Assembly (NCBI GenBank): GCA_009885805.1
Contig: VFJZ01000011.1
Coordinates: forward strand, 1 to 33,050
Origin: Actinomycetota bacterium
GTDB taxonomy: Bacteria > Actinomycetota > Thermoleophilia > Gaiellales > F1-60-MAGs149
DNA length: 33,050 nt
Reading direction: 5' to 3'
The notes under the pieces were generated by a model. That model did not search any database, was not told the origin of the DNA, and was given only the letters and a program-made list of their open reading frames with translations. The position numbers and the translations under genes were made by a program. This document shows, in pieces, positions 1 to 33,050 of this stretch. Within the stretch, counting starts at the first letter, position 1, and every line of letters begins with the position of its first letter.

Positions 1-134
1 GCTTCGAGCAGCGCAACGTCCGCGAAGGCCTCCTCCAGTTGCGCGAAGCCGGGGTGATCGACGTCGCTCGCGTCGCCGACGAGCGGTACTACTCGATCGC
101 CCTCCAGGACTGGGCGACGCTGCTCAGGTTGGGC
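1..134 (+). pseudogene. 3' part of a winged-helix (ArsR/MarR-like) regulator, cut off at about base 130
   Basis: The frame starting at base 3 reads FEQRNVREGLLQLREAGVID followed by a beta-hairpin-like stretch ending YYSIALQDWATLL. This has the layout of the recognition helix plus wing of a winged-helix DNA-binding domain, in which helix NVREGLLQLREAG would contact DNA. The frame is open at the left window edge, so the N-terminus lies outside. After about base 125-137 the same frame runs on for another 460 codons, but that stretch is the antisense shadow of the transposase and has no family-like pattern. The regulator therefore appears interrupted here. An alternative is a chance resemblance in a short piece; I consider a real remnant more likely. 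Confidence 0.5.
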
Positions 135-1481
135 ACGGTGGGCGCGCTCGTAGGCGTCGTGGCTGACGCGGAGCTCCTGGTAGGTGTCGTGGGTGCGCCA
201 GATCGGCAGGAGCCGGCGCCATTCCTTCGCTGGAGAGATCGTCTGGACGCGGGTGCAGGCGGTGCTGGTCGGCAGCGCGCAGCGGTAGCGCAGCGCCGGT
301 TTTGTCCGGTCGGGGTCGTTGCGGGTGGCGTCGGGGACGAGTCCGTGCCAGACGAGGTCGGTGCCGCCGCCGCAGTGTCTGCAGCGCGGAACGCCGTGCT
401 CGTCCCACTCGGTGGTGGCGACCGGTCGCGGCGTGTTGGTGCGGGCGCGCCAGGGGAAGACGGAGGCGATGTTACGGCGGGTGTTGAAGGCGTAGACGCT
501 GGTGAGGCTGTAGCCGCGGTCGCCGGCGACGGCGATCGGGGTGATGCCGCTTGTGCGGGTGGCGGCGTCGATGATCGCCGGGTAGAAGCGGTCTTCGTTG
601 ATGTTGGCGGCGTGCAGGCGGCAGGTGACGGGCAGTCCGGTGACGTGGTCGATAGCGGGGGTGGCGTAGTAGCCGTGCCAGACCGCTTTGACGGTCGTGC
701 TGGAGCCTTTCGTGTAGACGCGGGTGCCGGCGTCGGCGTCGTTCGCTCGCCACCAGTGCCCACCGATCCGGCTCCGGCGATAGCTGCGCAGCGTGCCGCG
801 CGCGTCGACGTAGTCGATGATCGCGGTGGTGCCGTCGCTGACAGGGGTGATCGTGACGTCGCCGACGCGGACGCTCGGGCCGGCCGCGGTGTCCTCGTCG
901 AGGGCAGCGGCCTTCTGGCGCAGGTCGCGGGCGGCGCCCGGTGCGAGCTTGCGGGCGCGGGCGCGGCGGCGGTTCGTGCACGGCTCGCCGGGTTTGCAGT
1001 CGTGGCGGAACTGGCCGTGCGTTTCTGCTTCGGTGGAGTCGACGTGCAGCCAGGCGCCGATCGCTGGTTCGTGCCGGCGGGCGCCGTGCACGAGCCGGGT
1101 GACGGTGGCGGCGAACGCCTCCTCGAACCGTTCCAGCCGCGCGAAGTGCCGCTGCACCGTCGCATACGACGGCACCGTCTCGAACCCGTAGACGCTCCAG
1201 AGCTCGGCGCTCTTGTGGGTGCGGGCGTACCAGGGCTGCACGTCGACCTCGCCGGATGCGAGGAAGGCAAGGTACGCGAGCTCCCACCAGCCCGCCATCC
1301 GTGGCCGGTGCCAGCCGTCCGGTTCGCTGACAGCGTCGCGGAGGGGCTGCCAGATCGCTCGCTGGCTTCTCAGCAGCGTGATGATCGCGATCGGCGGTGC
1401 GAGGTCGGGGTGCTCGGAGAACGCGCCGGCACCGACCAGCTCGAACGGCAACGTCCGCGGGTGTGGTGCCGGCGGGGTCAT
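1..1481 (-). CDS. DDE (IS4/IS1182-like) transposase, 3' end altered and open at window edge
   Basis: Read on the minus strand from ATG at 1481, this is an uninterrupted frame to the window edge (493 codons). Likely RNase H-fold acidic residues are D148 (HVDSTEAETHG), D321 (VAGDRGYS) and E445 in a YERAHR motif, the pattern of DDE_Tnp_1 transposases. Between D321 and E445 is a Zn-ribbon-like CRHC...YRC...C set (C367, C370, C401, C409), a feature of some IS1182-like members. Family-like sequence ends near residue 449 (about base 136), and the remaining codons lie antisense to the winged-helix fragment. The protein thus seems to lack its usual C-terminal tail of some tens of residues and may be inactive. 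Its ATG overlaps the stop of the upstream gene (TGATG), so the two are translationally coupled. The exact IS family is inference. Confidence 0.7.
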   Translation of the reverse strand, partial: MTPPAPHPRTLPFELVGAGAFSEHPDLAPPIAIITLLRSQRAIWQPLRDAVSEPDGWHRPRMAGWWELAYLAFLASGEVDVQPWYARTHKSAELWSVYGFETVPSYATVQRHFARLERFEEAFAATVTRLVHGARRHEPAIGAWLHVDSTEAETHGQFRHDCKPGEPCTNRRRARARKLAPGAARDLRQKAAALDEDTAAGPSVRVGDVTITPVSDGTTAIIDYVDARGTLRSYRRSRIGGHWWRANDADAGTRVYTKGSSTTVKAVWHGYYATPAIDHVTGLPVTCRLHAANINEDRFYPAIIDAATRTSGITPIAVAGDRGYSLTSVYAFNTRRNIASVFPWRARTNTPRPVATTEWDEHGVPRCRHCGGGTDLVWHGLVPDATRNDPDRTKPALRYRCALPTSTACTRVQTISPAKEWRRLLPIWRTHDTYQELRVSHDAYERAHRAQPEQRRPVLEGDRVVPLVGDASDVDHPGFAQLEEAFADVALLE

Positions 1482-2485
1482 CAGCGGGTCGGTGCCGTCG
1501 CGGCGGCGTAGAGGTCCTGGAAGCGGCCGTGCCGGGCGATCGTGGAGTGCGCGACGAGTTGTGCTTCGGGGCGGGCGCGCTTGGTGGCGTGGTAGTGCTT
1601 CTGCGTCGGCCGCTCGCCGGGCGTGAGCAACGCGGCGTAGCGGCGAAGCGACTCGAGGACGTCCTCGACCGGGCGCACCGCGGGACGCCGCGTCGAGACG
1701 GCCGGTGCGACGCTCGCGCGGCTGATGCGGGCGTAGTCAGCGCGTGTTGCCCGCCGCGTCGGCCACGGCTTCGCAGCGGCGCGGCGAAGCTCGACCGTAT
1801 CGCGGAGGACCTGGGCCCAGTCGCGCACGCCGCGGCCGAGCTGGACACCACCGGCGCGACACCAGTGCTCGAGCAGGCGCTTGGTCGGGACAAGCCCGGT
1901 CTCGTCGATCATCCGATCGCAGAGCAGCGCCGGCGCCGGACCAGCCTGAGACGGCGGCGGCGGCGCGGGCGGCAGCCCGGCGCCGTCGAGCGCGCGCTGC
2001 CAGGAACCGGCGCGGTCCTGGATGGTCGCGGCGCAGGGCAGCCCGAAGGCGGAGCCGAACCGGGCGGCGCGATCACGGTCAAGGCGCGTCGCGACGGCGT
2101 CGTAGTCGTCCGGGCGCGGCGAGTGGCCGAGCTCGAACGCGACCGCCCGCAGCGCGTGGCGAACGAGGCCGTCCGGAGATGGTCGTCCTTGACGCTCTGC
2201 AAGACGACCGGCCGCCACGCCCCGCGTGGCGGGGTCGGCGAGCGCCAGGGTGAGCGTGTCCGCCCAGCGAAGGCCGATCGCTGCACAGGCACCCTGAGCC
2301 GTTGCCGGCCCGGCGGCGTTCGCGACGAGCGCTCGGGCGCGCGTCCATGCCCGCATCGACACCGTCTGCGCGGCGTCAACGTCGCCTGCGCTGATCGTCA
2401 ACGCGACCTGCCGGACGATCGCGAGCGCCGCCTCGCGACGAAACGCGACCGAACCAGAGGAGGTGAGGGAGGTGATCATCGGCAT
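1481..2485 (-). CDS. HNH-endonuclease-associated-repeat protein coupled to the transposase
   Basis: A 334-aa protein with ATG at 2485. Residues about 112-171 (LGHSPRPDDYDAV ... SWQRALDGAGL) match the pattern of the homing-endonuclease-associated repeat (HNH_repeat): a G-x-x-P-x-x-x-x-Y-D helix, then G-x-P-x-x-x-T-I, then G-S-W-x-x-A-L-x-x-A-G-L. A weaker middle unit spans about 190-235. A further unit spans about 277-331 (RPTQKHYHATKR ... STIARHGRFQDLY). These repeats are small helical modules found beside HNH nucleases and in putative DNA-binding proteins. No nuclease motif is visible here, so it is probably a DNA-binding accessory. The TGATG overlap with the transposase start indicates one mRNA. 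The first ~110 residues are not recognised. A longer frame upstream exists but its composition is not protein-like. Confidence 0.65.
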   Translation of the reverse strand: MPMITSLTSSGSVAFRREAALAIVRQVALTISAGDVDAAQTVSMRAWTRARALVANAAGPATAQGACAAIGLRWADTLTLALADPATRGVAAGRLAERQGRPSPDGLVRHALRAVAFELGHSPRPDDYDAVATRLDRDRAARFGSAFGLPCAATIQDRAGSWQRALDGAGLPPAPPPPSQAGPAPALLCDRMIDETGLVPTKRLLEHWCRAGGVQLGRGVRDWAQVLRDTVELRRAAAKPWPTRRATRADYARISRASVAPAVSTRRPAVRPVEDVLESLRRYAALLTPGERPTQKHYHATKRARPEAQLVAHSTIARHGRFQDLYAAATAPTR

Positions 2486-2828
2486 GCTGCGGCTGCACCT
2501 GGTCCTAGCAGCGGTCCCGGCTGTCTGCCGTGGTCCCCAGCCGAGCGTGACCTCGTGGCCTGGGGCTTGCAGCGGTTTGGTGCGCCCATACCGCGAAACG
2601 GAACACACGGCCGGAAGTCCGCCTCGATCCGGCGACGTAGACCACGACCCGTCACGCTCTGTCCCGCGTTGGATAGCTCCCGGTCGGCGGCCGTGCTGGC
2701 CGGTAGCATGACGGCATGCCCGCTGTCCCCATCGCCCGCGAGCGAGAGATGGATCACCACCCGCCTCACAGGCGACCGGTGGCCATTCAGGGCGCGTTCC
2801 GGGCCGAACCAGCGATGTGGAGCTAGCC
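2486..2828. other. Divergent intergenic region between transposase unit and hsdMSR
   Basis: No convincing coding sequence is visible on either strand: the frames that stay open here lack conserved-looking motifs and are rich in R/P/S. It must hold the promoters for both divergent units. I found no -35/-10 pair with acceptable spacing: TTGGAT at 2669 and TAGCAT at 2704 are 29 bases apart. No terminal inverted repeat of the element could be identified by eye. Confidence 0.5.
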
Positions 2829-4439
2829 GTGGCGCGGAGCAAGAAGCAGGAGGAGGCGAAAGGCCTCGAGGCGGCGTTGTGGGAGTCCGCGGACCGCCTC
2901 CGCTCGAACATGGACGCGGCCGAGTACAAGCACGTCGTGCTCGGCTTGATCTTTGTGAAGTACGTCTCCGACGTCTTCGCCCGCCGCCAGGGCGAGCTCG
3001 CGGCACTCGTCGACGACCCGGACTCCGACTACTTCATGCCGAGCGAGGCGGCGAAGCGGGCGATCCTCGAGTCGCGCGACGAGTACACCGCTGAGGGCGT
3101 GTTCTGGGTGCCGGAGGGCCATCGCTGGGATGATCTTCGCAACAACGCGAAGCAGCTCGACATCGGCACGCGGATCGACGCGGCGATGGACGCGATCGAG
3201 AGGGACAACCCGGACCTGAAGGGCGTGCTGCCGAAGAACTACGCGCGCCGCGAGCTGACGCCGACGACGCTCGGCGGGCTGATCGACACCTTCTCACGTG
3301 AGGACCTGGCGGCGCAGGAGCACGAGGACCTCGATGTTCTCGGTCGTGTGTTCGAGTACATGGTGAGCCGGTTCGCGAGCGCGGAGGGGAAGAACGGCGG
3401 CGAGTTCTACACGCCGCGCTCGGTGGTGAAGCTGATGGTCGACATGCTCGAGCCGTTCAACGGCCGCGTGTATGACCCGGCGATGGGAAGCGGCGGCATG
3501 TTCGTCCAGGCCGACCGGTTCATCAAGGCGCACGGCGGTGTGCGCAACGACATCTCCGTGTTCGGGCAGGAGATGAACCCGACGACGTGGCGTCTCGCGA
3601 AGATGAACCTGGCGCTGCGCGGGATCGACGCGAACCTCGCGCCGCAGTGGGGCGACACCTTCGCGAACGACCTGCACCCGGACCTGCGCGCCGATTTCGT
3701 GCTCGCGAACCCGCCGTTCAACATCTCTGACTGGGGCGGCGAGCACCTGCGCGACGACCCGCGCTGGAAGTACGGCGCGCCGCCGGTCGGCAACGCGAAC
3801 TTCGCGTGGATCCAGCACATGCTCCAGCACCTCGCCCCGACCGGGACGATGGCAACGGTGCTCGCGAACGGCAGCCTCTCATCGAAGACGTCCGGTGAGG
3901 GCGAGATCCGCACCGCCCTCGTCGAGGCCGACCTGGTCGAGTGCCTCGTCGCGATGCCGAGCCAGCTGTTCTACGCGACCGGCATCCCGGTCTGCCTGTG
4001 GTTCCTCACCAAGGACAAGACCGACCGCGCCGTCAAGAGCGAGCGCGCGCAGCGCAACCGTACCGGCGAGGTGCTGTTCATCGACGCGCGTCAGCTCGGC
4101 GCGATGGCCACGCGCACGGTTCGTGAGCTCTCCGACGCCGACATCGCCCGGATCGCCGACACCTATCACGCCTGGCGCGGCGAGCCTGACGTCGATCGCT
4201 ACGAAGACGTCCCCGGCTTCTGTGCGAGCGTGACCCTCGATTCCGTCCGCGAGCACGGGCACGTCCTCACGCCCGGCCGCTACGTCGGCAGCGAGGAGGC
4301 CGATGAAGACAGCGAGCCTCTCGACCAGAAGATCGCGCGGCTCACCGCCGAGATCAGGGACGGGTTTGTGGAGCGAGCGATTCTTCAGGAGGCCGTCCTC
4401 GCGGTGCTCGACGTTCTCGAGGCCCCGAGTGGTGACTGA
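2829..4439 (+). CDS. hsdM: Type I restriction-modification, DNA methyltransferase subunit HsdM
   Basis: N6-adenine methyltransferase subunit; with HsdS it methylates the recognition sequence, and with HsdR it forms the restriction complex. The N-terminal helical HsdM_N domain (about 10-150; [20 protein letters not shown]) is followed by the catalytic N6_Mtase domain. [16 protein letters not shown] precedes the SAM-binding motif I DPAMGSGG (216-223), and the catalytic motif is NPPF (294-297). The length of 536 aa is normal for the family. I chose GTG 2829 over ATG 2817 because GGAG at 2819-2822 is well spaced before it, whereas the upstream ATG has no ribosome binding site and adds only MELA. 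It overlaps hsdS by 8 bases. The gene looks intact. Confidence 0.95.
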
Positions 4440-5580
4440 GCCTTGGCCGTGCGTCCGTCTCGGGGACTGCGTCGACCTGCTTTCGGGGTTCGCCTTCGCC
4501 AGCAGTGACTACTGCGAACCAGTCGACGGCGTTCGTCTCCTCAGGGGGGACAACGTCGTGCAGCGGGGGCTCAGGTGGAGTGGGGCGAAGCACTGGCCAG
4601 CTACTCGCCGTTCGGAGGCCGCTGCGTACGAGCTTCGCGCCGGCGATGTCGTCGTCGCGATGGATCGTCCCTGGATTGAAGCGGGCCTGAAGGTCGCGGC
4701 GCTCCGGGCCGATGACGTCCCCGCCCTTCTCGTTCAGCGAGTCTCACGGCTCCGGGCCCAGGCCGACCTCGACCAACAGTTCCTCGCGTACGTTCTCTAT
4801 GGGAGTGCATTCGAACAGCACGTTCTTCGGGTTCAGACCGGCACCGCCGTGCCTCACATCAGCGGGGGGCAGATCCGAGAGTTCGTGTTCGCTCTCCCAC
4901 CGTTCGAGGAGCAGCGGCGGATCGCGGGGGTTCTGGGATCGCTCGACGACCTGATCGAAACCAACCGTCGACTGATGAAGAGCCTCGACGGCCTTGGCGC
5001 GGCCCTCTTCCTCGCAGCGTGGGATGGTGAGGAAACTTGTCCGCTCGAGTCCCTTGGCCGCATCACCATGGGGCAATCTCCCCCCGGGAGCACGTACAAC
5101 GAGGTGTGCGACGGACTACCCTTCTACCAGGGCGTGCGCGACTTCGGGGATCGCTATCCGACGCCTCGCGTGTTCTGCTCCGCTCCGACCCGAACCGCGG
5201 CTTCTGACGACATTCTGATCGCCGTCCGCGCTCCGATCGGCGACACGAACGTCGCCGTCGAACCCTGTGCCATTGGCCGAGGTCTGGCGGCGTTGACACC
5301 AGTCCGGCCAGGGCTCGCGTTGCGCGCACTGAGGGCAACGCCTACGACATGGTCGGCGTACGAGGGGTCGGGCACGGTCTTCTCGTCGATCAGCGGCCCG
5401 GACTTGCGGAAAGCGCGGGTGCCCGCAGTCTTCGATGATCACCTGGAACCACTGCTCCGTACGCTCGATGCGCAGCATGGGGCGTGTGCCGAGGAGGCGA
5501 CGTCTCTCCGCGTGATCCGTGACGAACTGCTCCCGCTTCTCCTCTCCGGGCGGGTCAGGGTTCGCGAGGTGGCGGCGTGA
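4432..5580 (+). CDS. hsdS: Type I restriction-modification, specificity subunit HsdS
   Basis: Recognises the bipartite target through two target-recognition domains (TRDs). TRD1 (about 1-165) begins [18 protein letters not shown] and ends in the conserved helix region [23 protein letters not shown]2 (about 200-335) begins [17 protein letters not shown] and ends in a second helical spacer running to [13 protein letters not shown]. The two central/C-terminal helices set the spacing between half-sites. At 382 aa it is at the usual size. GTG 4432 lies inside the last codons of hsdM, so translation is coupled. The two TRDs are clearly dissimilar, predicting an asymmetric bipartite site; the sequence recognised cannot be predicted. 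Confidence 0.93.
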
Positions 5581-8500
5581 GCCCGCCGATCACTGAGGCT
5601 GATCTTGAGGACCTGGTGCTCGAGGACCTCGCGGGCGAGCGTTGGCAGGTCGCCTACGGCCCGGACATCGCGCCGGGCGAGCCAGCCGCGGAGCGCGCCG
5701 ACTACCGGGAGGTCGTGCTGGTCGACCGGCTCCGCGCGGCGGTTGCGCGGTTGAACCCGTCGCTGCCGCCGGACGTCGTCGAGGAGGCGGTGAAGACCGT
5801 TCTGCGTTCGGAGTCACAGTCGCTGATGTCGGAGAACTGGCGCGCGTATCGTCTGCTCACGGCGGGCGTGCCGGTGCAGTACCACGCGGCTGACGGCTCG
5901 GTGCGCGAGGTCCGGGCACGGCTGGTGGACTGGGTGGATGTGGACGCGAACGACTTCGTCGCGGTGAACCAGTTCACGGTCATCGGACACGTGAAGCGCG
6001 AGCGTCGTCCGGACGTGGTGCTGTTCGTGAACGGTCTGCCGCTGGTGCTGATGGAGCTGAAGCGGCCCGGGGAGAAGAACGCGACGTTGAAGGGCGCGTT
6101 CAACCAGGTCGCGACGTACCGGGCGCAGATTCCGGATCTGTTCACCTGGAACCAGGTGACGGTGATCTCCGATGGCGTGCAGGCGCGGGCCGGGACGTTC
6201 ACGGCGCAGTGGGAGCACTACGCGCCGTGGAAGACGATCGATGGGTCGCGCGTCGAGGCGGGAGGGGTGCCGCAGGTCGAGGTGCTGGTGCGCGGGATGT
6301 TCAACCGGGCGCGGCTGCTTGACCTGGTGCGGAGCTTCGTGGTGTTCACCTCGGACGCGGGGGTGCTGTCGAAGAAGCTTGCGAAGTACCACCAGTATTG
6401 GGCGGTGAACAAGGCCGTGCAGTGCACGGTGGCGGCGGTCAACGGCGACGGCCGGGCGGGCGTCGTCTGGCACACGCAGGGGTCGGGCAAGTCGCTTGAG
6501 ATGGAGTGGTACGCCGGCAAGGTGATGCGTCACGCGGCGCTCGAGAACCCGACGATCGTCGTCTTGACGGACCGTAACGACCTCGACGACCAACTGTTCG
6601 ACGACACCTTCGCGGCCTCGCTGCCGGGCGCGCCGCTACCGGAGCCGCCGGTACAGGCCGGCAGCCGCGACGAGCTGAAAGCGCTGCTTGACCGGCGTCA
6701 GTCGGGCGGGATCGTGTTCTCGACGATCCAGAAGTTCGGGCTCTCGAAGGAGGAGAAGGACGCCGGCACCGCGTTCCCGACGCTGTCGGAACGGTCGAAC
6801 ATCGTCGTGATGGTCGACGAGGCGCACCGCTCGAACTACGACTTCGTCGACGGCTTCGCCCGGCACCTGCGTGACGGCCTGCCGAACGCGACGTACATCG
6901 GGTTCACGGGCACGCCGATCGAGTCGCAGGACAAGTCCACGCGGCAGGTGTTCGGCGACTACATCGACGTCTACGACCTGACGCAGTCGGTCGCCGACGG
7001 CGCGACGGTGAAGGTGTACTACGAGCCGCGCCTGGCACGTGTCAAGCTGCCGAGCGAAGCCCTCGGCCGGCTCGACTCGGCATTCGCCGACGCGACGTCC
7101 GGCACCGAGGATGATGCGCGGGAGCGGTTGAAGAGCCGTTGGGCGCAGGTCGAGGCGGTCGTCGGCTCGGAGAGTCGGATCGCGGAGCTCGCCGAGGACA
7201 TCGTCGCGCACTGGGAGGCTCGTCGCGAGGCGCTCGCGGGCAAGGCGCTCATCGTCGCGATGTCGCGGCGGATCGCCGTCGCCCTCTACGACGCGATCGC
7301 CCTGCTCCGGCCGGAGTGGGCGAGCGATGATGACGCCTCGGGGGTGATGAAGGTCGTGATCACCGGGTCGGCAGCGGACGAGTCCGCGATGCAGCCTCAC
7401 ATCCGCTCGAAGGAGGGTTTGCGTGCGTTGAAGTCCCGCGCGAAGGACTCTACTGATCCGCTCGAGCTCGTGATCGTGCGCGACATGTGGCTGACCGGGT
7501 TTGACTCGCCGTCGCTGCACACGATGTACGTCGACAAGCCGATGCGTGGCGCGAACCTGATGCAGGCGATCGCTCGCGTCAACCGCACGTTCAAGGACAA
7601 GCCCGCCGGCCTCGTCGTCGACTACCTCGGCATCGCCGAGGACCTGAAGGCGGCGCTTGCGGACTACACGGCCCGCGACCAGGAGAACGACGGGCTCGGT
7701 CAGGACCTTCGTGATCAGGCGATCCCGGCGCTGGTGAGCAAGCACGAGGTCGTCTGCACGATCCTGACCGGCTACGACTGGCGTGCGGGCCTCTCAAGCG
7801 GCGCCGCGAAGGCGTTCCTGCATACCCTCACCGGCGCCGTCGAGTACCTGATCTCCCACCACCCCGGCACCGGCGAGGCCATCTGCAGCAAGGACCAGCC
7901 CTGCCTGAAGTGCCGGTTCCTCGCCCAGACGCGCGACCTCGTCTCGCTGTACACGATCTGCGTTCCGTCGCCGGAGGCGCTCGCGATCCGCGACGACGTC
8001 GCGTTCTTCGAGGCCGTCAGGGGGCAGATCAGCAAGATCGAGGGCACCGACCGCCGCAGCGGCGACCCGAACGCGGTCCTCGACACGGCGATCAAGCAGA
8101 TCGTGTCTGACGCGATGACCGGCACCGGCGTGATCGACATCTACGCCGAAGCGGGGATCGAACGTCCCGACCTGTCGCTGATCGACGAGGAGTTCGTTCA
8201 GAAGTTCAAGACCAGCACGACTCCGAACCTGCAGATCGAGATGCTCAGGCGACTGCTCAGCGACGAGGTGCGCCGTGTCGGCGCGCGGAACATCGTCACC
8301 GGCCGGCAGTTCTCCGAGCTGCTCGAGCAGTCGATCCTGCGATACCAGAACCGCACCCTCGACGCCGCCCAGGTCGTCGCGGAGCTGGTCGCGCTCGCCG
8401 AGTCCCTCAAGGCCGAGAGCGACCGTGGTGCGAAGCTCGGACTCTCCGACGACGAGCTCGCCTTCTACGACGCGATCCGCACCAACGACAGCGCGATCAT

Positions 8501-8723
8501 GGAGCTCGGCGACGACGTGCTGAAGGCGATGGCGCAGATGCTCGTCCACATCGTCCGTCGTGACGCGAAGACGGACTGGTCGGTGAAGGAGCAGGTGCGT
8601 GCGAAGCTTCGCGCCACCATCAAGCGGCTGCTGCTGAAGTACGGCTATCCGCCGGACAAGGAAGAGAAGGCGACGCAGCTCATTCTCGAGCAGGCCGAGG
8701 CGATCGCGGCGGACGCGGCCTGA
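5577..8723 (+). CDS. hsdR: Type I restriction endonuclease, motor/nuclease subunit HsdR
   Basis: A translocating ATPase and nuclease that cuts unmodified DNA at a distance. The N-terminal HSDR_N nuclease fold has a PD-(D/E)xK site: D146 (PDVVLFVNG) and E160-x-K162 ([11 protein letters not shown]). The SF2 helicase core has Walker A GSGKS (302-306), DEAH (414-417), motif [11 protein letters not shown] and motif [12 protein letters not shown] helical C-terminal domain, rich in charged residues, would dock on the methyltransferase. Length 1048 aa is typical. GTG 5577 overlaps the hsdS stop (GTGA). All key motifs are present, so the complex should be active. Confidence 0.95.
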
Positions 8724-8757
8724 GGCCACGCAGTCGAGATCGACGCCAGTTGGTGAG

Positions 8758-8931
8758 TTCGGCCGTGTCTGGCTCGAGCGTTGGGATCGCGCACTGCATC
8801 TGGTCGTCCTGAACGAGCGCGTTGTCGACGGATGGGGGACGCGGGTGAAGCGCTGGATCCCTCTTGCTGACGTGTCCGAGTCGTCGCTCGACGCGGCGCT
8901 TCGAGCAGCGGTTGGGATGCTGCGCTCGTAG
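8758..8931 (+). pseudogene. Short coding-like remnant after hsdR, no start codon
   Basis: The frame FGRVWLERWDRALHLVVLNE, continuing VVDGWG and ending AALRAAVGMLRS then TAG, reads like a genuine protein C-terminus of about 58 residues. No ATG, GTG or TTG in frame starts it; a GTG at 8753 is in another frame and would need a one-base shift. It may be the tail of a broken gene or a gene whose start was lost when the restriction island arrived. I do not recognise the family. Confidence 0.3.
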
Positions 8932-8969
8932 GCGAGCGATCCGGGGTAACAGATTCCCGGTTGGCGGGG

Positions 8970-9656
8970 TCACGAACCCTTCCCCGTCGACCGCCGGATT
9001 CGTTGCCAGCAAACGCCTCGCGACCTTCTGCGAACTGTCCCTCTCGGTAATGCGTTCGGGGGCTCGTTCGCCCGGGGCAGCGGGTTCGGGCCGGTCGCAG
9101 TGACCAGCCGCTGCGGGACCCAGTCGTCGACGTGGTGGATGCCGTCGAACGCGCCATGATCCAGTTCGACCACTGCGCGCAGCGAGCGGCGGTGGAACTT
9201 GACGTGGGTGAAGTCTTCGAACAGGACGTAGTACGGCTCGTTCGCCGCGCTCTGGAACTGCTGGCCGGTCAGCGCTGCCCGGTGCCGGCGCGCGAAGGCG
9301 TCGACGTCCTCGCCGACGACCACGCCGAGGTGCTCCAGGCCCATCTTGTAAACACGCTGATGGACGGGCGGGATGAGCTCGATGAGCGGGATGACCTGGC
9401 CGTCGAGGACGCGGAGCGGCTCGGCGAGGAGGATCATGGACATCGGCCGTCCGTTCCAGACGTTCTCGAGGTTGGCGACCGCGTGCCGCTCGAGGATGTT
9501 CCGGAGGTGGACGTACTGGTCCCACTCCGGGACGCGGACCGCCAGGTGGCTCAGCTCGTAGGGCGCAATGTCGATGCCGCGCACGGTGAGACGGTCGCGC
9601 TGCAGCGCCGCAAACGCGCGGTAGTCGCCGATAATGTCAGCGATCGGGTCGGCCAT
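8970..9656 (-). CDS. YecM-like VOC-fold protein
   Basis: A 228-aa protein starting MADPIADIIGDY. Residues about 33-115 (YELSHLAVRVPEWDQYVHLR, then VWNGRPMSMILL, IPLIELIPP and MGLEHLGVVVG) follow the YecM/VOC pattern: a first metal-ligand-like H in SHLAVRV, an N-G-R-P turn and a second ligand-like EH in LEHLGVVVG. FTHVKFHRRSL near 150 resembles the closing strand of the family. YecM proteins have no proven function; the fold is the glyoxalase/dioxygenase one. The last ~50 residues after HHVDDWVP look disordered. GAAGG about 8 bases upstream supports ATG 9656. An in-frame ATG at 9710, overlapping the stop of the upstream gene, is the alternative start. Confidence 0.6.
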   Translation of the reverse strand: MADPIADIIGDYRAFAALQRDRLTVRGIDIAPYELSHLAVRVPEWDQYVHLRNILERHAVANLENVWNGRPMSMILLAEPLRVLDGQVIPLIELIPPVHQRVYKMGLEHLGVVVGEDVDAFARRHRAALTGQQFQSAANEPYYVLFEDFTHVKFHRRSLRAVVELDHGAFDGIHHVDDWVPQRLVTATGPNPLPRANEPPNALPRGTVRRRSRGVCWQRIRRSTGKGS

Positions 9657-9709
9657 CAGGTCGCCTTCCGCGCCATCGTACAGGAAGCGGCCGACGCACC
9701 GTCGGCTCA

Positions 9710-10138
9710 TCAGCCGGGCGTGAGGCGGACCAGTTCGGCATTGATGGCGGCGGCGGCCTCGTCGACGGTCCCGAGGCGCAACTCGATGTGCGCGTCGGCC
9801 GCGCCGACGAGCATCGCGTTGTACGGAATGTCGGCGTCGCCCGAGCCGCGGAAGTCGCTGCGGAACAGCACGACCGGCTTCTTCGTGGCATGGGCGTAGC
9901 CGCACTCCCAGCACGTCCCCGAGTCCGGATCCGCGCCGTCCATGATCGCGACGACGCCATTGGCCCAGTCGAGGCCCGCAAGGTCCTTCAGGAAGATGGC
10001 CTTCGCAGTCCGCTCCGACGCCGGGTTCTCCTGGGGCACGAACACCTCGTGGCCGGCCGTACGTAACCGGGTCGCCAACTGCGCGTTGAACTCGCGCTCG
10101 GGCGTGGTGAACAGGGGGCCTGCCAGATAGATCTTCAC
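9710..10138 (-). CDS. Nucleoside 2-deoxyribosyltransferase-like protein
   Basis: The family cleaves or transfers the N-glycosidic bond of 2'-deoxynucleosides and modified nucleotides. VKIYLAGPLF at the N-terminus is the substrate-binding opening motif. DWANGVVAIMDGADPDSGT followed by CWECGYAHATKKPV carries the expected catalytic Glu (E78) in W-E-x-G-Y-A. Length is 142 aa, normal for the small family. GTG 10138 is the only start that fits the YLAGP opening. Longer frames upstream run antisense to the FMN reductase. The start codon is only 25 bases from the divergent FMN reductase start, with no Shine-Dalgarno, suggesting a leaderless mRNA. It is probably co-transcribed with the YecM-like gene downstream. 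Confidence 0.8.
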   Translation of the reverse strand: MKIYLAGPLFTTPEREFNAQLATRLRTAGHEVFVPQENPASERTAKAIFLKDLAGLDWANGVVAIMDGADPDSGTCWECGYAHATKKPVVLFRSDFRGSGDADIPYNAMLVGAADAHIELRLGTVDEAAAAINAELVRLTPG

Positions 10139-10163
10139 TTCAGGCCACAGTACTCTTCCGCCG

Positions 10164-10718
10164 GTGAGTGCGGCGGTAACGGTCCTCGGAGTGAACTGCT
10201 CGCCGAGCGGTGGCGGCAAGACGCGTGCGGCGATCGAGGCCGTCCTCGACGGCGCCGCCGCCGCCGGCGGCGAGACCCGATTGGTCGAGCTCGCCGATGG
10301 CGATGATCTCGCGCCCGTCATCGCTTCGCTCGCGGCGAGCTCCGCGTTCGTGTTCGGCTCGCCGATGTACCGCGCGACCTTCGCGGCGCCCTTCAAGACG
10401 CTGATGGACGCCGTCCCTCGTGGCTTGCATGGCGAGCAGTCGGCGCCGTTGACCGGTCGCGCAGCCGTCACGGTGGCGACCGCCGCGAGCGATCACCACT
10501 TCCTCGGTCCGGCGGGGATGCGCGACGTGCTGGTCGACTTCTTCGCCTGCCACGTCGTCTCGCCGGGCCTCTACGTTCCGGCGTACGGTTACGACGAGCA
10601 CGGCGCGCTGGCCGAGCCGTTCGCCGCTCGCGCGGCGCTGCTCGGCGGTGCGCTGGTCGAGCTCGCAGGGGCGATCGCCGCCTCCACCGCATTGCGTGCG
10701 GTCACGCCGAGCGTGTAG
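10164..10718 (+). CDS. NAD(P)H-dependent FMN reductase
   Basis: A flavodoxin-fold reductase of 184 aa. Near the N-terminus VLGVNCSPSGGGKTRAAIEA is the FMN phosphate-binding loop. FGSPMYRATFAAPFKTLMDA is the conserved G-S-P-x-Y-R ... K-x-x-x-D segment that packs on the flavin. Proteins of this family supply FMNH2 to two-component monooxygenases such as SsuD and DszA. The neighbouring NtaA/DszA-type monooxygenase faces it tail to tail with 14 bases between stops, so a functional pairing is likely though they are not in one operon. GTG 10164 is close to the divergent gene and lacks a ribosome binding site. Confidence 0.82.
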   Translation: MSAAVTVLGVNCSPSGGGKTRAAIEAVLDGAAAAGGETRLVELADGDDLAPVIASLAASSAFVFGSPMYRATFAAPFKTLMDAVPRGLHGEQSAPLTGRAAVTVATAASDHHFLGPAGMRDVLVDFFACHVVSPGLYVPAYGYDEHGALAEPFAARAALLGGALVELAGAIAASTALRAVTPSV

Positions 10719-10732
10719 CGCGCGAGCACGCT

Positions 10733-12037
10733 TCAGAAGGACAGGAGCTTGTCGCGCAGCGTGCCCGGCGCGTAGGCCGTCTGCATGGCGCCGGCGCGCT
10801 GCAGGGCCGGGGCGAGGCGCTCGGTGACGTTGGTGATGAACGCGTCGTCCCCGACATCGTTCGCGAGCAGCATCACGCCGTCGCCGCCGATGTGCTCCAT
10901 CACCTCGATCAGCTCGTCGGCGATCGCCTCCGGCGTGCCGATCGGCTGCCATGAGCCGCCGACGCCGACCGTCGAGATCACCTCGCGGAACGTCATGCCC
11001 TGCGCGCCGAGGAGCTTCATGCCGTCGTACACCGACGTGTGGCCGCCCGGCTCGAGATCCATCGGGAACGGTCCGTCCGGGTCGAATCGGGACAGGTCGA
11101 GGTCGAGCTCCGACGCGTTTTGCACCACGAGCGCCTCGAACTTGGCGTCCGAGGTGAGGTCGCTGACCGTCGCGCCCGGCCGATCGCTGAAGTGGACGGC
11201 GGTGAGGAACATCACGCGCACCTCGTCCGGGTTGCGCCCGTGGGCGCGCACGCGCTGCTGCACGTCGTCGCGGAATGCCTTCATCTCGTCCGGCCCGCCG
11301 TAGGCACCCGCCAGGATCAGGTCGGCGTACTTCGACGCGAAGTCGCGGCCGCGGTCGGACCCGCCCGCCTGCGCGATCAGCGGGCGTCCCTGCGGCGATC
11401 GCGGCGAGTTAAGCGGGCCGCGCGTGCGGAAGTACTCGCCGACGTGGTCGAGCGCGCGCACCTTCGTCGCATCGACGTAGGTGTTCGTCTCGACGTCCTG
11501 CAGCACCGCTCCCTCCTCCCACCCCTCCCAGAGGCCGTTGACGACGTCCAGAAACTCGGCTGCCATCGCGTAGCGGTCAGAATGCGTCGGCATCCGGTCG
11601 AGACCGAAGTTCTGCGCGGACGTCGTCTCGCTGGTCGTGACGACGTTGAAGCCGACCCGACCGCCGGTGAGCCCATCGACGGTCGAGAACAGCCGGGCGA
11701 CGTGCCACGGCGGGTAGAAGGTCGTCGAGCACGTCGCGATGAGCCCGAGTCCAGTCGTGTTGTGCGCGAGCAGCGGGAGCAGCGGGATCGGGTCGCTCTT
11801 CGGCGCGTAGATCGCGTACTTGAGGTCGAGTTCGCGGCTGCCGCCGACCGCCTCCGAGACCGACAGCGTGTCCTCGAAGAAGAGGAAGTCGAGACACGCG
11901 GCGTCGAGGCGGCGGGCGAGGTCGACGAAGTACCGCCCGTTCGACCAGTCGCTGCCGTCCGTTCGCGAGTCCGTCGCCTGCCAGGCCGGCGGACCGAACT
12001 TCGTGAAGTAGCCGAGATGGAACTTCTTACCCGCCAA
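10733..12037 (-). CDS. NtaA/SnaA/DszA-type FMNH2-dependent monooxygenase
   Basis: A luciferase-fold oxygenase of 434 aa in the nitrilotriacetate/sulfone monooxygenase branch. Seen in order: KKFHLGYFTKFGPPAW, DFLFFEDTLSVSE, LIATCSTTFYPPWHVARLF, then DGLTGGRVGFNVVTTSE, the strand typical of this subfamily, and HVGEYFRTRGPLNSPRSPQG with PLIAQAGGSDRGR, the flavin phosphate region. It oxidises small C-N or C-S compounds with reduced FMN supplied in trans. TTG 12037 is chosen because GGGAGG sits 5-6 bases upstream; a much longer frame upstream is antisense to the kinase. It is the last gene of a minus-strand group behind the GlpK-like and GlpA-like genes. Confidence 0.88.
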   Translation of the reverse strand: MAGKKFHLGYFTKFGPPAWQATDSRTDGSDWSNGRYFVDLARRLDAACLDFLFFEDTLSVSEAVGGSRELDLKYAIYAPKSDPIPLLPLLAHNTTGLGLIATCSTTFYPPWHVARLFSTVDGLTGGRVGFNVVTTSETTSAQNFGLDRMPTHSDRYAMAAEFLDVVNGLWEGWEEGAVLQDVETNTYVDATKVRALDHVGEYFRTRGPLNSPRSPQGRPLIAQAGGSDRGRDFASKYADLILAGAYGGPDEMKAFRDDVQQRVRAHGRNPDEVRVMFLTAVHFSDRPGATVSDLTSDAKFEALVVQNASELDLDLSRFDPDGPFPMDLEPGGHTSVYDGMKLLGAQGMTFREVISTVGVGGSWQPIGTPEAIADELIEVMEHIGGDGVMLLANDVGDDAFITNVTERLAPALQRAGAMQTAYAPGTLRDKLLSF

Positions 12038-12091
12038 CCGGTCCTCCCGTCGCACCCTCACCGGATCGGAGGCGACCGTAGACGAGCGGCC

Positions 12092-12109
12092 CTGCACCGT
12101 CAAGTGCAG
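12092..12109 (-). terminator. Hairpin straddling the kinase stop codon
   Basis: CTGCAC and GTGCAG form a perfect 6-bp stem with a 6-base loop, and flanking GGCC/GGCC can extend it with a two-base bulge. There is no T-tract. It lies over the stop codon of the GlpK-like gene and before the monooxygenase start, so it could lessen read-through or separate expression of the two genes. Confidence 0.3.
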
Positions 12110-13599
12110 CCGGCCGCACTGTGTGCCACGACCGCCTCGACGGCCCGCGTCCAGCCTGCCCAGCGCGTCAGTCGCTCGTCCGCGGACAGCATCGGCTCGT
12201 AGACGGTCGCCGCGGGCGTCATCCGCAGCGCGTCGGCGGAGGTGAGCGCCCCGGCGCCGACGCCGGCCATGAGGGCGGCGCCGAACGCGGTCACGTCGGG
12301 CTCCTGCGATACGGACACCGGCCGTCCCAGGACGTCGGCCTGGAGCTGCATCAGGAACCCGTTGGTGGTGGGGCCGCCGTCCACCCTGATCTCGCGGGGT
12401 TCGACGCCGGTGCTGTCGGCGATGCCGTTGACGATCTCCGCCACGCTGAAGGCGATGCCCGTGAGCACGGCGCGGACGAGGTCGGCCGGCGTCGTGTCGA
12501 GGCCGATCCCGAGGACGGCGGCGCGGGCGGTCGGCTGCCAGCGCGGTGCCGCCATCCCGCTGAAGGTGGGGACGACCACGAGATCGGTGGCTGTTGATGC
12601 GCCGACGGCGATCGCGGCGCTCGCTGCGGCGCTCTCGAGCAGGCCCATTTCCACGAGCCAGTCGATCGCCGCACCGACGTCGAAAACGCCGCCCTCGACG
12701 GAGTACGCCGGGCCGGCTTCCGTCTGCCAGGCGACGAACGGGAGGAGGCCGTTGCGCGGTAGCACCGGCTCCGGGCCGACGTTCGCCTCGATGAAGGCGC
12801 CGGTGCCGTAGGTCGCCTTGATCACGTCCGGCGCGACGCAGCCCTGGGCGAACAGCGCGGCGTGGGCGTCGACGACGTCGGCGGTCACCGGCACGATCGC
12901 CGAGCTCCCCTCGCGCTCGATCTCGCCGAAGTGCGCGCCGAACGTCGGTCGCAGCTCCGGCAGGAGCTCGAGCGGCACGCCGAACACGGTCGTTGCCACG
13001 CCCTCGTCCCACTGGAGCGATCGAATGTTGAGCAGCGCCGTTCGCGACGCCGTCGAGGTGTCCGTGACGTGGACCGCCCCTCGTGTGAGCCGGAAGAGCA
13101 GGTACGCGTCGGATCCGCCGACGCGCAGGGCGCCGCGCGCCAGGGCCCGTCTCGCGGCGTCGGATCCCGTCATCAGCCAGCGGATCTTCGACGCCGAGAA
13201 GTAGGGGTCGAGCGGCAGTCCGGTCGCGCCGCGGACCTGCTCCTCGTGGCCGGCGCGTACGAGCTCGGAGCAGTAGCCGGTCGTTCGTTTGTCCCGCCAG
13301 GAGATCGCCGGTCCGACCGGAGCCCCGGTCGTTGCGTCCCAGGCGATCGTCGTCTCTCCCTGGTTCGCGATGCCGAGCGCCTCCACGTCGTCCCAGCGCC
13401 GCGTCGCCGCGGCCAGCGCGCCGTCGATCGCCTCGAGGCTCGTGCGGACGAAGTCATCCGCGTCGTGCTCGACCCAGCCCGGCTGCGGGATCCGTCGCGG
13501 CATCGGCACCGAGCGGCGGCCGAGCACGGCGCCGTCCGTGGAGATCGCGAGCGCGGTGGTCGTCGACCCGCCGTGGTCGAGGCCGATCAGGATGCCCAT
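12100..13599 (-). CDS. FGGY-family carbohydrate kinase, glycerol kinase-like
   Basis: A 499-aa ATP-dependent polyol kinase. LIGLDHGGSTTTALAIS is the first phosphate-binding strand-turn. GPAISWRDKRT is the GlpK-like substrate loop (GlpK has W-Q-D-R-R-T). GTGAFIEANVG is phosphate motif 2. IRVDGGPTTNGFLMQLQADV is the adenosine motif, nearly as in GlpK. ATG 13599 overlaps the end of the upstream dehydrogenase by 13 bases, so both are made together. The pair looks like GlpK with GlpA/GlpD, consistent with glycerol or a related polyol entering as a 3-phosphate. No GlpF channel is nearby, so another substrate is possible. Confidence 0.85.
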   Translation of the reverse strand: MGILIGLDHGGSTTTALAISTDGAVLGRRSVPMPRRIPQPGWVEHDADDFVRTSLEAIDGALAAATRRWDDVEALGIANQGETTIAWDATTGAPVGPAISWRDKRTTGYCSELVRAGHEEQVRGATGLPLDPYFSASKIRWLMTGSDAARRALARGALRVGGSDAYLLFRLTRGAVHVTDTSTASRTALLNIRSLQWDEGVATTVFGVPLELLPELRPTFGAHFGEIEREGSSAIVPVTADVVDAHAALFAQGCVAPDVIKATYGTGAFIEANVGPEPVLPRNGLLPFVAWQTEAGPAYSVEGGVFDVGAAIDWLVEMGLLESAAASAAIAVGASTATDLVVVPTFSGMAAPRWQPTARAAVLGIGLDTTPADLVRAVLTGIAFSVAEIVNGIADSTGVEPREIRVDGGPTTNGFLMQLQADVLGRPVSVSQEPDVTAFGAALMAGVGAGALTSADALRMTPAATVYEPMLSADERLTRWAGWTRAVEAVVAHSAAGCT

Positions 13600-14795
13600 G
13601 GCGCGCCGGCGGCGGGCTGGAAGAACGCATCCCGGCTCCACGCGAAGGCGCCGCTCGACCGTGGTAGCGGGGTCTGCGCCGTGGTGCAGGCGACGTCCAC
13701 GCCGAGCCTGCGGCAGACCCGGTCGACGACGTCCTCCGCCATCGCGCGGTGCGTCGTGAACGACCCTCCCACGATGGTGATCACCGGCAGCCCCGGGTGC
13801 TCGAACGCGAGGTGCCGACGCGACACCGCGCCGTCGGTGTCGGTCGCGCTCACGACGAGCGGTCGCACCCCGGCGTAGGTTGTTAGGCCGCCGTAGGCGT
13901 CGAGGGCGTCCCTCCCGAGCAGCGCGCGGGCACCGTCGCGGAGGTCCCGCTCCTCGTCCGGCTGGACCGAGCGCGTGGTCGGGTCGTCGACGTCGAGCGA
14001 GGTCGTGCCGAAGATCGTCGTCGCGCCGAACGGCACGAGGATGTCGAAGCCGCCCGGCGGCCGGCAGCGGTTCACGACGGCCCCCACGAGGCGCTCGGGG
14101 AGGACGAGCATCGACCCCTTCGCCAGCTGCATCGACGGCGTCGCTCCCCCGGTCGGCACGAGGCTCGGTGCCCAGGGCCCCGCCGCGATCGTAACCGTGC
14201 GCGCCCGCAGGACATCGACCGAACCGTCGCGTCGCTGCACGACAACCGCGCAGCGCTCGCCGTCGGCGTCGATCCGCGTGACGCGCGCGTGAAGCCGGAT
14301 CGCCGCGCCGCGTGTGTGTGCGTCCTCGGCCAGGGCGACGACGACCGACCATGGCCGGAAGACGGCGTCGGGGACCTCGAACGCGGCGACCACGCCGCGC
14401 ACGCGAGGCTCGCGCGCCGCGACCTCCTCGCTCGAGAGGCGCCGCGTCGGGATGTCCGCCTCGGCGCACCCTCGCTCGAACACCTCCTCGAACCCCGGCG
14501 GATCGCTCCCGAGCACGACGAAGAGGCCGCCCGTCGCGTCCATCGCCTGTGCGGCGATGCGCTCGAAGGTGCGCCGCTCGCGCATGCACTGCGCGGCGTA
14601 CCCGACGTCGGTCGTGACGTACCGCGCACCGCTCTGCAGCATGCCGTGGAAGCGACCGCTCGTGCCCGCCCCGAGATCACCCTGCTCGACGAGCGTCACG
14701 CTGAGGCCGCGCAGCGCGGCGTCGCGGGCGACGGCGCAGCCCGTGACGCCGCCGCCGATCACGACCACGTCGGTCAGTTGAGCGTCGGCGGCCAC
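13587..14795 (-). CDS. FAD-dependent glycerol-3-phosphate dehydrogenase-like oxidoreductase (GlpA/GlpD family)
   Basis: A DAO-fold flavoenzyme of 402 aa. VVVIGGGVTGCAVARDAALR is the FAD dinucleotide-binding fold. TSGRFHGMLQSGARYV aligns with the GlpA signature (TxGRNHGLLHSGARY). A second conserved block, TTYAGVRPLV, and PVITIVGGSFTTHRAMAEDV near the C-terminus contact FAD. It is shorter than GlpA (about 540 aa) and lacks the cysteine-rich C-terminal domain, so it would be a single-subunit form. GTG 14795 has AGGGG about 5 bases upstream; the longer frame starting at 14954 adds an unlikely R-rich leader. It is first in the minus-strand group with the kinase and monooxygenase. Confidence 0.85.
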   Translation of the reverse strand: MAADAQLTDVVVIGGGVTGCAVARDAALRGLSVTLVEQGDLGAGTSGRFHGMLQSGARYVTTDVGYAAQCMRERRTFERIAAQAMDATGGLFVVLGSDPPGFEEVFERGCAEADIPTRRLSSEEVAAREPRVRGVVAAFEVPDAVFRPWSVVVALAEDAHTRGAAIRLHARVTRIDADGERCAVVVQRRDGSVDVLRARTVTIAAGPWAPSLVPTGGATPSMQLAKGSMLVLPERLVGAVVNRCRPPGGFDILVPFGATTIFGTTSLDVDDPTTRSVQPDEERDLRDGARALLGRDALDAYGGLTTYAGVRPLVVSATDTDGAVSRRHLAFEHPGLPVITIVGGSFTTHRAMAEDVVDRVCRRLGVDVACTTAQTPLPRSSGAFAWSRDAFFQPAAGAPWAS

Positions 14796-14907
14796 TCGGA
14801 CCCCTCTGGAGACATCACTACGATCAGTCAACGGTAGAGCAGTCGTCGCCAGTCGGCGGCTGGACGCTCCGATGCGCGGCGCCCGGCGATGCCGCACCGT
14901 CGTCCTC

Positions 14908-15423
14908 ATGAAGGTCTGCATCGTCGGCGCGTCGGGCAAGCTCGGGCGGTACATGGTCCGGCACGCGCGCGATCGTGGCTACGAGGTCGTCGGCCTGTGC
15001 CGGGAGCAGAGCGTCGGGAAGCTCGACGCGTTCAAGGACCGCAGCACCGTGATTCCGGGCGCGACGGACGACCGTGACATCATCGCGCGCGGCAAGCCGC
15101 ATCATCCCTGAGGAGGCGGACAGCACCCGACCCGCTCAACCGCCGCCTACTGCACAATCCGGGTTAGCGATACACGCTGAACGGTCGTACGCGGCAGCGA
15201 CCTCGAAGGGGGCGAGAGCGAGGGCCTTCCCGTCTGGAGCCGTCATGTCGGCGATTCGACCCTCGAGAGTAACGTCGTGCGCCGCATCGACTTCGCGCCC
15301 TTCATGGTCGCCGCGCTCGAGAACGACGAGCTCGTCCACGAGGCGCCTGCGATCGTCGGCTGCCGGACGCCGTCGGCACGCGCGCACGCCGCAGGCGCCG
15401 CCGCCGTCGCGTCCGCGCGGTAG
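14908..15423 (+). pseudogene. Atypical SDR / NAD(P)-binding (NmrA-like) gene with internal deletion and nonsense codon
   Basis: The N-terminal part from ATG 14908, MKVCIVGASGKLGRYMVRHA through VIPGATDDRDIIARG, is a clear Rossmann start (GASGKLG, then a second-strand GLCRE). It stops at TGA 15109. About 50 bases later, in the same frame, coding resumes from about 15151: CTIRVSDTR, TGA (15178-15180), TVVRGSDLEGGESEGLPVW, then RRIDFAPFMVAALENDELVH and a normal end at TAG 15423. A Trp would fit the in-frame TGA (SDxxWTVVRGSDL), so TGG to TGA is likely. Roughly 80 residues of the core are missing. The enzyme cannot be made; the gene is a decayed oxidoreductase. Confidence 0.75.
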
Positions 15424-15456
15424 ACAGACGTACGATGCCGGGACGAGGGAGGTGCG

Positions 15457-16617
15457 ATGGCGTTTCCGGCGGGTGAGGTGGCGATCGTCGGGGCGTACGA
15501 GTCGCCCCTGCGGAAGGCGCCCGGCGTGCATCCGTTCGCGATCCAGGCCGATTGCGTGCTCGGCGCCCTCGCGGATGCGGGGCTGGAGCTCGGCGACGTG
15601 GACGGCTTCGCGACGGCGGCGTCGTTCCCGACCGAGGGCGGCATGCAGATGTCGATCTCCGAGGTCGCGGAGTACCTCGGCATCCACCCGCGCTGGTTCG
15701 ACTCGACGGATATAGGCGGCGCCGCGTTCATCACCCACGCCGGTCACGCGGCGCTCGCGATCGCGGCGGGTGTCGCCGATGTGGTCGTCGTCTCGTATGC
15801 CGCGGCCGGCTACTCCGGCGTGATCCCGGGGCCCGACTACGCCACGAACGCGGCCGGGCCGGGCCAGTTCGAGATCCCCTACGGCCCGTCGACGGTGTCG
15901 ACCTACGCGCTCGCGGCCGAGCGCCACATGCACCGCTACGGCACGACGTTGGAGCAGCTCGCGGCGATCGCGGTGCAGTGCCGGGCGAACGCGGGTTCCA
16001 ATCCGCAGGCGCGTTTCCGCGACCCGATCACGGTCGAGGATGTGCTCTCTTCGCCGATGGTCGCGACGCCGCTTCACCGCCTCGACTGCTGCATCGTCTC
16101 CGACTCGGGCGGCGCGTTCGTGATGACGTCGCGGCGCCGCGCCGAGGCGCTCGGCCGGCGTGCGGCGTACGTGCTCGGCTTCGGCGAGGCGCTCGGGCAG
16201 CTGTCGATGAACCAGATGGAGGACTTCACGACAACCGCGGCGGTGCACTCCGGCGCTCGCGCGTTCGCCTCCGCCGGGCTGCGTCCGGAGGAGATCGACT
16301 GCGCCCAGATCTACGACTCGTTCACGATCACGGTGCTGCTGACGCTGGAGGCGCTCGGGTTCTGCGCGCCGGGCGAGGGCGGTGCGTTCGTCGAGTCTGG
16401 CGCGATCGCGCCGGGCGGGCGGCTGCCGATCAACACCGATGGCGGCGGGCTATCCTCGAACCATCCCGGCCGCCGCGGCGTGTTCACCGTGATCGAGGCC
16501 TACCGGCAGCTGACGGGCACGGCGCCCGGCGTGCAGCTGCCCGACCCGCGCACCTGTCTGGTCTCCGGCACGGGTGGTTCGCTGTCGGCCACCGCGACCA
16601 TGATCCTCGGGAGGTGA
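15457..16617 (+). CDS. Thiolase-fold protein without catalytic Cys, Ltp2/SCP-x-like aldolase or acyltransferase
   Basis: A 386-aa thiolase-superfamily protein. The N-terminal half has GEVAIVGAYESPLRKAPG. The loop that normally carries the nucleophilic Cys reads DSTDIGGAAF (82-91), so the Cys is absent. The C-terminal half has INTDGGGLSSNHPGRRG (the His loop) and TCLVSGTGGSLSA. Cys-less members paired with DUF35 proteins include Ltp2, which does retro-aldol cleavage of acyl-CoA side chains in steroid breakdown. The next two genes, DUF35 and MaoC, match that setting. GGGAGG at 15447-15452 precedes ATG 15457. It is the first gene of a four-gene operon. Substrate unknown. Confidence 0.82.
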   Translation: MAFPAGEVAIVGAYESPLRKAPGVHPFAIQADCVLGALADAGLELGDVDGFATAASFPTEGGMQMSISEVAEYLGIHPRWFDSTDIGGAAFITHAGHAALAIAAGVADVVVVSYAAAGYSGVIPGPDYATNAAGPGQFEIPYGPSTVSTYALAAERHMHRYGTTLEQLAAIAVQCRANAGSNPQARFRDPITVEDVLSSPMVATPLHRLDCCIVSDSGGAFVMTSRRRAEALGRRAAYVLGFGEALGQLSMNQMEDFTTTAAVHSGARAFASAGLRPEEIDCAQIYDSFTITVLLTLEALGFCAPGEGGAFVESGAIAPGGRLPINTDGGGLSSNHPGRRGVFTVIEAYRQLTGTAPGVQLPDPRTCLVSGTGGSLSATATMILGR

Positions 16618-16622
16618 GCGCG

Positions 16623-17030
16623 GTGGAGAAGCCGCTGCCGATCGTCGACGACCTCACTCGTCCCTACTGGGACGCGGCCCGCGAGGGTCGGCTGCTCGTG
16701 CAGCGCTGCAACGGCTGCGGGCGGCACCAGTGGTATCCGCGCGTGCTCTGCACGGCCTGTCACGGCACGGATCTCGCCTACGTCGAGGCCGCCGGCACCG
16801 GTCGTCTGCACGCGTTCTCGGTGGTCGAGAAGACCCCGAACATCGAGTTCGCGGACGACCTTCCCTACGTGCTCGCGATCATCGAACTCGACGAGGGCGT
16901 GCGCGTGGCCGCGAACATCGTCGACGTCCCGCAGGAGGAGTTGCGCTGCGAGCTGCCGCTGCGCGTCGTCTTCCGCCCGACCGCCGACAGCAGCATCGTC
17001 CTGCCCTGCTTCACCGGAGCGACCAGATGA
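16623..17030 (+). CDS. DUF35 Zn-ribbon/OB-fold acyl-CoA-associated protein
   Basis: A 135-aa protein. After an N-terminal helix (VEKPLPIVDDLTRPYWDAAR) comes a rubredoxin-like zinc ribbon CNGCGRHQWYPRVLCTAC with C29, C32, C43 and C46. An OB-fold strand set with GTGRLHAFSVVEKTPNIEF then follows. DUF35 proteins bind the partner thiolase and help channel acyl-CoA. GTG 16623 is favoured because GGGAGG lies 8 bases upstream; GTG 16614, overlapping the thiolase stop, has its purine tract directly abutting and is less likely. It overlaps the MaoC gene by ATGA. Confidence 0.88.
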   Translation: MEKPLPIVDDLTRPYWDAAREGRLLVQRCNGCGRHQWYPRVLCTACHGTDLAYVEAAGTGRLHAFSVVEKTPNIEFADDLPYVLAIIELDEGVRVAANIVDVPQEELRCELPLRVVFRPTADSSIVLPCFTGATR

Positions 17031-17479
17031 CCCGCTACCTCGAGGACTTCGAGCCCGGCCAGGAGTTCACGTCCGTCGGCCGCACCGTGACCGAGGCCGA
17101 CGTCATGAACTTCGCCGGCGTCTCCGGCGACTTCAACCTGCTGCACACGAACGAGCAGTGGGTGAAGGCGAACACGCCGTTCACCGGCCGCATCGCCCAC
17201 GGTCTGCTCGTGCTCGCGATCTCGAGCGCCCAGCCGACACCGGGGATGGACGGCGTCGAGACGATCGCCTACCTGGAGGAGACGCGCCGGTTCACCGGCC
17301 CGACCTATCCCGGCGACACCATCCACACCGTGCACACGGTCGAGTCCGTGCGCCCGTCGAACTCGCGTCCGGGCATGGGCGTCCTGACGACCACCGTCGA
17401 GGTGCGCAACCAGCGCGGCGAGGTCGTCCAGACCGGGCGCGACGCGGTGTTGATCACGACCCGGCCGGCAACGGCCTGA
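17027..17479 (+). CDS. MaoC-like enoyl-CoA hydratase/dehydratase
   Basis: A 150-aa hot-dog-fold protein starting MTRYLEDFEPGQEF. The hydratase-2 motif is present as GDFNLLHTNEQWVKANTPFT with the expected D35 and H40, followed by GRIAHGLLVLAISS. YPGDTIHTVHTVES is the conserved strand of the family. It would add water to (or remove it from) an enoyl-CoA, giving the 3-hydroxyacyl-CoA that a Cys-less thiolase could cleave by retro-aldol. ATG 17027 overlaps the DUF35 stop (ATGA), so synthesis is coupled. Intact. Confidence 0.9.
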   Translation: MTRYLEDFEPGQEFTSVGRTVTEADVMNFAGVSGDFNLLHTNEQWVKANTPFTGRIAHGLLVLAISSAQPTPGMDGVETIAYLEETRRFTGPTYPGDTIHTVHTVESVRPSNSRPGMGVLTTTVEVRNQRGEVVQTGRDAVLITTRPATA

Positions 17480-17489
17480 GGAGGACGCG

Positions 17490-18755
17490 ATGGCAGTCGA
17501 AACGGTCGAGGCGCTCGTCGTCGGCGCGGGGCAGGCCGGTATCGCCGCCAGCGAGCACTTGAGCGCCTGCGGCGTTCAGCACCTCGTCCTCGAACGCCAC
17601 CGGATCGCGGAGCGCTGGCGTTCGGAGCGCTGGGACTCCCTGGTCGCGAACGGCCCGGCGTGGCATGACCGGTTCCCAGGGCTCGAGTTCACCGACGTCG
17701 ACCCGGACGCGTTCGCCTCGAAGGAGCGCGTCGCGGACTACTTCGTCGCCTACGCCGAGGAGATCGCGGCCCCGATCCGGTGCGGCGTCGAGGTCACCTC
17801 CGTCCGGCGGAACGCCGGCCGGCCCGGACTCCGCGCCGAGACGTCGGGCGGGCCGATCGACGCCACCTACGTGATCGCCGCGACCGGCCCGTTCCAGCAG
17901 CCGGTGATTCCTTCCGTCGTCCCGGCCGACGCGGGGCTCGTGCAGCTCCACTCGAGTGGCTACCGAAACCCGGATCAGCTGCCGGAGGGCGCCGTGCTCG
18001 TCGTCGGCGCGGGGTCGTCCGGGATGCAGATCGCCGACGAGCTCATGGAGGCGGGACGCCGGGTGTTCCTGTCGGTCGGCCCCCACGATCGGCCGCCGCG
18101 AAGCTACCGGGGGCGCGACTTCGTCTGGTGGCTCGGTGTGCTCGGGATGTGGGACGCCGAGACGCCGCCGCAGGGGGCCGAGCACGTGACGATCGTCGTC
18201 AGTGGCGCGGGCGGCGGCCGGACCGTCGACTTCCGCGATCTCGCTGCCCTCGGCATGGTCCTGCTCGGTCGCACGCTCTCCCACGACGACGGTGCGCTGC
18301 GGCTGGCGCCGGACCTCGCCGGCAACATCGCGAAGGGCGACGCGAACTACCTGGCGCTACTCGAGGAGGCCGACGCGTACGTCGCGCGCAACGGCCTCGA
18401 CCTTCCGCCCGAGCCGGAGGCGCACCGCTTCGGGTCGCTCCCGGCCTGCGTGACCGACCCGATCGTCGACCTCGACCTCGCGGGCGCCGGTATCGCGTCG
18501 ATCATCTGGGCGACGGGTTTCAGGGTCGACTACGGCTGGTTGCAGGTCGACGCGTTCGACGAACGGGGCAGGCCGCGGCACCGGCGCGGCGTGTCGTCCG
18601 AGCCGGGCGTCTACTTCCTCGGGCTGCCGTGGCTCTCACGACGCGGGTCGAGCTTCATCTGGGGCGTCTGGCACGACGCCAGGCACGTCGCCGATCACAT
18701 CGCGACGCAGCGCGGCTACCTCGCCTACGGGGAGCACGCGAGCGGGTCGGCGTAG
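17490..18755 (+). CDS. Flavin-containing monooxygenase / Baeyer-Villiger-like NAD(P)/FAD oxidoreductase
   Basis: A 421-aa two-dinucleotide-binding flavoprotein. FAD fold: LVVGAGQAGIAASEHLSACG (10-29). Then VLERHRIAERWRSERWDSLV, where the RW...R pattern is typical of the FMO/CzcO-like group, and VADYFVAYAEEIAAPIRCGV. NADP fold: VLVVGAGSSGMQIADELMEA (about 170-190). The C-terminal ATG loop is IIWATGFRVDYGWL, and the FMO end is YFLGLPWLSRRGSSFIWGV. GAGGAGG about 5 bases before ATG 17490 supports the start, ten bases after the MaoC stop. It may prepare the substrate for the thiolase/MaoC steps by oxygenation; that is inference from the operon. Confidence 0.87.
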   Translation: MAVETVEALVVGAGQAGIAASEHLSACGVQHLVLERHRIAERWRSERWDSLVANGPAWHDRFPGLEFTDVDPDAFASKERVADYFVAYAEEIAAPIRCGVEVTSVRRNAGRPGLRAETSGGPIDATYVIAATGPFQQPVIPSVVPADAGLVQLHSSGYRNPDQLPEGAVLVVGAGSSGMQIADELMEAGRRVFLSVGPHDRPPRSYRGRDFVWWLGVLGMWDAETPPQGAEHVTIVVSGAGGGRTVDFRDLAALGMVLLGRTLSHDDGALRLAPDLAGNIAKGDANYLALLEEADAYVARNGLDLPPEPEAHRFGSLPACVTDPIVDLDLAGAGIASIIWATGFRVDYGWLQVDAFDERGRPRHRRGVSSEPGVYFLGLPWLSRRGSSFIWGVWHDARHVADHIATQRGYLAYGEHASGSA

Positions 18756-18768
18756 CCGCGTTGCTCCG

Positions 18769-20151
18769 CTACCCGGCAGGGCCGATCGCCGCGTACGCGT
18801 CGATGAGACCGTCGCGGACATCAGGGCCCGATAGCCACCCACGATTCAACGGTTGGTTCGCTGCGGCTTGAGCCCCGATCTGGTACTGCTCGAGAATCGT
18901 CGCGAACCGGTCGACGGCGTCATCGACGACGCCGTCGCTGAGCCGCGCGATCGCAGACTCTGGAAGGAGCAGTTCGGCTGCGAACGCTCCGGTCGTGCGG
19001 CGGCGAGTCTCGTTCGTGACGGGACTTGCCGCCGCGCCGAGTGCGCCCGCAACAACTGGATCGAGCAGCACGTGGCCAAGCGCGCGGGCCACCTCGAAAC
19101 GGTGGCCCCAGGACGTGCTCGTCCGCGGAGTCTTGAGGACGGTGGCCGAAGCGCCTGCCCGCGGCGCGGCGCCGACCACCATCCGGGTCGTACCGCCCGG
19201 CGCATTTGACGTCCGGACGTTGACCCCGAGAGTGCGGGCCGCCCCCTCGAGATCCATGGGCTGATCGTCGAGTCCGAGGCCACGTCGGAGTTCGTTGGCG
19301 GCAATCCGCCCAGCGTGCTCGGGCGTGTGTGCCGAGCGAACTGCCTCGAATGCGGCCCGTCGCGCCTCTCGCCACTCGTGTATGGCGGCACTTTCACGCG
19401 AATCGATCGCCGTCGCCGCGACTGCTTCGGCCACTTCGGGAGTGAGGACGGAGACGTCACGCAGCATCTGCGCTTCGATGCTTGAGGCAGGATTCGCGCC
19501 CGCCGTGAGACCAAGTCGCTCGAGCAAGCCGTCCTCGTCGTGGGCACCGAAGGCCGACGCGACCGTTTCGGTCTCATGCGCCGTGTCGAGCGTGAGCACA
19601 TTCGACGGGATCGAACGATATGTGTCGAGACCACCATCCGCCCACGGGTAGGGCGCGGACAGGTCGGCCCGGACGAGATAGTCGCCGACGAGCCGTACGA
19701 ACGGTCGAACGACCGCTTCGAAGCTGTCCAGCTCGACGCTGGCGTGACCACTTGGGGTGATGAACTCGACTCCCTCGTAGCCGGCGAGTCCCGACACCCA
19801 CCAGATGCTGAGGTTGCCGGAATCGGGGACCAGAGCAAGATTTGGAAGCTGTGCTCCGTCAGCGCCGCCTCGAAGAAAGTGTCGAACCCACCACCCATCA
19901 CGGGCGTCCCACCACTCCTCCTCAGTGACGCCCGCCGGAGGATGGCTGAAGTACCAATCTTCGGCGAGCTGGAATGGATCGGCGCGTGGCGCGAAGCGGC
20001 TCGGTCGCTCCTCGAGCGTGATCGCCGACCAGGAGCGGACGAACCAATCGGCGATGGGCCCGAGAGGGGCGTAGACGTGATTTCGGAGTTCTGTCTCGCC
20101 TTCGCGGACGTGGCGGCAGATGTTGACGCCGTCGACCCCGATCGACCGGAA
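18769..20151 (-). CDS. ImmA/IrrE-like (DUF955) protein with degenerate metal site and no recognisable start
   Basis: About 460 aa. The C-terminal third has the DUF955 layout, but where active members have H-E-x-G-H it reads RFEVARALGHVLLD (HE replaced by RA), so metal binding is doubtful; FAAELLLPESAI is the usual later helix. The N-terminal part (ICRHVREGETELRNHVYAPL, SHPPAGVTEEEWWDARDGWW) resembles the unknown N-terminus of large DUF955 proteins in defence-like loci. Strong coding sequence extends 118 codons beyond the first standard start (GTG 19797) back to an in-frame TGA at 20152-20154, with no ATG, GTG or TTG between. A rare start codon, a nonsense mutation or a lost 5' end are all possible. 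Confidence 0.6.
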   Translation of the reverse strand, partial: FRSIGVDGVNICRHVREGETELRNHVYAPLGPIADWFVRSWSAITLEERPSRFAPRADPFQLAEDWYFSHPPAGVTEEEWWDARDGWWVRHFLRGGADGAQLPNLALVPDSGNLSIWWVSGLAGYEGVEFITPSGHASVELDSFEAVVRPFVRLVGDYLVRADLSAPYPWADGGLDTYRSIPSNVLTLDTAHETETVASAFGAHDEDGLLERLGLTAGANPASSIEAQMLRDVSVLTPEVAEAVAATAIDSRESAAIHEWREARRAAFEAVRSAHTPEHAGRIAANELRRGLGLDDQPMDLEGAARTLGVNVRTSNAPGGTTRMVVGAAPRAGASATVLKTPRTSTSWGHRFEVARALGHVLLDPVVAGALGAAASPVTNETRRRTTGAFAAELLLPESAIARLSDGVVDDAVDRFATILEQYQIGAQAAANQPLNRGWLSGPDVRDGLIDAYAAIGPAG

Positions 20152-20173
20152 TCAGATCAAATGCGAGATCTGA
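20152..20173. promoter_or_regulatory. Inverted repeat TCAGATC-N8-GATCTGA
   Basis: TCAGATC (20152-20158) and GATCTGA (20167-20173) are a perfect 7-bp dyad with an 8-base spacer, in the gap between the small unknown gene and the ImmA/IrrE-like gene. The same 7-mers occur, with a 3-base spacer, in the larger palindrome at 20744-20768. It could be a second site for the same regulator; the different spacing argues for caution. Confidence 0.35.
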
Positions 20174-20177
20174 GCGG

Positions 20178-20576
20178 CTACCGATCACCGAGCCGCCTCC
20201 TGCCGCTTGAGGTACCGAAGCGACGCACGAGTCGTCGGTACTCGGCATCGTCGATCCGGCCATCGTTGCGGAGTGCCCGTAGCACGCGTGTCGGCACGTA
20301 CGTCGCCGGGTGCCCGTGGAAAACGGACTCACCCTCGACCACTTCGGTGAGTCGGGCTGCATAGAGCTCGATGCTCGACTCGGTACGGCGGACGTTGTAG
20401 CGGGTTGCCGATGGATCCGCTTCATCCGGAATCGAGGCAAGAAACAGGGCGTCGCGTTCGGCGCTCGCGATGTCGTTCGGGCAGGTGACCTTACCGGGCC
20501 TCCACCGCGGCGGGACGGCGACGGACGTCAGTCTCGCGCTTATGGGGCGGGGCTGGGCCAGTACCGCACGAACCAA
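20178..20576 (-). CDS. Small unknown protein upstream of the ImmA/IrrE-like gene
   Basis: The C-terminal ~85 residues look genuine: YNVRRTESSIELYAARLTEV, then GHPATYVPTRVLRALRNDGR and IDDAEYRRLVRRFGTSSGRR. Their helical and charged make-up resembles small antitoxin or DNA-binding partners. The N-terminal 50 residues from TTG 20576 are R/P-rich and less convincing; no other standard start lies in frame until deep into the good part, so the true start is uncertain or the gene is damaged. It ends 26 bases before the ImmA/IrrE-like coding sequence on the same strand, so the two are probably co-transcribed. I do not recognise the family. Confidence 0.4.
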   Translation of the reverse strand: MVRAVLAQPRPISARLTSVAVPPRWRPGKVTCPNDIASAERDALFLASIPDEADPSATRYNVRRTESSIELYAARLTEVVEGESVFHGHPATYVPTRVLRALRNDGRIDDAEYRRLVRRFGTSSGRRRLGDR

Positions 20577-20725
20577 CGATACCGTGCGCCTCGCGACACG
20601 GCCTCTAAGCCCGCAGCGGCAGGAAGTTCAGGCCGGCCACGCGTCACGACGAGCGGCGATTTGGACGCCTTCAGAAACGCGTGGTCGCGCCGGGAGCGGC
20701 TCGGGATCGGTTGCAGCGCGGTCAC
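20540..20725 (-). CDS. Possible 61-aa unknown ORF
   Basis: From GTG 20725 the minus frame reads VTALQPIPSRSRRDHAFLKA and ends RYRWFVRYWPSPAP. The aromatic-rich end and balanced composition look protein-like, unlike the other frames here. It overlaps the next gene's putative TTG start by 37 bases. It may be a small gene or a fragment of a larger one that also included the downstream ORF, with the frame broken between them. It also overlaps the predicted promoter of the divergent operon. No function is proposed. Confidence 0.25.
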   Translation of the reverse strand: MTALQPIPSRSRRDHAFLKASKSPLVVTRGRPELPAAAGLEAVSRGARYRWFVRYWPSPAP

Positions 20726-20739
20726 GTCGATGATATGGG
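20711..20739 (+). promoter_or_regulatory. Predicted sigma-70-type promoter of the isochorismatase operon
   Basis: TTGCAG (20711-20716), a 17-base spacer and TATGGG (20734-20739) are a reasonable -35/-10 pair. The start of transcription would fall about 7 bases downstream, near 20746, inside the perfect inverted repeat. This geometry is typical of a repressor-controlled promoter. It is 43 bases upstream of the first ATG of the operon. Prediction by eye only. Confidence 0.45.
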
Positions 20740-20743
20740 TGCA

Positions 20744-20768
20744 GATCTCAGATCTTGGATCTGAGATC
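20744..20768. promoter_or_regulatory. Perfect 11-bp inverted repeat, probable operator
   Basis: GATCTCAGATC (20744-20754), TTG, then GATCTGAGATC (20758-20768): an exact dyad with a 3-base spacer, itself built of nested GATC/AGATC elements. AT-richer than its surroundings, it lies at the predicted transcription start and 13 bases before the ATG of the isochorismatase-like gene. This is the position and symmetry expected of a dimeric repressor (TetR, GntR or MarR type) operator. As RNA it could also form a stable 11-bp hairpin just ahead of the ribosome binding site AAGGAG. No regulator gene is adjacent. Confidence 0.7.
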
Positions 20769-20781
20769 CGAAGGAGCAGAG

Positions 20782-21414
20782 ATGGGCGAGACACAGTACT
20801 TCGACCCGCATGCCTGGGCCCTCGTGCCCGGCGCCACGGCGCACGTCGTGATCGACGACCAGAACGACTTCCTGCACCCCGACGGCTGGTACGCGACGCA
20901 CGGCGTCGACGTCTCGCATATGCAGCGCGTGATCGAGCCGACGAAGGCGCTGAACGCCGCCTGTCGCGCGGCGGGCGTGCCGATCATCTGGACGCGGCAC
21001 GGCACGCGCGGAGTGGCCGACGCCGGCCCGTTCGTGGACAAGCGCGTCCTGATTCGCGAGGGCGGTCTGCGGCAACGGACGTGGGGCTACGAGCTCCTCG
21101 ACGAGCTCGAGCCGCATGCCGACGACTGGTACGTCGAAAAAACGCGCCTCTCCGCCTTCTTCAACACGAACCTCGACACGATCCTGCGCGCGCTCGGTAC
21201 GCAGACGCTCATCATCTCCGGCGTGCTCACGAATCAGTGCGTGGGTGCGACGACGAAGGACGCGCTCTTCCGCGACTACCGGCCGATCGTCGTCGAGGAG
21301 GCGGTTGGCACCGCGACGCCGTACCTCCACGGTCCGGCGATCGAGATGATCCGCGTCGGCTGGGGCCAGGTGAACACGCTCGCCGAGACGCTCGCGGAGC
21401 TGCGCGCGCTATGA
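20782..21414 (+). CDS. Isochorismatase-family cysteine hydrolase (RutB/nicotinamidase-like)
   Basis: A 210-aa hydrolase. The catalytic triad is readable: D25 in HVVIDDQNDFLHPDGW, K120 in WYVEKTRLSAFFNT, and C153 in ISGVLTNQCVGATTKDA, with a cis-peptide-like GVLTN turn before the Cys. Family members cleave amides such as ureidoacrylate (RutB), N-carbamoylsarcosine and nicotinamide. AAGGAG 6 bases upstream fixes ATG 20782; a TTG upstream would lie inside the palindrome. Its stop overlaps the next ATG (ATGA). Next to an LLM monooxygenase and a hydantoinase-like enzyme it probably hydrolyses a carbamoyl or linear amide intermediate. Confidence 0.88.
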   Translation: MGETQYFDPHAWALVPGATAHVVIDDQNDFLHPDGWYATHGVDVSHMQRVIEPTKALNAACRAAGVPIIWTRHGTRGVADAGPFVDKRVLIREGGLRQRTWGYELLDELEPHADDWYVEKTRLSAFFNTNLDTILRALGTQTLIISGVLTNQCVGATTKDALFRDYRPIVVEEAVGTATPYLHGPAIEMIRVGWGQVNTLAETLAELRAL

Positions 21415-22442
21415 CCACCCTCGGCGCCCAGTTCACGGCCGAGCGCTTCGACGAGTGCATCGCCTCGGTGGAGGCGGCCGAGGACGCCGGCTACAGCCAC
21501 GCCTGGTTCGTCGACTCGCAGATCCTCTGGGAGGACTGCTACGTCTACATGACGACGGCCCTGGCGCAGACGCGCCGGATCACGCTCGGCACGGCGGTCA
21601 CGAATCCGTCCACGCGCCACGTGACGACGACCGCGAGCATCTACGGCACGCTCGCGAAGCTTTACCCGGACCGCCTCGAGCTCGGCATCGGGCGCGGTGA
21701 CAGCGCGGTGCGCTCGATGGGCCTGAAGCCCGTGAAGACGGCCGTTCTGCGCGACACGATCCCGGTGCTGCGAGACCTCCTCGCAGGCGGCACGGTCGCG
21801 ATGAACGGCATCGACGTCCACCTGCCCTGGCTCGCGGACGGCGCGCGCGTCCCGATCATGATGGCGGCGACCGGACCGAGGAACCTGCGCGCCGCCGGCG
21901 AGCTCGCCGACCGGGTGATGCTCTACGTCGGCGTCGACCCCGCGGCGCTCGAGTGGGCGATGGGCCACGTGCGCGCGGGCGCCGCTGCGGCGGGCCGTGA
22001 CCCGGACGCGGTCCGCTTCTCGCTTCTCACCGCGATGTGGGTGTCGGACGACCAGGAGGCGGCGTGGAACGCCTGCCGCTGGGCGCCGGCCGCGTGTGCG
22101 AATCACATCGCCGACACGATCCGCCACAATCCCGATCACGGCATGCCCGAGGTGATGACGAGACTCCCCGCCTCGCGCGACGCCTACGACTACTACGGCG
22201 GACACCTCAAGTCCGACGCCGGTCACACGTCGTACCTGACCGGCGAACTGCTCGACGACTTCACGATCGCGGGGAGCGCCGACAAGGTGAGAGCCAAGGT
22301 GCAGGAGCTTGCGGCGCTCGGGATCGACGAGATCTCCTGCGCTTATCACAACGGCACGTTCGAGCAGATGGCGACGGTCGGCCGCGAGGTCATCGACCCG
22401 CTCGGCCTCGCGCCGGCAACGACTCCGGAGGTCACCTCATGA
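21411..22442 (+). CDS. LLM-class flavin- or F420-dependent oxidoreductase
   Basis: A 343-aa luciferase-like TIM barrel. FDECIASVEAAEDAGYSHAW and FVDSQILWEDCYVYMTTALA open the barrel. RITLGTAVTNPSTRHVTTTA is the LGT...NP-x-x-R-H strand common in F420-dependent members, PDRLELGIGRGDSAVRSMGL is the glycine-rich phosphate region, and VPIMMAATGPRNLRAAGELA is the central strand. Sequence does not decide between FMNH2 and F420. It is translationally coupled to genes on both sides by ATGA overlaps (21411, 22439). In analogy with RutA it could open a heterocyclic ring whose product goes to the hydrolase partners. That role is inferred from context. Confidence 0.88.
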   Translation: MTTLGAQFTAERFDECIASVEAAEDAGYSHAWFVDSQILWEDCYVYMTTALAQTRRITLGTAVTNPSTRHVTTTASIYGTLAKLYPDRLELGIGRGDSAVRSMGLKPVKTAVLRDTIPVLRDLLAGGTVAMNGIDVHLPWLADGARVPIMMAATGPRNLRAAGELADRVMLYVGVDPAALEWAMGHVRAGAAAAGRDPDAVRFSLLTAMWVSDDQEAAWNACRWAPAACANHIADTIRHNPDHGMPEVMTRLPASRDAYDYYGGHLKSDAGHTSYLTGELLDDFTIAGSADKVRAKVQELAALGIDEISCAYHNGTFEQMATVGREVIDPLGLAPATTPEVTS

Positions 22443-25400
22443 AGCGCATCGGCGTCGACGTCGGCGGCACGTTCACGGATCTGATCCTCGTCGACGAGGA
22501 GGCCGGCAGGGTCACCGTCGACAAGATCGCCTCCACGCCGGACGACCCGGCGCGAGGCGTCGTCGAGGGCATCGAGCGTCTCTGCCGCAAGGCCGGTGTG
22601 ACGCTCGCCGAGGTCGACAACCTCCTCCACGGCACGACCGTCGCGACGAACATCACGCTGACCCACACGGGCGCCGAGGTCGGGATGATCACGACCGAGG
22701 GCTTCCGCGACATCCTGCACATCGCGCGGCACAAGAAGCCGCTCAACTTCTCGCTGCAGCAGGAGTTGCCGTGGCAGTCGCGGCCGCTCGTCAAGCGCCG
22801 CCACCGGCTGACGGTGCCCGAGCGCATCACGGTGCCGGACGGCGAGGTGCTCGTCCCGCTCGACGAGGACGCGGTCCGCGACCGCGTGCGGCAGCTGAAG
22901 GCGGCCGGCGTCGAGAGCGTCGCGGTCTGCTTCCTGCACTCCTATCTGAACCCTGCGCACGAGCAGCGGGTCAAGGAGATCCTGGTCGAGGAGTTCCCCG
23001 AGGCGTTCCTCTCGATCTCGAACGAGGTGCTGCCGCTCTACCGCGAGTTCGAGCGCTTCTCCACCGTCGCGCTGAACGCGTACGTCGGCCCGAAGGTGTC
23101 GCGTTACCTGGAGCGGTTCGACGCGGCGATGCGCGCGGCGGGCTTCCGCCACGGCGTGCAGCTGATGCAGTCGTCCGGCGGGATGGCGACGGTCGAGTCG
23201 GCGTCGACGCGGCCCGTGAACATGCTCATGTCGGGGCCGGTCGCGGGCCTGATCGGCGGGATCTGGGCGGGCCGCGCCGCCGGCTTCGACAATGTCGTCA
23301 CGCTCGACATCGGCGGCACCTCGGCCGACATCGGCGTCGCCGCCGGCGGGCAGCTGCGGATGCGGCACCTGCTCGACACGCGGATCGGCGACTACCAGGC
23401 GATGGTGCCGATGGTCGACATCGACACGATCGGTGCCGGCGGCGGCTCGATCGCGTACGTCGACCAGGGCGGGGTCTTCCGCGTCGGCCCGCAGTCGGCG
23501 GGCGCGGATCCCGGCCCGGCCTGTTACGGCCGCGGCGGCGTCCTGCCCACCTCGACCGACGCGCAGCTCGCCCTCGGCCGCCTACGCGACGATCGCGGCC
23601 TCCTCGGCGGCGGCATGACGCTGGACCGGAGCCTCGCCGAGCGGGCCGTGCAGACCCTCGCCGACGAGCTCGGCACGAGTCTCGAGGCGGCGGCGCTCGG
23701 CGCGCTGCAGGTGCAGAAGTACGGCATGACGCAGGCGATCGAGCTGAACTCCGTGCGCCGCGGCTACGACCCGCGCGAGTTCACCCTGGTCGCGGCGGGC
23801 GGCGCCGGCCCGCTGTTCGCATGCGACATCGCGCTCGAGCTCGAGATCGCGCGCGTGCTGGTGCCGCCGCACCCCGGGATCATCGCGGCCACCGGCCTGC
23901 TCGCCACCGATCTCCAGCACGAGTTCGTCGCGACGGAGCGCCACGCGTTGAAGGCTCTCGACACGGCCCGGGTCGACGCGCGCTACGCCGAACTCGTCGC
24001 GCAGGCGACCGCCCAGCTCGACGCCGACGCCGTGCCGCAGGAGCGCCGACTCATCCGCCGCCTCGCCGACTGCCGGTACTCCGGGCAGGGCTACGAGGTG
24101 CGCACCGAGGTGCCCGCCGGCGCCGTCGACGCCGCCTGGGTGGAGGAGCTGAAGGAGCGCTTCCACACCGCACACGAGGCCGAGTACGGGCACCGCTTCG
24201 ATGCGCCGATCGAGATCATCAACATCCGCGTCGTCGGTATCGGTCGCGTCGACGAGCTGCAGGCTGCCGCGATCGAGCGCGGCACCGGCGATCCCTCCGG
24301 CGCGGTGACGCTTGAGCGCGAGGTCGTGTTCGACGTCGACGGCGTCGCCGAGCGGCATCTGACGCCGTTCTACGAGCGCGAGGGTCTCCGTGCCGGCGAC
24401 CGCTTCACGGGCCCGGCGATCGTCGAGCAGTACGACACGACGACCGTGATCCCCCCGGGCCTCGTCGCAGAGATCGATGCGGTCGGCAACATCGTGATCG
24501 ACTGCACCGTTCCGCCGCGCTCGGCGGCGTCGCGCGGCAGCTCGCTGTCAACACCGATCCTGATGCGCGTCGTCGGCGGCGCCTTCGCGGCGATCGCGAA
24601 GGAGATGGCGGGCGTCCTGTACCGGATGAGCTACTCGTCGATCATCCGCGAGTCGGAGGACCTCGGCGCGGGCATCTTCGACGCCGAGGGCAACAACCTC
24701 GCCGAGTCCGACTCGACGCCGATGTTCATGGGCGCGATGCCGAAGATCGTGAAGAACGTCATCGCCCGGCTCGGCGACGACATCCACGAGGGCGACATCA
24801 TCCTCCACAACGACCCGTACGGCGGCGCGACGCACTCGCCCGACGTCGCGATCGTGATGCCTATCTTTGTCGACGGCCGGATCGTCGGCTACTCCGGCGC
24901 CTCCGCCCACGTGCTCGACATCGGCGGCGCCTACCCGGGTCTTGCGATCGACCTCGTTGACAACTGGTCCGAGGGGAACATCTACCGCGCGGTCAAGATC
25001 CAGGACAAGGGGGTCTGGCAGGAGGGGCTGTGGAAGCACATCCTCGAGAACGTCCGGACGCCTTCGTTCAACAACGGCGACATCCGGGCGATGATCGCCG
25101 CCTGCGAGCTCGCGAAGCGACGTTTCGCCGATCTGGTCGTCCGCTACGGCGAGGAGACGATCTCCTCGATCTCGCAGGCGTGGATCGATTACTCCGAGTC
25201 GATGCTCCGCAAGGAGATCGCGAAGGTGCCGGACGGCCGCTACGAGACCGAGGTCGGCTGGCTCGACGACGACGGCGTCACTCGCGGGAAGAAGCTGCCC
25301 GTGCAGGTTGCGGTCATCATCGAGGGTGACGAGATCACGTTCGATCTGACCGGGTCGAGCGACGAGGTGCCGACGGGCTACAACTGCCCGTACGAGGGCA

Positions 25401-26275
25401 CGACCGTCTCCGCGATGAGCTTCATCACGCGCATGATCTTCCTCGACGAGGCGACGTTCCCCGTCTTCGTGCCGCAGAACGAGGGCATGCTCGCGCCGGT
25501 GAACGTGATCGCGCCGAAGGGGTCGATCTTCAACCCGAACTACCCGCGCGCGTGCTTCGCCCGTTTCTGCCAGGTGCAGCGCGCCGTCGACCTCGCGCTG
25601 CGGGCGCTGGCGCCGGTGATCCCGAACCAGATCACCGCCGGCAACTCCGCGCACCTCGGCTTTCTCGCGTACTCCGGGTTCGACAAGGAGGAGGGCGAGT
25701 ACTGGGTGTACCTGGAGGTGGATGAGGGCTCCTACGGCGGCCGCCCGGGCCGCGACGGCCTCGACTCCGTCGACTGCCTGATCGCGAACACCCGCAACAA
25801 CCCGATCGAGGAGCTCGAGTGGCGCTTCCCGATGCGCACCGAGCGTTACGAGCTGCGCGACGACACCTGCTCCGCCGGACAGTGGCGCGGCGGCATCGGG
25901 ATGGTGCGCGTCAACCGCTTCCTCGTCGACACCATCGTCACCTGCGAGGGTGACCGCTACGAGTCCGACCCGCCGTGGGGCATCTTCGGCGGCCACGAGG
26001 GCACGCTCGGCCACGGCAAGGTGACCGCACCGGACGGCAGCGTCGAGATGTGGCCGGCGAAGTTCACCGGCAAGGTGCTTCACGCGGGGTCGACGATCGA
26101 GCTTGCGGCGCCGAGCTCCGGCGGGTATGGCGAGCCGCTGCTGCGCGACCCCGCAGCCGTCCTGAGCGACGTCCTCGACGGGTTCACGACCGCCGAGCTG
26201 GCGGAGCGCGACTACGGCGTCGTCATCCGCGACGGCCGCCTCGACGATGCAGCGACCGTGGCGCGGCGCTCGTGA
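22439..26275 (+). CDS. Fused HyuA-HyuB ATP-dependent hydantoinase / 5-oxoprolinase-like enzyme
   Basis: A single frame of 1278 aa. HyuA part (about 1-690): MKRIGVDVGGTFTDLILVDE is the ATPase phosphate loop, LLHGTTVATNITLTHTGAEV follows, and VVTLDIGGTSADIGVAAGG is the second ASKHA motif. HyuB part (from about 705): ILMRVVGGAFAAIAKEMAGV, IRESEDLGAGIFDAEGNNLA, DIILHNDPYGGATHSPDVAI. Separate HyuA and HyuB subunits are usual in bacteria; fusion of this length occurs in eukaryotic 5-oxoprolinase. The family uses ATP to open cyclic amides such as N-methylhydantoin or 5-oxoproline. GGAGG 7 bases upstream and the ATGA overlap support ATG 22439. Both halves look complete, so it should be active. Confidence 0.92.
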   Translation: MKRIGVDVGGTFTDLILVDEEAGRVTVDKIASTPDDPARGVVEGIERLCRKAGVTLAEVDNLLHGTTVATNITLTHTGAEVGMITTEGFRDILHIARHKKPLNFSLQQELPWQSRPLVKRRHRLTVPERITVPDGEVLVPLDEDAVRDRVRQLKAAGVESVAVCFLHSYLNPAHEQRVKEILVEEFPEAFLSISNEVLPLYREFERFSTVALNAYVGPKVSRYLERFDAAMRAAGFRHGVQLMQSSGGMATVESASTRPVNMLMSGPVAGLIGGIWAGRAAGFDNVVTLDIGGTSADIGVAAGGQLRMRHLLDTRIGDYQAMVPMVDIDTIGAGGGSIAYVDQGGVFRVGPQSAGADPGPACYGRGGVLPTSTDAQLALGRLRDDRGLLGGGMTLDRSLAERAVQTLADELGTSLEAAALGALQVQKYGMTQAIELNSVRRGYDPREFTLVAAGGAGPLFACDIALELEIARVLVPPHPGIIAATGLLATDLQHEFVATERHALKALDTARVDARYAELVAQATAQLDADAVPQERRLIRRLADCRYSGQGYEVRTEVPAGAVDAAWVEELKERFHTAHEAEYGHRFDAPIEIINIRVVGIGRVDELQAAAIERGTGDPSGAVTLEREVVFDVDGVAERHLTPFYEREGLRAGDRFTGPAIVEQYDTTTVIPPGLVAEIDAVGNIVIDCTVPPRSAASRGSSLSTPILMRVVGGAFAAIAKEMAGVLYRMSYSSIIRESEDLGAGIFDAEGNNLAESDSTPMFMGAMPKIVKNVIARLGDDIHEGDIILHNDPYGGATHSPDVAIVMPIFVDGRIVGYSGASAHVLDIGGAYPGLAIDLVDNWSEGNIYRAVKIQDKGVWQEGLWKHILENVRTPSFNNGDIRAMIAACELAKRRFADLVVRYGEETISSISQAWIDYSESMLRKEIAKVPDGRYETEVGWLDDDGVTRGKKLPVQVAVIIEGDEITFDLTGSSDEVPTGYNCPYEGTTVSAMSFITRMIFLDEATFPVFVPQNEGMLAPVNVIAPKGSIFNPNYPRACFARFCQVQRAVDLALRALAPVIPNQITAGNSAHLGFLAYSGFDKEEGEYWVYLEVDEGSYGGRPGRDGLDSVDCLIANTRNNPIEELEWRFPMRTERYELRDDTCSAGQWRGGIGMVRVNRFLVDTIVTCEGDRYESDPPWGIFGGHEGTLGHGKVTAPDGSVEMWPAKFTGKVLHAGSTIELAAPSSGGYGEPLLRDPAAVLSDVLDGFTTAELAERDYGVVIRDGRLDDAATVARRS

Positions 26276-26379
26276 ATCCCGCGGGCGTCGTGGTGCTCCA
26301 CTACGACCGGGCCTACGACGCCATCGCTGCCTACACGGGGCAGCCCGTCCGGGCAGTCGCGCCGCTCGGCTCCCTCTGA
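26272..26379 (+). pseudogene. C-terminal remnant of a VapC-type PIN toxin
   Basis: After the HyuAB stop (overlapped by GTG 26272) the frame reads [20 protein letters not shown] and ends VAPLGSL then TGA. The LHYDRxYDxIA-x-x-T-G-Q-P pattern and a final GSL are the usual last ~28 residues of VapC proteins, including the last acidic residue of the PIN site. The first ~100 residues are missing, so only the tail survives. No antitoxin is present. Confidence 0.65.
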
Positions 26380-26387
26380 TCTGAGGG

Positions 26388-26401
26388 CGTCTGCGGAAGC
26401 G

Positions 26402-26414
<13 letters not shown>
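26388..26414. terminator. 9-bp perfect hairpin between convergent gene remnants
   Basis: CGTCTGCGG (26388-26396) and CCGCAGACG (26406-26414) pair fully around a 9-base loop. A second small stem, CCCTC/GAGGG (26372-26387), sits just before it and covers the end of the VapC remnant. There is no T-run. The position between a plus-strand and a minus-strand gene end fits a bidirectional, factor-assisted terminator. It overlaps the last codons of the UvrA-like remnant. Confidence 0.5.
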
Positions 26415-26652
<238 letters not shown>

Positions 26653-26659
<7 letters not shown>

Positions 26660-27594
26660 GGGCGGAACTGGAGGAGTTCGGCTTCCGGCTCGGCCACATC
26701 GAGGACATCGGGTCCTACCGGGTCGAATACGCCCGCGCGATCGATTCGGGTGAACTGAACCACGACGGGTTGATCCGATCCGCCGTCATCGGGGACGAGG
26801 CCTCGATGAGCGAGCTGCTCGCCTGGACGGACGACGGGGAGACGGCCATCGCTGACCGGAGCTCGGCCACGGCGTCCACGGAGCGCACCTTCCCGCGGCG
26901 CGAGCTGCTGCACGTGCGGTCGTTCTACCCGTCGTTCGAGTGGGCGATCGAGGCGGCGCCGTCCCCGCGGAACGCACTGCGCGTTCCGCTCGCACAGGCG
27001 CGGGTCGGCCTGGTGTCCCCCGCCAGCGGGTACGAACGCGGCCAGCGGCGGTTCTCGCTCGGCGACGAGAACGACGCGAGCTTCCGCGCGAGACCCTCTC
27101 CGTGCTCGCCGCGGAGGGCGTGGTCGGCGGGACGGCGGAGCGGGCGTTCGCGTTGATGGGCTACATCCCGGACACGGGGCCGCTGCTCGAGGAGACCGGC
27201 CCGCGCATGGCGTCCGAACTGCTTGCCGACGCCGTCGATCTGGTGCTGCTCGTCCCCGCCTGATCGGTCTGCCAGCAGTCGGTCGGGCTGCTACAGCGGG
27301 TGCTCGCCGAGCACGGCCTCGCGACGGTGTCGATCACGCAGGTGCGCGAGGTGACGGCGCAGGTGCGTCCCTCGTTGGCGTGCCTCGTCGAGACCCCGTT
27401 CGGACTCACGCTCGGGGCGGTCGGTGACGTCGCCGCGCACCGGTCGGATTGTGCGGGCGACGCTGGCCGAGGCGGAGCGTCGACACCCGCCGGGCACGAT
27501 CGTCGACCTCGGCGAGCGCTGGACGCTCGACGACGAGCGTGACCGGCAACTGGCGGTCGAGGACGTCCCGCCCGACGCTCCTGCGGGAGGATAG
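26653..27594 (+). pseudogene. Decayed glycine/betaine/sarcosine/D-proline reductase selenoprotein B-like gene with UGA at the Sec position
   Basis: Three frame segments make one protein. Segment 1 (to about 27087): [40 protein letters not shown], then VPLAQARVGLVSPASGYERG. Segment 2: ETLSVLAAEGVVGGTAERAF, ALMGYIPDTGPLLEETGPRM, VDLVLLVPA, TGA (27261-27263), SVCQQSVGLLQRVLAEHGLA. Segment 3 (from about 27445): RIVRATLAEAERRHPPGTIV, ending at TAG 27594. MGYIP...LLEET...DLVLLVPA-U-x-x-C is the GrdB/PrdB-like family signature, and the TGA is exactly at the Sec/Cys position. About 30 residues are missing at 27087, an extra T near 27444 shifts the frame, and the 5' end abuts the UvrA-like remnant. 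The gene is broken, but the UGA is probably ancestral selenocysteine, not damage. Confidence 0.65.
27261..27296 (+). promoter_or_regulatory. Bacterial SECIS-like stem-loop next to the in-frame UGA
   Basis: Downstream of TGA 27261-27263, CTG (27269-27271) pairs with CAG (27294-27296). After a CC/A internal loop, AGCAG (27274-27278) pairs with CTGCT (27288-27292), leaving a 9-base apical loop TCGGTCGGG. The loop holds GGTC at 27281-27284, 17 bases after the TGA, the element and spacing known for SelB recognition in fdhF-type genes. It overlaps coding sequence, as bacterial SECIS elements do. GC-rich DNA forms hairpins easily, so this is suggestive only. Confidence 0.45.
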
Positions 27595-27595
27595 A

Positions 27596-27937
27596 GTGCA
27601 GGTGATGGTGCTCGCTCGGTTACGACGGCACGGTTCGTGGGCGGCGCTGGCCGCGGCGGCGCTGCTGCTCGTGGGCGGTGTCGGCTGCGCCATGGCCGCC
27701 TCTCCCTCGACGGCGCATCACGACGACGGTGACGCTCTCGCCGGCGCGTGCGTCGTAGTCGTCTGCGCCCTCGCCGTCGTGACGATCGTCGGCGTCGTCC
27801 TCCGCCGCCCTCGGAGTTCGGCGGGGCCGCGCCCGCCGGTGTGGGCCCGGCGGCTGTCGATCGCCCCATCGAAGCGACCCGGGCGGCGATTTCATCCGCA
27901 GGCGCCGGCGCTCGCTACCGTTCGCCTGCGCTGCTGA
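27596..27937 (+). CDS. Small two-helix membrane protein, DUF6153-like
   Basis: 113 aa. A short basic start (LARLRRHGSW) leads into hydrophobic segment 1, AALAAAALLLVGGVGCAMAA. A His-rich linker (STAHHDDGD) follows, then hydrophobic segment 2, AGACVVVVCALAVVTIVGVV, and a basic Pro/Arg-rich cytoplasmic tail ending ALATVRLRC. This layout, with the linker histidines and the short conserved C-terminal end, recalls DUF6153 proteins, which often sit beside copper genes in actinobacteria. The multicopper oxidase 68 bases downstream fits that. GTG 27596 has GGGAGG 5 bases upstream; ATG 27605 is an alternative. A role in copper handling is inferred. Confidence 0.6.
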   Translation: MQVMVLARLRRHGSWAALAAAALLLVGGVGCAMAASPSTAHHDDGDALAGACVVVVCALAVVTIVGVVLRRPRSSAGPRPPVWARRLSIAPSKRPGRRFHPQAPALATVRLRC

Positions 27938-28005
27938 TCTCGGTCGTCGTCTCCGTCGCCGTCCCGCTCGGGGCTGCGCCATGACATCGACGTGAGGAGC
28001 ACCAG

Positions 28006-29562
28006 ATGCTGAATGAGCGAGACGCCGCTTCGCGCGGCACCGTCGTCATCGGCCGCCGTGGGTTTCTGCTCGGCGCGGCCGGTGGCCTCCTGACCCTGAG
28101 CGGCTGCGGGTTCGGCGGCGACCATGCGATGGACGGGGAGCACGGGATGTCCGGGATGTCGGGCATGGGCGGTCCGGCGACGACCGGGGGCAGCGGCGCG
28201 CCGATGGTGCCGGTGCCCACGGGCCCGGCACCGACCGGGCCGATCGGCGTCACCACGACGCTGCGTGCCGCGCCGACGGTGGTGCAGATCGGCGGCCGCC
28301 AGGTCGAGACGTGGGCCTACAACGACACCCTTGACCTGCCCACGCTCCGGCTGCGGGCAGGCGAGCGGGTTCAGGCCACGCTCTCGAACGCGCTGCCGGA
28401 GGACACGACGATCCACTGGCACGGCGTCGCCCTCCGGAACGCAATGGACGGCCTGCCGGGCATGACGCAGGACCCGGTGCGGCCCGGCGAGTCCTTCCTG
28501 TACGACTTCGTCGCGCCCGACCCCGGGACGTACTTTTTCCACCCGCATCTGGGCACGCAGGCTGACCGTGGCCTGCTCGGCGTGCTGGTCGTCGAGGATC
28601 CGGCCGAGCCGTTCGTGTACGACGCGGACGTGGTCGTGACGCTCGACGACTGGCTTGACGGCATCGACGGCCGCACCCCCGACGCGCAGTTCCGCGAGTT
28701 GCAGCAGGGCGGCGACATGCACGCCGGCCACGCGATGCCCGGGATGGTCGCGACCGACACGCCGCTCGGGTCCGACGACGGCGGCGACGTCGACTATCCG
28801 CTCCACCTGATCAACGGCCGGCCGCCGGAGGATCCCGCGACGATCCGCGTCGAGGCCGGGCAGCGCGTACGGCTGCGGCTTGTCAACGCCGCCGCCGACA
28901 CCGCTTACCGCGTCGCGATCGACGGCCACGCCATGCGCGTCACGCACGCCGACGGCTGGCCGGTCGAGCCGGTCGAGGTCGACGCCCTCGTGATCGGTAT
29001 GGGCGAGCGCTACGACGTGCTCGTCGACGTCACGGCCGGCGCCTGGCAGCTGTACGCCGCCTGCGAGGGAAAGCCCGGCGCCACACGGGCCATTCTCCGC
29101 ACCACCGGATCGTCGGCGCCGACTCCGTCCACGGAGGCGCGTCCCAGGGGACTAACCGGACGGCTCCTCGACGAGGCGACGCTCGTGCCGACCGAGGCGG
29201 CCCGGCTCGCGCCGGGAACGCCGAATCGGGAGATCGAGGTGCTCCTGACCGGCGGGATGGGCGGCTACGACTGGGGCATCGGCGACGGCCGCTACCCGGA
29301 TACGGCCCCGATCAGTCTCGCCCGCGACGAGCGCGTTCGTCTGCTGCTGACGAACGACGCGATGATGTGGCACCCGATGCACCTGCACGGCCACACGTTC
29401 GCCGTTGCCCCGACCGGGGTGCGGCGCGACACGGTGAAGGTCAGGCCGATGAGTACGGTCGTCATCGACGTCGTCGCCGACAACCCGGGCCGCTGGATGC
29501 TGCACTGCCACAACGCGTACCACCTCGCCGCCGGCATGGCGGCCGACGTCATGGTGGCGTGA
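28006..29562 (+). CDS. Secreted multicopper oxidase lipoprotein
   Basis: 518 aa with a signal that has twin arginines and a lipobox: RRGFLLGAAGGLLTLSGC (R17-R18, lipidated C34). A Met/Gly/His-rich linker (DHAMDGEHGMSGMSGMGG) may hold copper. All four copper motifs are present: HWHG (137-140), HPHLG (179-183), HPMHLHGH (456-463) and HCHNAYHLAAGM (500-511) with the T1 Cys501, His506 and axial Met511. It would oxidise Cu(I) or phenolic substrates at the outer membrane face. GAGGAG about 7 bases before ATG 28006. It overlaps the convergent DUF3817-like gene by 14 bases. Likely function is copper tolerance (CueO/CopA-like); laccase-like activity is the alternative. Confidence 0.92.
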   Translation: MLNERDAASRGTVVIGRRGFLLGAAGGLLTLSGCGFGGDHAMDGEHGMSGMSGMGGPATTGGSGAPMVPVPTGPAPTGPIGVTTTLRAAPTVVQIGGRQVETWAYNDTLDLPTLRLRAGERVQATLSNALPEDTTIHWHGVALRNAMDGLPGMTQDPVRPGESFLYDFVAPDPGTYFFHPHLGTQADRGLLGVLVVEDPAEPFVYDADVVVTLDDWLDGIDGRTPDAQFRELQQGGDMHAGHAMPGMVATDTPLGSDDGGDVDYPLHLINGRPPEDPATIRVEAGQRVRLRLVNAAADTAYRVAIDGHAMRVTHADGWPVEPVEVDALVIGMGERYDVLVDVTAGAWQLYAACEGKPGATRAILRTTGSSAPTPSTEARPRGLTGRLLDEATLVPTEAARLAPGTPNREIEVLLTGGMGGYDWGIGDGRYPDTAPISLARDERVRLLLTNDAMMWHPMHLHGHTFAVAPTGVRRDTVKVRPMSTVVIDVVADNPGRWMLHCHNAYHLAAGMAADVMVA

Positions 29563-29878
29563 CCGGCGCGCGCCGCTCCTCGCGGACGAGGTCGAACGAG
29601 CCGAAGTACGGGCAGGCCGCTCCGAGCACGATCACGATCAGCCCGGTCGTCACGGACAGCGTTCGCAGTCGCATCGCGACCGCCGCCGCCGCTGTCATGA
29701 CCATGTACATGATGCCGTGCGAGAGGCCGAACGTGAAGGTCGCGGGCTGCGGCTTACCGAGAAGGAACGCGCAGAGCATCAGACCGGTGTAGAGCACGGA
29801 GTGGACGAGGCTCAGCACCATCAGGTTGCGGCGGCTCAGGATCCGGGCCGCCGGTGTTGTCCATCGGCTGGCTGCCAT
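29549..29878 (-). CDS. Small membrane protein, DUF3817-like
   Basis: 109 aa starting MAASRWTTPAARILSRRNLM. Three hydrophobic helices: MVLSLVHSVLYTGLMLCAFL, GLSHGIMYMVMTAAAAVAMR and LSVTTGLIVIVLGAACPYFG. The His in SLVHSVLY and the GLSHGI(M/A)Y motif at the second helix, plus a final PYFGSFDLVREER, are the DUF3817 pattern. No function is known. ATG 29878 is the first start compatible with the family; a longer frame upstream is R/C-rich and antisense to the next gene's promoter region. It is divergent from the amidotransferase (44-base gap) and convergent with the multicopper oxidase. Confidence 0.65.
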   Translation of the reverse strand: MAASRWTTPAARILSRRNLMVLSLVHSVLYTGLMLCAFLLGKPQPATFTFGLSHGIMYMVMTAAAAVAMRLRTLSVTTGLIVIVLGAACPYFGSFDLVREERRAPVTPP

Positions 29879-29922
29879 CGCGAGCGCGCACCGTACCGCA
29901 CCCCAGCGGCGAAGATACCGGC

Positions 29923-30639
29923 ATGCGCCCCGTCCTTGTCTGCACGCACGGCTCGCGTCCCGGCCGGAATCTGATGACCGACGTCCTCGCCGAGGTGGGG
30001 ATGCCATCGATGGGCGCGAACCTCGTCGCGGACGATCCGCTGCCGCCGCTCGAGGAGGTCTCGGCCGTCGTCAGCTTCGGCGGTCTGATGAGCGTCCTCG
30101 ACATCGAACAGTTCCCGTTCCTCGTCGCGGAGCGGCGACTGCTTGCCGACGCCGTCGCTGCCGGTACGCCGGTGTTGGGGATCTGCCTCGGTGCGCAGCT
30201 CCTCTCGCTCGCCGCGGGCGGCGGCGTGTTCAGGTTGCCGGCGCGGTTCGTCGACTTCCCCGAACTCGTGCGTGAACCGGCCGCGGCCGACGACCCGGTC
30301 TTCGCCGCCCTGCCGACATCGCTGCAGGTCGTCGAGTGGCACGAGGACGCCGTCGACGCGCCGGCCGGCGCGACGATCCTCGCGCAGACCCCGTGCACGG
30401 GCTGCTCCGTCTACCGGGTCGGTGCCGCCGCCTGGGGGACGCAGATCCACCTCGAACTCGACGGCGACACGATGGCGGCGCTGATGACGGAGCCGGCCGA
30501 GCGGGAGGCGCTCGCCGAGGTCGGTGTCGACCCGGCCTGGTTCGCCGAGACGGCCGCGCGCGTGCTCGCGACGCAGGCGCCGTCCGCGCGTCCGGTGATG
30601 GCGGCGTTCGCCGGCGTCGTTCGCGACCGGGAGGCGTAG
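29923..30639 (+). CDS. Class I glutamine amidotransferase-like protein
   Basis: 238 aa. The nucleophile elbow is TPVLGICLGAQLLSLAAGGG with C88. Catalytic H176 and E178 are in GTQIHLELDGDT. VVSFGGLMSVLDIEQFPFL is the oxyanion strand (usual pattern G-G-x-M-x-V). These are the triad of stand-alone GATase domains such as GMP-synthase-like and gamma-glutamyl hydrolase-like proteins. No synthetase partner is encoded nearby, so it may act on gamma-glutamyl compounds by itself. ATG 29923 is chosen from the family start MRPVLVCTH; no clear ribosome binding site is visible. Followed after 7 bases by the DUF429 gene, so probably co-transcribed. Confidence 0.85.
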   Translation: MRPVLVCTHGSRPGRNLMTDVLAEVGMPSMGANLVADDPLPPLEEVSAVVSFGGLMSVLDIEQFPFLVAERRLLADAVAAGTPVLGICLGAQLLSLAAGGGVFRLPARFVDFPELVREPAAADDPVFAALPTSLQVVEWHEDAVDAPAGATILAQTPCTGCSVYRVGAAAWGTQIHLELDGDTMAALMTEPAEREALAEVGVDPAWFAETAARVLATQAPSARPVMAAFAGVVRDREA

Positions 30640-30646
30640 GCGCGAG

Positions 30647-31240
30647 ATGCCTGCCGTTGCCGGACTCGATGCCGCCCGCGGCGGCTGGGTCGCCGTCGTG
30701 ACCGAGGACGGGAGCTTCATCCGCGCGTTCATCGCACCGACGTTCCGGGACGCGCTCGCCGAGCTCGCCGACGCGGCCGTGATCGGCGTCGATATCCCGA
30801 TCGGACTGCCGGAGTCCGGCGCGCGCGCCGCCGATGTCGCTGCTCGCGCGTTCATCGGTCCGCGGCGCAGCAGCGTCTTCGCCACGCCCACCCGGGCGGC
30901 GATCGAGTGCCCGAGCTACGCCGAGGCGCGGCGGGTGCTGCCGTCGCTGTCGGCGCAGTCGTACGCGCTCGGCACGAAGATCCTCGACGTCGAGGCCGAC
31001 CTCGACGACCGCGTCTGCGAGGTCCACCCCGAGGTCTCGTTCACGGCGCTCGCCGGTCGCCACCTGCGTCACTCGAAACGAAGCTGGAACGGCCAGATGG
31101 AACGCCGCCGGCTGCTCGCGGGCGCCGGTATCGAGCTTCCGGACGAACTCGACGGCGGCGGCGCGGCGGCAGCGGACGACGTCCTCGACGCGGCGGTCGT
31201 CCCCAGGTCGTCTTCCGGGTCGAGCATGGGCATGCTGTGA
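30647..31240 (+). CDS. DUF429 protein, C-terminus lost by junction with antitoxin DNA
   Basis: 197 aa. VAGLDAARGGWVAVV, VIGVDIPIGLPESGARAADV, RRSSVFATPTRAAIECPSY and VCEVHPEVSFTALAG are the DUF429 (RNase H-like fold, predicted nuclease) signatures; the early Asp, D-I-P-I-G-L and E-V-H-P-E hold the likely metal ligands. The good match ends at DDVLDAAVV (about 31200). The family normally continues about 25 residues further (D-x-L-D-A-x-x-x-A-x-x-A), but here the frame ends in PRSSSGSSMGML, antitoxin DNA read in the wrong frame. The core may still fold. ATG 30647 follows the amidotransferase stop by 7 bases. Confidence 0.75.
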   Translation: MPAVAGLDAARGGWVAVVTEDGSFIRAFIAPTFRDALAELADAAVIGVDIPIGLPESGARAADVAARAFIGPRRSSVFATPTRAAIECPSYAEARRVLPSLSAQSYALGTKILDVEADLDDRVCEVHPEVSFTALAGRHLRHSKRSWNGQMERRRLLAGAGIELPDELDGGGAAAADDVLDAAVVPRSSSGSSMGML

Positions 31241-31303
31241 TCTCGCGAACGCCCGGTCTCCTCGACCTCGCTGGCGCCGTCCGGGTAGCTCCCGCCGCGT
31301 CCG
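31204..31303 (+). pseudogene. Remnant of an AbrB/MazE-type antitoxin next to vapC
   Basis: In frame 1 the bases read QVVFRVEHGHAVISRTPGLL then DLAGAVRVAPAASG. This matches the C-terminal half of the SpoVT/AbrB swapped-hairpin antitoxins (D-x-V-x-F-x-V-E-x-G-x-A-V-x-x-R-T-P-x-x-L-x-L-A-G). The N-terminal hairpin and the usual C-terminal helix that neutralises the toxin are absent. There is no start codon, and the frame is joined upstream to DUF429 coding sequence. It directly precedes the vapC start, the normal antitoxin-toxin order. Confidence 0.6.
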
Positions 31304-31696
31304 GTGAGCGCGTTCCTCGATACGAACATCCTGATACACCATCTCACCGGGGATCCCCCTGATCTCGGCGCTCGCGCGACGGCATTCCTGACGCAGGCGG
31401 ACGAACTGCTCCTCGTCGACCTCGTCGTCGCCGAGACCGTGTACGTGCTCGAATCGTTCTACGATGAGCCACGCGAACGCGTCGCGTTGCTGGTGCGCGC
31501 GATCCTCGGCTTCCCGGCCGTCCGCGTGCTCGACGACGGGCTCCTGCGTCGAGCACTCGAGGTCTACGAGCACGACCGCCTGGACTTCGCGGACGCCTAT
31601 CTCGTCGCATCGGCCGAGCGCAGCGGCGTCGGCGCTGTGGCCTCGTTCGACCGCAGCATCGATCGCGCGAGCGGGGTGCGAAGGGTCGAACCCTGA
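31304..31696 (+). CDS. VapC-type PIN-domain RNase toxin
   Basis: 130 aa. All four acidic residues of the PIN active site can be seen: D6 (SAFLDTNIL), E44 (VVAETVYVLE), D97 (LDFADAYLVA) and D116 (VASFDRSID). These coordinate Mg2+ for RNA cleavage, in many VapCs of tRNA. GTG 31304 is the start because FLDTN follows closely; no ribosome binding site is obvious, consistent with past coupling to an antitoxin. The antitoxin in front is a fragment, so the toxin is either silent, neutralised by another antitoxin, or tolerated. The gene itself looks intact. Confidence 0.85.
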   Translation: MSAFLDTNILIHHLTGDPPDLGARATAFLTQADELLLVDLVVAETVYVLESFYDEPRERVALLVRAILGFPAVRVLDDGLLRRALEVYEHDRLDFADAYLVASAERSGVGAVASFDRSIDRASGVRRVEP

Positions 31697-31710
31697 CTTC
31701 GGCAGGCGGC

Positions 31711-32106
31711 TCAGGTCGGCGTCGGCGAGAGATGCTCGTGGACGGCGAGCCACGCCCCGTCGGCCTGGCGCTGGAAGATGATTGTCTCCCGCTCGTCGCT
31801 GTCGACCTCGCCGTCGTGCGAGGCGCTGCGCGTGCGGACGCGATGGGAGAAGACGGCGACATCGCCGAGGACCTGGACGCGGCGGTCGTCCGACGTGCAC
31901 TGAAGCACGTGGAACCCATCCTCGGCCACCAGGCGGTCCCACTCCGCCTGCCACACGGCGCGCGATTCGAGCCGGCCGGGGGTCGTGTAGAACACGAACG
32001 TCGCGTCGGGTGTGAACGACGCGAAGTACCGCTCACGGTCGTGGCCACCGAACGCCTCGATGCACGCGTCGGCCGCGGCGAGGACCGCCTGCTCGTCGGG
32101 ATTCAT
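31711..32106 (-). CDS. NTF2-like (SnoaL/DUF4440) protein
   Basis: 131 aa starting MNPDEQAVLAAADACIEAFG. The conical NTF2 fold shows as an N-terminal helix pair, then HDRERYFASFTPDATFVFYT, VAVFSHRVRTRSASHDG and ERETIIFQRQADGAWLAVHE, ending HLSPTP. Residues H, D and R on the inner sheet could bind a small ligand. Proteins like this are ketosteroid isomerase-like or of unknown function. ATG 32106 is the start consistent with the fold. Convergent with vapC, divergent from the acyl-CoA synthetase (55-base gap). Confidence 0.75.
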   Translation of the reverse strand: MNPDEQAVLAAADACIEAFGGHDRERYFASFTPDATFVFYTTPGRLESRAVWQAEWDRLVAEDGFHVLQCTSDDRRVQVLGDVAVFSHRVRTRSASHDGEVDSDERETIIFQRQADGAWLAVHEHLSPTPT

Positions 32107-32125
32107 CCGCGCGATGGTAGAGGAA

Positions 32126-32154
32126 TTGCGGCCGGCGCGGTCGGCGCCTAGACT
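32126..32154 (+). promoter_or_regulatory. Promoter of the acyl-CoA synthetase gene, probably leaderless
   Basis: TTGCGG (32126-32131), a spacer of exactly 17 bases and TAGACT (32149-32154) form a good housekeeping-type promoter. Transcription would begin 7-8 bases later, at or next to the ATG at 32162, so the mRNA would have no leader; consistently there is no Shine-Dalgarno sequence before that ATG. Confidence 0.5.
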
Positions 32155-32161
32155 CGGCGGC

Positions 32162-33050
32162 ATGCCGGAGCTATCGCAGACGAGCGGTGCGACCAGCCCA
32201 CCGCTCCCGGAGACCACGATCGGCCAGGCGCTGAGGGACTGCGCCGCCCGGCACGGCGAGCGCGAGGCGCTCGTCTCCTGCCGGGAGGGCGTGCGGCTGA
32301 CCTACGCGCAGCTCGACGCCGCCGTTGACGACGTGGCGCGGGCGCTGCTCGCCGAGGGCGTCGCCGTCGGCGACCGCGTCGGCATCTGGGCTCCGAACCG
32401 CAGCGAGTGGCTGCTCGTGCAGTACGCGACGGCTCGGGTTGGCGCGATCCTCGTCAACGTCAACCCGTCCTACCGCCAGCGCGAGCTCGACTTCGCGCTG
32501 CGTCAGTCTGGTGCGTCGTTGCTGATCTACGCGGACGGCTTCAAGGGCGTCGCCTACCGGCCGCTGGCCACGGCGGCGGACGCGCCGGCGCTGCGGCGCG
32601 CGGTCGAGCTCGGACCCGAGTGGGAGGCACTGCTGGCGCGCGCCGGCGAGGTCAGCGCCGACGTGCTCGCGGAGCGCGAGGCCGGCTTGCGGCCGGCGGA
32701 TCCGATCAACATCCAGTACACGTCGGGCACGACCGGCTCGCCGAAGGGCGCGACGCTCTCGCACTACAACATCCTCGGCAATGGCTTCCTCGTCGGCGAG
32801 GCGTGCGGCTACGACGAGACGGACCGGATCTGTGTGCCGGTGCCGTTCTACCACTGCTTCGGGATGGTGATGGGGAACCTGGCGGCGGTCACGCACGGCT
32901 CGTGCATCGTGATTCCGTCGGAGGCGTTCGATCCGGTCGCGGTCCTCGAGGCCGTCGAGCGGGAGCGCTGCACCTCCCTGTACGGCGTGCCGACGATGTT
33001 CATCGCCGTGCTGGCGGATCCGGAGCTCGCCCGGTTCGACGTATCGACCC
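32162..33050 (+). CDS. AMP-dependent fatty-acyl-CoA synthetase, 5' part
   Basis: Open at the right edge; 296 codons are visible. IGQALRDCAARHGEREALVS, LTYAQLDAAVDDVARALLAE and VGDRVGIWAPNRSEWLLVQY are the N-terminal features of the ANL superfamily, and INIQYTSGTTGSPKGATLSH holds the P-loop-like AMP-binding motif (TSGTTGSPKG). FYHCFGMVMGNL is motif A4, which shapes the acyl pocket. It activates a carboxylic acid to acyl-AMP and then acyl-CoA. The short N-terminal region and sequence style match medium/long-chain FadD-like enzymes of actinobacteria. The product could feed the acyl-CoA enzymes at 15.5-18.7 kb, but that is speculative. Confidence 0.9.
   Translation, partial: MPELSQTSGATSPPLPETTIGQALRDCAARHGEREALVSCREGVRLTYAQLDAAVDDVARALLAEGVAVGDRVGIWAPNRSEWLLVQYATARVGAILVNVNPSYRQRELDFALRQSGASLLIYADGFKGVAYRPLATAADAPALRRAVELGPEWEALLARAGEVSADVLAEREAGLRPADPINIQYTSGTTGSPKGATLSHYNILGNGFLVGEACGYDETDRICVPVPFYHCFGMVMGNLAAVTHGSCIVIPSEAFDPVAVLEAVERERCTSLYGVPTMFIAVLADPELARFDVST

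What the first reader, a model, noticed from the sequence alone, without database searches (positions are those of the whole stretch)
20782..26275. Isochorismatase + LLM monooxygenase + fused HyuAB: a possible uncharacterised ring-opening pathway
The three genes are joined by ATGA overlaps, so stoichiometric co-translation is likely. An LLM oxygenase with an isochorismatase-like amidase is the RutA/RutB pair of pyrimidine breakdown. Adding an ATP-dependent hydantoinase/oxoprolinase suggests attack on a cyclic imide, hydantoin, lactam or purine breakdown product. I know of no described pathway with this exact trio; the substrate is unknown.
Basis: partly seen in the sequence, partly recalled or inferred. 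Interest (0 to 1): 0.6.

Follow-up and report, generated by a model that had tools for sequence, protein, structure and literature searches.

The report
F420-linked hydantoin-type ring-opening operon
Three overlapping genes in an actinobacterial genome look like an assembly line that uses the rare cofactor F420 plus ATP to open a nitrogen-containing ring, probably a methylated hydantoin, and salvage its nitrogen; the set recurs in other bacteria, but the F420 step and the exact compound have not been described.

Summary
In detail: isochorismatase-fold amidase (20782-21414), luciferase-like enzyme (21411-22442) and fused HyuAB (22439-26275) are joined by two ATGA overlaps. The module recurs in other Actinomycetota and in an alphaproteobacterial MAG, with shuffled order, usually with a fourth gene: a sarcosine/dimethylglycine-dehydrogenase-like enzyme with a folate (GCV_T) domain, once with formyl-THF deformylase. 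The HyuAB is about 64% identical to the PDB 'N-methylhydantoinase' 7hk5 and belongs to a fused family otherwise found beside N-carbamoylsarcosine-amidase-like genes. The amidase is nearest RutB and biuret/triuret hydrolases. The luciferase-like protein is not RutA: it belongs to the F420-dependent Mer/TIGR03842-like class. In one genome its homologue is followed by an FO-synthase gene of F420 synthesis, and every trio genome tested has F420-synthesis genes. This LLM clade sits next to HyuAB of several lineages or the amidase; 0 of 14 sister LLMs do. Best reading: a cyclic-ureide (N-methylhydantoin-type) catabolic operon with an undescribed F420 hydride-transfer step at the ring, then ATP-driven ring opening, decarbamoylation and folate-dependent N-demethylation. 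Substrate and direction of the F420 step are inferred. New variant of a known kind.

The parts
20782..21414 (+). Isochorismatase-fold (RutB/BiuH-like) amidase, predicted N-carbamoyl (ureide) amidohydrolase; predicted triad D25, K120, C153
   Evidence: Pfam PF00857; best solved relatives RutB, biuret and triuret hydrolase by sequence and fold; invariant D25/K120/C153 in 10 homologues
21411..22442 (+). Luciferase-like, predicted F420-dependent hydride transferase (TIGR03842/Mer-like clade)
   Evidence: clade linked to HyuAB/amidase; FO synthase gene beside a homologue
22439..26275 (+). Fused HyuA-HyuB ATP-dependent hydantoinase, N-methylhydantoinase-like; phosphate motifs DVGGTFTD and DIGGT present
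21411..21414 (+). ATGA stop/start overlap, amidase to LLM
22439..22442 (+). ATGA stop/start overlap, LLM to HyuAB
20744..20768 (.). Perfect 11-nt inverted repeat with a 3-nt spacer directly upstream of the operon's Shine-Dalgarno-like AAGGAG (20771-20776); candidate operator or leader hairpin
   Evidence: only copy in the genome with up to 3 mismatches; hairpin -16.9 kcal/mol; function not tested

Best explanation
A catabolic operon for a cyclic ureide of the N-methylhydantoin type. (1) The LLM enzyme uses coenzyme F420 for a hydride transfer on the ring or its immediate precursor, giving the hydantoin that HyuAB accepts; this is either F420H2-dependent saturation of an unsaturated ring or F420-dependent oxidation of a cyclic hemiaminal to the dione, and I lean slightly to reduction. 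(2) Fused HyuAB opens the ring with ATP to an N-carbamoyl-(N-methyl) amino acid. (3) The RutB-like amidase removes the carbamoyl group as NH3 + CO2. (4) In most homologous loci, though not within this window, a dimethylglycine/sarcosine-dehydrogenase-like flavoprotein with a GCV_T domain demethylates the product to methylene-THF. Shown: gene order, families, conservation of the module, F420-type class of the LLM, F420-synthesis genes in the hosts. Inferred: each reaction, the substrate, and the direction of step 1.
For: HyuAB aligns end to end with PDB 7hk5 'N-methylhydantoinase', 64.6% over HyuA, inside a fused family whose cultured members lie beside CSHase-like amidases. Amidase nearest RutB, BiuH and TrtA, all ureide hydrolases. 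Loci with the amidase also carry DAO+GCV_T enzymes: L013, L069, L067, L068, L079, L078, L015; PurU follows HyuAB in L069. LLM clade: HyuAB or the amidase within 1.5 kb in 6 of 8 loci from the LLM searches, against 0 of 14 sister LLMs (Fisher about 4e-4 by hand); it also adjoins divergent HyuAB lineages in L110 and L111. A CofG-CofH FO synthase, both domains over cut-off, follows the LLM in L111. CofH over cut-off in all 5 genomes tested, including the alphaproteobacterium G400; CofD in the window's genome. Precedent from others: a putative F420 'luciferase family' yanthine reductase in Chloroflexota urate clusters with hydantoinase HyuA (PMC12507026).
Against: No biochemistry. L079 has LLM + amidase + demethylase without HyuAB nearby, and L110/L111 have LLM + HyuAB without the amidase, so the steps are separable. 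No demethylase, transporter or creatinine deaminase gene adjoins the trio in this window. L080 and L081 carry the amidase alone. The trio-type HyuABs are not a separate clade from those with other partners (quick tree).
Confidence: 0.55

Rival explanations
1. It is simply the known creatinine/N-methylhydantoin route (N-methylhydantoin to N-carbamoylsarcosine to sarcosine) with a different amidase, and the LLM is an accessory redox enzyme that is not on the ring pathway.
For: HyuAB family and sarcosine-type demethylase neighbours; the same HyuAB family lies beside CSHase-like genes in Micrococcaceae; pathway described (PMC8864220, PMC6742649).
Against: The window's own genome already has two other HyuAB + CSHase-like clusters (L070, L072). 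The LLM clade follows HyuAB lineages only 35-41% identical (L110, L111), which points to a shared reaction.
Confidence: 0.25
2. The LLM is a C1 enzyme: an F420-dependent methylene-tetrahydrofolate reductase or dehydrogenase handling the methyl group released by the demethylase.
For: Closest solved relatives are Mer; GCV_T and PurU neighbours in several loci.
Against: Mer's catalytic Glu6 is Gln or His in most members and Tyr in L111; jMer E6Q keeps 0.4% of kcat (PMC11094777). The LLM adjoins HyuAB in loci without a demethylase in the retrieved stretch (L109, L110, L111).
Confidence: 0.08
3. One reading: an FMN/O2-dependent RutA-like oxygenase plus RutB-like amidase, with oxygenative ring opening followed by HyuAB on a second ring or by-product.
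For: The amidase's best named relative is RutB.
Against: The LLM has no RutA match and is of the F420 class. The amidase scores 118.6 bits against a RutB cut-off of 378.
Confidence: 0.07
4. Different substrate class: lactam, 5-oxoproline or another cyclic amide, with an amidase acting on a primary amide rather than a ureide.
For: The HyuA/B superfamily includes caprolactamase and oxoprolinase; CapA model 584 bits, below its cut-off of 1000.
Against: Far closer to the N-methylhydantoinase entry (1884 bits) than to caprolactamase (394 bits); amidase nearest ureide hydrolases; urease genes beside a close homologue in L010 and L012.
Confidence: 0.05

Closest known systems
Creatinine / N-methylhydantoin pathway (ATP-dependent N-methylhydantoinase + N-carbamoylsarcosine amidase + sarcosine oxidation)
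   Same: HyuAB family (64.6% to 7hk5 over HyuA), an isochorismatase-fold ureide amidase, an N-demethylating flavoprotein in most homologous loci
   Different: The amidase is RutB/BiuH-like and only about 31% identical to the CSHase-like genes; an F420-class LLM is present; demethylase of DAO-GCV_T type
Rut pathway (RutA/RutB)
   Same: Isochorismatase-fold amidase nearest RutB, next to a luciferase-like protein
   Different: The LLM is of the F420/Mer class rather than RutA; an ATP-dependent hydantoinase is present; no other rut gene recognised in the window
Reductive pyrimidine and reductive urate degradation (reductase, then cyclic-amide hydrolase, then carbamoylase); Chloroflexota F420-LLM variant (PMC12507026)
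   Same: Same logic if the LLM reduces: hydride transfer, ring hydrolysis, ureide cleavage; a putative F420-LLM beside a hydantoinase
   Different: Here the hydrolase is the ATP-dependent HyuAB (Hydantoinase_A/B), not an amidohydrolase, and the carbamoylase is of isochorismatase fold
HyuABC of Pseudomonas sp. NS671
   Same: ATP-dependent HyuAB plus an N-carbamoyl amino acid hydrolase (described in PMC8453981)
   Different: Fused HyuAB, unrelated amidase, extra LLM
Mer (F420-dependent methylene-H4MPT reductase)
   Same: Closest solved fold and profile match of the LLM; Asp96 equivalent and G/A-V cis-peptide region kept
   Different: Catalytic Glu6 replaced by Gln/His; no H4MPT context

Membership tests
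N-methylhydantoinase / ATP-dependent hydantoinase | HyuA and HyuB domains with both phosphate motifs (DxGGTxTD, DxGGT) | tested here: met
   motifs DVGGTFTD and DIGGT read in the translation
N-methylhydantoinase / ATP-dependent hydantoinase | Full-length similarity to the deposited N-methylhydantoinase | tested here: met
   7hk5, residues 1-1276, 1884 bits; the deposited name is not itself proof of substrate
N-methylhydantoinase / ATP-dependent hydantoinase | ATP-dependent hydrolysis of N-methylhydantoin | not testable with these tools
   needs an enzyme assay
RutA | Match to the RutA equivalog model | tested here: not met
   RutA absent from the 25 NCBIfam matches
RutB | Score over the RutB equivalog cut-off | tested here: not met
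   118.6 against 377.95 bits
Isochorismatase-fold cysteine amidases | Asp-Lys-Cys triad | tested here: met
   D25, K120 and C153 invariant in 10 homologues
N-carbamoylsarcosine amidase (CSHase) | Close similarity to solved CSHase | tested here: not met
   1nba 54.8 bits against RutB 97.4; separate cluster, about 31% identity
F420-dependent LLM (LLHT) | Closest to F420 rather than FMN enzymes | tested here: met
   the top 24 fold matches are all F420 enzymes; sequence profile likewise
F420-dependent LLM (LLHT) | Host can make F420 | tested here: met
   CofD over cut-off, CofH over cut-off
F420-dependent LLM (LLHT) | F420 binding and turnover | not testable with these tools
   needs purified protein
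TIGR03842 (F420_CPS_4043) | Score over the family cut-off | tested here: not met
   260.9 against 295.45 bits
Mer | Catalytic Glu6 | tested here: not met
   Gln/His at that profile position

The most novel reading that the evidence does not exclude
A previously undescribed F420-dependent cyclic-ureide degradation pathway, in which an LLM hydride transferase acts on the ring (for example reducing an unsaturated N-methylated hydantoin, imidazolone or pyrimidine) ahead of ATP-dependent HyuAB and a RutB-like ureide amidase, shared by Actinomycetota and some Alphaproteobacteria and giving one reason why the latter make F420.
Probability: 0.4. Interest if true: 0.7.

Novelty: new variant of a known kind. 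Interest (0 to 1): 0.55.

Why it matters
Most F420-dependent LLM enzymes have no assigned role, and why Proteobacteria make F420 is listed as an open question (PMC8498797). This module ties one LLM clade to a defined chemistry, ATP-driven ring opening of cyclic ureides plus ureide amidase plus N-demethylation, and gives a small set of substrates to assay. It would also add a reason not to annotate such operons as Rut-like or as plain creatinine degradation.

Tried and rejected
RutA/RutB analogy: rejected for the LLM. Mer-like C1 role: weakened by loss of Glu6 and by loci without a demethylase. Plasmid records: HyuAB relatives all under 60% identity, no trio seen in the table. A random sample of 396 genomes of the phylum gave no second strong amidase homologue, so the module is rare; class-level sampling gave 4 of 399 at 60% or more, the window's genome included. 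Paper searches for the gene combination gave nothing. The careful HyuA tree did not finish; the quick tree was used. A first Pfam batch failed on a mis-set frame. First frames set for L015's amidase and LLM were off by one and corrected. The operator-like palindrome is not shared with the homologous loci.

Full report
Observation. The three reading frames are complete and overlap by ATGA at both junctions: amidase 20782-21414, LLM 21411-22442, fused HyuAB 22439-26275. Domain content is as stated. The neighbours in the window are unrelated to the trio: a type I restriction system, a glycerol-3-phosphate-dehydrogenase-like flavoprotein, a thiolase and a flavin oxidoreductase upstream; a multicopper oxidase downstream.

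Recurrence. Loci were fetched with HyuAB alone as query, with the amidase alone and with the LLM alone, so that each association could be read without bias from the other two. All three genes occur together in L013 (Solirubrobacterales MAG), L069 (complete genome of the same class), L067 (same family) and L015 (alphaproteobacterial MAG, in the order LLM-HyuAB-amidase). L068 has amidase, demethylase and LLM up to a contig edge; L079 (genome of the same class as the alphaproteobacterial MAG) has LLM, amidase and demethylase without HyuAB nearby; L078 has amidase and demethylase. The module is rare: 0 further strong amidase homologues in a phylum-wide sample of 396, 4 of 399 in the class including the window's genome, 5 of 385 in the class of the alphaproteobacterial MAG.

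The fourth partner. L013, L069, L067, L068, L078 and L079 carry a protein of about 820 aa that is similar to L013's DAO + FAO_M + GCV_T + GCV_T_C protein (dimethylglycine/sarcosine-dehydrogenase architecture), and L015 carries the start of one just after the amidase. In L069 HyuAB is followed by ACT + formyl transferase, the architecture of formyl-THF deformylase PurU. This points to an N-methyl amino acid as the product released by the amidase. The window's genome has such demethylase-like proteins elsewhere.

HyuAB. It matches 7hk5 'N-methylhydantoinase' over its whole length at 1884 bits; caprolactamase CapA reaches 394 bits. In the quick tree 7hk5 falls with Citricoccus and Enteractinococcus, whose HyuAB lies close to a CSHase-like amidase gene; the window's protein lies in the same fused family but outside that subgroup. 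The window's genome holds several further HyuA/B loci (16 matching places), two of them beside CSHase-like amidases (L070, L072).

Amidase. Sequence and fold place it nearest RutB, biuret hydrolase and triuret hydrolase, below the RutB and BiuH cut-offs. The triad D25, K120, C153 is invariant in ten homologues, which also share a GGLR..TW motif. A carbamoyl-nitrogen substrate is therefore likely; which one is not shown.

LLM. It is a member of a clade near TIGR03842 and Mer, not of RutA. Position 6 of Mer, the catalytic Glu whose change to Gln leaves 0.4% of kcat (PMC11094777), is Gln or His in most members. In L111 the LLM gene is followed 10 nt downstream by a fused CofG-CofH FO synthase with both domains over their cut-offs, a second copy in that genome. 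CofH is over cut-off in all five genomes tested, including the alphaproteobacterium G400, where CofD was not found. Linkage: among LLM-query loci, 6 of 8 members of the clade have HyuAB or the amidase within 1.5 kb (of the other two, L089/L109 has HyuAB 2.2 kb away and L091 ends at a contig edge), against 0 of 14 sister LLMs. The partner HyuABs in L110 and L111 are only 35-41% identical over HyuA to the window's, so the link is to the chemistry, not to one inherited block.

Mechanism. Steps 2-4 follow from established families: ATP-dependent hydantoin opening, ureide amidase, folate-linked N-demethylation. Step 1, an F420 hydride transfer at the ring, is inferred from the class of the LLM and its linkage. 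A published hint of the same idea is the putative F420 luciferase-family reductase in Chloroflexota urate clusters (PMC12507026). I cannot tell reduction from oxidation; I lean to reduction because the logic then matches reductive pyrimidine breakdown.

Related variation. In L010/L109 and L012 the same HyuAB family sits with urease genes and an MmgE/PrpD protein, L010 also with the LLM and L012 with an Asp/Glu/hydantoin-racemase-like protein, which suggests an alternative way of disposing of the ureide through urea. This is inference.

Limits. Several loci are in incomplete MAGs; statistics on linkage treat related genomes as independent; the Fisher value was worked by hand; the tree is a quick one; no activity has been shown for any protein of the trio type.

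Noticed in passing
window 20744-20768: Perfect 11-nt palindrome (GATCTCAGATC-TTG-GATCTGAGATC) just before the operon's ribosome-binding site; unique in the genome even with 3 mismatches, not shared by homologous operons.
   Followed up: partly
window 2817-8723: Type I restriction-modification operon: HsdM, HsdS (only one specificity domain matched), HsdR with HindI-like C-terminus.
   Followed up: no
L111 6388-9687 (-): A second FO synthase (CofG-CofH) gene directly behind an LLM and near HyuA/HyuB genes: cofactor synthesis inside a catabolic cluster.
   Followed up: partly
L010/L109, L012: Urease genes with MmgE/PrpD (L010, L012), an Asp/Glu/hydantoin-racemase-like protein (L012) and the same fused HyuAB family: a possible urea-forming variant of ureide breakdown.
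   Followed up: partly
window genome (16 matching places); L070, L072: Several further HyuA/HyuB loci in one 3.6-Mb genome, two beside CSHase-like amidases.
   Followed up: partly
L067 2389-2640 and 2635-2670: Fragment resembling the HyuA N-terminus upstream of the homologous operon, next to a GntR-FCD regulator gene and a 17-nt perfect palindrome.
   Followed up: no
window 17490-18755: Flavin-dependent oxidoreductase of the MSMEG_0569-like group, below its curated cut-off.
   Followed up: no
window 28006-29562: Multicopper oxidase related to copper-resistance CopA-type enzymes.
   Followed up: no
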